From: Mytilisepta virgata
Lineage: Eukaryota > Mollusca > Bivalvia > Mytilida > Mytilidae
DNA: 64,000 nucleotides
Assembly (NCBI GenBank): GCA_028015205.1
Contig: JAPWFG010000022.1
Coordinates: 2,108,001-2,172,000, forward strand
Reading direction: 5' to 3'
Shown: piece by piece, positions 1 through 64,000 of the stretch
How positions within the stretch are numbered: position 1 is the first letter of the stretch
Layout of the letters: the number at the start of each line of letters is the position of its first letter
Position numbers and translations under genes: made by a program
The notes under the pieces: model-generated
Database searches by the model: none
What the model saw: the letters and a program-made list of their open reading frames with translations, nothing else
Told to the model about the DNA's origin: nothing

Positions 1-120
1 TTAGTTGTAGATGTATCCTTGTGGCGGTTGTTTGTTTTTCTTTGTCTTTTCCTTGAATTTAAGATTTTTTAATTTTCCCACTTTTTGTCGCTTTGGTATT
101 CTTTGCCGATATTTATATGC
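1..120 (+). repeat. Fragment of a dispersed mussel repeat
   Basis: The first 120 bases are T-rich and share word order with 29,810-29,965 (a 'tttgtcttttcct' block, then a 'cggtattcttt' block). I read both as pieces of one dispersed family. No coding potential is convincing; the 84-codon open frame that follows is low-complexity and resembles nothing I know. Confidence 0.35.
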
Positions 121-499
121 TTTTCGTTTTCTAAAACTTTGTTTTGGTATACATCATCCCTAGATGGTTTATCTTTTCTCATGCATATTGAATTTGTGTA
201 AACTGCCAGTCACATTAAGCATGTAAAGTTTCCTTTGTAGCTTGAAGTATTCGCTACAGTTATATCAATATTGATTTTTTTTGTTGTTGTGTTTTTTTGT
301 CTGGTATTTTAAAATTGATATATATTATTTTAATTCTGCCCAGTTTTCCTTGCTAAGGTTACCGTTTGTCGTGTCTCCGAATATTGTGGTTACTGCTGAA
401 AATTCATGTTCTGTTAAGTTCGATGGTTCCGTTGGTTGGAAGTTTGACGGACTATGGAGTGGAATGTGCCTTACTCAATTCTTTTTATCAGAGGAACGC

Positions 500-897
500 T
501 TAAGGATGATCGCTGGTCTAATAGGAAATAAATAGGATTTGAAATAGGTCTTTTAGTTTGAGAGAACATTTGAATAGTAAACAAATAAGCAAGAAAAAAA
601 TATAGGTTCATGTGCTCATTTTAGAGCTATAAAGCTTCGAAAATTTGTAGGAAATGGTTTTCTCTGGATTTTTCATTGTCTTTGCATTGAGAATTTCAGT
701 CTCTCAAAAATGTATGAAAAAATAAAAAGGATTTCATAAAATTTTGTCAAATACCATTTTAAGGTATATATGATTTAATTATAAAAGGAAAAGTTGGGGT
801 TCATGGGCAAAAAATTTCATGTTTAAGAAATGGATAAAATCCGAGGATTCCGAAAATCTGACAAAAAGACTAAAACATGACCAGCGAGCACCGTTAA
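500..897 (+). mobile_element. TTAA-flanked MITE, copy 1
   Basis: Bounded by TTAA at 500-503 and 894-897. The ends are imperfect inverted repeats (ggatgatcgctggtc against gaccagcgagcacc). The interior matches the reverse complement of 31,205-31,501 over nearly all its length, including the blocks 'aacaaataagcaag' and 'tgtgctcattttagagctat'. This copy carries about 100 extra bases near its right end. TTAA flanks suggest a piggyBac-type non-autonomous element; no transposase is present. Confidence 0.7.
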
Positions 898-2337
898 AAA
901 CCTTTACAAACGTGTTTGCGTAATTTAATCGCGTTAATAGTAGTTAATACTTTCTGATCATCATGCGGAGAGATATATGAGTTTTCGGTTGTAACGTTTT
1001 ATTACATCTAAATGATATGTAAATAGGTCCGATCTACAAGATGATTGAATACATCACTTGTTTTTTAGATCAAGAAAACGTATCCATTACATAGAATGAT
1101 TTATATTTGATAAGTACAATAATACAACTTCACGGCAAATTTATTTCATTCATCGAACATATTTTTTACTCGATCTTATAGAGGTATACCATACCACATG
1201 AATGGGTCAGTTTCAAAATGTCCAGTGTTTGATTTTGTATGAAATCTTGCCACAGATAGCGCATTGGACTGTTTTTTCAAGAATGTATTTTTGAATTTCA
1301 CGGGGAAAATTCTGCAGTGACTGTAATTTGTTATTAATGTGTCAATTATATGAAAATAAGCATTCTTAGAACATTTTTATGCCAAAAATATATATGTATG
1401 ATTTTTTAGCTGTGACTATACAGAACAGTTTCTCATTAAATACAATCAGAAGTCCGACTTCACCTAAATGTTTTGAAGTACATGTATTGTTAACTGAAAT
1501 TACAATCAGGACGAGAAGAAGTTCAACAATTTATCAAACTAAATTCAAATAGGGCAAGGGCGGGACACAGAGGAGAACCGATTTTGACTGCCACTGTAAA
1601 AGGGTGGATGTATTGGAAGGGTCCGATAATGTCTTCTGTAGCGGCATCAGCACACTCTTTTTCGAAAACCACAGAAAGGGTCTTTAGCGTGCATGGAGCG
1701 TGGCATTCTCTAAACATGTTACCCACTACGTCAGTCATTCCGTATTATGACATGACAACCCCCCCCCCCCCCCTCCCCCAGCGAGAGTCACCCTTATCCG
1801 CCCCTAGGGACGCGCTAGTCAGCTATGTGGGTTGGGCTCCCGTGATCCATCACAGGTACCCAGACGAAATTGCCTCGTTATAATAGTCGTAATGCTCGTA
1901 TAGCAAAGAAACAAATGACAAAAGTTCACTCAGCTGTCTAATGGGCTAGTGTTAAACAAGACAGACATACAAATGATAAAAAAAATAAAACAAAATTGAT
2001 CTTTATTGTTCTAAACCTCAACAAATCCTCTGTTATCTGTCCAAAGACAGGGGGTGATAGGGCTTTTGTTTTATCGATCCATATCGGTTCCGAAGTCCTT
2101 GATGAATTTTACATAATAATTCTATATCGGTCTAGATGGTCTCGCATTACAAAATCATATATGCACCACTGGCTGTGTCAGCATGCCAGAATAATTAAGT
2201 GAATAGATATAATATTTATATGTTTAACGCTATTGGGAAGTATGTATCGCCTTTGGCGAGTTAATTATTAAATTCAATTTAAATAACGAAAGTTGAAATC
2301 AAACGATATCTAATTCTTACGAGTTGTTAAACCTAAA
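898..2337. other. Gene-free stretch
   Basis: No open frame has recognisable protein character. A run of C bases followed by 'tccccc' lies near 1,760-1,780. Short open frames on both strands around 1,523-1,883 overlap each other and look like chance. Confidence 0.5.
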
Positions 2338-2625
2338 TAGAATATAGAATGGAAACTGTGAATGTATCAAAGTACAAACTAGAATATAGAATGGAAACGG
2401 TGAATGTATCAAAGTACAATCCAGAATAGAGAATTGAAACGGAGAATGTGTCAAAATACAATACAGAATATAGAATGGAAACGGGGAATGTGTCAAAGTA
2501 CAATACAGAATATAGAATGGAAACGGGGAATGTATCAAAGTACAATACAGAATATAGAATGGAAACGGGGAATGTATCAAAGTACAATACAGAATATAGA
2601 ATGGAAACGGAGAATGTGTGACATT
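2338..2625 (+). repeat. 42-bp tandem repeat, about seven copies
   Basis: The unit contains 'tatagaatggaaacgg' followed by 'aatgtatcaaagtacaata' and recurs every 42 bp. Because 42 is divisible by three, frames stay open on both strands and give repetitive peptides; I do not treat these as genes. The last unit runs into the dispersed repeat at 2,600-2,935, whose other copy (25,108-25,390) has a single unit, so the array grew from that repeat's edge. Confidence 0.85.
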
Positions 2626-2935
2626 GATAACAACCCGACCAAAAGCACAAACAGCTCAAGGCTACCAATAAGGCTTCAACGCAGCGAGAAAATCCCACAC
2701 TCGAAGGCGGGCTTCAGCTGGCCCCTAAACAATAATGTATACTAGTTCAGCAAAATGGTCGGCACACTAAACTCCGATACATACAAATGAACCAAAATTG
2801 AAAAAACACACAAGACTAACAAAAGCTAGAGGTTCCTGACTTGGGACAGGTGCAAACATACGGAGGGGTTAAACTTGTTTTGTGAGATCTCAACTCCCCG
2901 CCTATACCTTTAGACAATGTGGAATAAACAAACTC
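2600..2935 (+). repeat. Dispersed mussel repeat, copy 1
   Basis: Shares long blocks with 25,108-25,390: 'acaacccgaccaaa', 'cttcaacgcagcgagaaaat', 'aggcgggcttcagctgg', 'caagactaacaaa'. It continues with 'gacttgggacaggt' and 'ggggttaaac', a tail I recall as very common in Mytilus DNA. The family is non-coding. Confidence 0.75.
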
Positions 2936-4847
2936 AGTTCAAAAGATGTCCGAGGCCGATGTTAAAAAGATAACAGAAGAAACTAAGCAAAATGACAATG
3001 ATCAACATATATTAACAAATGACTACTAGTTGTTACTGACATGCCAATTCCAGACATCAATTAAGAAGATCGAAAGATTATATGTCTATATCATATAGAA
3101 AATCAGCCACAATCCCTACCGTTAGGGGTTTAGTATCATGCAATCATAATTTATACGAGAAGAAGATAACACGTATCATGCCAACAACGGTTTTAGAATA
3201 AATATGTTTATTTCCAATGCAAAGACCCTATGAGTGAATCAATATTAATTCCAAAAAATGCCGTCTTTAATGCCTTGACAATAGTATCGTAAAATCCCTT
3301 GTTGATAAGTCTGTTTAAAGGTTTGATTAGCTTTTCAGGTGAATGACGACATGTTTGTGCTTTGTATAGAATATTACCATAACAGATGGGATGTGAAATA
3401 CCTGCATTTCTCTTATGATTCATTAGGAATATTTGTTTGATTGTGATTCGGCGTTCCGAGTCCGAAAATCTTAACGTTGACCAATCAAATGGGCAGATTT
3501 TTCATATCACTAGTTCATATCATACTGTACACGATGTGATACGAAATTTCCCTAACCATTCGAGAGTTAGATAATACCGGTCAATCCTAAGAGAAATGTT
3601 GTGTCTATTTACAGTATACAAACTGGTTGTGAAAACTTGACCTTGACCTTCTCATTACCAGGCGCTTCGTGAAACAACAGATAAAAATGCCACAAAATTT
3701 TGTTTTAGCAAAGCACAAACAGATATATAGCCGTTACACTGGTAGAGTAGTTCGTAGCGAAACAACCTGTTAAGATATGTATACATTAAGTCTTTTTGCG
3801 TGAACCCCTGAGGGTTCACGCATATATGTTAGTTAGAAACATGGTCTATGGAGGAATATTCGGAAGCTAAATTATTGTTCATTCGGAACACCTATTCTTC
3901 TTACTGTATTAGCTTCCTGCAATTAAGAGCACCTCCATACGGGGCATTTAAGATATTTCAAAAGTGGCAATAAAGCATGAAGAACTTTTTAACAGATCGC
4001 TTATTCATTTATCTGCTTCATGATAATAAACTATCTATAGATCACTTTCAAACATGTATGTTTATTTTAAAGCTATTTTGTGTATCCCAAGTATTTACTT
4101 GAGCAAAGTTGGCAGTTGTAATTTGTCGTGCTGTAAGATGTATCCGTTTGATAAACCAGTGAAAGTTTAATGGTCAAGATTTAACGACCTATGGTATCGG
4201 ACATCTGTGTCTAGATATTAATGGTGTTGGCATGGTTGGGGTTTCCACATAATGAGTTATAATGGGCTTTGGTGGTTAGATTTGTTTATTTTTAACAATA
4301 AAATTTAAGCACATTTGTCATTTTGACAAATCAGATAAACAAAAATTTCCGTTTCAAGAACCGAAAATAATTTTCAATTTAAATTTAAAACAGCAAATAC
4401 TTTAACAATATAATTGAATTTTTACCTATCAAATGTTCCTTCAATGTAATTCAACTGTTGATATTTATTGATATGCTTTGAAAAGTGTCTTGCAACTACT
4501 CTGAACAAAAATAAAATGATAATAACTTTTAATTGAAGTTTTTGTTTCATTCATATTTGTACCTAATATGGAAACATCATCTGTTGTATTTATTGGTCAG
4601 AACTATTCCTTTAAAAGTCTGTTGTTGGGTATGAACTAAACTTCCTTAATCTGGACATGCATTGTCTCATTAATGGTCTTTGATCTACTTTTGAACATTG
4701 GTTTTCTTTTCTTATACCTTTCAATAGAACATTCATACTAGTTCATGTAGTTTTTCACTTGAAAGAAAAGTTTTTATTAATTCATATACATTTTAACAAA
4801 ATTCCTAAATCGAATTATCCTGCAACTGATATGATTATGTAATATTT
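2936..4847. other. Gene-free stretch with two small inverted repeats
   Basis: No supported gene. A short perfect hairpin (tgcgtgaaccc, loop, gggttcacgca) lies at about 3,798-3,823. A looser fold-back (tatggagg with ggaagctaa, then ttagcttcc with cctccata) spans about 3,848-3,940. Neither is followed by a coding region. Confidence 0.5.
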
Positions 4848-5110
4848 GGTATGCTTGCCAATGAGACAACTTTTCATCAAAGACCAAATGTCATAGATGG
4901 AAGCAATATTGGTCACACTATGGCGTTGAATGTGGAGTCTTAGCAAAGTAAGCTAAATGACCTCAAATTGACCAGTGTTATACAATTTGGACAATATATA
5001 AATCAATGGCCATATTTATATACAAACCAAAGGTAACAGACACAATAGTAATATGCAAAAAAAACTGCAGGCTCCTGATTTGGGACAGGTATATTAACTA
5101 AATAAGTATA
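4848..5110 (+). repeat. Dispersed mussel repeat ending in 'gggacaggt'
   Basis: Contains the ordered blocks 'ttgccaatgagacaac', 'agaccaaatg', 'ggctcctgatttgggacagg', which I recognise as a frequent non-coding repeat in Mytilus sequence. Related tails occur at 2,840-2,870 and about 58,830-58,870. This is one of the main reasons for assigning the window to a mussel. Confidence 0.65.
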
Positions 5111-5529
5111 AATGTATACACAGCAAATTGAATCTACTAGCTGGATCAAAACCCATTTCTAATGTGGAACAGGATTTAACAGCACAAAATAAAATGATTA
5201 GCAAGTAGTTTTTCTTCTAGGTTTCATTTTCAGCAAAGGTAGCACCCCCTTTGGCTAACCTGAATCTGACTCGTTTTAATTTGTCTTTTTTGGTAGGTAT
5301 CCTTCCACATTCCATGAAACAAAATATTGTACTTGCCGTAAAATATGTTTTTTTAAAAAGAAAAATAAATAAAATTACTGAGAGTTCTAAGTGGATTATT
5401 ACCTCTACCAATAAAAACCCTAGAAGAGTCATCCATTGCTAGTAGTTTGACCTTTCACACTGGTAAAAATGAAAGCTAACACCATTTAGATATCTGTACT
5501 ACTAAAAGAAGAGACCGATTTCATTGAGC

Positions 5530-5562
<33 letters not shown>

Positions 5563-6075
5563 ATGATATGACGTATAAATGTAGTGTTTTGTACTTCATA
5601 AATTTGTCTTTGAAACAATTTTTTTCCACAGAAAACGCCGATTGTAATAATTAGTATAAAAAAATATTCTAAGGTTCACGTATTGTCTTTTTTTTTTAAA
5701 AAAAGCAACTTGTTTTTAAAATCAGGCACACCGGATAAATTTCTCTTCAAACTGCTCGTTCTAACCATGACAACAACAAACATATAAATATGAAAACGAA
5801 AAAAAATCAGACAGTAGGGGAATTCCATAAGACCAAAAGTCGAATTAGTGAGAACAGTAACAGGGAAAAAGGTTAAAAATAATATAAACAAAGGATTAGA
5901 ATGCACCAAGCAAACAAAGCAGATTGCACATAAACTTAAAACACTATCAGTGTGATATCCCCCCCCCCCTTTTCACCAAAAAAAATAAATAAAATAAAAC
6001 GGGGTAGTAATCATGCTCTCCGGAGAGTTAGTCATGTGTCTGTTAACGGCGACCTCAAATTATGAGTGCGGACAT
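5111..6075. other. Gene-free stretch
   Basis: Short overlapping open frames on both strands (5,217-5,442 and 5,676-5,909) have no domain features and appear to be chance. C-rich and A-rich runs lie near 5,960-5,990. Confidence 0.5.
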
Positions 6076-6077
6076 AT

Positions 6078-6446
6078 AGATTCCCCTTCAGGTACGAGTG
6101 AGTTATGGAATTTCTCCACCCGAGATAGTTAAATTTTCGATTTTCAACACGCGAGCCTTTAGCTAAATCTAAAATTTAACTATTGAGGGTGGAAAAATTC
6201 CATAACTCACGAGCAAATTGAAGGAGAATCTGTTTCTTCTATGATTTTCGACAAAAACCTCAAGAAAATGTCGTTGCTATGTAGTTTGTTTACATAGACG
6301 TCATTTCGGGACTTCTCTAGTTTATCGTTCTAATAACTGTAGAAAAAGGGGCGGTAATTCCCACGTAGAAATTTAATCACCGGGAAGTGGTTAAAGATAT
6401 TATTATTTTTATCCAACCGATTAAAAATGTCAGGAATAGGAGAAAA
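6078..6446 (+). mobile_element. Fold-back repeat family, copy 1
   Basis: One of three copies in the window (also about 13,683-14,067 inverted and 63,528-63,925). The left part holds an internal inverted repeat: 'gagttatggaatttctccac' is matched by its reverse complement about 100 bases later. The right part has 'tgctatgtagtttgttta' and 'cccacgtagaaatttaat'. It looks like a non-autonomous DNA transposon with no coding capacity. Confidence 0.75.
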
Positions 6447-6674
6447 TCCGATAAAGTACCATGTCCGGTGAGACAGAACATTCATATCGACAAATCAAAC
6501 AGTTATGGTGATCGTGAAAGAGTAACGAGTCAAGTTTGAAAAATAAACACTAGAAGCTGGACCCGTTGGAAAAGGGAAGTTTCAAATTGGAAAGTTAAAA
6601 TCATCAAATACGATAGAAACTTCAATTTCAATCGTCCTTTCACGTCTATAAAAAAGTCTAAGCATTATATACAG

Positions 6675-6717
6675 ATGATGGCGTGTCTGCTGGTGGTCTC
6701 TTTAATGTTAAGATCAA
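6675..6717 (+). CDS. Candidate signal-peptide exon of gene A
   Basis: An ATG-ATG start gives a 14-residue hydrophobic peptide (MMACLLVVSLMLRS) followed by a gtatgt donor in phase 1. The phase and size match the start exon of the paralogue gene B (22,001-22,037; 12 codons plus one base, phase 1), and the total coding length of gene A becomes a multiple of three with it. A TATA-like tataaaaaag lies at 6,647-6,656, only 28 bp upstream of the ATG. A start site there would leave almost no leader, so either the TATA match is chance or the exon is preceded by a UTR intron ending at 'tatacag'. This is the least certain exon of the gene. Confidence 0.42.
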
Positions 6718-9700
6718 GTATGTTTAATTTTCAATTTATGATATAAAAATTACTTCCCGTGAGAGAATAAAACATTTTTAAACATTAAAACGTATAAGGT
6801 TTACACAGCTGTTTTATTTGTGAGTGCAATCATCTTATTTGTAAAAAAAAAAACTGACTTGAAATTAATCACAGTTAATTTCATTTACATAGAATTCTGG
6901 CAATACTCAGACATGCGATCAAGAAAGGCTTTTTTCCGCTTGTCTTATAAATCAACGCGCTTTAATATACAAATCTATTAAAAGGTATAATCATTTTTCG
7001 TGTAAAGTTTTTTAAATTTCTGATATAACAAAAACTAAATACATTGAAAACTGCCTGGTCAGTTGAAACGAAAATTTGGTGGAATTTTCCTGAGGAGACC
7101 CCCTTCAAACTTATTTCTGGGGGTCTAGATCATTAATCAGTATAACCGCTGTTACTGAAAATTGAAGTACATTGTCAAACTTTGGAAAATGAGCCTGATG
7201 CTCAGGATACTTACTAAAAATATTTAAGGTGGTACCTAACACTACAGGGAGATAACTCTGTAAAATCAGCTAAACGTTTTAATAACGTTGTGTTGTTAAT
7301 GGAATATTAAGCTTTTCAATGATCAATATTAGTGTTTGTCAAACTGCTATACAATCAGTGTAATTTTTCTGATGAATTGGTTGGTTCAAATGTTTTGAAA
7401 TTTTTAAATTTTTGTCAATGGGTCAAAGTAAATACTTTGTCAAAATTTTATGAAAATTAAACGAGCCAAATTAATTTTAGTGAAAGTGTTGGGTACCACC
7501 TTAAATGTCTTCTTCTGTGATATAATTGGACGGCAAATCATATTACCTGTTATACAATCATTTTTTATTTTTAAAACTCTTCATAAAAGAATCGTAGTCA
7601 TTTTTATATGTCGATTTTTTGTGACCTATATTACAAAGAAATCATATGCTGTCTAACACATTAACTGTTGTCGTTTTTGACCTGTTATGTTTACACTTTA
7701 CAATTATCTTTAGAACTGATGAATTACGTAATTTGATATATCTTTGTTTATTACAATACAATATACAATATTTATTTATTACATTGATGATGGTGATTTA
7801 TCGTAATTTCCAGTGAAAATAAAATCGATATTTTCACTCAGTTTTTCAAAGGCATTACTAACAAATGACGCTCATGACGTTGAAAGATTCAGGAAGGGAT
7901 CTTAGGAAAATATGAGACTTTTGAAGCATTTTTTGTCTATTTTATCAATATAATAAAGAGTATAACTAATTCAAGTGCGCGCATTCCCGAATTAAGGTGT
8001 TTTTCTGTCACTCGTTGAATATTTTGCGATATTCAAATTATTGAATTATTTATCCTATAATTATTTACGTCTCAGCTTTAACAAGCAAATTCATAAAACA
8101 AATATATATCAAAACGTTAAAAACACTATGTAACAGCCATTCTTATAGAATTATGAGAGACGAGTGTTTACACATAAAATATAACGTTAAAAAGGGGTCC
8201 AATAGATAATTAAGCACATGTGTTTGTCTAAAATGTCTTTGGGGGTTTTGGCACACTAACTAATATTATATACACCGCCTAGAATCACAGGTAGCTTATC
8301 TTGCACGTCCATATAGAATATAAGCCGTTTTTTATTTACTTGAAACTGGCTTTGTAATTTTATGAAAAAATAGAGGGTTGTACAGGTTTGCTTTCGTGCA
8401 ACGCCTTTTTTTTATCTATTTTCTTTTTTTATTTTGTTTTATTTTCTTCTCATATGGCAAAATGCTGGGTACATTATTCATGGCATTTGCATCACGTGAC
8501 TTCAGCCCTTTTAAGCAAATTACCTCCCTTAGTTGTAGATCGAAAATGATAAAATTGTTTGAATTACGGATAATCGAGTCTTTTTCCGTCTCGGCTCTTA
8601 AACTAATGTGTCTATGAAAACTTCCTTTGGCGGATATTTACAAATTGTTTGTTTAATTCTGAGGGGAAAGGCTTCATATTTGAAGGATTACGCTATGGGA
8701 GACTTGAAATTATCATGTTTTAAAAACATTTTGGCCGAAAAGTTATGAAAGCAGGTGAGATAAAACTTATTTCCTCATTAAATTCATCCTCCAAAGTTGT
8801 TCTCTATATGCGGACAATTTATGTATGATCTGGCCTTGTATCTGTATCTGTAGTTTGAATTTGCATTTTTAACTAATTTTTGTTAATCCATATAGCAGTT
8901 ATACTACGGTTACGCTTCAGTTTTTTAAACTGAATTGGCCGAAAGTTTTCAATGCTGACAATGTTTATATGCACACGAAAGGAAAGCTAATATTGTGTAG
9001 AATGTACCTATATGCGGACAAATTGCTTATGAGTTATAAGAATTTGAATATTAGCATTTTTATTTTTTGAGGCAAGTTTAATGCTTTGTAATGAATGTCG
9101 TCAGAGAAATCCAAAATGGCCGCTATGCAAATTACCAAAGTACCCGCAATTTTGCCATATGTCCACTCGTGTCTAGAAACATCTCCTCAATACGACCCTG
9201 ATAATATCAGATCTTTTGCAAGTCTCGGTAGAATAATTATACAACGGCTGTCTATTTTGAAGCAACTCTAACATGTTCTTTTTGCTGTCACAATGAAAAA
9301 TTATGTCTATATTAGCTATATGTTGCTTTATGGGCTGTTCTTTTTTATATTTTATATGTGTCTGCATTTTAATCAATTTTTTCAATAAAATTGCATTTTG
9401 TAAAAATACCCATTCCTTACCTTTTCTAAGCCTGCAGAGTTATAGTTCTTCCGATCAATGTCACATATATTTTATGAAAACATACTTGATTTTTGTTAAA
9501 GGAAACAGTTTCTGCAAATGGCCCTTTGCTATACAGAACAGATCGTACCGCTTCTCTGCTGATATTAATACCGTTGGAATAAATTATAGTCCTTCTGATC
9601 TATGTCATATATATTTTATGAAAACATACCTGATTTTTGTTAAAGGAAACAGTTTCTGCAAATGGCCCTGTGCTACACAGAACAGGTCGTACCGCTTCCC

Positions 9701-12700
9701 TGCTGATATTAATACCGTTGGAATAAATTATAGTCCTTCTGATCTATGTCATATATATTTTATGAAAACATACCTGATTTTTGTTAAAGGAAACAGTTTC
9801 TGCAAATGGCCCTTTGCTATACAGAACAGATCGTACCGCTTCTCTGCTGATATTAATACCGTTGGAATAAATTATAGTCCTTCTGATCTATGTCATATAT
9901 ATTTTATGAAAACATACCTGATTTTTGTTAAAGGAAACAGTTTCTGCAAATGGCCCTGTGCTACACAGAACAGGTCGTACCGCTTCTCTGCTGACATCAA
10001 TTCTGTTGGAGTAAATTATAGCTCTTCCGAGTATCCTACGTATGTTGTTTCAATCACCGATGGAAAACCACTTTTTATCCAGTGTATGGAAAGGTCAGGA
10101 CCTTTCATTGTAATAAGGTAAGAATAAAGAATACATGTATAATTGAAAATACAGACAACATAGGAAAAAAACCATAATAGCTATTATATGTTTGGAAGGA
10201 CACGATCAGGTCAAAAACAAATAGTAAAGTTAGAATTGTTTTAGGGTTTTAGGTACTAGTATTTGACTATGAGAAAAGAAACGACTGATGAATGGATAGA
10301 TGAATTATCGGTTAACGTCCAGTGGTAATTATTAAATGCATATCAGAATGTGATCTGAATATGAACCGTGCTTTGTACTAGACCACCATACGGAGACGGA
10401 TTTTTAACGTGCTATCTCAAGCAGTGAAAGTCAACCCATCCGGGCATATTATTCTGACTCTATCCTGACCAGTCTTTACTCTTACTCCTAAATTCCGCGT
10501 GTTTGGTGGAGAAGCTAAAAATACCACGTGTTAAGTCTATGGTAAGAACACACATGATAAATACCAGGTTAGGTATAAATATTTAATTTCAGATACCAGT
10601 TTCAATGCACAGCATATGAACAAATTTGCAAATTATCATCAACAGTCATGCCCATGACCATAAATTATTGAGAGACAAAAACATAACCCAAATCGCTGAA
10701 AAGTAGTTCCAAACACAAAAACGACCAAAACTGTATAAGGACATAACTTCATGGATTTCATCACAGCTCAAACAGCACAAGAATTCTGCTAGCACGAAAA
10801 ATATTACCATCTCGACTTATAAACGTAAACATTTATAATCCCCTCCTATAAAATAAATATCTTTTGTATTTCGCCCAAGTTCCGCTTTTAATCTTAAATA
10901 ACATTTTACCGCAAGCTTTGGATTATAAACACATCAACAAAAACCAAAAGGCTATTGTTTGATTTTAACACTCCGGCTTCTACCTAACCTATTTATTGAT
11001 AATGTTATTCTCGTCTAAAATATGCATACGATACCAATTCTAATGCGCAAAATATGCACATTTTAAACATTTACGACTCGTCAGTTGTGCTTCAAGCCTA
11101 AAATGTTGAAAATCAAAACAATAGGCCTAAAACAGAGGGTTGAAGAGCTAAATCAATTACCAAAATGAAGCATTTGTTATTAGAAAGTAAACATTTAGTG
11201 TCTAAATCAAACATGTTATAATATACTTTCAGATATTTCAATGGAACACATGATCTGTACAGATGTAACAAAGTGCCAGTGCCCGCTGGAGATTTTTTCT
11301 TCATATATTCAAACACGTGGAGTAGGTTTAAATTGTTCTTGCATGGATCCTTACACAATATATCTTTGTGGTTAATAAGTCACTTTTTTGCTACTTCTAT
11401 TCAAACACGTGGAGTAGGTTGAAAATTTTCTTGCATGAGTCCTTACACAATGTATCTTTGTGGTTTAATCGCTATTTTGCTACTGTCAGGGCACTTAACT
11501 ATACTTTGGAATCCCATTTTTGATGAACCACAATTCAACTTATATGACATTTATTTCATTACTTTTCCTTTAATAAATAAACTAACAAATTTACGTTGTC
11601 TGTTAAATAAAATTGCAAAATCTGTAAATTCTAAATTCTTTCATCAATAATTCAAAAGTTATGTAATATAATCCAATATCTCAAAAAATTAAGGTATCCG
11701 GACCATAAATGACCACGTGATTATTCAAAAGTTCCCGGATGTTCCATATAACGCAATTGAAATGACCTCGGTAATTATCGGCAAACTTCGGAAATCTAAT
11801 ATAACTAACTTATTTTTACAGACTCTGCATATAAGCAACAAAGTGTGTTTCAACTTGAGAAAAATATATATACAAAATTCCAGCTTTAAATTGTTTGTTT
11901 CAGCCATTCACGGTCAAAAAGAGATAAAATTTTCGATCATGATCTATTATGGTCCGGATACCTTAACACCCAAAAGGCAATTTAGTAAGAAATATCAAAA
12001 CTGAACACCAACTTATTAAACTTGTATAATAGTTTATTCTTATATACAGCGTAGTGTAAAGTAATACGGTCATGTATTATGCTGAAAACTCGTCTTGGAC
12101 TAGACGCCGATTGCCAGATAATCCGTATTTAAGAAAAGGTGATCTAAAATATGGTTTCTAAGAAAATATAGAACCTTTTAAAGACAAAAACGCCAAAAAA
12201 AAAAAAAAAACATTTTAAAATATTTGGTGAAGTTACATTACATTTATTATACGCAAATTTTCATGCTGATCAAATTAAATTCCTTCTCAGTTATTACATT
12301 TATTGTTTTAATATTTTCAGAGTACTATTATGGGAGACAACCTACCCTATGTGAAATTTGCGATGGTGATTATGTTGAATTTCTACTTGGAGTTGGTAAG
12401 ATACCTTCCGTTCAAAGTCTCCAGTAGATATGTTTTATGTGATAAGGCTTTAATCAGATTACTTCGAATCGTGATAGTGTAAATGATAGTTCGTATTCAT
12501 CTAATAATTACCTAAATGTATATACCGGAAGAGGTGTATAGGTCGTTCGACCTAGAAATGAAATCATTGAAGTGGAAAAATATGAAGTATGGGTCAAAAC
12601 AACCTACATGTAACACTTAACAGTATGGCTATGGTGAACAACAGTTTACATCTGGAGACAAGCATAGTTGGTAAGGCGACATCTTACCACTTTACTATTA

Positions 12701-15534
12701 ATGAAGCGAAGGATCCAGGACAAAAATTTCGACGAAAAAATTAGGCAGGATCAAACAATTGATCCAAACCCCTTCCATTCTCCCACCCCCTATCTTTTCC
12801 ATAAAAATCAAATGGTTGTTCCCTAACAATCCAAAGTTTTGAAATGTTACAGGAAAAGTTCGGAAAATATATTTAAATATATCATGTAATGAAACGCGGA
12901 TATGTTACTTTAAAACGTGTGTGTGTGTGTGTGTCGTTTACCGATTTTCATTTTCACTGAATTAACTAACAACATTATCATGATTGAAACTTATAATCTT
13001 AGAGAATATTTCATTTTCAGACGAAAGGATCGGTAAGTATCAGATACTTACATTATGTCAAAGTAAATTATTTTTTTTTTATCATTTAGTATATACTAGG
13101 TAAAGGTTTGCAAGGGTCAATTTACGGATTGCAAAAAATACAATGTATGCTTCAAAATTAAAATCAAAGTTTGCTTAATTTATATTTAACATTATGGGTT
13201 GCATATTGGTTTTCTTAACCTGTCTATACAAAAACACCAGATCAACATTTATGTTCAATTGTATGCATGTTTTAAAATAACATCAGTGACATTTTACATT
13301 GGTAAATTCAATATAATGCCTGACGTTTTTAAACGGAATCAAAATAAAAAATATTAAAGATATCCCGTACATATTTATGTCCAACCTAGTAATGTTACAT
13401 CCAGGTGTAGAAAGACTTTTCATCTCTACAATGACATTTTATCAGGAAATATATTCTTGTTTCTCTGGAAGACATGTTTGAAGAAAATCAATCAAGTTCA
13501 AGAAACAACAAACTGGATAACAGGAAAGATCAACATTGACACACCAATCAATCAACGCCACCCAACAGACAGAACTCCCGACAAAACAATAACATAAAAG
13601 AACACACAACACAAACGTAAACACAACATAGAGTCATGATAATCAGGTATAGACACTGAACAGTGGAGGGGTTTAATCTGTTTTCTCATATTCTTGACGT
13701 GTTTAATCGGTGGGATAAAAATACATAATATTTTAACCACTTCCCGGTGATTAAATTTCTACGTGGGAATTATCGCCGTTTTTTCTACAGTTATTGGAAC
13801 GATAAACTAGAGAAGTCCCGAAATGACGTCAATATAAACAAACTACATAGCAACGACATTTTCTTGAGGTTTTTGTCAAAAATCATAGGAGAAACAGATT
13901 CTTCTTCAATTTACTCGTGAGTTATGTAATTTCTCCACCCTCAATAGGTAAATTTTAGATTTTAACACGCTCGCATAAGCTCGCGTGTTGAAAATCTAAA
14001 ATTTAACTATCTCGGGTGGAGAAATTCCATAACTCACTCGTACCTGAAGGCGAATCTATATTTATGGGTACCCATAGTCATCAACAAGCATTTTGTTAGG
14101 CAAGGGACAAAACAATTAAAACTGGTTAAAGTATTTAAAGTCTCAAATATTCATTACATGAACTGTATTCATTTCTTTCAGATTGCAAAGTAGATAAGAA
14201 AGGTACTGTGAATTTGTAATAACAACAACAGTATAATATTGTTTATTTAAAGCATGAAACCTAACATCAACCCTTAAAAGTATTATATAGTTAAAACTCA
14301 TCTTTAAAGTAAAATTTTAATGATCAGAAAATCTAAACTAGAGACAGTCGATTCCGTGACAGAAATAACAATAGAATAAGGAATCAGCAGTTCTTATAAG
14401 ACTTACAAATCTACAAAGCTGAAAATAACAAATTTACAGTTATAATTTATAAATGATTGACATGAGATCAGTCCGAAAAAATCGATTTAATGAACCGTTG
14501 TGTCATGAAAAAACATGCATGTATCCACTTTGTGATGTAAATATTTTGGGGGAAATATATATCTTATAAATATCCAGAGATGGTGACTGGGATCCCAAAA
14601 AATGTTTCTTTTATTTTCTTTTATTGAACCTTGTGTCACATTCGGTAAAAAAAGACAGAGTCCCAATTTTATTTGTTTATACATTACAGCAATACATGGA
14701 GTCCTTGTCGTAAATCTAATTAAGTACTTCAACATTTGCAGATTTTTAAAATTTTATATATATTTTTCGGGATGGGTGTAGTTAAATTACCATACACTAC
14801 TACATTAATTTCGAACTTGGACAAATTGATCCTTCTATTTGTTGGGTTTTGACCCCAAAGCACTTCATTCTATCGAAAAAGAATAGGAAACCAGCATTTT
14901 ATATTACTAGTATATTTTGTTTATATTTGTTCTGTACATGCTGTAGGTTTTCTTTTAATCATCTACTGAAAACAATATAAATTTAATATTATTGTTATAT
15001 TTTTCAGTCAAGAGACCTGGTAAGTTTTGACTTCCGGTTATGCATGTTAATGTTACCTCTTTAGTAGAACGATTTCCATTTATAAATAGGATACATTTAG
15101 TAGTGAACTCAGATGCTCCATCCAGAGCACCTGTGTTAACTCCTGATTTTATAGGAGTTCGTGTTTTTTCATTGTTTTTTAGTTTTCAATGTTTACTTCT
15201 TGTGTTTGTGGTTGTTTTTTGTCTTTGCTGGTTTGTCTGTCTAATGGATTGCGTGTTTCTGGTTTGCACCTTAGGTATATTTGTCCTCTTTAAATTGTGT
15301 ACTTTACTGAAATTTCCGTACGATAATTAATCGCTGCAGATTCTGAATGAAGTATTGTGAAAATTGCGTCTTTGACAAATTTTAGAAAGTATATGTTTTG
15401 TATTTGCAGGAATAGGATGCAATATTCCAAGTTTATGTCCTGTTACGAGGAAAGGACAGATAAGATGTGGTGATTGTGATTGGTATGACCCAAGTGACGG
15501 ACTTTGCTGTAAACCAAAACATCCATATTATTGA
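6675..15534 (+). CDS. Gene A: secreted Cys-rich protein with micro-exons (paralogue of gene B)
   Basis: Exons: 6,675-6,717 (tentative), 9,934-10,117 (or an earlier acceptor), 11,233-11,321, 12,321-12,395, 13,021-13,032, 14,182-14,202, 15,008-15,019 and 15,410-15,534. They join in frame to 186 residues. Every boundary has GT-AG and the phases match gene B: 1, 2, 1, then 1 throughout. Exon 2 ends in IQCMERSGPF, exon 3 has GTHDLYRCNK, exon 4 has PTLCEICDG. The micro-exons add DERI, DCKVDKK and VKRP. The last exon has CNIPSLCPVT, then CGDC and DGLCC before TGA. A hydrophobic N-terminus, paired cysteines and no membrane segment suggest a secreted product. I do not recognise the family; the Cys pattern faintly recalls secreted invertebrate DUF704x-type proteins, which is only a guess. 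A 92-bp direct duplication (from about 11,307) repeats the exon 3 donor in the intron. Confidence 0.75.
7224..7504 (+). mobile_element. MITE with 'aaggtggtacc' ends, copy 1
   Basis: TTAA at 7,224-7,227 and 7,501-7,504 flanks inverted ends (ggtggtacctaacac and gtgttgggtaccacc). The second copy, same orientation, is at 57,997-58,277; shared blocks include 'tacagggagataactct' and 'ttttatgaaaattaaa'. Here it lies in the first intron of gene A; the other copy lies in an intron of gene B. Confidence 0.8.
7505..9430. other. Presumed first intron of gene A
   Basis: AT-rich, with no convincing exon. If the start exon at 6,675 is correct this is intron sequence; otherwise the true first exon remains to be found here or upstream. 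Confidence 0.45.
9434..10020 (+). repeat. Four 144-bp tandem units amplifying an acceptor plus half an exon
   Basis: Splice acceptors 'ttaaag|gaaacag' recur exactly every 144 bp, with exon starts at 9,502, 9,646, 9,790 and 9,934. Each unit carries the end of intron 1 and the first ~93 bp of exon 2. The unit length is divisible by three and contains no stop, so one frame is open from 9,303 to 10,121. Units 1 and 3 encode WPFAIQ while units 2 and 4 encode WPCATQ, so the array probably grew as a 288-bp dimer. Confidence 0.9.
10300..10560 (+). repeat. Dispersed SINE-like repeat, copy 1
   Basis: Shares order and wording with 31,515-31,790: 'gtccagtggtaatta', 'tgcatatcag', 'tttgtactagacc', then 'accagtctttactctta' and 'cctaaattccgc'. 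It sits in intron 2 of gene A. No open frame. Confidence 0.6.
10561..11232. other. Remainder of intron 2 of gene A
   Basis: AT-rich sequence ending in the acceptor 'atactttcag' at 11,223-11,232. The antisense open frame overlapping exon 3 is a shadow of that exon. Confidence 0.55.
11307..11490 (+). repeat. 92-bp tandem duplication across an exon 3 donor
   Basis: 'attcaaacacgtggagtagg' at about 11,307 recurs at 11,399, followed both times by related sequence ('ttcttgcat', 'ccttacacaat', 'tatctttgtgg'). The donor used by exon 3 is therefore present twice. The downstream copy has no upstream exon body with an acceptor, so I take the first as functional. Confidence 0.75.
11689..11966 (+). mobile_element. 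MITE with 'ggtatccggaccataa' ends
   Basis: Inverted ends (ttaaggtatccggaccataa and ttatggtccggataccttaa) with TTAA at 11,689-11,692 and 11,963-11,966. 278 bp with no transposase. It lies in intron 3 of gene A. The open frames inside it on both strands are chance. Confidence 0.82.
13021..15019 (+). other. Micro-exon cluster of gene A (12, 21 and 12 nt)
   Basis: 13,021-13,032 lies between 'ttcattttcag' and 'gtaagt', 14,182-14,202 between 'tttctttcag' and 'gtactg', and 15,008-15,019 between 'atttttcag' and 'gtaagt'. All are phase 1 on both sides, so each can be included or skipped without changing frame; each adds four or seven residues between the two Cys-rich halves of the protein. The 12-nt size recurs three times at the corresponding place in gene B. 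Confidence 0.78.
13683..14067 (-). mobile_element. Fold-back repeat family, copy 2 (inverted)
   Basis: Reverse complement of the family at 6,078-6,446: it starts with 'gtttaatcggtgggataaa', continues with 'ttaaatttctacgtggga', then the internal inverted repeat around 13,915-14,035 ('gagttatgtaatttctccac' and 'gtggagaaattccataactc'). Located between micro-exons 1 and 2 of gene A. Confidence 0.75.
15110..15335 (+). repeat. T-rich dispersed repeat
   Basis: 'ccagagcacctgtgttaactcctgat' is followed by a T-rich tract with 'tgtttgtctgtctaatgg'. This resembles the T-rich halves of the repeats at 18,400-18,615 and 29,705-29,965. It lies in the last intron of gene A. The 96-codon open frame here has the typical fake hydrophobic composition of T-rich repeats. 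Confidence 0.5.
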
Positions 15535-16290
15535 GTTCTAGCTTTTTAATGGTCTATTTGTATGAATTCTTCGTTTTATTGATCAATAAGACTGTTCATA
15601 GATTTATATTACATATATGTTGTCGTATTAGAAGGATTTTCAGTTAGTGCTTTTTTTCTAAACATTGTCGACGTGACACACCAGATTGCCTTTGACCCTT
15701 AGTTTTAATGGAGCGATTCATTCATTCGCGTAAATCATTCCTAATATGCCGTTGGCGTGGCCAATGACGCGAGCACTCCAGAAACTCGTATCCGGTATCA
15801 TGATTCTGACTCTAAAATTATAATTTGAAGCAGGTTAATTATTTCTCTTACTTTGTAAAATTCCGTTTCCGGCGGACGAAGCTTTTTCTAGCCTTAGTAT
15901 GTAGCACAATATGGCCATATTCGCATTAGAAATAAATTCACTTCGGATCGCATAATGGCTGTCCCCATTAAACAAAGACTTTTCTAAATGACCCATTTGC
16001 TCCTATAGCGTTCTCTCCGCTCGCTGTGAACAGTACATTGTCTCTGAGGTCAAAACTTCTGTTTTAATATATTTGAAATTTATCTAATATTAAATATTTG
16101 GAAAGTTATGAATTTAGTAATTCTGTTCACATTTCGCGATCTCGCAAGACAATGTTAAACATTTATTTCTCGTCCTTCGTTTAATTCTGTGCCACACTAT
16201 TCCTTTTGATGATTTTGGTTTCAACAATTTTGGTTTAGTTATGAAGGTTGATCTTTTAAAGAACTTTTTGCAATGTATAATGTATAAGTA
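15535..16290. other. Spacer 3' of gene A
   Basis: No gene seen and no canonical AATAAA close to the gene A stop codon. Contains 'ttattgatcaataag' near 15,577, a small palindrome. Confidence 0.5.
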
Positions 16291-16510
16291 AAGTCAAGAA
16301 ATACCAAAGGGATATTCGAAGGAGAGAAAAATCGTAAGAACTGACAAACTCCGGAGAACAACGAAGACCAAAACATTACATGCACTACAATTAAAAACTA
16401 AAAACGTATGAACAACACGGACCCCACCAAAAAACCGGGGGTAAACACAGGTGCTCCAGAAGAGTAAGCAGTCTCTGCTTCCTGCAGCACACCCGCCATA
16501 ATTTGTTCCA
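16290..16510 (-). repeat. Dispersed repeat, inverted partner of 18,400-18,615
   Basis: Reads 'agaaataccaaagggatatt', 'aaactccggagaacaacg', 'accccaccaaaaaaccgggg', 'aagagtaagcagtctctg'. The reverse complement of this order is found at 18,400-18,615, so the two copies face each other across the 54-bp array. A long T-rich tract follows (16,545-16,600). Confidence 0.75.
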
Positions 16511-16909
16511 TTTTAAAAGCCCCCAACTAAAAGTTAGTTACTTTTTCGGTTTTTTTTTTGTTTTTTGTTTTTTGTTTTTTTTTTTTTTTGTTGTTGTCTC
16601 TTTTTAGAAAATTCTTAATTTAGTGCTTTGCTTTTTGTGCTGTCATCCTCTACTAAGTTTACAGTTTTTTCTTTTCGTGTCTGTTTTGCTGTTTTTTTCT
16701 ATGTTGCCTTGTCTTTGGATTTCAAATTGTTGAGTTGAATAGCTCCTTTTCTTGTTTTTTTTGTGAATACTCAGTTGCAGCATTGGAATCTTGGGTTAAG
16801 CGTTATCTTTTATTTATGTTATGATTTTTGTTTTGTTTAATGTATTCTTAAACTCTCAAAAGTTAAGATGTTTCAAGATGCTTTGTTGGTCCTGAATAAT
16901 ATTTGCATT

Positions 16910-17510
16910 ATGTTGAGCACGGTATCATGACTCAAACCTCTGAGAATCGTATCAAGACACACAACTCTGAGCACGGTATCATGACTCAAACCTCTGAGAA
17001 TCGTATCAAGACACACAACTCTGAGCACGGTATCATGACTCAAACCTCTGAGAATCGTATCAAGACACACAACTCTGAGCACGGTATCATGACTCAAACC
17101 TCTGAGAATCGTATCAAGACACACAACTCTGAGCACCGTATCATGACTCAAACCTCTGAGAATCGTATCAAGAGACACAACTCTGAGCACCGTATCATGA
17201 CTCAAACCTCTGAGAATCGTATCAAGACACACAACTCTGAGCACGGTATCATGACTCAAACCTCAGAACGTCGTATCAAGACTAAAACCGCTGACCACCA
17301 CTCGTACCAAGGCTCAACCTCTGAGCAAGTATCAAGACTCAAACCTCTGAACAGGTATCAAAAGACACAAACCTCTAACCACGGTATCAAGACTCAAACC
17401 TTATGAGCACCATGTTGAGACTCAAACCTCTCCGGACCGTATCAAGAGTCAAACCTCTTAGCACCGTACCATGACTCAAACTTCTGAGCACCGTATCATG
17501 ACTCTGGATT
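16910..17510 (+). repeat. 54-bp tandem repeat (two 27-bp halves)
   Basis: About seven clean units with 'ggtatcatgactcaaacctc' and 'cgtatcaagacacacaactc' as the two 27-bp halves, then degenerate units to about 17,510. Since 54 is a multiple of three, both strands stay open (167 and 128 codons). The encoded peptides are pure repeat with no signal or domain, so this is a minisatellite and not a gene. Confidence 0.88.
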
Positions 17511-18399
17511 TGATTTCATAAGAGACAGAAATTGCTTAAACTTCCAGATCATCTCAGTTTATCCACGGACTCCATATTGCGCACATTTTTGCATTGTTTG
17601 TTTTTTTTATTCTAATCCTTACCTATCTTGGTCTCGTATTATCTCTGAATTAATGATTGTTGATTGGACTATCGGCTTTTCTTCATGAAACTTAGATTGA
17701 AATTATCCTAAACCCTTTGGGTTTTCCCTCAACGTTCTACATATTTGATTGGTCTATATTTGAGTTGACGATAGGTTGAGAAAATCCTCAAATTTTGTCA
17801 TGAAACCTAGGACAGTATTCTCAAACCTTTATTGTTAAACATTTTTATACTAATTAAAGTTTTAAGATTAACTAAGGTCATCAAGTACATATGACATTTT
17901 CCGCATTTTACAGCTGCAAAAAGTACAAAATCTACAAGCTGAAACAATACACCATGCCCCCACTCCTTCCTTTATGTGTATGCCGTTTCGGAGGCCAAAA
18001 CAGTTAACTGTTTTATTTCATTTTGGCACTGGATATAAACATTACACAAATATAGCCTCTTCTAAAAATTAAAAACTTTAAACTGAAAATAGCACCCTTG
18101 ATTTAAATACTACGATAAAATGAACAGACTAATGCACAAAACGTACCTGACAGTACATTATATCCTCTACATACTTGTTCAATGCATTTCTATGCAATTG
18201 CCTTTGATGTAGACATGACATTACTAAAAATAAAAAAAATAAAACTTGAATTATATAATACAGTAAGCAAGCTGTTTTTAGGAAAATCATTATGTCCATT
18301 ATACGTGTAGTTAATAATCGTTGACTGATCAATATCGCCTTGAAAATTATTTACGTTATATACTACATTATATTATACCGGATTTGACATGGGCATCAT
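17511..18399. other. Gene-free spacer
   Basis: AT-rich intergenic DNA between the minisatellite and the inverted repeat copy; nothing recognisable. Confidence 0.5.
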
Positions 18400-18615
18400 G
18401 GCGGTTGTCCCTCAGGAATCAGAGACTGCTTACTCTTCCGGAGCACCTGAGTCTGCCCCGGGTTTTTGGTGGGGTCTATGTTGTTCATATGTTTTTAGTT
18501 TTTATTTGTAGTGCATGTATTGTTTTGGTCTTGTCTTCGTTGGTCTCAGGAGTTTGTCAGTCGTTTCGATTTTCCCCTCCTTCGAATATCACTTTGGTAT
18601 TTCTTGACTTTACCT
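18400..18615 (+). repeat. Dispersed repeat, partner of 16,290-16,510
   Basis: Blocks 'cagagactgcttactcttcc', 'cggagcacctgagt', 'tttttggtggggtct', 'ttttcccctccttcgaat', 'ggtatttcttgact'. Same family as the inverted copy at 16,290. The 136-codon open frame over it is not a gene. Confidence 0.75.
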
Positions 18616-19690
18616 ATAAGATGAAGAAATGTGGCGTTCTTCTGGTGTTCTCCTATGCTAACATCAGTTGTATTTACAGTTATGACAGTTGTTTTACCAT
18701 TTCACTGAATAAGAAAAGAGTCCTACATTAGGATGTGCCCCACTGCACAGTTGCATACACGTACAACTTTTTTATCATTAGAATTGCGATGACATTCAAT
18801 CTATGCATAAACTATACAGTATTAAAATTAGAACAAAAGGGTCAGAAGTGACTTACGAAATTTTCTGGTGACTCAAAACTAAATTATTATAAATGTTTGT
18901 ATGATTTTACATGGTAGTCTGTTTCGTTCTATTTAGCTACAATTTTTCCGTTTCAGATATGTATTTTCTGATGCCGATTGTCAAAGCAGATACGAAAAAA
19001 TACATTGTAATGTAGAACTTCCTAATATTTTGTTTAATACTTAATGTCTAGTAACTCTGGATAATTTGGTCTAGTTTAGTTTTCATTGATTTTTTGATTC
19101 CCCAGATTTTCATACAAATTCAAGATACAACGACGGATAGGTCATTTTCTCAACAGTGAATAAAGGTCTATCAAGACAACAAGTTTCGTAAATGTAACAT
19201 AACAGCAAATTAAGTGCAAGGCAGTTTATTTTTTTATTGTATGTACACTCTACCATGATATTTCATAATTTATAAAACAAAACTAGCAACTGAAGGTTAA
19301 GCGAGACAAGCGTTTTATCAAACGTTAAAGGTTTACATGTTATACACCTGTAACGAAAATTAGTTTGCATACCTTTAATTATGATATGAAGGTCGAGGAG
19401 ATAATTAAAACGTCATTAGTACACTTATAAATAAGTATCCGTAATATATCAGTTTATTTTGATACAAGTGCATATGAGTTCTATTTTCACTTTCGTACGG
19501 TTGATCCAAAATAGTGTGTGGAATAGAAAGGAGGAAAGTCGCTGGTTTATTGTAAATTTCTCCTAGTAAGAAGGTGCACAAAAAGAAGCTTCCCTTTTTA
19601 TGGTAAATAAACTAGCCGATCTCATTGGCGGTAAATGCTTACATGTTTACCCTTAAATGGAGACTTGGACTCGTCCGTCCAGATACAATG
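18616..19690. other. Upstream region of gene B
   Basis: AT-rich, no open frame of interest. It leads into the core promoter at 19,694. Confidence 0.5.
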
Positions 19691-19693
19691 TAG

Positions 19694-19702
19694 TATATAA
19701 GG
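19694..19702 (+). promoter_or_regulatory. TATA box of gene B
   Basis: tatataagg lies about 30 bp before the likely transcription start (19,715-19,725), which opens a short exon ending in a consensus gtaagt donor at 19,778. The spacing fits a TATA-driven RNA polymerase II promoter. Confidence 0.65.
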
Positions 19703-19717
19703 ACGCTGAAACAGTAG

Positions 19718-19777
19718 TTCATTGTTAGATGCGAGTTGATCATTGAAGTTGACACTTCAGTTATTAACTCGTCATTG
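19718..19777 (+). other. 5'UTR exon of gene B
   Basis: Starts about 30 bp after the TATA box and ends at 'gtcattg|gtaagt'. It holds no ATG, so translation would begin in the next exon, whose acceptor 'tttttcag' ends at 21,984 and whose ATG is at 22,001. The start coordinate is approximate. Confidence 0.55.
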
Positions 19778-20699
19778 GTAAGTAAAGTTATCAAAGTGAC
19801 TTAAAGTGCCTTCTGGGTAGTTATTTGATAATTCATTGTGAATCTTTGGATTATATTGTGGTGCAAAGTGAATACCTGTCGGTAGTGCAAGTTGCTATAG
19901 TTACAGTTGTAAGGTGAATTCTCAAAGTTGGTGAATGAGGTTATTTGCCTTTTATTTATCAACATCGACGATACTAGTATTAAAAACCGCTCGTATTTGG
20001 ATAAATGAATTGTGCTGTCTCATATTGTGTTTAGTGTTTTGTACAGAGTGCTTCTTGTGCAATTTGACATATTCATATAGAGGAACTTATGCAACCGGTA
20101 TAGTTAATTGAGGTGTTAGAATAATACCTTATGTATGAATTTATTGATTCTAATAGCAGGTTGGGACAACGCTTTGTGTTTCATTTATTGTGAAGAGTGT
20201 ACGTTGATTTACGTTTACTTGTTACATAGATAGTGCTATATATTCAGTTTAGCTGTTGAAGTATTATTTTTTGGCACTGAAAATCCCAATTGTCAATCGC
20301 TACGAACCGAGACACAATGCAATACACGTTACACATTAACCTCCGGAGCAGGTCATTTCCGTCCCGTACACCCCATTGGAAAAGAGACCATGCCACCAGC
20401 CGTGTTTGCGAGCTGGTGAATATATATTTTAAAATTTCACTTTATTGACCACTTTATAAATTTTTTTTTACATGTTTTCTTCTGATAATATTTTATTATT
20501 AAATGTATCCTCGTAAAATTAAATTTAAGTCATCCTAAGCGTAGAACAACATAGTTCTGAATTTGTTTATCGTGACGTCGAGGGTGATTTACGTCACAAT
20601 TAAAATGTTCGCAGTGAATTAAAAGCGCCAAGGATCTATAATCGAACTTGTGAGCTTCGATCCTTGCTTGGAAGTTGGTTATGCATGTATGATATGTAC
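19778..20699. other. First part of the 5'UTR intron of gene B
   Basis: No exon or repeat recognised; nothing coding. Confidence 0.45.
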
Positions 20700-21005
20700 G
20701 ATGGTCTTGATCCTTTCAGTCAGTACTTTTGAAGTGTTTGATTTTTCAGAAAGCTAGGTGTGTGTCTTTCGTACATTGCTGATGGCCCACTGATGAATAT
20801 AAATGATAGTCTTGGTCATTACAGTCAGTAATTTTGAAGTGTGTCTGATTTTTTTAGAAAGGTGTGTGTCTGATTTTTTTAGAAAGGTGTGTGTCGTCCG
20901 AACATAGTTGACGGTCTCTGACGTTTCTAAATCATAGTCTTGGTCATTTCAGTCAGTAATTTTGAAGTGTGTCTGGTTTTTCAGAAAGGTGCGTGTCGTC
21001 CTGAA
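20700..21005 (+). repeat. Degenerate tandem repeat, about three units
   Basis: 'agtcttggtcatt', 'cagtcagtaattttgaagtg' and 'agaaaggtgtgtgtc' recur in the same order three times at roughly 100-120 bp spacing, with one small internal duplication near 20,850-20,895. Lies in the 5'UTR intron of gene B. Confidence 0.75.
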
Positions 21006-21184
21006 ATTAATCCAACGTTTCTAAACGGTTTAACAATTTTTAAAAACATAATTTTTATCCCCCCCCTCCGTGAAAAGCTCTATATTTACGTGGATCTATA
21101 ATTTTTAGGTTTCTTTGGCATTCTTTTGCTCTACAAGCGCCTGTTGCGGAAACATTCGTAAAACTACAATAAAGAGTGGTTCAA

Positions 21185-21545
21185 GGTCATCAATGGCACA
21201 ATGACATTCCAAACCGGAAATCAAATCACAAGTATGTCTATGATCAAGACTGGTTCTAGTACATCAATGGAACAAAGACATCCCAAACTGGAAATCAGAT
21301 TACACTTACGACTATGTTCAAAACTGGTTCTAGACATCAACGGAACAAAGACTTTCAAAACCGGAAATCAAATCACACTTGCATATACGTCTACGATCAA
21401 GACTGGTTCTAGGTCATCAATTAAGCAAAGCCATTTCAACCGGAAATAAGATGACACTGATGTCTACGATCAAGACTGGTTCTAGGACATCAATAAAACA
21501 AAGACAATCCAAACCGAAAATCAGATCACACTTACGATTGATCTT
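21185..21545 (+). repeat. Degenerate ~80-bp tandem repeat
   Basis: About five units built from 'ggtcatcaatgg', 'aacaaagac', 'aaaccggaaatcaaatcaca' and 'gatcaagactggttctag'. Open frames in the array (21,201-21,630) reflect the repeat only. Intronic to gene B. Confidence 0.8.
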
Positions 21546-21984
21546 CGTCGTCAATATTCTTGTGAAACAAGGACAAGCGTTTTGGTTTATTAATTCAAAA
21601 TTCCACATTTTAAGCCTTGAGCACCACTGATAAGACAATTATGTAAAACTGTGTACATGCAATGCATGAACATCTGTATGAGAAAATCGTTGTTCGTCCC
21701 TTTTTTCATGGCACTTGGTGGCAAGGAAAACAAAAAAGGGAGCTGATGCAAGATTTAAATTATTAGGATTGTTGTTATTGTTTTGTAAAGAAAAAAAGAT
21801 ATTGTTTTGGCTACTTTTCTATTTACCTGTGTTTAATGAAGAACTGGAGGTGATTTAGTAACATATAATTAAACAAATGACGCTTAATACCAGCTGCTTG
21901 CTATGAAATCAATAAAACTATTAAGTAAAAGTAATTCTTCATAGTGTTTGCTGATTAAAATCATCTTGATAAGTATTTTTTCAG

Positions 21985-22037
21985 AAACTGGAAAATTAAG
22001 ATGAAGATATATTGCATATGTCTTGCATTTTCATATG
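21985..22037 (+). CDS. Start exon of gene B (signal peptide)
   Basis: Acceptor 'tttttcag' ends at 21,984; 16 bases of leader precede ATG at 22,001; 'catatg|gtaagt' closes the exon in phase 1. With exon 2 the N-terminus continues V-S-G-L-Y-V-W-P-C. This peptide is hydrophobic but short for a signal sequence, with cleavage likely just before the WPC motif. Confidence 0.7.
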
Positions 22038-25000
22038 GTAAGTATCAAATCTGTTTGTGAAATACATTTTTTCTTAAATCTTAATGGGAAAACTCAAGAC
22101 AATATGCAAATGGTATAGGATTTACAGAGCTAATCTCTGCTTATCAGTGTATATACATACAGGAGATTCTGGTTTATAAAAAGGAGAACAATAGCCAAAA
22201 ATTTAAGATCACAGATAATGGCTTTATGATAACGAATAGGGCGAACATGTGGGAATGATTTGATTTTGAAAAAAAAGTATGAATAAAAACTTGTTTAATG
22301 ACGAATCACTGCATCATATACCTTACCATAGCGGTTTATCTTTGTACAGGATTTAATCTTTTATCTAAAAAAACATATTCTTAAAAAAACATTTTACAGA
22401 ATATGCATTGTTTTCAATTAACAGATAAAAAAGGAACAAACTTTAGAAGTATGGAATTTGATGCTGAGGCCTTCCCACATCCAGTCCCTCTTGTAGTAAA
22501 TATTATTCTTGCAATCACGTGATTCACAAGGAAAAACATTTATTAACTTTTTAGACTCTCGACTAGTACAAATTGATGCCACATTTGGAAATATTAGCTC
22601 AAGGATATATGCATATAAATGTACATATCGGTAGGACTTGTACCGAATAACATGTATGAAGTGTAAGACATGCAAGATATTTTATAATGTTTTATTATGA
22701 TTTTATTTGCCTTCTGGCAGATAATCTTGCTCTTCATAGAGGGCGAATCTTGAGGGCATTAGATAACATTTCACCTTTTCTGTCTATAAACATTAAATTT
22801 TCAATTTGTAATGTAAATGTTTATATGACCCATTCGTCTATTTTTCAGAGAAACTGTTCTCTCCTGGGTTATCTTCTTCCATTTTTGTTGTTAGTGTTTT
22901 GAATTTGAGCCTTTAATTACCCCTAATAAATTGTTCAAGCATTTTCGTTTTCTTACAATTAACTCCATTCAGCATGGAGCAAGGTGAAAAAAAAACAGAC
23001 TTACAAAACGTGTGAACTCTTGCTTCATGCCCAACTATTTTATGATATAGCTTTAATTAATAGTTTTAAGATAAATCCAAGGACAAAAATCGGCCTATGC
23101 ATCCCTTGAATCTAGGCATGATTTTTTTCTTTTTTTTTTCTTTTGTTTTGTCATGAATTTACATCTATCTGAAACCCTTTCTGACTTCCCGTATTTATTT
23201 AATTTATTTGTATTTAATAAGGAATCAATAAATACATTATAACCTATTTCTCGAATTGAGTGTATTAAGTTTGTAAAAGTCAATTGCTTTTGGAAAAAAT
23301 CCTATACAATTTATTCAGATATATATGTACTTGCTAAAGGTCATGTCCCATTTTAAATTATTTTACTTGGATAATCGTTACTTATTTACATGGCTTTAGC
23401 CCGAGGGTATAACCTTTAACAGGGTTGACAGTTTTGGATATCTCCCGTAACTGTTTTATTATACCGTAAAAATACTGGTGTTCAATTTGGCCTCTGGAAA
23501 AGAAAAAAAAAGAAAAGCGGTATTTTATGTATTTATGTAATTAACAAATACACATGAAATAATGGGTTATTCACTGCATGGCAACGAATAATAGGGTTAT
23601 TCACCGGACGATGCAATTTGTTGGGGTATTCACCGGACGGTGCAATTTGTTGAGATAAATCACCGCCTTTTAATTATAGGGTTATTCACTGGACTGTGCA
23701 CTGTTTTAATGTTATTCACCGGCACCACCGATTAGGACGAAACTATCAGATTTATTTCACACCACGTGACATTTTATTAGCAAATAGACTTATTCAATTA
23801 TACTGTGAGGTATAATAACAATAATTAAGTTATAAGCATATCACTGGGACAGAAAATGCTTGCACATATGATAAGTGTTAAGGTGGGGTAATATATGTAC
23901 AAAAAAAATTAAGATTTGAATATGGAAGATTTCTGGCAATGATAAAACCATGTTTCGTGATAGACTCTTTATACAACAAATGCATTATTCGAACGTTGCA
24001 GTTTGAAATATTGTTGGCAAAATATGTTGGATGGATATTTTATTTAGTGCAAGATGCAGCCAAGTAGATACAATATATATTCTAGAAAACATTTTCAAAC
24101 GTGAAGAAGTGATGGTCATTATTTCTTTACTGCATCACAGGTCAAAAACAACAAGATTAGTCCTGAGATCTTGTCCTATATCAAGGATAAATGTGTAGAC
24201 GTTCCCTTTGAAAAGGCAGAATGATGACATCGACGAAAAGCACTAGACTAAACTGTGTTTCATTCTAAATCCCTGCAACTGATTCTGTGATGAAAAACTC
24301 GGGACTTTACTACAAATCTTTACATTTGAAATAACAGGTGTGTCCATAAAGTCAGCATGGTTCAATTTTTTTGAAAAAAACAACTTGTACATATTCATCA
24401 TGACAATTCCCCAGCAGAAAGGTCATATTTTCAGAACAATCAATTTTACGTATAAACGGAAGAAAGTTTGAGGCATTTCGGCTTTAGAAAAATCAAGGTG
24501 TAACTAATTACAGATATCTTGACTTTACTTAAACAAAAGGTAGAGTAAAACTGTGTACAGTGTTGTATTTCTATTGAAATATACGATATATTCTCAAAAA
24601 ACTACGTCCATGGTATTTAGTACGTAGTTATGTTTTCAAAACAGAGATACACAATATGTACATGTGGTTGATGTTGACAAGTCAATGGTACATTCATTTG
24701 GACCTACCATAGATGATAATATTATGTTGTCTTATTCTACAGTTCCCTGCTGGTCAACGTATTAAACCCAAATTTAATTATATAAAAACTCACTACGTTG
24801 AACCTGTTGTTAAATAAAACACTCGGATAAACAAGTTAAAAAAATGGCTCTGGGTACCAAAGTTATATTAGTACAAGAATGACAAGCAGTATCGATTAAT
24901 ACATTATTGTTTAAAATCCATTGGCAGCCATTAGGTGCATATCAGGACCAACAAGCAATATGACATTACATACTTCGATCAATGTATCATCATTTCCAAC

Positions 25001-28000
25001 CTGTTGATTTCCTGCAGACAATTAATTATCACACCGACATTCAGTAATATCAAATAATTATCTTTTTCATAGTAGGATTCAGACCAGCTCGCCACTCTAA
25101 TAGTAATAGAATAGAGAATGGAAACGGAGAATGTGTCAAAGAGACAACAACCCGACCAAAGCGCAGAAATCAGCTCATGGTTACCAATGGGTCTTCAACG
25201 CAGCGAGAAAATCCCGCACCTGTAGGCGGGCTTCAGCTGGACTCTAAACAATAATGCATACTTAGTTCAGCGAAATGGACGGCACACTTAACTCCAAAAC
25301 ATACAAATGAAACAAAATTCAAAAAACACCCAAGACTAACAAAGGCTGGTGGTTCCAGACTTAGGACATGCACAAACATGCTGCGGGAAACACACATAAT
25401 ATGAAGTCACTGAGAGATATAGTTTTACATTTTTTGTTATATAGGTATCTCAAGGGACTATCTATATCCTAGTTTTACTCTCCTTCTTGTAAACCTTTTT
25501 TTTATTTTTTGAGGCAAAGTTGACGTTCGATATTTCAACAAGAGTTAGTTGAAAATAGAGATGACAAACCTCATTTATTTATATCTTCCCCTATTTGCAC
25601 TTGAACTTTATATTTGAGGATATTTCGTACGAGATTGTATATTTCTGCTTGGTTGATGTTGCTCATTGACCTTAATTGTTTTTCTGTGTTATGTTTTCTA
25701 TTGTTTCTTTGTGTTTTCAATACCCCTTTCCAATTAAACAAAATAACATAAAAAAAAACGTTAAAAGAAGGTCAAATAACTCGATAGGTATGGTTGATTA
25801 ATTCAAACCTCTGCCAAATATGGAAATTTGTGACCTAAAAAGACTTATATACATAAGTTATAAAAACGAAACTGTACAGATTTTTACATTAATTGATGGA
25901 TTTCATAATCAAATATAACATGAAATCGTCGCTTTATACATGTAATACTTGATATGTTAATGGTACTTATCCTCCGTGTTAGTTTTTTGTTTTGATCTTG
26001 AGGCTCACATGAAATTCTAATTGGGAATAGGTTCAATATTTCATATATTTACTCTGTTTAATTAAGGATTGACTGTAATTTTTTTTCAGTCTATGAAGAA
26101 ATAACCTCACTCACATGGTGCACACTAAATAACCCGCGTAGCAGGTTATTTGAAAGTGTGCAACATGTGCATTATAAAGGTTATTTCGAATAGACTGAAA
26201 ACAAAATTACTGACAATCCTTATAATTTAATATCAACGGTTGTTTTGACGTCTAAAACGTCGGGATTCCCTTTCATATTAGAAAAGGAAATTTAGTCTAT
26301 GATATAGACAAAAAGAATTGACCAATCAATGACGCGTTACATCCAATATTAAATTATTAGTTGATGTGTTATATTAAAAAGTCTTTTAGTAGAAATGTGA
26401 AAAAATTCATATTCTAAAATTGCAGTGAGCGGTTTGTATGTTTGGCCTTGTAGTAGGCAGAACAGAACGTACTCCTTCTTCGATGGTGTTAACGCCACAG
26501 GAGTAAATTACAGTAAACCGGAAGATCCTACATATTTGGAGTATTTCCTGGATGGACAACCCGAACAGCTTAAAATTCAATGTATAGAGAGATCTGGACC
26601 TTTTTATGCTATACGGTTAGTTCTTTTTTGTATAATACTATGCGTTAATGCCATGTTACATGTTATATAATTTCAAATAACAAAAGATTGAGAGTCTATA
26701 ATAATCATTCATGGTCTAAGATGTGAGATAGAACAATTCCACCCGAGGGTTCTGTCCAGTCTGGAATTTTCCTGCCTCACATTTTTGACCATGAATGATT
26801 ATTTGTCTCACATTTCTCGGTTGCATATTTAAATAAATAAACATTGCCATCATGACAAGAAAATGCGCTCTCCTAAACTAGGCAACAGATCGTGCGTGTT
26901 TTGGTTTTGTACCAAAGGTACAAAACTTAATAACTTATCTTTTAGGTTGTGCTTCAGGTATTTTCAAATTGAAGCGATGTTAATTTTGACGTTCTCCTAC
27001 CATTTGTGCGAAATTGTTTGTGACGTGATGTTGTTTGTATTGTTACGTCAAGGTAGGTCATGTGATGTGAGATGCATGAATCTCACACTTGTGTATCACA
27101 CGGAATATAACAGTCCCAAACACATAGAAATGTGAGAAATTGAGGTCTCAAATTTGCCCTACAATTTATCTTGATACAGTTAATGATTTAATAATATATA
27201 CCACCCAGTATCTGATATAGAAAAGGTACACTTGTATTTTCTAAAACGTATATTGAAGGTAAGACGAGGTACAGTCAATAATATACAATTATCACCCTTG
27301 TTGGTGTGTGACCCGACGGCTTGTCTCCCAGAGGAAAGTAAGGTCACCCGAGGGCTTGCCCGAGGGTGACCTTACTTTCCGAGGGGAGACAAACCGTCGG
27401 GTCACACACCAACAAGGGTGATAACTGTTATATTATATCGAATATTCAACTTTTTCAAAATTTTCCTTTTAGTATTCTTGGAGTCCTTATCAGACAGCAG
27501 GCGTTCCATTTCTGCCTCATCCACCGCAAGCAACCTGTTGTCGGACGCCATGTTTTTTGTTTACTGAATCAAGGGAAGTAACTATAAATGGAAACACGTG
27601 AGGCTCATGAGGGGATTTCCATGGGGTTTTCTCGCGAGCTTACTATGCGACCCAACGATTTTCGGTTGACCCAAAGAATGGGCAAATATCACGTGACACT
27701 GTTTTAACAAATCAGATTAAAGATTTCTATATGAATATATAATATTATGGTTTACTGTGAGTTGGGTAGATTGCCAATATACATAGAACGTCAGTGTAGA
27801 ATGATTAAATACTGGATAAAATTATTGAAAACAGAAAATTGTATATTAAAACATTGCTATGAAGATATATTTGAAAACAGCTGTATGAAACCTAATGACA
27901 AACAGAACTTGTGTAATCATGTAAAAAATATTTTATTCAAACATGGCTTTAATTATGTATGGTATGACCAATAAGTCAACAATGTTGAGCGTTTTCTTTT

Positions 28001-31000
28001 TCAACTAGAAGAACGGATGATAGGTAGTTTTATTAGAGAGGTAAACTCCTTCTTTGATGTTTCACCAAAATGTCAATTTTATAAATACATGTATGATATA
28101 CATATATACTCTACAGTTCTATTTAGATAGACCTATTACATGTATTAATTATGTTTATAAACCATATATATGTAAATATAGAATATGTGCTCACAATTTG
28201 AACGTTGAAATATGTCAATACTATAATATACATAGAAATGAAAGATATTGTACTCTGTGTAATACAAATTCTGTGGAAGATGAGTTTCATTTTATACTTG
28301 AATGTTATAAATATGATGATTTAAGAAAAAATTTATAAAGAGTTATTATTGGAGAAATCCATCTGCATACAAACTCGTACAACTGTTATCTGTACAAAAT
28401 ATTAAAGAATTGAACAATTTAGGAAATTTTTTGTACCTGGCTGAGAAAAGTCGGAATGAATAAATTAATTGAATTTGGTTTTTATTATAATGTAATTTGA
28501 AAAGTAATCTTTTGTTTTACATACTCCGTAATATGTTAACGTTATATTACAGATTATGATATTAAAATATCATACTAATATAAATATACTTTGATGATGT
28601 ATATTTACATTTAATGTGATAAATTGGCACTAATTATGATTATGAGTTATGTATCTATAAGCAGTATTGCTTAATTTTGAAATAAAGTATTATATTATAT
28701 ACATAAATATACTGTTCAATATCTTAAATCATCAAAACAGTCAATAATCTGATATTTAAAGTTAATTGAAAGGCCAGTCTTCAACATGACCATATATCAG
28801 TGATATCTTAGAATAAATGTTACCCTGCTGTTATATATATTTATTATGGAAGTAAACAAACGTATTTGATTAATCATGCATAACTATTCTTTCAGGATGA
28901 ACAATGGTACACATGACCTATACAGATGTAACAAAGATGTAATATTACAGCGCCCTCCTGATGTCTTCGTCATGTATGCAAGTGAATGGAGTAGGATTTT
29001 TTTTAATTAATCTTAGCATGTTTAAAAGCAAACTATTTGGTGGCTAACATGCATTTTAGTGTCAATGAATGAAATTGTAATATGAAATATCTGCTTTAGA
29101 TGGTGGCGAAAAAAACAGGCTCTTAAATATGTTCTTGTTTTATACTGAGGCTAATTTATACAACGGCTACTACAGAGAAAAGAAAAGAAACTAGCCTTGT
29201 CCTTTAATTTCAGTTTCCCCTATATAGTTGATGTCCTGCCACATAATCATCATAAATTTAAGGATTCTTACATCTTATCTATCCCCGTGATCTTGAAAAT
29301 AAAGAGACCACAGACACACCCACTTCTGCTTCATATTTGAATTTGTACATGTATAAAGATAATGTGATGATTTTAATTTCCTTTTCTGAGCTGTAATCTA
29401 CCAATTTGAAGGTCTTCAGCCTATAGTGTGTACATTTCTCAGTTGATTCGTTACTGCCGTGCATATGATAAATACGACGCATTTTTCAACAGGGTGAGAT
29501 TCGTTTACATAAACTTCTAAAGACAGGATTATGTTCAGTCTTTGTTAATTTCATCGATGCTCATCCAAAAATATTACGGACATCATCACAAAGTTTCTAT
29601 CTCACGTATGAGACTAGATATTTTCAGTTAAATTCCACGTCCTTCTGGAAATGACATCAGACCGGAATTAATTGATACTTCACTGGATTTTACTAAATAG
29701 CAATCATGGTTTCCCTTCCGGAGCACATGATGTCACTGACGGGTTTTTAGTGGAAATTCACATTGTTAGTGCTTTTAAGTTTCTGTGATGTCTTGTTCTA
29801 TTTATTTTTAGTCTATTTTATGTTTGTTATTCTTTTAGTTGTACATGTATGTGACAATTATTTGTTTTGTTCCATTCTCCTGACTTTGTCTTTTCCTTTG
29901 AGTTTAGAATTTGCGGACATTTCGCAGTTTTGTTTTTTTTTCGCTTCGGTATTCTTTGAAATATGATGAGAAATGGTCAAATATTGAAATCATATAATTG
30001 TATAACCAAGACTCGCTAGGATAAAGCGAAAACATAGCATACGTAATCACTTGAGCTCCACAAAAAACAGGTTTTAAGTTCATTATAACATAAGTAACGG
30101 AAGTAAATCTACGAAAGCCGGTACATGCCATGGGGAGTTGTTCTTTCCAATTTTAACTCGTTAATAACTACTTACTAGTATTAACTCCTTAAAACAACTT
30201 AGCTAACTCGTTACGAGTAAGCTAAGTCGTTATAAGAAGTTAAAGTTTAAAAAAACTCCTTATGGTACGTACCGGCTTCTGTATAAATCAACTGTTTACA
30301 TCAAAAATTCATCAATTTTCAAGCACACTAAGATAACAATCACACACGAATTACCAAAAGAGCAAAGTATACCTGTCCTTTAATAGTCAAGAGAGGGGAC
30401 AAACTAACATATGAAGCGACAGTTAGGATAGTCTGAAATGATGCATAATAGCTGTATTAGTAGCGGGGTAACTTGATATATTATTCTGTCCTTTGTGGTA
30501 TAAAAACGCACCACAAAAACTGATACAGAGCGATTCCAAAGAAATGGGGCGTAAATGTATATTGTAAAAAAAATGCATGATTCGTATGCAAGGTCACAAT
30601 ATGTTCTTTCTATTGGCTTGATTCTATCTTCCTTTGAAATCAGGAGCACTAGTAAACACATGTAGACCTTCAATAAATGGGATAATTGTATATCGACATA
30701 GTGTAATTAAAGTCTTGACCTACACAATTTTTTCAAAGTCATAACATAACAATATTTAAGGTAACATTTTTACAGAAAAACTGTGTTCATATTTAATGCT
30801 AAAATTGTTTCTTTCTTCAGAGTACTTTGAGACGATCCCTACGATCTGCGATATATGTATTGGGACGAATTATGATCTTTTACTGGTGGCTGCAGGTACG
30901 GAATAACGTCTGAGATTTTTTATTTTTGATAAATAACGCCCAGTTTATAAATATGTGACCCAGTAAAAGAGTGCTATTTTAAACCACTCATTTCTTTCTT

Positions 31001-34000
31001 ATTTTGCCGAAAAGTGTAATTCATGTAAATATTATGGAATTATAAGTAATAAGAGGTGTTTTTCCACAATTCATCGGTGTATAAATTCGACCAGGACTTC
31101 AGTTTGTGAGTGAATTTGTCTCCCTTATACACAGACAAATTGCTTTAAAAAATCGTATTACTATAAGGAGACAATATCCCATCAACTTAACTACTGACGG
31201 ATGATTAAGGATGTTCGCTGGTCATGTTTTGGTCTTTTTGTCAAATGGTATTTGACAAAAATTTTTGAAATCCTTTTTATTTTTTCATACATTTTGAGGG
31301 ACTGAAGTTGTCAATGCAAAGACAATGAAAAATCCAGAGAAAACCCATTTCCTGCAAATTTTCAAGGCTTTATAGCTCTAAAATGAGCACATGAACCTAT
31401 ATTTTTGTCTTGCTTATTTGTTTACTATTCATACGTTCTCTCAACTAAAACACCTATTTCAAATCATATTTATTTCCTAATAGACCAGCGATCATCCTTA
31501 AATGGGTTATTATAGTCAACTTCCAGTGGCAATTATCACATGCATATCAGCACGAGAACATAATACGAACTACATCTGTTTTTTGTACTAGACCGCAGGC
31601 AGGGTGGTTTTTTTAACTAGCTCATAACAGTCTGCAGGAGGACATGTCACCTCACACGGACTCCAAGCTCACCAGTCTTTGCTCTTATTCCTAAATGCCG
31701 CACCAATTTTTAAGTCTGCTTTGACACGACCCCGAATCGAACATTCCGCAATCGAGGCGAGCAGACATTATGCTCGATCGCGTCACTAGACTCAATGAAA
31801 GGCCCACACAAATATTGGTGTCAATTAATCAAAATAATCAACAAACATTGTGTAACAAGTCTAAAAAAATGAAGTTAAAAATACAAAATTCCTAAAAAAC
31901 ATCAGAACATATAATAAGAACTTTAAATATACAGGAGTAGTGTTATAATGATGATTAGCAGCCACTGGAGCGGTGGAGCAGGTGGAGCACTGAGTCTTTC
32001 TTGGAGCGAAGGTGGAGCACCAAGTATTTCTTGGAGCGAAGGTGTACTACAGATAATTTTTTTAGTGCTCTAGGATAGTTTATTAAATTTGTGTTATTTT
32101 ATAAAGTGTGTCCCACTGGAACAAGGTGGAGCACCGAGGTTTTGTGAAGGTGGAGCAGTGTGCTTTACCTGTAGTGCTCCAGGGTTATCTATGATATATC
32201 GGTCAGTTATAGATTAAAATAACAGATTAAAATAATTAGGTTATATAAAAACTTTTTTTTTTCTCATAGAGCAGAGAAGGCTCCAGTCAGTGGTTTTGGA
32301 GGGTTTGTTTCCCGCATAACTCTGTATTTTGTAAACATAAGGTTTTTTAAAAAACAAAATAGACACCTTTGTTGAATAAGAGTCCATACAAGCCTCAGGG
32401 TGTTTTATTTTTTGTCACAAATATATTTATGATAAAATATGAGTAATAAAGTGAAACATTTACATTATCTCGTTTTGTTTGCACCGACCAGAAGTCAAAT
32501 ATATATGCTGTTGTTTAAATTTGGTTTCAGTCCATTTCGAGAGTTGAAGCAGTTGTATCACAAGTCTGAGTTAAGTGTAGACGATTGGAAATTTGAACTT
32601 ATTACAGAGATTGTACAACATTGAGTATGGATTCAGTTTGTTGTTTTTATGATCCCTTCTCTTTTAAACCTGTTCACCAAAACATGATGTATTTTTACAG
32701 TAGAGAACAATCATATGGGAATTGGCCAGATCAACTTGTGCAAAAACCAAGCGATTTAGCACGAAATGGGTTCTTTTATACCAATGTTGGTGATCGTGTA
32801 ACCTGTTTTTACTGTGATATTACATTGAAACAGTGGACTACAAATGACGATATTGAAACTGAACACATAAAGTATGAACCCAATTGTTTGTTTGCTAAAA
32901 TGATATCTAGCAAAACCATATCTTCTATACAGATGACGTCATGACTTTAAATGTTATTAAAGAGATAATGCATACAATAGTTTCATTCAAGATTGAACAA
33001 CCATAGAAGTAACAATGGATAAAGTAGAGAGACTGATGCATCATACGTTGAAATATTTATATGGTAGGATGATTTTAGATGTTCTCCCCAACATTGTTAT
33101 TGCATGTTGTTATGGATGTGAGGTGAACCACCCTAGTCAAGTTCAACATACTTGCTTAATGTGGTCGGAGATGGAGCATTTAGATACCTACTTTGACATA
33201 GCTTACGAAAAGATTAGCCAGAAGGACATAATAAATAAACTCAAACACCAAGTGGATCTGATGGATATATCAAATGACCAAAAGGATGATTTAAAATTGA
33301 ATTTAAAGGACTGGTGCTTGCAACATAAACCAAGTTCAGAGGACATATATAACTTGTGTAGAAGTATGTTGACATTAGAAAATAGATTTGGAGATGAATT
33401 GAATTAGTATGTGACATTTCCATCATTTAACCTTCACTCTTCAACATGAACAGACGAATTTTACAAAACTCGTCTTTCCTAACAGAACTCTATAATGCAC
33501 GACCAAGGAACAGACAACAAATAATTCGTGAATGTTCAGATGATCAAATTGAAACTATTGCGGACATAGCACATAGAATATATCATGGAGTACTGATGAC
33601 ATGTTCCCATCACAGACAAAAACTTCGACAATATAAGATAACAATAAAATCATTAGCTAGTGCAGGAATAAATGTAAGAAGGAAAAGACGAATATTGATG
33701 ATCAACCACAAAGTCATACCACTGTTGATTAAGCCTCTATTACATTTACTAGACGAACAGTGATTAATATATTTTCAATAAATATCAATTCTATTATTTT
33801 GTTTTTCTTGTAATATGTGTAACTAAATCAGTTTGGTATTTCCTTTGAACCAAGGTATACTCTCACCCCCAGGCTTGATTCTAAAGACATACCATACCGA
33901 TAATAAATACATTGAAAAGAGGTCTTACCTGTCATATTGAAATAATAGTCCAAGATGAACACACAAGATTTAATTTTAAACACATATAAAAATACATATG

Positions 34001-37000
34001 CTGGTCCAGAAAAATTGTACAGAATATTAAAAAGTCAAGGTATCACAGACATTGGAAAAGCAAAGATAAAACGTATTTTAAACAGTCAAGACTCTTATAC
34101 ATTAAGAAAAGAACTTCGAAAGTCATTTAAACGAGCACGAGTAGTAGTCTCTGGCATTGATGATGAATGGGACATGGATCTAGCTGATGTCACGAATATT
34201 GCAAGTGAAAACGATGGCATCAAATTCCTTCTAATTGTCATCGACATCTTTTCCAAGTACCTGTGGGTGCAACCGCTGAAAAATAAAACAGCAAAAGATG
34301 TATTACAGGCTCTAAAGCAAGTACTTCAAAATGATAGAACCCCTACAAAAATTCGTACTGATAAAGGGAAAGAGTTTAACAACAACTTGATGAAATCCTA
34401 CTTACAGAGTCAAAATATATATTATTTTACAACGCAGAATTCTGAGACAAAGGCAAATTTTTCAGAAAGAGTTTTAAAAAATCTAAAATCAAAGATGTAT
34501 AGGTACTTTACGGAGCATAGAACACATAGATATCTTGATGTTCTCCAAGACCTTGTAACATTCTACAACGCGACTCCCCATAGAAGTATTCACAACATTG
34601 CCCCCCAAGGATGTCAACAAGGACAACGAAGCAGACATTTGGGCTTATATGTATTTGAAGCCGAAACCCATACGACTGAAAGCAAGGAAATATCTTTTTA
34701 AGAATGGGGACCTAGTTAGAATTTCTCATCTAAGCATGTTATTTGATCGAGCTTATGATGAACATTTTACACGTGAAATATTTAAAGTGAGTCAGAGGTT
34801 TCGAATGCAAACCATACCCGTTTATAAATTAGTAGAGTTTGATGATTCCCCTATCAAGGGTTTATTTTATGAGTCGGAGATGGTTAAAGTTGACAAGAGT
34901 GACGACACCTTATGGTATGTGGAAAAGAAAATTAGAAAACGTAAGCGAAATGGAAGTGTTCAGTGGTTGGTGAAATTTGAAGGATGGCCAGATAAATATA
35001 ATCAATGGTTGAATGAAGATGAAATCATAGACTCAGATGACTCTTGAAGATGAGTATCTACATAACATTCAGCAGTGAAAAATCTTTGGAATATTTTCCA
35101 AACAACAAAGCATATAAATTTTCTTCCCACCTAAATTCACCCTTATTATTAAATGGAAACTGGAGAGTTGCCTTAGTAGAAGCAGAAATTTCAAGTAGTA
35201 TATCCAAATCAGAATCCATTTACCTGTATTCTAATATATGTGGTGAATCTATTGTTGATGGAGAACAAAAACCTCTGCTCAGAAGATTGAGTGCCGTCTC
35301 TATGGGAAACTGGTCAAACATTTTTGAAGTTCCACAATATGTTCCTGTAAAAATAAACGACCTCTATAGTATTGATATTTATATAAGAGATGGTCAAAAC
35401 AATCTGGCTTCATTTTTAGATATTCCTTCGACAGTAACACTACATTTTAAGTCATTTCCATTTTTTTAAAAATGAACAAGATGTATGTACCAAATGTTGG
35501 CCATTGGATTAATTATTATGAGAAGTTAGATAGAAAAGGTCATTACAGTAATTACAAAGATCAAAAACAAATTGGTGGTGGTTCTTTAACTGGAACCCCA
35601 AAATCATTCATGACATCTATCGATACACCAACCAAAACCGCTTCTGATGAGAAAGTGAAAATTCAGCTCGTCTCCCCCGTTCAACAAGCAGACGAGATGG
35701 CTAAGGACATGGTTGAAAGAGAGCAAAAGACCTTAAAACGAAAGTCTACCAGTTCCCATCTCAGTTCTTCAAAAAGACGTCGAACGAGTAAGACCTCTAA
35801 AAGGCCCAGGAAACCTTTAAAAAAGTCGGGTAAAACCTCTAAAGTGTCGAGAAAGACTAATAGAAAGGCGAGTAAGACATCCAGAAAACAAAACAAGAAG
35901 AGTCATACGAAAAGTAAAATCAACAAGAAAAAAGTACAAACTTCTAAGAAAACCCTGAAAGATATACTAGGGTAGAATGGCTGCTCTATCATTAGATGGT
36001 TTCCAAGAAGCTCAACCAAGTGGTTTGGATCTGTTTTCATTACCACCTACACAGACAGCAGTTGATTCTTTGTATTATGATGAACATAGATCAACAGCAC
36101 AGTTAAGTGGAACTGCACCGATAGAATTTAACATAGCAGCGCAAAATTCACTAGAATATATAGATCTCAGAAAAACAAAATTATGTGTAAAGGCGAGAAT
36201 TAAACACGCAAATGGAGACATTCTTAAACCTACTGAGTATGTTGGACCCATTAATAATTTCTTACACTCTATGTTTTCTCAAGTGGACCTAACATTACAG
36301 AATAAGTTAGTGACTTCAACTACCACACATTATCCGTATAAGGCAATGATACAAACACTTTTGTCATATGGATCAGAAGCTAAAGAATCCCAATTAACCA
36401 GTCAGTTATGGAAAAAAGATAACCCAGGGCATTTTGATGACAGCGATGTACAAAATGGTAGCAACACTTCTTTATACGATCGATCACAGTATTTTACTCA
36501 AAGTCAAGTGTGTGATTTAGAAGGTCTATTATTTCATGATTTATGCAGTCTAGACAGATACATGCTGAATCAAGTAGCTATAAATGTTAAACTGTATCGT
36601 TCAAGACCAGAGTTTGCTTTGATGACCAACGAGAGTAATCCAAATTTTCAAATCGTTATTGAAGACATTAGCTTAAAAGTGTGTAAAGTTCGCTTGAATC
36701 CAGCCGTTATTACAGCACATGCACAAAAACTACAATCGACGAATGCTAAATACCCTTACACAAGAACGGAAGTTCGTCTTATTTCTATACCTGCAGGTAG
36801 TCTCAGTTTCAATTACAATAATTTGTTCAATGGTCTTCGAGCAACCAGGTGTGTAATAGGATTTACAGAGTCCAGTAGTTCGAGTGGATCTTACAAGTTA
36901 AACCCATTTAATTTTCAACATTTCAATCTTGGTCAAATAGCTCTCAAACTGAACCAAGTACCAGTAGGAGGAAATGTCATGCAGTTAAATTATGGACCCA

Positions 37001-40000
37001 CGAGTCGTACAATACTACCTGCTTTCAACAGTATGTTCGAAGTGACGAACAAATGGATGAGAGACAGTGGGAATCAGTTAAGCAGAGATGACATAGCAGG
37101 AGGAAACGCTTTATATTGCTTTGATATAGAACCGAATTTCAGTGACGAGGGGCACTATTTAAACTTGGTGAAGCAAGGAACTTGTTCTCTAGAAGTCAAT
37201 TTCAATAAACCTTTACCTAAAGCTACTACTTGTGTTGTGTATGCAGAGTTTCCAGCATATTTTGAAATCAATCAGGAAAGAAACATTATTTTAGAATGAA
37301 TACATACCAGCTACAGTGTGTCATCAGGTCAGACATTGAGCTCCAACAATCAGTTCTCGGTGTATTCTCGTCTGATGAACTGTCTCGCATTCGTTTGCTG
37401 TCGGGAACAGGTGCAATAGCCAATACAGATGTCAAAGGATTACCAGGAAGACATTGGGTAGCGTTTTTCTGTAATAAAAAGAACTCTCTTGAAGTATTTG
37501 ACTCATTCGGATATTCAGACAAAGAACTCGCTGTTTATTTTAACAAGTTCATGCAAAAGTATTCATCTATACTAACAAACGAGAAAAGACTACAAGGTGA
37601 TGATACACTTGTTTGCGGACAATATTGCTTATTTTATTTGATGTGTCGTGTGAGAGGATTTACCATGGAACAGATTACAGATGTGTTTTCAAAAGACTAT
37701 CAATTAAATGATCATTTTGTGTATAGTTTTATAGACAATCGTTTCCATTGTTGTATTAATAATGTTTGCAATGCTTCTGATCAATCTTGTACCAAAATAA
37801 AGAATTAAAACTTATATGTTGTTATCTTTATATATTTAAAGCAGTTTGTCTTTTCGTGTTTTCATTTCATTTGTAACCATTCATAAGTATGGACTGGTGG
37901 AAGACAGAAAGTTTGCTCAAGTTTCAGAGCCCAACCTCAATATTTATTGTTGGTCCATCTAATTCAGGGAAAACGGTGTATACAAAAAATATGTTAGAAA
38001 ATGCAGAGGGTATGTTCCAAACACCACCATCTAAAATTTTCTACTGTTATAGTATTTGGCAACCTCTTTTCGATGAGATGCAATCATCAGTTAGCAACAT
38101 ACAGTTTTACCAAGGTTTCCCAAGTATGGATGTTTTATCTGAATGGGGTGATTTACAAGGACACAAGATAATTGTATTGGATGATTTGATGATGGAAGCT
38201 GCAGATAGTAAAGAATTGATTCACCTATTGACAGTTGGTATTCATCACAACTCTATTACATTGATCCAGATTTTACACAATTTGTACTGTAAAGGGAAAG
38301 CCATGAGAACAGCTTCTCTGAACTGTCATTACTTTATTTTTTTTAGAAATTATAGAGACCAATTACAAATTCAAACCCTAGGTAAACAGATTTTTCCTGG
38401 ACAGTCGAAATTCTTTATAGATGCATACAAGAAGGCGACATCTGTATTATATCGTCCATTAATTATTGATTTAAACCCTCACACTGATAAAACCTATCAG
38501 TTGACAACAGACCGTGGAGTTGGGCAGACACCTATCGTGTATCAACCAAAAGAATGAAGGACTATTTAACACATTTTCTTTTGAAAGCAACGCCTGAACA
38601 GATTTCTCAAACAATCAAATTACTTAACAAAGAACAACTACAATGGGTGGTTGAAATTATATACAATGTATTGCAAGGAGTATGTCCCATTTCAAACGTT
38701 GACAAAACTTTGCTTACCAAGAAGAAGAACGTCATACGTAAAATTATTTCCAAAGAGGCAACACGTACTCAAAGAAGACTATATTTGTTGAAAATTAGTA
38801 GAGTACTCCCTATTTTCCTAAAAGCCTATCTTCGTTATGTCTCGCGAACTGATTCTGATTCCAAAACTGAGGTATGAAAACTTGATAGAAACGCAAATGA
38901 AAAAAAAAGAGCACCACCCAACACAAGACCAAAAACAAGAACATATGACACCATCAAAAAGGTTAGAGTCACTCAAAAAGGACCAAGAATCATCCAAGGA
39001 AAATATTGAAACGTCAAAGCACGAATTATTGGCAAAGGAACCCAACCCTGAAAAAGTTAACAAGTCAAATAAAAAGAGAAAACTTACCCAACATGGTGGA
39101 AATAAACCATATATCTCCATGCCACCTAAAATAATGTTGAATCTACAAAAGAAAAGTAAACAAAGTCCAAAGATGAAATGGTTATCTTTTCAAATATGAC
39201 GTCATTATATCTATTTAAACTACGATCTTCAGTTGTGATTAACAGTTGACAATCATGGCTCAGTCATACATCAATTATGTGTTGCAACAAAATCCTAATG
39301 GTGTTGAACAAAATCAGATCAACGATTTACATTTTAATTCCTCTGATGATGATATGTTAGTGTATGCAGCCAAAGATGTTGAGAATAAACTGAAGCGTAG
39401 GAGAATATGTGGTGATGAACATGTACAAACGAAAAGGATGAAATTTACTTGTGATATATGTAACAAGGAATTTAAGCACAGCAGAAATTTGACTCGGCAT
39501 GTGACTTCACACCTTACAAAACACCAATGTTCAAAGTGTGGAAAATCTTTTACACGGAAATATAATTTATGTAAACATGCAAACAAATGTTCTGGACGAC
39601 AAACATCTAGTAAAGTGGATAAAGAATTATATGATAAACTTACATGTAAACACTGTGATGCTATCTTTGATGATGTCGATTCATTATTCACCCATGTTGC
39701 TGAAAATCATCCAATAAACCAGAGCGGGGGAAGATTAGCAGAGAAACAAACTGAAAGAAAAAAGCCTAAGCGGTTTCGTTTTAAGAAAAGTGCAATCAAT
39801 GAATCTGTAAATCGGACAGACCTTATACCTATAGGAAATGAAAAATATGATTTACTTCAATTTTTGGCCAACGTCAAAGCTGATGTTGAAGAAATACTAG
39901 TATTACAACAAAAGAAACAAAGAAACGTTAAGTGGTATGTTAATGCTCGCGTGGAAATGGTTCGAGATATTGACGACGGACAACAAGAAAAAGCTCATCC

Positions 40001-43000
40001 CCATTTTCGTAGTAAAAGTTACATAGCTCTTCAAAATGAAAATAATGACCATAACTTAAACGAAGCTTTTCAAGCTGTTAACAGAGCAATGGAAGAATTT
40101 ATTCATAAAGGAAGCAATTGGATATTAAACAAGATTGTTTGTCTTGAAGTACATACTTTACCATACTCACCTATAGCTGGTTCAAGTTACATAGAATTAC
40201 CTGAGAACATCGGGAATACTGGTGGAATCATCAACATCAGGAATGATGATCAAAAGTGTTTTCTGTGGTCGGTGCTGGCGGCTTTACATCCAGTTCCATC
40301 ATCAGAACATCCACAGCGAATAACACATTATAAACAATACGAGAATGAAGTCAACATGCAGGATATTGAATATCCCGTGCCTCTTTCAAAGATGGAGAAA
40401 TTTGAGAAACAGAATGATATTTCTATCAATGTTTTTGGCTATGAAAATGAAGAAGTGTTCCCCTTATATTTAACTAAACTTGAGAACAGACACCAAGAAG
40501 TTGATTTATTGTATTTGTCAGCAAATGGAAAGACTCATTACTGTTGGATTAAGAATTTGGATCGTTTTTTACATTCAATGACAAAATTTAGCACAAAACG
40601 TTTTTATTGCCGTAGATGTCTTCATGGTTTCATAAGACAAGATTTATTGGATGAACATAGATTATATTGTAATAGATTTGATTTTCAGAAAGTAACTTAT
40701 CCGAAAGAAGGAGAGGCATTTTTAGAATTCCAAAACTTTCATAAACAAATGCGTGTCCCCTTTGTCATTTATGCTGACTTTGAATGTTTTGCAAAGAAGA
40801 TAGATACTTGCTTACCAGATCCAGATGAACCTTCTACAACGCATCAAACAAAATTTGTTCCTTGTGGTTATTCTTATGTGGTTGTCAGTTCCAACGACAA
40901 ATATTCAAAACCCCCTGTTGTATACAGAGGAGAAAATGCAGTTGAACATTTCTTTGATAACATATTTGAAGAGGAGGAATATATCGGTGATATATTAAGA
41001 AACCCGGAAGAATTAATTATGAGTGTGGAAACAGAGAAACAATTTCAAAATGCTACAAACTGTTATGTGTGCAATCAGCCTTTTTCAGACAAAATAATTA
41101 AAGTTCGCGATCATGACCATTTAGGTTTGAATGAAGATAATAAATCACCAAATTATAGCAATTACAGGGGGCCAGCTTGTTCAAGATGCAACTTGATGCT
41201 AAAAGATCCACCCTTCATCGCTGTTTATCTCCACAATTTACGTAACTTTGACGGACACCTTTTGCTGTCGGAAGCTGGTAAATTCAAAGACAAAAAATTA
41301 ACATGTATACCAAACAATATGGAGAAATACGTTTCATTTTCTATTGGACAACTGAGGTTTTTAGACACATATCAATGTATGAGTAGCTCTTTGGAGACTT
41401 TAGTTGCAAATTTGGCTGTAGATGGGTTGAAAAATTTCAAACAATTTCGTAAAGAGTTTCCCAATGATGAAAACGCTAAACTTTTACTGCAGAAAAATGA
41501 ATATTGTTACGACTATGTGGATTGCAGTGAAAAATTTGATGAGACAAGCCTTCCGTCAAAAGAAGCTTTTTATAATTCTTTGACAAAAGAAGCTATATCA
41601 GATGAAAAGTATCAGCACGCTCAGACGGTATGGAGTACTTTTAATATGAAAACCTTGGGAGACTTTCATGATTTGTATGTTTTGACGGACACCTTGTTAT
41701 TAGCTGATGTTTTCGAAAGATTCAGAGACATGACCCTAGAATATTATAAGTTGGATGCTGCACATTTTTATACTGCACCGGGTTTAGCATGGGAAGCAGC
41801 ACTTAAAATGAGTGGGGTGTGTTTGGATTTGATTACCGACCCGCTCATGTACAACATGATAGAACTAGGAACACGAGGTGGAGTGAGTATGGTTACCAAA
41901 AAATACAGTAAAGCAAATCATAAATATATTGACGATTTCAATGAATCTCAGGAGAAAAAACACATCATGTACCTAGACGCCAACAATTTGTATGGATGGG
42001 CGATGTCACAACCCTTACCCTATGGTTTTTTTCATTTTCTTAATCAAGATGAAATTCAAAATTTTGATTTACAAAATGTCGAAGTAGATGCAAAAGAGGG
42101 TTACATTTTAGAAGTAGACTTAGAATATCCTGAACATCTCCACGATGAACATAATGATTATCCTCTCGCACCTGAACATTTATTGGTTGAAGACAAAGAA
42201 CTGTCAAAATACTCTACACATTTATGGGAAAGGCTTAATACCGTTAAAAATAAGGACGGTGTGGAAAAGGTCAAGCCTAGGATAAAAACACGGAAATTAA
42301 TTCCAACTTTGAAGAAAAAGACAAACTACATATTACATTATCGAAATTTACAACTTTATACAGAATTGGGAATGAAAATCACAAAAATTCATAGGATATT
42401 AGCCTTCCATCAGACGCCTTGGTTAAAAACCTATATAGATTTTAACAGTAATATGCGGAAACAAGCAAAAAACGACTTTGAAAAGGATTTCTTTAAGTTA
42501 ATGTGTAATAGTGTATTCGGTAAATGTATGGAAAATTTACGAGCGCGGATGAATTTAAAGCTAATCAATTCAGAAGACAAGTTAAAAAAGTTGGTAGCAA
42601 AACCATCATTTATCCGATGCCAAATTTTTAATGAAGACCTCGTCGGAGTTCACAACCAACAAATCAATCTCACTCTCAACAAACCTATCTATGCTGGACA
42701 AGTCATATTGGATCTATCAAAGTGGTTGATGTATGAATTCCATTACAAAGTGATGAAACAAAAGTATGGTGAGAAGATCAACTTGCTGTTTACAGACACG
42801 GATTCCTTATGCTATGAAATAATTACAGAGGGTGTCTACAGAGACTTGGGAAACATGACAGACCTGTTTGATACTTCAAACTATGGATCCTACGACAAAA
42901 CAAGACATCTTTTTAGCAACAAAAATAAGAAAGTTCCTGGAAAATTTAAAGATGAATTAGGAGGTATGCTTTCTTTTACAACATTTATTTTTCTTTTCTT

Positions 43001-46000
43001 TAAAAATTTTCACAAAAATTTTATTTTCTTTTAAAATTTTAACAAAAAAAAAATTCTATTGCTATAAAATTTTCCACAATTTTTTTCTTTTCTTTAAAAA
43101 TTTCCACAATTTTTTTTGCTTTTCTACAAAAATGTTCAATTTTTTCTTTAGTATGTTACAAATTTCTCACAAAAGTTTTCCTTTTCTTCAGATATTTTCT
43201 GAAAATGTTCTGTTTTTTCTAAACCTTTTCACAAAAATTTTCTGTTTTCCTAAACCTTTTCACAAAAATTTTCCTTTTCTTAAGAAATTTTCACGTTTTT
43301 CTTCAATTTGTTAAAAAATTTTCTCAAATTTTTTTCTTTTCTTAAGAAATTTTCTGACAATTTTCTGTTTTTCTAAACTTTTTCACAAAAATTTTCTGTT
43401 TTCCTAAAAATTTTCACAAATTTTTTCCTTTTCTTAAGAAATTTTCAAGTTTTTCTTCAATTTGTTACAAATTTTTTCACAAAATGTTTCCTTTTCACAA
43501 AAATTTTCTGTTTTTTTTTTTCCCAGGTGTACCATTGAAAGAATTCATTGGTCTGAGACCCAAAATGTACAGTCTTTTGTATGACGAGCCAATAAAAACA
43601 GAATCCGGAGAAAAGACAACACGCGAAAAGGAAAAGAAAGTTGCTAAAGGAATATCAAAAACAGAAATAAAACGGACTCTACGCCATCAAATGTATAGAC
43701 AATGTTTGATTGATGAAAAAACTACCATAAATTCAATGACGAGTATAAGAAGTACAAACCACGAACTTTTTATGGACACCATTGTAAAAAAGGGACTGTG
43801 TAGCTTTGATGATAAACGCTACTGGAAGAATGCCGTTGAAAGTTATGCCTATGGACATTATAAAATTGATAAACAGTATTAAAGTTACTATTTATTGTAA
43901 ATAAATATGTTAAAGAACTAACCGTGTCTGATTATATAATCCATCACTAAAACACTATGTATGTGTCCTCACACTAAAGTTCACAATAATTGTTACATTG
44001 TCTGAAAAAGGGCCTGCACTTCTTCTTCTGACATCTCGTACAGTTCAGTTGGAGCTGGAGACAAAGCCTCATACCTTGACATTTTTGAGGGTTGTGTAGC
44101 CTCAATATCTGTCAGATGAGGTCTTTTGCTCACTCTAATAGGAATGGGGATACTAATCTGTGATTCCACTCTTTGGAAACAAGGAATGTTATTGGCATCT
44201 AGGATTACCGGTCCTGGAGTTGGTGGAGGTGTCTGTAATAATGAAAATAAAATAAGAATAATATATAATAAAAATCATGGAGGAAGATCCTACTTTATTT
44301 CAGTCTCTAGTGACTTGAGCTTTTCTGGTGAGACAGGTATAGATGAAACACGCGTTAGACATATGAATTTAACCTAACGCATCAATATTCTAATTTTGTT
44401 TCCCAATATATAAATATCCTTGAAAATAATGTCTACACGATGACATTCAGATGATATTCGAAAATATTTTAACTCTACGCAGAGTATACTTACAAATGGT
44501 GCTGGTAGAAAGGATTCTGAGGCCACATTTTCTATTTTTTGTGGTGTTAATGGGTGTGGCTGCGGTCTGGCGTTAGATGTCTGAAATAAAGATATATATC
44601 TTAAGACTTTTAGATGAAGTAGCTAAAGTAATTGAAAACGTGTAATGGTTTTAAATAAAATAAAGTAAAACTTACAAGAGTATCTCATGTGAAATATGAC
44701 ATATATTTTGAAATTAAAAACTATGAGACCATAGATAACTAAATATATAATACCAATAATTAAAATGTAAATGAACTTACTGTTGCTACCGTCGTAAAGA
44801 GTGTGTGTCCATCTGGTTGAGGGTGGATATTTTCTTTCTGAAAAATATAAATATATATATATATCTCAGAGATTTAAAAACTTGAAATATATACACAGTA
44901 AGGAAATTGAAAACAGAGACCATAAATTACATGTATATAGGGTCTCTGTTGAAACACATGGAAATTAATGCAGATGCATCTATATCGGTTTAAAGTTGGA
45001 TTTCAGTAGAGCAAACGATCACTTTAAAATATTGTAAATAAAGTATTTATAAAAAAAAAAAGAAAAAAATGACTGAAAAAAAAACAACAGAATATTGAAG
45101 TAAGGTACGTTATCTACGTGTATTAAATACATACCTGCGGAAAACATGCAGTAAGTGATTCTAGTTGCCCTCTCATGTCAAAGAGGGTGTCTAACTCATC
45201 CAGACGCAGATTCACTTTAGTATGTCCACTGGAAATATCTAGGTAATAAAATCCTCCGGCAGACTTTTTAAATGTGATGGATTTTGAATTGAACCTACCG
45301 AAATTGGCAGTAAACTCTATATTTCCATTTTTGTTAACCGACTGGTAAAAAGCAGTGTGGGATGCCATCATAGAGTCACGGTAAAATAAAAGGAACTGTA
45401 AGTTAACGACGTTGAAACCAAGGAGTCAATATTGATGAAGTCCGGGTTACGATTTATATACCCTTCAGTTAATAAATTGTTTTAGTGAAATAAATAATAG
45501 CCACCAATGGTTGAAGGTTATTCTATTTGATAAGAATTTGATATCGGGTGGGGGAGGGGAAAACATTTCAAAGTTTTAGAAGAGACCGTGTTATCTTTAC
45601 GTGATTTCGGTAAGGAGGGGTTATCATCATATATCCCAATGATTTAAAATTGTCAATTTTCAACCCCGACCAGGTTAGGTAACAACTGACGGAGGAATTC
45701 TTACATTCTAGTGCAATTTGTTAAATGTTTCCACTCTACGTCTATATATATTACGCTGCATATGGCGGTGCTCCTAATAGAGGAGGAACATACCTAACAA
45801 ACAAACCTAACATTAAATCCCTGATTTATATTACTATCTAATATTTTCTAGTATTTGATATTTTCATATAGTTTTAATAAATTCTATTTTTAATAAATTT
45901 ACATCTTTTATCAAATATTAGTTTTTACAGAACCCCTTTCATTAAAATTGTAAACCCCCGCAGTTTTATGCGCATGCGTATAACGTAATGTTTATTGTAC

Positions 46001-49000
46001 AAACGAGAAGAGAAAAAATGGCGATCCTAATAATAATAATAATAATAATAATAATCATTTATTTCAGACATAAATAGTCCATAGTTATATACAAATATAA
46101 TGAAAATTTTAAATATACAAGATGAAAAATGAAGAATTAAAATACCAATAAATATAATTAGAAATTCAAATTTAATAACATGTCAGTCAAAGTTCACATA
46201 AATTTCAGTGTACCATTTTCTAAGTAAAGACGAACTATACCATAAATCACTACCAAGAATAGTAAGAACAAGCTGATTATCAGACTGTTGCAAACGTTTA
46301 TACAAACTATAGATAGTTTTACGTCTCATTTCCTGAAAACATCTTACATCATTCCTGACAAACATACCACTAGCACTACATCGTGAACTGAAACCCATCA
46401 ATATTCTGAAAGCATTATTATACATTATTTTCATTTTGGTAAGAGACGCTATTCCACAGTTGGACCATAATGACACACAATAAATATTCATACAATAAGA
46501 CTGAAAGAGCTGTATTTTAACATCAAATGAACACTTATTAAATTTACGTTTCAGCATATTAACCTTTCTACATATGCTTCGATATTGTCTTTTGATATCG
46601 CAATCATCATTCAAATCATTACATATCATATGACCTAAATACTTAAATTCATCAACAAATTCCATCACACTTCCATTTAAATAAAACTTGGGAATGTTAT
46701 AAATCTTCAAAAATTTTGTCTTAAAAATCATACAAACAGATTTTTTGGTATTAAATAATATATCGTGTTCATTAGCAAAGTTTTCACATATGGATAAAAG
46801 TTTTCTCAAACCTGCAACTGATGGACTAATAATACACATATCATCAGCATAACAAAAATTATTTAGCGGCACTCCATTTAAAAAACAACCAACATTGGCT
46901 CCAGATAACGCTTTGTTCAAATCATTAATATAAAAATTGAACAGATAGGGTGACAAGATACCCCCTTGTCTTACACCATTACGTACATTAAATTCATTAG
47001 ATGTGAATTCACCCCACTGAATACAATAAATCTGAATATCAAACCATGACATCAGAAAACGAACAATAAAAACTGAGATGTCTGTCTGTAGTAATTTGTG
47101 CAATAAAGTCCAATGATTAACTCTATCAAACGCCTTGCGTATATCTAAGAAACAGGCAAACACAGGACTGCCATGCTTTACATAGAAAGAAACAATTTCT
47201 TTAAAAACGAATAAACACAAGTCAGTAGAATGGCCATCCTTAAAACCAAACTGATGGTCACTTATTAAAAGTTTATCTTGCATTAAATTCAATAAGTACT
47301 TTTCAATCACTTTAGATAATATAGAGGTCAATGCAATCGGCCTATAGTTATCCTTGTCTGTGAGATCACCAGATTTAGATTTCGGAATTGGTACCAGCAT
47401 CACTCGAGTGAAGTCCTTCGGAATAACACAGTGAATTAACATAGAAGACAATAGCAGCGATAACAACACAAATAAAATATGAGGGGCATTTTTCAAGTGT
47501 TCTGCAGCAAGTCCATCACTGTCAGTTGCTTTTCCGGAATGTAGAGTATTTACAATGGACTGAATTTCTTCTACAGTTGTAATAGCATCATCAGAAATAG
47601 GGCACACCTTTAAGCTTTCTTTTACAGAATTCTCGTATTTGTTATTGTTCACAGAGTTCAATAGGCCATTAAAGTGATCTCGCCACATTTGTGCAATTTC
47701 ATACGAACCAGTTGCTCCGTGCACTGATTGCGATAAAGGGGTATTCTTATTATTCTCTTTATTAATTCCATTCCAGAATCCACGCATGTCCTTATTTTTC
47801 AATTTATCAGCCAAAGCATCAGCTTTGTGTTGATCACTGTCAATTTTACACTTTCGTAAAGCATACTTGAACGACAATCGAGTTGTATTCATCAGACGAA
47901 AAACAGGTCCATATCTCGGCTTTCCAAATGACTGCCACATCAAAAAAGCTTCTCGAGCCATATCATGGGATTCTTTGACATGTTCATTCCATCCAGGTAT
48001 GATATTGAAATAACCAACTTTATCTCTGCTCAATGAATCACTTGCCTTCTTAATTGATTCAATAATGTCTCTGTAAAAATTTTCTATAGAGGTACGATGA
48101 GATATATTAGTACAGTTCATATCTCGACACTGAAAACAATCCGCCGGTAAATGAAGATCATAAAGGAGCGCCGATAGATTATTCCGATATAAATTGATGT
48201 CCATGTCGGAGCACTTGCACCAGTTGATGATTTTTGGTCGTTGCATTCCTTTTCTACTGATCAAGCTAGTATCGCATCTATGTAATTTCAAAATGTTAGT
48301 TGAAAAAGACATTGGAAAGTGGTCGGAGCTTACAAAGTTAGTATGCACTTTTATATCACTGATCGATCTGTGACTAGATGTTGTGCTTACAATATGATCA
48401 ATCCATGAAACAGTTCCATGCGCTTCACTAAAATGCGTAAAAATATTAGAATTTTCCCCTAACAAACGAATATCACTGACAATATAATCTTGTTCGTCTG
48501 TAAAGTTTCTCAATTCACTGCCAAATAAAGTTTCACTTGACCCAGCATTCCAATCCCCTACAACAATTACATTGGGTGTCTCAGCTTCTTCTATAATACT
48601 ATGAATTTTACCCAAATATTGAATAAATTCTAAGTAATTGTCAGCACAGTCAAAAGGTAAATAGACATTAATAATAAGTAATTTAAACTGGTCAGCCTGT
48701 ATCAAAACACCCATAATTCTTGTATCTCCATATTCTATAATTTTACATTTACAACATAAATTTTTACGCCATAAAATAGCTAACCCACCATATGGTCTAC
48801 CACAATAAATTAAATTAGAATTCATAGATGAAATACCTTTTCCCCAAAAATCCGGATGTAAATTATTTAGTTTAGGTAATTCAAAATCATATAGCCAATG
48901 TTCTTGCAACAAACAAATATCGTGATCACCTAACAACTCAATCACAGAATTAACATTTAGATTCAAAGATCTACAGTTATAAGACACGACGTTTAATAAT

Positions 49001-52000
49001 TTATCTTCTGTGTCCATTATTTTTATTTTCGAAAAACTTACGCACTAGAACACATTCAGGCCAATTAGATGGATTCAAGAGTGTATCAAAAAATCTTATA
49101 TCTGACAATAACTTAAACGAAGCATATGTATCATACTTTGTTACCAGTTTCTGACATTCCACTGTTATGTTGAAATTTTCTTTCACAAAAGCTTCAATAT
49201 CCCTGCTCGAAGTTGAAGGACTAAGACGAGAAATAAACAAAGAAGATTTTGCACGGACTCCTTTCAGAACTGAACTTCTTTTAGTACCAATGACCACGGC
49301 CTTCGAATCATGTGAAAAACCGACTCTCGAACGATTATCTAATTTATCCAACCTAGGCGAAGTTATGGTCGATTTACTTGGAATTTTTTTTCGCATTTTT
49401 ACGATGGTAAAATCCTGATCAGATGTTGGAGAATTCGAACTCTGTCGAAGAACATCGGCATAAGTAGATTCGGGCTTCAAAGAATTTGTGATTCCAGACG
49501 ACGTTATGAAACTGTCATCAGCCACTACAGTTTTCAACTCTGTCAAACTAGCATCCAATTCAGTTGATGAAGCGTCTTCCTCATTGACCTCAATATGACA
49601 CGCATTATTATTTTTGGTTTGTGTTTGTAAAACTGAATGTTCATCCCTATTACCTTGTCCTTGGCTATCTCTCATTTGCCGAATCAATTCCAAAGAACAT
49701 TTCTGACTCTCGGACAGAACTGACATGTTAGACTTTAAAAATTCAATCTCTTTCATCAAACTTGAAACATCAACATGATCAAAGCTTACAGACGGAAGTT
49801 TCGATATATCACGGGCTACAAAACATGGAACATCGTCAGGGTCTGTATTGTGTATAACAGTCAGAATATCCTGTAAATTAGATTCATTTTTCTTCGGTCC
49901 TTTGCGTGGAATACAACGCACATTATCAGCACACAAATCATAAAGCAAACGTTTAGACTGTTCTATTTCCGACTCCTGAAAATTTTCTTTGCACAGTTTT
50001 ACCAACAACTCATTAGGTAAAGTATTAATTTTGTTTATAATAAAACATAGAAGTTCATTGATGATAATATCAGGGGTTATAGATAGTTCTTGTGACTTTG
50101 TTATCGCCGGAGTTCCATTTTGCTTTGGAAACAACGGAGTATCCATCTTGGAAATCTTTTATGACGTCGTTAACGTAGAGACGGCTAACATGTAGAAAAC
50201 AACAGACCGCTTAAAAATCTCCAAATCAATGATTCGGCAAACGCAAAAAAAAGATAACGTTCAAAAACTTACAATGTCTTAGTAAATTAACATCCCTGCA
50301 AACTATGAAGCATGTACGTATCCAAAATTCACAGAAAATTCACTTTTTTTCAGGAGCAAATTTCAGTTTCAGCCAGTCACTTTGCCTGACGTCACAATCA
50401 TATTTAAAAATTTTCAACTTTGTTTGTATTAGTATTAAGTTGTTGCTGTGGGTTTGAGCTGAACAAGAAATCTTGTGATGTTGTGGAAGACAACCAATAT
50501 CGTATAAGTGAGCTACGGTGTACATTCCATGGGGCTGGACTGTATAAGTTCGAGACAAGTGAATCGCTAGCCTCGGTTAGAAAGTTGACCATGGATCGAC
50601 TATCGGATGACAGCTTTTTGTTAGTCAACAAACCACCAGCCACCCTCAAACATATTGAGATTCAACATGGGACTTGTGACCGTGTATCGGTACCCCAAAG
50701 CATAAGAGTAATTGTCTCCGGGCAGATTTGTGTAAGTTATTACCAGTTCAGTAGTTTTGTTTAACTCCTTTCTTTTTAAAAAAAAAAAAAAAATTGAACA
50801 ACAATACATGAATACAAGTGCCACTCCTTTTGATTTCAATGTATATTTTGGGTTGTTGTGTCAAGGCTGCTTACTCCATATCCCTTCTTTTTAATATTGT
50901 GTGTGTTAAGTCATCTTTCCTACCAACACAGGGGTCAACATAATTATAATGAAAATGTATGAATAAACCAGTCAATGTTAGCATGAACTATTTTATGAAG
51001 AAATAATTTCACCTCTTATGAGTTAAAAAGAATATAATACAAATTACATGTTTGAAATTACACTTTTTTTTTTTTTTTTTTTACAGTCTTATACCAGTGA
51101 AAAAAAAACAGCAGATCCCAAGTCAACACAAGTCCATAGTGCATCTACTGTGACTGAGCCACAGCTTCCTCGTAAGACGGTGGAGATGACATCCGTTGAG
51201 CAGCACTCTGACTCAACACATTCCCAAGACGAGGTGGGTCTACATTTACATCTTCTTGAGACATTTCCCTTTGTCTTCTTATTATATACCCTCTTAATGT
51301 TATTCTAATAAGAAAAAAAAAAAAAAAGAATTGTTACAAAATAAAATTTGTACTAGAGTTGACTAAATTTTCATTTCTTTTTGTTATTTTTATATCATTT
51401 ATATTTTTTTTTTTTTAGATTGACACTACACAGATACCTTATGACCATATTGACACTACACAGACACCCCATGACCATGACAATACAGAAGAAAATCTAC
51501 CATGGATTGTGACAGCAGTAACATCCATAGCAGGTAAATTCATAATGGTTACATTTATAATTGTAATTTTGATATCTTTTGGTTTTTTTTTTTCTTTATT
51601 TTTTGAAATTACGAAGGTTAAATATCTTTAAATAGTGAACTGATCGAGATGAATAGTCTTTAAATGTTTACAGTATATTGAAAGAAAAAGATAAACAATT
51701 ATATATTTGTTATATCGTAAGAATTTTGAAAATTAGTTATTATAATAGTATGACTTCAATGTTTTTGTTTTTTTTACACATTTTATCAGTCTTTTGTAAC
51801 ATAGAAATGAGCAAGCTTAAATTAAAAATAAATCATTGTGTTTTGTTGTAGTGCAAGTAGTAGTGATAATAGTACTTTGTGTAAAAAGATGCACGAGAAA
51901 GAGACGGAAGAATAGTGCACTTTTGGAGGGGGGAATACCTTTTCAAGAGGTTCCTACACATCCTAAGATGTGGTAGTTTATTAAAGAAATTTAATTTTGG

Positions 52001-55000
52001 TTGAGTAAAACAAGTTTAAAAATAACCTTTTTTGTCTTTCAGTACTACTTTCGGTTTTGGTGGGTATAATTATTTGGATCAAAAGAAGACAGGTTATTAC
52101 TGCTCCATCTCAAGATGAACTTTATAATGCTGCTTGGTTTTCCTTAAGTGATTAACTATTTTTTTTTTTTTTGATAATTTCAGAAATCATTTTCATGTCC
52201 ATTGTGACACTAGTGTTAGTACTGGACAATATTTATCGTCAGTATAGGCGTTATTTTCGATTACTACAAAACCTTCCTCCAATGGTGCACTTCCTACAAC
52301 CTCCACAACCCAACCCACCACAACAGATTCCTGAACCTCAGCTTAGAAGAAGTAATAGACGTAGACAACCTCCTAATAGACTTAATTTATAATTACCTGT
52401 CTGTAGTCGTTTTATTTATCATTGCTTCAATATTTAGTGAGTGTGATGTGTTCACCCTTTTGCATTGTCTCTTCAACTCCATTAAAGTTAAGGCACTTAA
52501 GTTTTCTAACATGATCTTTTTAGCATCTCTGTTCAAATGTAATAACCCATGGTAAATGTTTGACACTTCTTCCTGCATATCTGAGAAAAGATGGAAAGGT
52601 TGATTTTCTTGCCATTTTTTCATTTCTTCCTCTATAGCATTCTCTTCACTACATCTGTGGCATGGTAAATGATTTATATTTACAGTGTTTTCCTGCATTA
52701 TAACACAGACTGCCTCAAAAATTTCATCTTCCCTATTTGTAGCCATTATTACAATCCTACACAAATGAATATAATATAGAACAAATAGAAATCACTAGTT
52801 ATTTCAAGGAATTCAAAATCATAAATGAACCTTGGTGATCACAAATCTTTTGTTGTATCTATGACAAGATATATCTTTAAAGGTTAATATTAATTTATCA
52901 GTGGCATTTCTGTAATCCTATTAAGGTTTTTTTGTGTTTTATCTCATGTTCTCCAGTTTTTGGAATCATAAAAATAAAAATGATAAGTCAGTCAGAATTA
53001 TCTAATTTTTATGATTAGGTAGATAACTTTAAGGTGTGTGTGTTTTTTTTTTATTTTAAGAATTACATGTATGATGATGCATTATAAGAATTACGTGTAT
53101 TATCATGATAATATACTTTTAAATTTTTCTCTTGAAATAAATTCTTACTGATCTTGATTAAGTTTCAATGATCTTAAAGGTTTCAGTAACTAATCTATTT
53201 GGATATGTGTTCAATTAGTATCTTTGAGAATTTTTCTGTTCATTAGTAAAGCTGGAACATACTAGTGACAAGATCTATACAAGCTCTCATGTTCTTCAAA
53301 CATTTACTCCACATCTAATTTTGATTGCAATTATATTCCTAATTATAATTTCTCAGTCTAGACTTAGATAATAAAACAACAATGTAACTTAGACACATTG
53401 TAATTTCTTAATAATGTATTATAGAAAATAGAATTTCTATTGTCATGTCTCATATTATATCCATAATTATAATTTCTCAGTCTAAACTTTACTTTTAAAA
53501 TGATAAAACAATTATGTATAAATTTATCCATATAGATAGACACATTACAATTTCTTACTAGTATATTCAATGAAATAATATTTTAGTCCTGATAATATTT
53601 AAGTTTCATGTATATAGTTTTCTTTTTAATTTTTAGTATGTAGTATAGAAGTTTTGTTTGTAATAATTTTTGTAGTGAACCACTAAGTAGTTAGTATTTA
53701 GATACTACATATTTCTCATATATTTACCTTCTATGGTTTATCTTGCCTATGATTTTATGTGTGGCTCATGTGTTTTATATATTATACCTTTTATCTTATG
53801 ATGCTCATGAAAGATTAGTGCTGTTTAAATACTTTGAGGTTTTTTGTTAATGTTATACATTAGTTTATGTATGACCTATATGTTGTCAAGTGTCTCATTA
53901 GATGAATAAACACAACTTGTCATGTTTGTAGTTTTGAAGTGCAATACATTAGAGTATAAAATATAGTCAGCAATATGAAAGAAATCCTCAAATGATAAAA
54001 TTCATATATATTAGTTATCGAACCAAAAAGTTAGTCTTTAAATAATGCTTTATCATTGTGCAATATAGGCAACTTGATATTTTTATAAGTTATTTGTTGA
54101 AATTCTGATCTCATGTTTATTATCATTACAGTTTAATATTGTTTTATTGAAGAAATACTCAAAAGTCATAGAACAAATATTTTATATACATGTATCAAAC
54201 ATTTCATGATATTACCTATTATATATACTATTAATCAGTTTGAGTGTGTGTTGGTGTGACATAAGTTTTCATTTAAATCATTAAGATTTGATTGTTTTAG
54301 AATCAAACATTCCATTTTTGTGATTTTATCTATATACTGTTAATATCTGGTGCTATTTTAATACAAGTTTTAGACTGAAACCTTCCATTTTTGAGATTTT
54401 ATCTGTTATATCTGGTGGTAATTTAATACATGTTTTAGACTGAAACCTTCCATTATTGAGATTTTATCTGTTATATTTGATGCTATGTGTTATGTGTAAA
54501 GGTTGTTTTTATATTTAAAACATCAGGGATATATAAACTGTTAATTGTTTGTGTGGGTGTGTGTGTGTGTGTCTTATAATACCAATGTTAGCAAAATAAA
54601 GTATACATATGTTACTATGAGTGTTCTTAATTTGAGAAAATTATTTTAAAATCTGGTGGTTATTCACAATACAAGTTTTAGACTGAAACCTTCCATTATT
54701 GAGATTTTATCTGTTATATTTGGTGCTATGTGTTATGTGTAAAGGTTGTTTTTATATTTAAAACATCAGGGATTATATACACTTTTTTATATTTAAAACA
54801 TCAGAGATATATAAACTGTTAATTGTTTGTGTGGATGTGTGTGTGTCTTATAATACCAATGTTAGCAAAATAAAGTATGTACATATGTTACTATGAGTTT
54901 TCTTAATTTATGAGAAAATTATTTTAAAATCTGGTGGTTATTCACTTGGTATCTGTCAGTCAGTCCCATACACACAGTGAAAAGCCAACCCAAACAAGTA

Positions 55001-58000
55001 CAGAAATTTATTTGTATTTGTTTAGAATTTGTCCGTCTGTAATTCTCATACAAAAACCACAACCCCAAATTCTGTGACGTGGAGACAAAATGGACGCCAC
55101 CCTCAAACATACCCTTGTCACTAACCAACGGAAAAACTCAATAATCTTTAATGTTTCTAGTCTTATTTCCCATCACTTGGTGTCTGTCTAATAGATTATC
55201 ACCTATAAGCTTTATCTATTTATAGTATAGTACACCATCGTATTGTGTTAACAAAAGTGATGTGTGTTGGAATAAAAATACACATACATTTTTATTTTGT
55301 AAAAAGAGTGAAAACCAACCCAAAACATGTAAAGAAGTTTAGAAATATTTTAACAGAAATACTGTTAGCCCTTGTATTCACTTGGCATCTTCAGTCAGAC
55401 CCTCCCATGCAAATAACTATTGAACACATGTATTAATCTTAAAAACAAAACAAAACAAAAAAAAAAAAAAAACCTCTCAGTCTCAAAATTGTAATCACAG
55501 GAAGTATTTTGTATAAGTTGATCTGGCCAATTCCCATATGATTGTTCTCTACTGTAAAAATACATCATGTTTTGGTGAACAGGTTTAAAAGAGAAGGGAT
55601 CATAAAAACAACAAACTGAATCCATACTCAATGTTGTACAATCTCTGTAATAAGTTCAAATTTCCAATCGTCTACACTTAACTCAGACTTGTGATACAAC
55701 TGCTTCAACTCTCGAAATGGACTGAAACCAAATTTAAACAACAGCATATATATTTGACTTCTGGTCGGTGCAAACAAAACGAGATAATGTAAATGTTTCA
55801 CTTTATTACTCATATTTTATCATAAATATATTTGTGACAAAAAATAAAACACCCTGAGGCTTGTATGGACTCTTATTCAATAAAGGTGTCTATTTTGTTT
55901 TTTTAAAAAACCTTATGTTTACAAAATACAGAGTTATGCGGGAAACAAACCCTCCAAAACCACTGACTGGAGCCTTCTCTGCTCTATGAGAAAAAAAAAA
56001 GTTTTTATATAACCTAATTATTTTAATCTGTTATTTTAATCTATAACTGACCGATATATCATAGATAACCCTGGAGCACTACAGGTAAATCACACTGCTC
56101 CACCTTCACAAAACCTCGGTGCTCCACCTTGTTCCAGTGGGACACACTTTATAAAATAACACAAATTTAATAAACTATCCTAGAGCACTAAAAAAATTAT
56201 CTGTAGTACACCTTCGCTCCAAGAAATACTTGGTGCTCCACCTTCGCTCCAAGAAAGACTCAGTGCTCCACCTGCTCCACCGCTCCAGTGGCTGCTAATC
56301 ATCATTATAACACTACTTACAGGGCCTCGGTTCCACTACAAACACTCATACGACTCTGGTCTTATTGTTCTCTTGACGTCATGGACCCAGTCTCGATCGT
56401 AGCTATACGAATGTTTGTGAATCAGGGCTTTGGCTTGAAACACGAATAACATGTGGTAGGAAAACAAGATTTTGAGTATCCCTCAAATCATAGATCAGTA
56501 GTAAAATAAAGCCAAAACAATAAAAATAATTATAAATGAGTTCCAATAAATAATTGTATTGGTAATTTTGGATCTGTAATGAAAAATATTTACTAAAAAT
56601 TCGAAACTGTAGGCGAGAGAAAAAAAAGTAATTTGTAAACTTATAGCTAGTTCAAAGTTGGTTCTTTGTAATTATTCTATGTTAGTTTGATAAAATAATT
56701 TTATTAAGAATACTAAATATTATTTCCTGGTTCCGTAAATACTAGAAAATAAATTTTTTCTACTTTCTTTTTTTTCTCTTTTTTTAAAATATTTATTATA
56801 GCACAGACTGTACAAAACACCAGCCCTTGCATTTATATTATTTTTTTTCAGATGATACTGTTGGTAAGGTTGTATTGTCAATACTAGGAATGCACTCTCT
56901 CATCTGACAACACATTTTTTTCTGTGACTATATTGGTCATGTATACTTATTAAGATTAAACGTTGAAGGCAAATTGGTTCACTGATACAGTATACATAAA
57001 ACACACATTTCGTGAGACGGGCTTCCATTTTATGGGAAGACAGACCCTAATTATCCAGAGCGGCCAGCTAGGCAATGGTTTATATTTTGAATTTTCTATT
57101 GGCTTATATTTCATGGGCATAAAGTGTTGAAACATCTCTATGAAATAACAGACTATATTTCACATGCATTCAGGAAGGCATTTTCAAAATATAAACTAAT
57201 AAAGTGTTAAAGTATTGTCCTTTTTAGCTAATAAACCTATATAAATTTTGTATATTTAATAGGTTGTGCTGTTGGTAAGTTGATTGATAATACAGTAGAA
57301 TCTCGATTTCTCGAACTCGAAGGGGTCTGTAAAATTAGTTCGAGGCATCGGTAGTTCGAGCCATCCAAGTCCAGAAAATTATCGGTTACGAACCAGCAAT
57401 AAATTTGAAATTTAATGTACATCCATTTATCTAGAATAAATCACCGAAAAACATCAAGTGGATTATCAATGACCTGTAATTGACAGTTAATTACCTTCTT
57501 CTAAATCAATGATCCGACCTCTGGTTTTTTACACTTATTGACATTTGTCGCGTACGCCAATTCAAAATGGTGTTCCAGTTACTGAGAGTAAAATTACATT
57601 ATATTACAGTTGTACGGACCAGAAAATTAGTTCGAGAATTTGAGAAATCGGTGTTCGAAAAACCGAGAGTTAATTTACATAGACACAATGGAAACAATGG
57701 CCATACTTTCGTAAAGGGTCGAGAAATCATTTAAGGAAAATATTTCCTCGTTGAATAAAACCTACATTTTTAACACATTTTGAAAGCGACATGTTTTGTT
57801 TCATAATTTGTCAACTTAAAAGCTATAGGCTCTCGGGAGCCTGTATCACTTACATGGATTTTACTTGCTATTGAAGTATTTGTCAATGGACAGAAAGTAA
57901 ACTAAATCATGTTGCAGTTATAATCATCTTGAATAATACCTTACAATGAGCATTCACAACAAGTTTCAATAACATGTATATGATGTAACAAGTCATTTAA

Positions 58001-60106
58001 GGTGGCACCCAACACTACAGGGAGATAACTCTTAAAAATCACCAGAGTGTTTTAATCAAATTTAATAATTAAAGAGAAATTAAGCTTCTCTATGATCAAA
58101 ATTGATGTTTGCCAAACTGTTATATATTCATTGAAATTATTCCTGTTAAGTGTGAAATTCTATTTACTAAAAAAAATCAACATTTATGTCAACAGGTCAA
58201 AGTAAATATTTCCTAAAAATTTTATGAAAATTAAAGGAGCCAAATTTATTTTGGTCAAGGTGTTGGGTACCACCTTCAGAGAAAATAGCCAATGTAATCA
58301 ATCACATAAGCCCATTTTTTGGGATTTTGCAGCCATTTTGTTATCAGAACAGCAGAACAGCACAAATGTATGAAAAATCATTCGGATCTTTTACTTCCAC
58401 TTAATTTGGTATAAATGTATTTAATTGTTCGTTGGATAAAGAATTTTAAATACATTTCCCATAATGCTCGCTTTTTAAAAGAAAAGTCCGATGATGGCAG
58501 CCATTTTAATTTCACGAATATATCTGCCAAGTTCTATTCAGGGGTTCTCAAGGAAAAGATAAACATGAAAGGTCAACTGACGGACGGGCGCCAAGTGATT
58601 GCAATAGCTCACACTGGTTAATTTCTAGCGTGTAGTAATAGAATAAGTGACTTCTGGTGATACAACATTGTAATTCTGGTACATGTATATCAGCTCAATG
58701 CAAAAATAAGGAAAAACAAATAAATAAATGGATTAAATTTGGCATATTATTTAACAAACAAAAAACACGTTTTCTATTATTTTACATGATATGTGTTCGA
58801 TTCAAAGATGAAAAGCTGAATTTCAAGAGTCCTGGCTTGTGACAGGCTTATATAAAAGATGTCCGGGTTAAACCGATTTCCATACTCTTTTTAAATCCTG
58901 TTTGCTTATTTGCAATTTTTGTGCATTTTGTATTTTAGAATATCTTTTAATACTTTCAGTGCATCAGCCAGGTAAGAATATCCTTTACCTTTTTTTCTGT
59001 TTCTATAACACGAAGCGTAAATTTGTTGATTTCATGAGCAGATTTGATGCTCTTTTTCTTCTACAATTCAAATCACATATTTAACCTTCTGAAGTTGCTT
59101 CTTTTATATCCTTTATCCACATAAAAGACTGGGGATTCCAGCAGGAGAAAAAAATAACAAATATTTTTTTTACAATAAACTATTTAACAATACATCATTT
59201 GTATCTCAGTGGAATGTCCAGTCTAAAAATATTCATAAATACATGTATTAAAAATATCCATTCTGAAGTGAACAGACATCTTGACTATCCACTCTACGGA
59301 GTGGGTGGTATACCGGATTCACCTTGTCCGTCCGTTCGTCTGTCTGTTTGTTCAAACTGATTTTTTTCGTCACATTTATCTCGGCTTCTGTGCAACGGAA
59401 TGTTTTGATATTTGGCCTCCAGCTTGATGACCACGAGTTGTATCGTCTCTTCTATTTTCAGGTCTGTCAAGGAACCATTTCCTGTTTGACGATACTTACA
59501 AATTTTACAATACCTTATGCTAATGACTTTTCGTCAAACTTTCCAAGTCTGTTTTCTCAATTTTCAAAATTAGAAAAAGAGTAGGGGTATACTTTGCACG
59601 ATAACACGTGCAACCTCATGTTGTTTTTCTGACTTATGCCACGAAAAAATTCAGTGCGGATCCAGTAACATCAAGTTAACAAATAGTGTAGGTAGGTAGG
59701 CACTTTTTACATTTTTTTTAAATTGAGTCTTGGGAGAAAGACATAGTAACTTAATAAGTGCTTATTGAAAATGTCGAAGACATTTTTAGGGCTGGTGCCA
59801 AAATGGGGATAATATGGTAACCAGAACTGCTGTGGTTTTATATTTAATTGCATGCTTTGTTAAAAGGTTGGTATTAAAAAACTTAGTTTTATTTCGTTGA
59901 GCATCTAAATTTATGGTTTACCACTACCCAGATACCAACTAAAATACATGTATCATCAAACATACAAAGATTTTTTTTAACTTAAAGATTTGGAATGTAA
60001 TATACCATTTATTTGTCCTGTGACAATGGAGGGGCAAAGGAGGTGTTCAGATTGTGAACCATCAGAGGGTGATGATGATGGCCTCTGTTGCCATGCATCA
60101 TGTTGA
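22001..60106 (+). CDS. Gene B: secreted Cys-rich protein, paralogue of gene A, with a Polinton in one intron
   Basis: Coding exons: 22,001-22,037, 26,426-26,615, 28,896-28,990, 30,821-30,895, 56,852-56,863, 57,263-57,274, 58,960-58,971 and 59,988-60,106. They join in frame to 183 residues. The first exon gives MKIYCICLAFSY, a likely signal peptide. Exon 2 shares WPC, QNR, GVNYS and ERSGPF with gene A, exon 3 shares GTHDLYRCNK, and exon 4 (75 nt in both genes) has PTICDICIG. Three 12-nt micro-exons add DDTV, GCAV and VHQP. The last exon has CNIPFICPVT, CSDC and DGLCC, as in gene A. AATAAA follows the stop at 60,116. Intron 4 is about 26 kb, because the whole Polinton (31,936-56,317) lies in it. 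Function unknown; the exon signals are intact, so the gene may still be spliced. Confidence 0.8.
22038..23560. other. First coding intron of gene B, left part
   Basis: No exon recognised. Open frames at 22,418-22,902 have no domain features. Low-complexity T/C runs occur near 23,120-23,150. Confidence 0.5.
23565..23735 (+). repeat. Degenerate short tandem repeat 'gggttattcaccgg'
   Basis: About five loosely spaced (30-45 bp) units each hold 'ttattcac(c/t)gg' or a close variant, often followed by 'acg(a/g)tgcaatttgtt'. Intronic to gene B. Confidence 0.7.
23736..25107. other. Gene-free intron sequence
   Basis: AT-rich, nothing recognisable on either strand. Confidence 0.5.
25108..25390 (+). 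repeat. Dispersed mussel repeat, copy 2
   Basis: Same family and orientation as 2,600-2,935. It has a single 'gaatggaaacggagaatgtg' motif at its left edge, where copy 1 has an expanded 42-bp array. Confidence 0.75.
25391..26085. other. Gene-free intron sequence
   Basis: No supported feature. Confidence 0.45.
26086..26207. repeat. Fold-back element
   Basis: 'ttttcagtctatgaagaaataacct' is mirrored by 'aggttatttcgaatagactgaaaa', with nested arms 'tgcacac...aataaccc' and 'ggttatt...gtgtgca' around a short centre. About 120 bp, likely a small MITE; 220 bp upstream of gene B exon 2. Confidence 0.75.
26697..26802. repeat. Fold-back element
   Basis: Outer arms 'ataatcattcatggtc' and 'gaccatgaatgattat', inner arms 'atgtgaga' and 'tcacat', and a centre with 'acccgagggttctgtccagt'. 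Lies just after gene B exon 2. Confidence 0.8.
26803..27288. other. Gene-free intron sequence
   Basis: The 90-codon frame at 26,863-27,135 has no recognisable features. Confidence 0.4.
27289..27424. repeat. Near-perfect 136-bp palindrome
   Basis: Left arm 'ttatcacccttgttggtgtg' continues through 'gacccgacgg' and 'gtaaggtcacccgagggctt'; the right arm repeats this as its reverse complement and ends 'caagggtgataa'. The centre lies near 27,357. In RNA it would form a long stem of about 65 bp. Probably a fold-back MITE; no coding content. Confidence 0.88.
27747..28460 (+). pseudogene. Degraded 3' end of a LINE reverse transcriptase ORF
   Basis: Two open pieces in different frames (27,747-27,974 and 28,054-28,338) read as the C-terminal part of a non-LTR polymerase. 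The first has 'ELGRLPIYIERQCRMIKYW'. The second has the zinc-knuckle-like tail C-x2-C ... 'VEDEFHFILEC' ... 'DLR' that ends many LINE ORF2 proteins. Stops and frame changes separate them, so it is a dead fragment. It is not the same element as the intact LINE at 46-50 kb. Confidence 0.65.
28461..28895. other. Intron sequence before gene B exon 3
   Basis: AT-rich; ends with acceptor 'attctttcag' at 28,886-28,895. Confidence 0.5.
29705..29965 (+). repeat. T-rich dispersed repeat
   Basis: 'ccttccggagcacatgatgt', 'gacgggtttttagtgg', then a T-rich tract ending 'tcgcttcggtattctttg'. Same broad family as 18,400-18,615 and 1-120. The 67-codon frame over it is not a gene. Confidence 0.6.
30108..30284. 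repeat. Fold-back element
   Basis: 'acgaaagccggtacatgcca' near 30,110 is mirrored imperfectly by 'tggtacgtaccggcttctgt' near 30,263. Inner arms are 'cttagctaactcgt' and 'acgagtaagctaag' around 30,200-30,230. About 175 bp, non-coding, 540 bp before gene B exon 4. Confidence 0.7.
31205..31501 (-). mobile_element. TTAA-flanked MITE, copy 2 (inverted)
   Basis: TTAA at 31,205-31,208 and 31,498-31,501 bracket inverted ends (ggatgttcgctggtc and gaccagcgatcatcc). The interior is the reverse complement of the element at 500-897 without its ~100-bp extra segment. Confidence 0.8.
31515..31800 (+). repeat. Dispersed SINE-like repeat, copy 2
   Basis: Related to 10,300-10,560 ('ccagtggcaatta', 'gcatatcag', 'tttgtactagacc', 'accagtctttgctctta'). 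It continues into 'acgaccccgaatcgaac' and 'cgatcgcgtcactagac', which resembles a decayed tRNA-type B box and 3' end. Lies 136 bp left of the Polinton. Confidence 0.55.
31930..31935 (+). repeat. 6-bp target-site duplication, left copy (tacagg)
   Basis: tacagg abuts the left terminal repeat; an identical tacagg abuts the right terminal repeat at 56,318-56,323. Six base pairs is the duplication length known for Polinton integrases. Confidence 0.95.
31936..32737 (+). repeat. Left terminal inverted repeat of the Polinton
   Basis: About 802 bp matching the reverse complement of 55,515-56,317. I count roughly four differences: two length changes in homopolymers and two substitutions, about 99.5% identity. 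The outer ~250 bp is rich in 'ggtggagcac' and 'ttggagcgaa' words. The inner part contains a complete 61-codon frame and the first 37 codons of the BIR gene. Confidence 0.93.
32439..32624 (+). CDS. Short ORF inside the left terminal repeat
   Basis: A 61-residue frame starting at ATG 32,439 and ending 2 bp before the ATG of the BIR gene. A second copy lies in the right repeat (55,628-55,813, minus), so the element carries two. The product is basic at the start, with 'LHYLVLFAPTRSQIYMLLF' followed by a helical, acidic end. I do not recognise it. The two frames are identical as translated, which could reflect selection or just recent copying of the whole repeat. Confidence 0.5.
   Translation: MSNKVKHLHYLVLFAPTRSQIYMLLFKFGFSPFRELKQLYHKSELSVDDWKFELITEIVQH
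32627..32944 (+). CDS. BIR-domain (IAP-like) protein
   Basis: 105 residues from ATG 32,627. A baculovirus-IAP-type repeat is plain: GFFYTNVGDRVTCFYC, then LKQW, with zinc ligands C60-x2-C63-x16-H80-x6-C87, exactly the family spacing. There is no RING and no second BIR, so it looks like a single-BIR protein. IAP-type BIRs in animals and viruses restrain caspases or act in other signalling and mitotic roles; an anti-death role here is inference. The gene starts inside the left terminal repeat and ends outside it. The right repeat therefore carries only its first third. Bivalve hosts have large IAP families, so capture from the host is likely. Confidence 0.88.
   Translation: MDSVCCFYDPFSFKPVHQNMMYFYSREQSYGNWPDQLVQKPSDLARNGFFYTNVGDRVTCFYCDITLKQWTTNDDIETEHIKYEPNCLFAKMISSKTISSIQMTS
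33015..33407 (+). CDS. Polinton ORF, unknown, Cys/His-bearing
   Basis: 130 residues. An N-terminal part with 'CCYGCEVNHPSQVQHTCLMW' could bind zinc through C-x2-C and H/C residues; the C-terminal two thirds is predicted helical and charged. I recall similar small proteins in other Polinton-type elements but cannot name a function. It lies 70 bp after the BIR gene and 38 bp before the next ORF, in the same direction as the integrase. Confidence 0.6.
   Translation: MDKVERLMHHTLKYLYGRMILDVLPNIVIACCYGCEVNHPSQVQHTCLMWSEMEHLDTYFDIAYEKISQKDIINKLKHQVDLMDISNDQKDDLKLNLKDWCLQHKPSSEDIYNLCRSMLTLENRFGDELN
33446..33763 (+). CDS. Small basic Polinton protein, likely homologue of the 38,554 ORF
   Basis: 105 residues, helical and basic, with 'NVRRKRRILMINHKVIPLLI' near the C-terminus. 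It lines up without gaps against the ORF at 38,554-38,877: both have a P near residue 20, Q/I spaced repeats, a shared G-V in the middle, a basic R-R pair and then a P followed by hydrophobics. Identity is low (about one in five), so this is a suggestion. The shape is that of a small structural or core-associated protein of virus-like elements; function unknown. Confidence 0.6.
   Translation: MNRRILQNSSFLTELYNARPRNRQQIIRECSDDQIETIADIAHRIYHGVLMTCSHHRQKLRQYKITIKSLASAGINVRRKRRILMINHKVIPLLIKPLLHLLDEQ
33955..35047 (+). pseudogene. Retroviral-type integrase with chromodomain, broken by a one-base frameshift
   Basis: Polinton integrases join the excised element to target DNA. The first frame (33,955-34,701) has the RVE fold with catalytic D75 (WDMDLADV), D136 (IRTDKGKEF) and E171 (FSERVLKNL), the D,D-35-E spacing of the family. 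Homology leaves this frame at the C6 run at 34,601-34,606 and continues in another frame to 35,047. That second part ends in a chromodomain (WYVEKKI, QWLVKFEGWPDKYNQWL), which usually steers insertion. One extra C explains the shift; a sequencing or assembly error in the homopolymer, a real mutation or slippage are all possible. The zinc-binding N-terminus is not obvious. Confidence 0.9.
35050..35469 (+). CDS. Minor capsid (penton) protein, single jelly roll
   Basis: 139 residues from ATG 35,050, 2 bp after the integrase stop. The opening 'IYITFSSEKSLEYFPNNKA', 'NWRVALVEAEI' and a closing 'VTLHFKSFPFF' match the layout of Polinton and adintovirus penton proteins, which fill the vertices of the capsid. 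Placement just before the core-like and major capsid genes supports this. Confidence 0.8.
   Translation: MSIYITFSSEKSLEYFPNNKAYKFSSHLNSPLLLNGNWRVALVEAEISSSISKSESIYLYSNICGESIVDGEQKPLLRRLSAVSMGNWSNIFEVPQYVPVKINDLYSIDIYIRDGQNNLASFLDIPSTVTLHFKSFPFF
35472..35975 (+). CDS. Basic virion core-like protein
   Basis: 167 residues. The second half is almost pure K/R/S/T (many SKTSKR and RKTSK words), as expected for a DNA-condensing core protein such as those of adenovirus. Near residue 35 is 'IGGGSLTG', whose I-x-G-G pattern could be a cleavage site for the element's adenain-like protease. Starts 2 bp after the penton stop and ends 1 bp before the major capsid start, so the virion genes are tightly packed. 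Confidence 0.7.
   Translation: MNKMYVPNVGHWINYYEKLDRKGHYSNYKDQKQIGGGSLTGTPKSFMTSIDTPTKTASDEKVKIQLVSPVQQADEMAKDMVEREQKTLKRKSTSSHLSSSKRRRTSKTSKRPRKPLKKSGKTSKVSRKTNRKASKTSRKQNKKSHTKSKINKKKVQTSKKTLKDILG
35977..37299 (+). CDS. Major capsid protein, double jelly roll (hexon type)
   Basis: 440 residues, the usual length for Polinton major capsid proteins. It begins MAALSLDGFQEAQPSGLDLF and has the 'GTAPIEFNI' and 'YIDLRKTKLCVKARI' region of the first barrel. Later comes 'LLFHDLCSLDRYMLNQVAINVKLYRS', typical of the group. No frameshift or stop interrupts it. Its stop codon overlaps the protease start as ATGA. Confidence 0.92.
   Translation: MAALSLDGFQEAQPSGLDLFSLPPTQTAVDSLYYDEHRSTAQLSGTAPIEFNIAAQNSLEYIDLRKTKLCVKARIKHANGDILKPTEYVGPINNFLHSMFSQVDLTLQNKLVTSTTTHYPYKAMIQTLLSYGSEAKESQLTSQLWKKDNPGHFDDSDVQNGSNTSLYDRSQYFTQSQVCDLEGLLFHDLCSLDRYMLNQVAINVKLYRSRPEFALMTNESNPNFQIVIEDISLKVCKVRLNPAVITAHAQKLQSTNAKYPYTRTEVRLISIPAGSLSFNYNNLFNGLRATRCVIGFTESSSSSGSYKLNPFNFQHFNLGQIALKLNQVPVGGNVMQLNYGPTSRTILPAFNSMFEVTNKWMRDSGNQLSRDDIAGGNALYCFDIEPNFSDEGHYLNLVKQGTCSLEVNFNKPLPKATTCVVYAEFPAYFEINQERNIILE
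37296..37808 (+). CDS. Adenain-like cysteine protease (capsid maturation)
   Basis: 170 residues. Catalytic pattern H53 (GRHWVAFF), D69 (EVFDSFGY) and C111 in CGQYC, in the order and spacing of the adenovirus/ULP1 family (C48/C5 type). In virus-like elements it processes capsid precursors; the core-like protein at 35,472 has a plausible site. It overlaps the capsid gene by 4 bp, which suggests coupled expression from one transcript. Confidence 0.92.
   Translation: MNTYQLQCVIRSDIELQQSVLGVFSSDELSRIRLLSGTGAIANTDVKGLPGRHWVAFFCNKKNSLEVFDSFGYSDKELAVYFNKFMQKYSSILTNEKRLQGDDTLVCGQYCLFYLMCRVRGFTMEQITDVFSKDYQLNDHFVYSFIDNRFHCCINNVCNASDQSCTKIKN
37889..38557 (+). CDS. Genome-packaging ATPase (FtsK/HerA, A32-like)
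   Basis: 222 residues. Walker A at residues 22-29 (GPSNSGKT) and Walker B at 94-99 (IIVLDD). Length and the pattern after Walker B ('HHNSITLIQILHNLY' and 'FRNYRDQLQIQTLGKQIFPG') match packaging ATPases of Polintons and large DNA viruses. The stop overlaps the next start as ATGA. Confidence 0.92.
   Translation: MDWWKTESLLKFQSPTSIFIVGPSNSGKTVYTKNMLENAEGMFQTPPSKIFYCYSIWQPLFDEMQSSVSNIQFYQGFPSMDVLSEWGDLQGHKIIVLDDLMMEAADSKELIHLLTVGIHHNSITLIQILHNLYCKGKAMRTASLNCHYFIFFRNYRDQLQIQTLGKQIFPGQSKFFIDAYKKATSVLYRPLIIDLNPHTDKTYQLTTDRGVGQTPIVYQPKE
38554..38877 (+). CDS. Small basic Polinton protein, likely homologue of the 33,446 ORF
   Basis: 107 residues, helical, with 'LLNKEQLQWVVEIIYNVLQG' and a basic C-terminal half. 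Can be aligned without gaps to the 33,446 ORF. Overlaps the ATPase by 4 bp and the next ORF by 41 bp. Function unknown; position among virion genes suggests a structural or packaging role. Confidence 0.6.
   Translation: MKDYLTHFLLKATPEQISQTIKLLNKEQLQWVVEIIYNVLQGVCPISNVDKTLLTKKKNVIRKIISKEATRTQRRLYLLKISRVLPIFLKAYLRYVSRTDSDSKTEV
38837..39199 (+). CDS. Lysine-rich Polinton protein
   Basis: 120 residues starting 'MSRELILIPKLRYENLIE', an opening I recall in small proteins of other Polinton-like elements, followed by a long K/E/Q/S-rich disordered part. Near the end is 'QHGGNKPYISMPPKI'; a G-G near hydrophobic residues may again be a protease site. No enzymatic motif. Probably a virion or DNA-associated protein. 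Confidence 0.55.
   Translation: MSRELILIPKLRYENLIETQMKKKEHHPTQDQKQEHMTPSKRLESLKKDQESSKENIETSKHELLAKEPNPEKVNKSNKKRKLTQHGGNKPYISMPPKIMLNLQKKSKQSPKMKWLSFQI
39255..43882 (+). CDS. polB: Protein-primed type B DNA polymerase, two exons
   Basis: Exon 1 is 39,255-42,963 and exon 2 is 43,527-43,882, joined in phase 1 to give 1,354 residues. Order of parts: three C2H2 zinc fingers (about 65-150); a Cys/His-bearing segment with KCFLWS and HYCWIKN (C335, H428); one more CxxC finger near 450; exonuclease motifs DFE (508-510), HNLRNFD (about 660) and YVLTD (about 808-812); an inserted endonuclease-VII-like zinc site (CYVC, RDHDH, CSRC); then polymerase motifs DANNLYG (A), CNSVFG (B) and DTDS (C). I chose ATG 39,255 as the first in-frame ATG. 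It replicates the element's DNA from its ends. Apart from the intron the frame is intact. Confidence 0.93.
42964..43526 (+). other. T-rich spliceosomal intron inside polB
   Basis: Begins gtatgc after 'ttaggag' and ends with a long pyrimidine tract and 'cccag'. Joining in phase 1 restores the expected DELGG-VPLKEF junction and the conserved C-terminal part. The intron body is made of degenerate repeats of words such as 'ttttcacaaaaattttc' and 'ttcttaagaaatttt', so it may have grown by local duplication. Confidence 0.85.
43994..45371 (-). CDS. Four-exon Polinton gene on the minus strand, unknown (weakly PC4-like)
   Basis: Exons read leftward: 45,371-45,135, 44,837-44,781, 44,580-44,494 and 44,232 to about 43,994. 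All introns are phase 0 with consensus ends (CAG|gtatgt, ACA|gtaagt, TTT|gtaagt; acceptors tttttcag, ttatttcag, attacag). The product is about 206 residues. Exon 1 has 'FGRFNSKSITFKKSAGGFYYLDIS' and 'VNLRLDELDTL', which recalls the beta-rich core of PC4/p15 single-strand-binding coactivators, but this is tentative. Exons 2-4 encode a proline-rich tail (TPPPTPGP) ending in an acidic stretch near the stop. My base count of the last exon was one short of a multiple of three, so its end should be rechecked. It converges on polB with about 110 bp between them. Confidence 0.68.
45372..46026. other. Polinton spacer with possible plus-strand promoter and start codon
   Basis: Between the minus-strand gene and the LINE. 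It has a TATA-like 'ctatatatatta' near 45,741-45,753 and ends with 'aaaaaatggcgatccta', an ATG in good context (46,018-46,020) directly before the LINE's A/T tail. It may hold the promoter of the membrane protein gene now on the other side of the LINE. Confidence 0.4.
46183..49017 (-). CDS. LINE ORF2: endonuclease and reverse transcriptase
   Basis: 944 residues. The N-terminal APE-type endonuclease has SYNCRSLN, LLQEHW, GDWNA and SSDHFP. The reverse transcriptase follows, with 'IPKSKSGDLTDKDNYRPI', 'FLDIRKAFDRVNH', 'NGVRQGGILSPYLFN', the catalytic YADD, and 'FKYLGHMI'. The C-terminal region has 'CSFDVKIQLFQSYC' as in CR1/L2/Rex1-like elements. No RNase H seen. The start overlaps the end of ORF1 by 17 bp in another frame, which suggests reinitiation after ORF1. 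It nicks target DNA and copies its RNA there. Confidence 0.95.
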   Translation of the reverse strand: MDTEDKLLNVVSYNCRSLNLNVNSVIELLGDHDICLLQEHWLYDFELPKLNNLHPDFWGKGISSMNSNLIYCGRPYGGLAILWRKNLCCKCKIIEYGDTRIMGVLIQADQFKLLIINVYLPFDCADNYLEFIQYLGKIHSIIEEAETPNVIVVGDWNAGSSETLFGSELRNFTDEQDYIVSDIRLLGENSNIFTHFSEAHGTVSWIDHIVSTTSSHRSISDIKVHTNFVSSDHFPMSFSTNILKLHRCDTSLISRKGMQRPKIINWCKCSDMDINLYRNNLSALLYDLHLPADCFQCRDMNCTNISHRTSIENFYRDIIESIKKASDSLSRDKVGYFNIIPGWNEHVKESHDMAREAFLMWQSFGKPRYGPVFRLMNTTRLSFKYALRKCKIDSDQHKADALADKLKNKDMRGFWNGINKENNKNTPLSQSVHGATGSYEIAQMWRDHFNGLLNSVNNNKYENSVKESLKVCPISDDAITTVEEIQSIVNTLHSGKATDSDGLAAEHLKNAPHILFVLLSLLLSSMLIHCVIPKDFTRVMLVPIPKSKSGDLTDKDNYRPIALTSILSKVIEKYLLNLMQDKLLISDHQFGFKDGHSTDLCLFVFKEIVSFYVKHGSPVFACFLDIRKAFDRVNHWTLLHKLLQTDISVFIVRFLMSWFDIQIYCIQWGEFTSNEFNVRNGVRQGGILSPYLFNFYINDLNKALSGANVGCFLNGVPLNNFCYADDMCIISPSVAGLRKLLSICENFANEHDILFNTKKSVCMIFKTKFLKIYNIPKFYLNGSVMEFVDEFKYLGHMICNDLNDDCDIKRQYRSICRKVNMLKRKFNKCSFDVKIQLFQSYCMNIYCVSLWSNCGIASLTKMKIMYNNAFRILMGFSSRCSASGMFVRNDVRCFQEMRRKTIYSLYKRLQQSDNQLVLTILGSDLWYSSSLLRKWYTEIYVNFD
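49001..50146 (-). CDS. LINE ORF1: RNA-binding-type protein
   Basis: 381 residues. A helical N-terminal part with a possible coiled coil (VSSLMKEIEFLKSNMSVLSE, about 130-150) is followed by a disordered middle and a C-terminal domain with 'SSLFISRLSPSTSSRDIEAF', read as an RRM-like fold as in many CR1/L2 ORF1 proteins. Such proteins bind the element's RNA into particles. Intact from MDTPLFPK to the stop. Confidence 0.85.
   Translation of the reverse strand: MDTPLFPKQNGTPAITKSQELSITPDIIINELLCFIINKINTLPNELLVKLCKENFQESEIEQSKRLLYDLCADNVRCIPRKGPKKNESNLQDILTVIHNTDPDDVPCFVARDISKLPSVSFDHVDVSSLMKEIEFLKSNMSVLSESQKCSLELIRQMRDSQGQGNRDEHSVLQTQTKNNNACHIEVNEEDASSTELDASLTELKTVVADDSFITSSGITNSLKPESTYADVLRQSSNSPTSDQDFTIVKMRKKIPSKSTITSPRLDKLDNRSRVGFSHDSKAVVIGTKRSSVLKGVRAKSSLFISRLSPSTSSRDIEAFVKENFNITVECQKLVTKYDTYASFKLLSDIRFFDTLLNPSNWPECVLVRKFFENKNNGHRR
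50420..52392 (+). CDS. Polinton type I membrane protein with three alternative last exons
   Basis: Exons 50,420-50,731, 51,087-51,233 and 51,419-51,533 join in frame (phases 0, 0, 1). One of three last exons follows: 51,852-51,976, 52,043-52,155 or 52,184-52,392. Exon 1 opens with a hydrophobic signal-like stretch (FVLVLSCCCGF) but has no ATG; a start may lie upstream beyond the LINE. It then has a Cys-containing domain of about 90 residues that I do not recognise. Exons 2-3 form a Ser/Thr/His/Asp-rich stalk with a doubled IDTTQ motif and begin a membrane helix (WIVTAVTSIA). Each last exon completes the helix and ends in a basic tail that differs. No AATAAA lies between the alternatives. Role unknown; a surface or receptor-like protein. 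Confidence 0.72.
51852..51976 (+). CDS. Alternative last exon a (tail ending PKMW)
   Basis: Acceptor 'ttttgttgtag', phase 1. Completes the helix as VQVVVIIVLCV and continues KRCTRKRRK, then a short tail with LLEGGIPF and ends at TAG 51,974-51,976. Two cysteines next to the membrane could be lipid-modified. Confidence 0.68.
52043..52155 (+). CDS. Alternative last exon b (tail ending SLSD)
   Basis: Acceptor 'tttgtctttcag', phase 1. Completes the helix as VLLSVLVGIIIWI, then KRRQ and an acidic tail with DELYNAAW, stop TAA 52,153-52,155. A tyrosine in a D/E-rich context might be a sorting or signalling site; inference only. Confidence 0.68.
52184..52392 (+). CDS. Alternative last exon c (proline- and arginine-rich tail)
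   Basis: Acceptor 'gataatttcag', phase 1. Helix completed as EIIFMSIVTLVLVL, then a long tail rich in P and R (QPPQPNPPQQIPEPQ, RRSNRRRQ). The stop TAA at 52,390-52,392 directly abuts the stop codon of the minus-strand gene. Confidence 0.68.
52393..52746 (-). CDS. Polinton minus-strand ORF, unknown
   Basis: 117 residues from ATG at 52,746 (MATNREDEIFEAV). It has a CxxC (PCHRCSEEN) and long helical acidic and basic stretches. No recognised domain. Its stop codon abuts that of the membrane protein gene with no base between, so the 3'UTRs must overlap. A possible acceptor ('ttgtgtag') lies 10 bp upstream of the ATG, so a 5' exon nearer the right terminal repeat is possible. Confidence 0.55.
   Translation of the reverse strand: MATNREDEIFEAVCVIMQENTVNINHLPCHRCSEENAIEEEMKKWQENQPFHLFSDMQEEVSNIYHGLLHLNRDAKKIMLENLSALTLMELKRQCKRVNTSHSLNIEAMINKTTTDR
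52765..55514. other. 2.7-kb ORF-poor part of the Polinton
   Basis: Very AT-rich with no supported gene on either strand. It could be a long 5'UTR intron and promoter for the 52,746 gene, or simply filler. It holds the 243-bp tandem repeat listed separately and short (gt)n tracts. Confidence 0.5.
54432..54955 (+). repeat. 243-bp direct tandem repeat in the Polinton
   Basis: 'gttttagactgaaaccttcc' at 54,432 recurs at 54,675. Both copies contain 'tgctatgtgttatgtgtaaa', 'taaactgttaattgtttgtg', a (gt)n tract, 'cttataataccaatgttagc' and 'aaatctggtggttattcac'. The second copy has a small internal duplication ('tatatttaaaacatcag'). A shorter related piece starts near 54,368. Confidence 0.85.
55395..55625 (-). 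pseudogene. Truncated BIR gene copy in the right terminal repeat
   Basis: The first 37 codons match the left BIR gene, then homology ends where the terminal repeat ends (about 55,515). The frame continues into unrelated F-rich sequence, so all zinc ligands are absent. It cannot make a BIR. Confidence 0.85.
55515..56317 (-). repeat. Right terminal inverted repeat of the Polinton
   Basis: About 803 bp, the reverse complement of 31,936-32,737 with about four differences. It ends in 'cattataacactact' just before the target duplication. Confidence 0.93.
55628..55813 (-). CDS. Short ORF inside the right terminal repeat
   Basis: Second copy of the 61-codon frame of 32,439-32,624, identical in translation. 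It reads inward from the right end, ahead of the truncated BIR copy. Confidence 0.45.
   Translation of the reverse strand: MSNKVKHLHYLVLFAPTRSQIYMLLFKFGFSPFRELKQLYHKSELSVDDWKFELITEIVQH
56318..56323 (+). repeat. 6-bp target-site duplication, right copy (tacagg)
   Basis: Identical to 31,930-31,935; marks the right edge of the Polinton. Sequence to the right is gene B intron. Confidence 0.95.
56324..56851. other. Gene B intron right of the Polinton
   Basis: AT-rich intron ending in the pyrimidine-rich acceptor 'ttttttttcag' of the first micro-exon. Confidence 0.6.
57287..57677 (+). mobile_element. pogo/Tigger-like MITE
   Basis: Left end 'acagtagaatctcgatttctcgaac', right end 'gaaatcggtgttcgaaaaaccgagagt': imperfect inverted ends of the pogo/Tigger type (cagt... 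ttcgaa). No transposase. It begins only about 13 bp after the donor of gene B's second micro-exon. Confidence 0.55.
57997..58277 (+). mobile_element. MITE with 'aaggtgg' ends, copy 2
   Basis: Same family and orientation as 7,224-7,504. Ends 'ttaaggtggcacccaacac' and 'gtgttgggtaccacctt'. In the intron between gene B micro-exons 2 and 3. Confidence 0.8.
58278..58959. other. Gene B intron with repeat fragments
   Basis: Contains a fragment with 'ccaagtgattgcaatagctcac' (58,590-58,615), resembling the end of the large repeat at 60,404, and 'gtcctggcttgtgacaggct' (58,829-58,848), a piece of the common mussel repeat. Confidence 0.5.
59285..59610 (+). repeat. Probable dispersed repeat
   Basis: 'cactctacggagtgggtggtatac' and 'ccgtccgttcgtctgtctgt' resemble the start of a dispersed mollusc repeat. 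The open frame at 59,324-59,584 lies in it and is not a gene. Single copy here, so the assignment is weak. Confidence 0.4.
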
Positions 60107-60115
60107 CACAATTAA

Positions 60116-60121
60116 AATAAA
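60116..60121 (+). terminator. Polyadenylation signal of gene B
   Basis: AATAAA ten bases after the stop codon (TGA 60,104-60,106). A very short 3'UTR is implied if used. Confidence 0.7.
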
Positions 60122-60403
60122 GCTTAATGAAATGAAAGTCTTTTGTTTTTCATTCTAATAAATATAGTAAAAGGCCGTGAACAACATTTACATTGAAAAA
60201 TCAAACATCTGAGGCAACAAACCAGGCTCTCCCAAGAGATTTTGAAAGGCTTTAGGCAACTTTTTAAAAATTGCCTTAGAAGTGAAAAAAAAATCGCCCT
60301 AGAAGTGAAAAAAAAACCAGGGGAAAATGGCAAATACTTCTTTGGACAATCATGGCAAATAACTACATTCGAACAGGAAAAATTGAAATAAAACTGTAAC
60401 AAG

Positions 60404-61945
60404 AGGCTCCCAAGAGCCTGAATCGCTCACCTCTTATCTTTTGTGTATCGGTAGATCTTGCATCAATCATTATTTTTGCTATTTAATGTATACAATCGCA
60501 ATTTTATCCTTAATATTGACCTGTACAGCTAAAATATAGAATCCTGAACCCAAATAGATATGGTTGCTAGAGACTTTTTAATCGGTTGCTATGGACTTTT
60601 TTTAATGGCATTGACTCTTGACCTTCCATTTTGACTTGAACAGGTAAATTTTAGGGGTGGGTCCTGAACCCAAATATATATGGTTGCTATGGACTTTTTC
60701 AATGACCTTGACCCTTGACCTTTGTTTTTGACTTGTGTAGGTAAATTATAATTATAATAACCCAAATATATATGGCTGCTAGGGACTTTTTCATCGGTTG
60801 CTATTTTTCAATGACCTTGACCCTTGACGCTCCATTTTACTTGTACAACTACCATTTAATTTATTCAAGTAATGCCCTAAACATCCGTGTGACAATGTCA
60901 GACCATTATATTTTGTTTACATGTAAATAATCTTTCAAGGGCAAAAACTCCTATAAGGGGTCAATTGATGATTTTGGTCATGTTGACTTATTTGTAGATC
61001 TTACTTTGCTGAAGATTTTTGCTGTATACAATTTGTCTTTATCTATAATAATATTCAAGCTAAAAACCTAAAACTGCAAAATTTCCTTAAAATTGACAAT
61101 TCAGGGGCACTAACCCCAAAATTAGTTGATCGATTCGTCTGAAAATTTCAGGACAGATAGATCTTGACCTCATAAAATTTTTTACTACATGTCAGTTTTG
61201 CCTTTAATGCTTTATTTTTCGAAATATGGGCCAAACAGTGCATTTTTACCTATGTTCTACTTTTAGCCAAGGCAGCCACGTTTTTCGATGGACAAGAAAG
61301 TAAAACATAAAATTTATAGTAGATACCCTAAGGATCTTTCATCCTAAGTTTGGCTGAAATGGATTCTGTAGTTCCCTTCAGAGAAGATTTTTAAAAGTTT
61401 ACAAAGATGACGAAACAAATGTGAAAAATTGTCTTTAAAGGGCAAAAACTCCTGTAAGTGGTCAATTGACGATTTTGGTCATGTTGACTTATTTGTAGAT
61501 CTTACTTTGCTGAACATTTTTGTTGTTTACAGTTTGTCTTTATCTATAATAATATTCAAGATAACAACCTAAAACTGCAAAATTTACTTAAAATTAACAA
61601 TTCAGGGGCAATAACCCAACAAAGGGTTGACCGATTCGTCTGAAAATTTCATTTTTACCCCTGTCAGTTTTGCTCTAAATGCTTGAGTTTTTGAGATATA
61701 AGCCAAGAACTGCAGTTTACCCCCGATCTTCTATTTTTAGCCATGGCAGCCATGTTTCTCGACGGACAAGAAAATAAAACAAACTTTTATTCTAGATACC
61801 CTAAGAATCATTCAGACTAGTTATGTCTGTTATGGGTTCAGTGGTTTTAGAGGAGAAGATCTTTGAAAAAGTTTACGACGGACGGGCGTCAGACACCAAG
61901 TGATGGCAAAAGCTCTTATGTCCTTTTAAGACAGGTGAGCTAAAA
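60404..61945 (+). repeat. Large dispersed repeat with internal ~500-bp tandem duplication
   Basis: Starts 'ggctcccaagagcctgaatcg' and ends 'aagacaggtgagctaaaaac'. A segment from about 60,938 recurs from about 61,438 ('ggtcatgttgacttatttgt', 'tctttatctataataatatt', 'ctaaaactgcaaaatt'). An earlier region repeats 'atggttgctat(a/g)gactttttc' and 'tgaccttgacccttgac' several times. No coding frame. Confidence 0.65.
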
Positions 61946-62083
61946 ACAATGCAGAACCCTGTACAACTGTCTTCTGAATGGTGAAGTTCACTGAAAAAAA
62001 CAGGTCGTGATTTACATGATGCCTTGTAGAACAATTCCAAATATTCTTTGTCTGATACTTCACACAGAATATCAGCAGGGTCC

Positions 62084-62192
62084 GTTTCACTAAAGGCTGT
62101 AAGAGTTACGATCAGTCGTAACTTGTATATATTCAAAGAATTTACGATCAGTCATAACTCTTACAACCTTTAGAGAAACAGTACCCTGACGA
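62084..62192. repeat. Fold-back element
   Basis: 'gtttcactaaaggctgtaag' with 'agttacgatcagtcgtaact' is mirrored by 'ttacgatcagtcataactct' with 'tacaacctttagagaaac'. About 109 bp, MITE-like. Confidence 0.8.
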
Positions 62193-62254
62193 AAGGATCT
62201 TTATTCAGCTTTAATTTGAGAGGATTGAGGACTGATATGGCTACTGTAGTTGTT

Positions 62255-62425
62255 GGTCAAATTTTGTGTGTTTGTTTAGTTGGGGTTTTATGCCATTTTC
62301 AGCACATTTGGCTATTTCGTGGTGGCGTTTTTATTAGTGGAGAAAGCCGGAGGACCTGGAGAGAACCACCGACCTTCGGTAGGAAAATTGGCAATCCTTG
62401 GCTATTGATCATTACTAGTCATGAC
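62255..62425 (+). repeat. Conserved-core SINE-like fragment
   Basis: 'ggggttttatgccattttcagca' and 'agccggaggacctggagagaac' followed by 'ccgaccttcggtagg' resemble a core found in many mollusc short interspersed elements. The 97-codon open frame at 62,216-62,509 is produced by it and I do not call it a gene. Confidence 0.5.
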
Positions 62426-62509
62426 GAACTATCTAGACCACTCGGCCAAAATGGCCACCGGTTAAATTTTGAAAATGGAAATCATCCGTATCTGCATGAA
62501 ACAAAGTAA

Positions 62510-63525
62510 TGAACACATTTTCCAACAACAAGAAAAATTACCCAAACTATATAAAGAGACAGAAAATATAATTCTTTGGTACCAATTCTGATGCACAAGA
62601 TGAACACACTGTGTTGATTTACAACTCATCAGTTGTGCTAGGATTGGAAATCAATTTTACAACGATAAATTTCATAAAAATAAACAATAATATATCATCA
62701 ATATTTATTAAAACTTATGACATAATTTTTAAGACAATACATTTATTTACATTAGGTTGTTATTTAAAACCAAAGCATCAATTTTGTTAAATGCAATAAA
62801 TATTTAAAAGGGAGTGACCATGTTAATAAAATATGACCTTCTCAAAGCACTACTCTGGCTTAATTGTAACCTGGTGGTGCTTTTAACAACATATCACAGA
62901 CAAAGAATATATAATCATAAATATTCCTATAAGTAAAGATAATTGTTATAAAAAAGAATAAATGTTGACTGATATTTGTATAGTCAGACTGAAATACTGT
63001 GGCATTTCTTTTATAAAATGTCTTTAAAAATGTCGTTAAAATCTCACTGTTTAATAAATTTGAACAGTTTAACCTTCTTTGTACAATTACAGAATGTTAC
63101 ATTTCAACTGAGATGTTTCCAATGTATTAAAAATATATCTTGTAATTTTAAAAATTAAAAATAAAAACATTGTTAAAATGCTAAATTTTGCTCATTTTTG
63201 TACCTCATAAAATTCCCTGTGAGCTTTTTAAAAGAAAAAGACGAGCCAGAATGAACATTACTTTCAATACAAGAGTGACTTATAAGCAACAATTTGATTT
63301 TAATGAGTTAGCAAGTCAGTACAAAATCCTGAAATGTTTTATGAGGCATCCATGAACCTTAATGTTTTTATGCTTTCACTTTTAAATCAATGTTTTCTTT
63401 TTAAAATATTCTTCTATTTCATTCATAGAATTATTTAAGTATTGTTCTTAATTTTGGAACAGGTTATACGATATAACTTCTTCGAGGCAGTTCACGGTTT
63501 ACATTTAAGCGTAAATTGACAAAAG
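62510..63525. other. Gene-free stretch
   Basis: AT-rich, nothing recognised on either strand. Confidence 0.5.
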
Positions 63526-63527
63526 TG

Positions 63528-63925
63528 GGTTATATATAGATTCTCCTTCAGGTACGAGTGAGTTATGGAATTTCTCCACCCGAGATAGTTAAATTTTCGA
63601 TTTTCAACACACGAGCCTTTAGCGAGAGTGTTAAAATCTAAAATTTAACTATTGAGGGTGGCGAAATTCCATAACTCACGAGTAAATTGAAGGAGAATCT
63701 GTTTCTCCTATGATTTTCGTCAAAAACCTCAAGAAACAAGAAAATGTCATTGCTATGTAGTTTGTTTACATAGACGTCATTTCAGGACTTCTCTAGTTTA
63801 TCGTTCCAATAACTGTAGAAAAAAGGGCGGCAATTCCCACGTAGAAATTTAATGCCATTTTCAGTGGTTAAAGATATTATGTTTTTTTATCCCACCGATT
63901 AAACACGCCAAGAATAGGAGAAAAA
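63528..63925 (+). mobile_element. Fold-back repeat family, copy 3
   Basis: Very close to 6,078-6,446 in order and wording: 'attctccttcaggtacgagt', internal inverted repeat around 63,560-63,680, 'cccacgtagaaatttaat', ending 'caagaataggagaaa'. Confidence 0.78.
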
Positions 63926-64000
63926 AGTATAACCTGTTCCAACATATTTATAAAAATCCTTACAATCTAATTTTTTAAAATTTTCTGATCCAAAATTGCA

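What the first reader, a model, noticed from the sequence alone, without database searches (positions are those of the whole stretch)
50420..52392. Polinton-borne membrane protein with a menu of three transmembrane/cytoplasmic tails
Three consecutive exons share the same phase-1 acceptor position. Each encodes the second half of a transmembrane helix, a basic stop-transfer segment and a different tail (short Cys/Arg; acidic with YNAAW; long Pro/Arg-rich), each ending in a stop. The shared upstream exons give a signal-like N-terminus, an unknown Cys-containing domain and a Ser/Thr stalk. This is the architecture of a receptor or surface protein whose signalling end is swapped by splicing. I know of no description of it in Polintons. 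It could be an envelope-like factor, a decoy receptor or a captured host receptor.
Basis: partly seen in the sequence, partly recalled or inferred. Interest (0 to 1): 0.88.

Follow-up and report, generated by a model that had tools for sequence, protein, structure and literature searches.

The report
Mobile element's membrane protein, swappable tails
A virus-like mobile element in an animal genome carries a membrane-protein gene laid out so that splicing could give one outer part several different inner tails, and distant relatives in the same genome keep the layout; no RNA has been seen yet.

Summary
The three-tail gene is real as a gene structure, and conserved. Each opens a frame that finishes a membrane helix, adds basic residues and ends in its own tail and stop. 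The host element is a 24.4-kb Polinton (31936-56317) with TACAGG duplications.

Two corrections. (1) The window copy is interrupted: a LINE (about 46032-50410) sits in the signal-peptide codons; related copies lack it. (2) This is a gene family. Exon 1 has 112 matches in the genome (E<=10); 36 lie within 25 kb of a Polinton ATPase match (about 0.8 expected). Profiles built without a given lineage still find tail A in 6 of 7 lineages tested, B in 7 of 7, and C in 4 of 7 clearly (a fifth marginally). In 5 of 7 lineages the unspliced frame past the donor is also a hydrophobic tail: a possible fourth output.

B-to-C gaps are 10-54 nt in five lineages, so alternative 3' splice sites in one terminal exon is likeliest. 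RNA is untested, and the ectodomain fold is unknown. Best guess at function: a host-facing surface protein whose tails set trafficking or signalling.

The parts
31936..32745 (+). left terminal inverted repeat of the Polinton; TSD TACAGG just outside (31930-31935)
   Evidence: arms 99% complementary
55507..56317 (-). right terminal inverted repeat; TSD TACAGG at 56318-56323
33949..34701 (+). integrase (rve)
   Evidence: PF00665 E 1.5e-9
37296..37808 (+). adenain-like protease
   Evidence: PF00770 E 2e-6
37889..38557 (+). A32-like packaging ATPase, used as the Polinton marker in the genome search
   Evidence: PF04665 E 5.9e-5
46032..50410 (-). LINE inserted in the signal-peptide part of exon 1 of this copy (ORFs 46183-49017 and 49001-50146)
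   Evidence: related loci align 46031 next to 50411
50411..50731 (+). rest of exon 1: end of signal peptide and ectodomain; donor gtaagt after 50731
   Evidence: four cysteines invariant in 8 aligned sequences (3 of them from the window's own clade)
51087..51233 (+). exon 2, Ser/Thr-rich stalk, phase 0 to 0
51419..51533 (+). exon 3: rest of stalk (30-bp tandem repeat) and first half of the transmembrane helix (PWIVTAVTSIA), phase-1 donor gtaaat
51534..51628 (+). frame read on past the donor without splicing: 32 codons counted from the split one, hydrophobic; possible remnant of the fourth tail X
   Evidence: 23 codons in L031-L033, so not stable in this clade
51852..51976 (+). tail A: second half of the helix, Cys/Arg-rich stop-transfer, GIPFQEVP..PK end
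52043..52155 (+). tail B: second half of the helix, KRR, acidic DELYNAAW
52184..52392 (+). tail C: second half of the helix, Pro-rich, basic C-terminus LRRSNRRRQPPNRLNL

Best explanation
The locus is a standing accessory gene of this Polinton lineage. It encodes a type I membrane glycoprotein: signal peptide, ectodomain of about 95 residues with four cysteines, Ser/Thr-rich stalk, one transmembrane helix. The helix is split by a phase-1 intron, and one donor can be joined to any of three tandem acceptors. Each choice finishes the helix and supplies a different cytoplasmic tail: A, Cys/basic with a P[LF]Q.VP-type end; B, acidic with an aromatic [YF]N..W-type motif; C, Pro-rich with a basic C-terminus. 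In several lineages leaving the intron in place, or using one more acceptor, would give a fourth tail, X. The B-to-C gap is only 10-54 nt in the five lineages measured, so the likeliest mechanism is alternative 3' splice-site choice within one terminal exon rather than separate poly(A) sites. Shown: the layout, the phases, the conservation of tails and the link to Polintons. Inferred: that the junctions are used, and the function, most likely a host-facing surface protein whose tails route it to different compartments or partners (function part alone about 0.35). The window copy is interrupted by a LINE and is unlikely to make the normal protein.
For: Coordinates and phases. Chance control. 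A distant paralogue (L050, 41% exon-1 identity) carries all three tails in order, tblastn E 6.5e-9 (A), 5.4e-9 (B), 4.1e-11 (C), with composition correction off; blastn of L050 against window 44000-57000 gave no row of 60 bases or more at E<=1e-8. Leave-one-lineage-out profiles: A 6 of 7 (E<=3e-5), B 7 of 7 (worst 5.1e-6), C 4 of 7 at E<=1e-5 and L055 at 3e-4. Aligned A+B+C codons, window against L050: 40 differences at second positions, 86 at third. The exon before the tails ends PW[IV]...G|GT in phase 1 in window, L047, L050, L051, L055, L057 and L058. Hydrophobic read-on past that donor in 5 of these 7 lineages, against 1-3% of chance sites. Polinton link: 36 of 112 exon-1 places within 25 kb of an ATPase hit, 19 of them on the same strand 6-10.5 kb downstream (that range was chosen after seeing the data).
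Against: No RNA data. All related copies come from one genome. Tail A of L053 is not recognised by the profile; tail C is marginal in L055, weak in L056 (E 0.007) and absent by score in L057 (E 0.49). A and B profiles partly recognise each other's frames (a B profile hit an A frame of L058 at 1.2e-4), so weak scores carry little weight. Homology of the X tails is not established by profiles, and read-on is not hydrophobic in L047 and L057. Of 32 regions fetched, only 7 show A, B and C all open in order; many others are truncated, damaged or not covered to the end. Taken singly, the codon-position test is significant only for C (A p=0.06, B p=0.14), and it was made on protein alignments. No signal-peptide or membrane predictor was run, only hydropathy. 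The structure model of exon 1 was unusable (pLDDT 34.5).
Confidence: 0.75

Rival explanations
1. Only one tail (probably C, the longest and last) is used; A and B are relics or cryptic exons.
For: No RNA evidence for any junction; A and B are damaged in L036/L037 while C stays open.
Against: A and B keep acceptor, phase, frame and motifs across lineages in which the DNA itself no longer aligns; B is the best recovered tail.
Confidence: 0.1
2. A host receptor gene with spliced tails was captured by the Polinton and is a decoy or mimic of a living host receptor.
For: The gene has several introns and receptor-like architecture.
Against: No relative outside this genome was recognised: no significant Pfam, PDB or protein-database match, though those collections may hold few animal sequences. 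The gene lies at a similar distance from the ATPase in elements whose ATPases are 58-100% identical to the window's, which points to long residence in Polintons. Of the 76 exon-1 places without an ATPase hit near, I had sequence for 23 and looked there for tails, not for a host gene, so a host copy is not excluded.
Confidence: 0.2
3. It is a virion or envelope surface protein (attachment or fusion factor) whose tails vary for assembly.
For: PMC11071296 (passages seen) mentions candidate envelope glycoproteins in adintoviruses.
Against: The ectodomain is only about 95 residues; no significant match to any Pfam or PDB family. Several tails on one ectodomain are not needed for a spike (inference).
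Confidence: 0.12
4. Chance: hydrophobic frames in T-rich intron DNA that happen to follow AG.
For: The introns are T-rich, and single tail-like frames in this phase occur at 15 other places in the window.
Against: No triple cluster in 1 Mb of simulated DNA; protein-level conservation in other lineages.
Confidence: 0.02

Closest known systems
Polinton/Maverick elements (adinto-like)
   Same: TIRs, 6-bp TSD, rve integrase, C5 protease, A32-like ATPase
   Different: the library listings seen showed no described Polinton membrane gene with alternative tails
Adenovirus E3/CR1 type I membrane glycoproteins (recalled)
   Same: accessory surface proteins of a related DNA virus group, single helix, tail motifs, spliced region
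   Different: E3 makes different proteins; here one ectodomain faces several tails; no Pfam match
Host receptors with spliced transmembrane/tail exons such as Dscam or CEACAM1 (recalled)
   Same: one ectodomain with alternative membrane or cytoplasmic ends
   Different: no sequence relation found; carried by a mobile element; the alternatives are tandem terminal acceptors that split the helix
Nematode Maverick fusogens, Widen et al. 2023 (recalled; cited in a passage of PMC11071296)
   Same: membrane glycoprotein carried by a Maverick
   Different: here a small four-cysteine ectodomain; no fusogen family match

Membership tests
Polinton/Maverick | terminal inverted repeats and 6-bp target-site duplication | tested here: met
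   0.8-kb TIRs, TACAGG on both sides
Polinton/Maverick | rve integrase, adenain-like protease, A32-like ATPase | tested here: met
Polinton/Maverick | protein-primed DNA polymerase B | tested here: inconclusive
   ORF 39246-43034 gave zinc-finger families and one unknown family at E<=0.01 in Pfam; the 60 PDB rows shown, of 72, are zinc-finger matches; polymerase motifs are recalled, not scored
Polinton/Maverick | double jelly-roll major capsid protein | tested here: inconclusive
   candidate ORF 35977-37299, no significant Pfam match
Type I membrane protein with splice-swapped tails | signal peptide and one transmembrane helix | tested here: inconclusive
   hydropathy fits in related copies; interrupted in the window copy; no dedicated predictor and no joined protein was run
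Type I membrane protein with splice-swapped tails | two or more alternative tail exons in the same phase, conserved | tested here: met
Type I membrane protein with splice-swapped tails | RNA showing more than one junction | not testable with these tools
   no transcript data
Adenovirus E3/CR1 or other known surface-protein family | profile match of the ectodomain | tested here: not met
   (best E 0.066 in 8 members, not significant)

The most novel reading that the evidence does not exclude
An ancient family of virus-like mobile elements carries its own multi-output surface receptor: one ectodomain with an ancestral set of four cytoplasmic tails, three chosen by tandem 3' splice sites and one by not splicing, each tail kept by selection for a different host pathway.
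Probability: 0.35. Interest if true: 0.9.

Novelty: new variant of a known kind. Interest (0 to 1): 0.78.

Why it matters
Polintons are usually read as capsid-building transposons with few known host-interaction genes (recalled). A conserved accessory membrane protein with interchangeable tails would suggest that they have long acted on host cell surfaces. It also gives short conserved motifs (P[LF]Q.VP, [YF]N..W, basic RR.R.RRQP.RLN end) whose host partners can be sought directly, and makes the question of what Polintons do to animal cells testable.

Tried and rejected
Relatives elsewhere: protein database with exon 1 (none at E<=10) and with an 8-sequence alignment (none at E<=1); PDB sequences; Pfam; IMG/VR with the capsid candidate and with exon 1: none. 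These collections may hold few animal sequences, so this is weak evidence of novelty. The structure of exon 1 from a single sequence was unusable, so no fold search was run. Homology of the X tails by profile: not established. The acceptor-based tail finder found no X in the window intron; reading on past the donor did show a short hydrophobic frame there. Earlier I took L050 to lack X; one search shows a 56-codon hydrophobic read-on there. A search for a target-site duplication of the LINE gave only 7-base words. One related copy shows a possible frame problem in exon 2; real or assembly error is unknown.
Full report
Check of the observation. Exon 1 ends at 50731 before gtaagt in phase 0. Exon 2 is 51087-51233, phase 0. 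Exon 3 is 51419-51533 and ends one base into a codon before gtaaat. Tails A (51852-51976), B (52043-52155) and C (52184-52392) each follow a pyrimidine-rich AG, start in the matching phase, open with a hydrophobic run, then basic residues, then a distinct tail and a stop. In 1 Mb of order-2 Markov DNA modelled on the window, such frames in this phase occur 79 times and never three within 400 bp. The same scan finds 15 other single frames in the real window, one at 52407 right after tail C, so one alone would not be remarkable.

Element. The gene lies in a Polinton at 31936-56317: TIRs 99% complementary, TACAGG on both sides, rve integrase, C5 protease and A32-like ATPase. The polymerase and capsid candidates gave no decisive match. 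The host species was not determined.

The window copy is interrupted. Exon 1 has no ATG here. Two related loci, L001 and L003, align to 44546-46031 and 44544-46031 and then directly to 50411 onwards. The 4.4 kb between, with reverse transcriptase and endonuclease domains, is a LINE inserted in the signal-peptide codons. In L031 and L032 (the same two places, longer pieces), exon 1 begins with an ATG and a hydrophobic signal-like stretch. Uninterrupted copies exist in the genome.

A gene family of Polintons. Exon 1 has 112 matches at E<=10 in the 1.03-Gb genome, 106 after merging fragments closer than 1.5 kb; many are weak, broken or partial. The ATPase search scored 150 of 468 candidates. Of the 112 places, 36 lie within 25 kb of an ATPase hit, against about 0.8 expected if hits were spread evenly; 19 of these are on the same strand 6-10.5 kb downstream. 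The window (LINE) and C4 lie at 12.5 kb. ATPase identity in the 19 runs from 100% down to 58%; the four places with the most diverged ATPases (C1, C5 twice, C7) have exon-1 E-values of about 1-2 and count mainly by position. The other 76 places have no listed ATPase hit near; for 23 of them I had sequence.

Conservation of the tails. L050, 41% identical in exon 1, has A, B and C in order with tblastn E of 6.5e-9, 5.4e-9 and 4.1e-11 (composition correction off), while blastn of L050 against window 44000-57000 gave no row of 60 bases or more at E<=1e-8. Tail profiles built without a given lineage recover A in 6 of 7 lineages (E<=3e-5; in L053 the best hit, E 0.0032, is the B frame), B in 7 of 7 (worst 5.1e-6) and C in 4 of 7 at E<=1e-5, with L055 at 3e-4, L056 at 0.007 and L057 at 0.49. 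The seven lineages are window, L047, L050, L051/L052, L053, L055, L058/L060 for A and B, and window, L050, L051, L053, L055, L056, L057 for C. They are those in which I had already seen tail-like frames, so these are tests of homology, not a survey; the databases were small (87-1152 frames), and A and B profiles partly recognise each other (up to 1.2e-4). Of 32 regions fetched, 7 show A, B and C open in order (L031, L032, L033, L050, L053, L054, L055); L047 has A and B with C partly out of frame; L051, L052, L058 and L060 have subsets, the last two because the fetched piece ends; the rest are truncated, damaged or show fewer tails or none. For the aligned tails of window and L050, differences at second and third codon positions are 40 and 86; singly this is significant for C only.

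A fourth tail. L051-L055 show a further phase-1 frame X before A. One search adds that the frame simply read on past the exon-3 donor is open and strongly hydrophobic in window, L050, L051, L055 and L058 and their kin, and not in L047 and L057; in L053 the exon before it was not found. Chance sites meet this in 32 of 2753 cases (window-like DNA) or 71 of 2145 (T-rich, intron-like DNA), against 5 of 7 lineages. So X may be the unspliced output. In the window's clade it is short and varies (32 codons in the window, 23 in L031-L033, 45 in L036/L037), and profiles do not establish homology of X between lineages.

Mechanism. The last shared exon ends PW[IV]...G|GT in phase 1 in seven lineages, so the intron splits the helix and any tail restores it. 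B stops 10-54 nt before the C acceptor in window, L050, L047, L053 and L055, too short for a separate 3' end (inference), so at least B and C are best read as alternative acceptors of one terminal exon. For A and X a separate poly(A) site cannot be excluded: hexamers ATTAAA or AATAAA lie in some gaps.

Function. The ectodomain aligns around four invariant cysteines in 8 sequences, but no family or structure matched significantly and the single-sequence model is not usable. Tail B keeps [YF]N..W in window, L050, L060 and L047 but not in L051, L053 or L055, with Y or F in first place, which suggests a docking motif rather than a strict phosphotyrosine site (inference). Tail A keeps a P[LFM]Q..P-type end in window, L047, L050, L052, L055 and L060. 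Tail C keeps a basic end in window, L050, L051 and L053 that resembles polyprotein ends of some retroelements (recalled, not tested). I take a host-facing surface protein with routing or signalling tails as most likely, at about 0.35.

Literature. Searches of the held library for Polinton with membrane protein, Mytilus, transmembrane, alternative splicing, glycoprotein/fusogen and signal peptide, and for adintovirus gave no title or abstract opening, among those listed, that describes such a gene; I saw listings only (15 of 25, 15 of 29), passages of PMC11071296 and a term count for PMC11071308. The library lacks many journals.

Noticed in passing
window 32597-32944 and 55395-55655: A BIR (inhibitor of apoptosis) domain lies in a frame that starts inside the left TIR; the right TIR repeats its first part.
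   Followed up: no
window 42988-43510: A tandem-repeat array of about 30-bp units interrupts or ends the polymerase candidate frame; related repeats are in L016-L018 and L020/L021.
   Followed up: no
G000 contigs C29, C37, C7, C13, C8, C14, C81, C32, C11, C6: Outward-facing inverted pairs of exon-1 fragments 8-13 kb apart: 15 pairs in the list, two of them sharing one fragment. The one pair examined, L029/L030, is a 99.6% inverted repeat over the whole 3.27 kb held, so exon 1 may sit in a long TIR of some element.
   Followed up: partly
G000 contig C6: 35 of the 112 exon-1 places lie on C6, which is 5% of the genome.
   Followed up: no
L020 and L021: Two elements with an ATPase 96% identical to the window's carry a much diverged exon 1 (54%, one stop inside), and no tail frame was found in L020, the one scanned, as if the gene had been swapped between related elements.
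   Followed up: no
window 52393-52764, minus strand: A 123-aa frame lies tail to tail with tail C; weak, non-significant similarity to poxvirus Bcl-2-like proteins (E 0.049).
   Followed up: no
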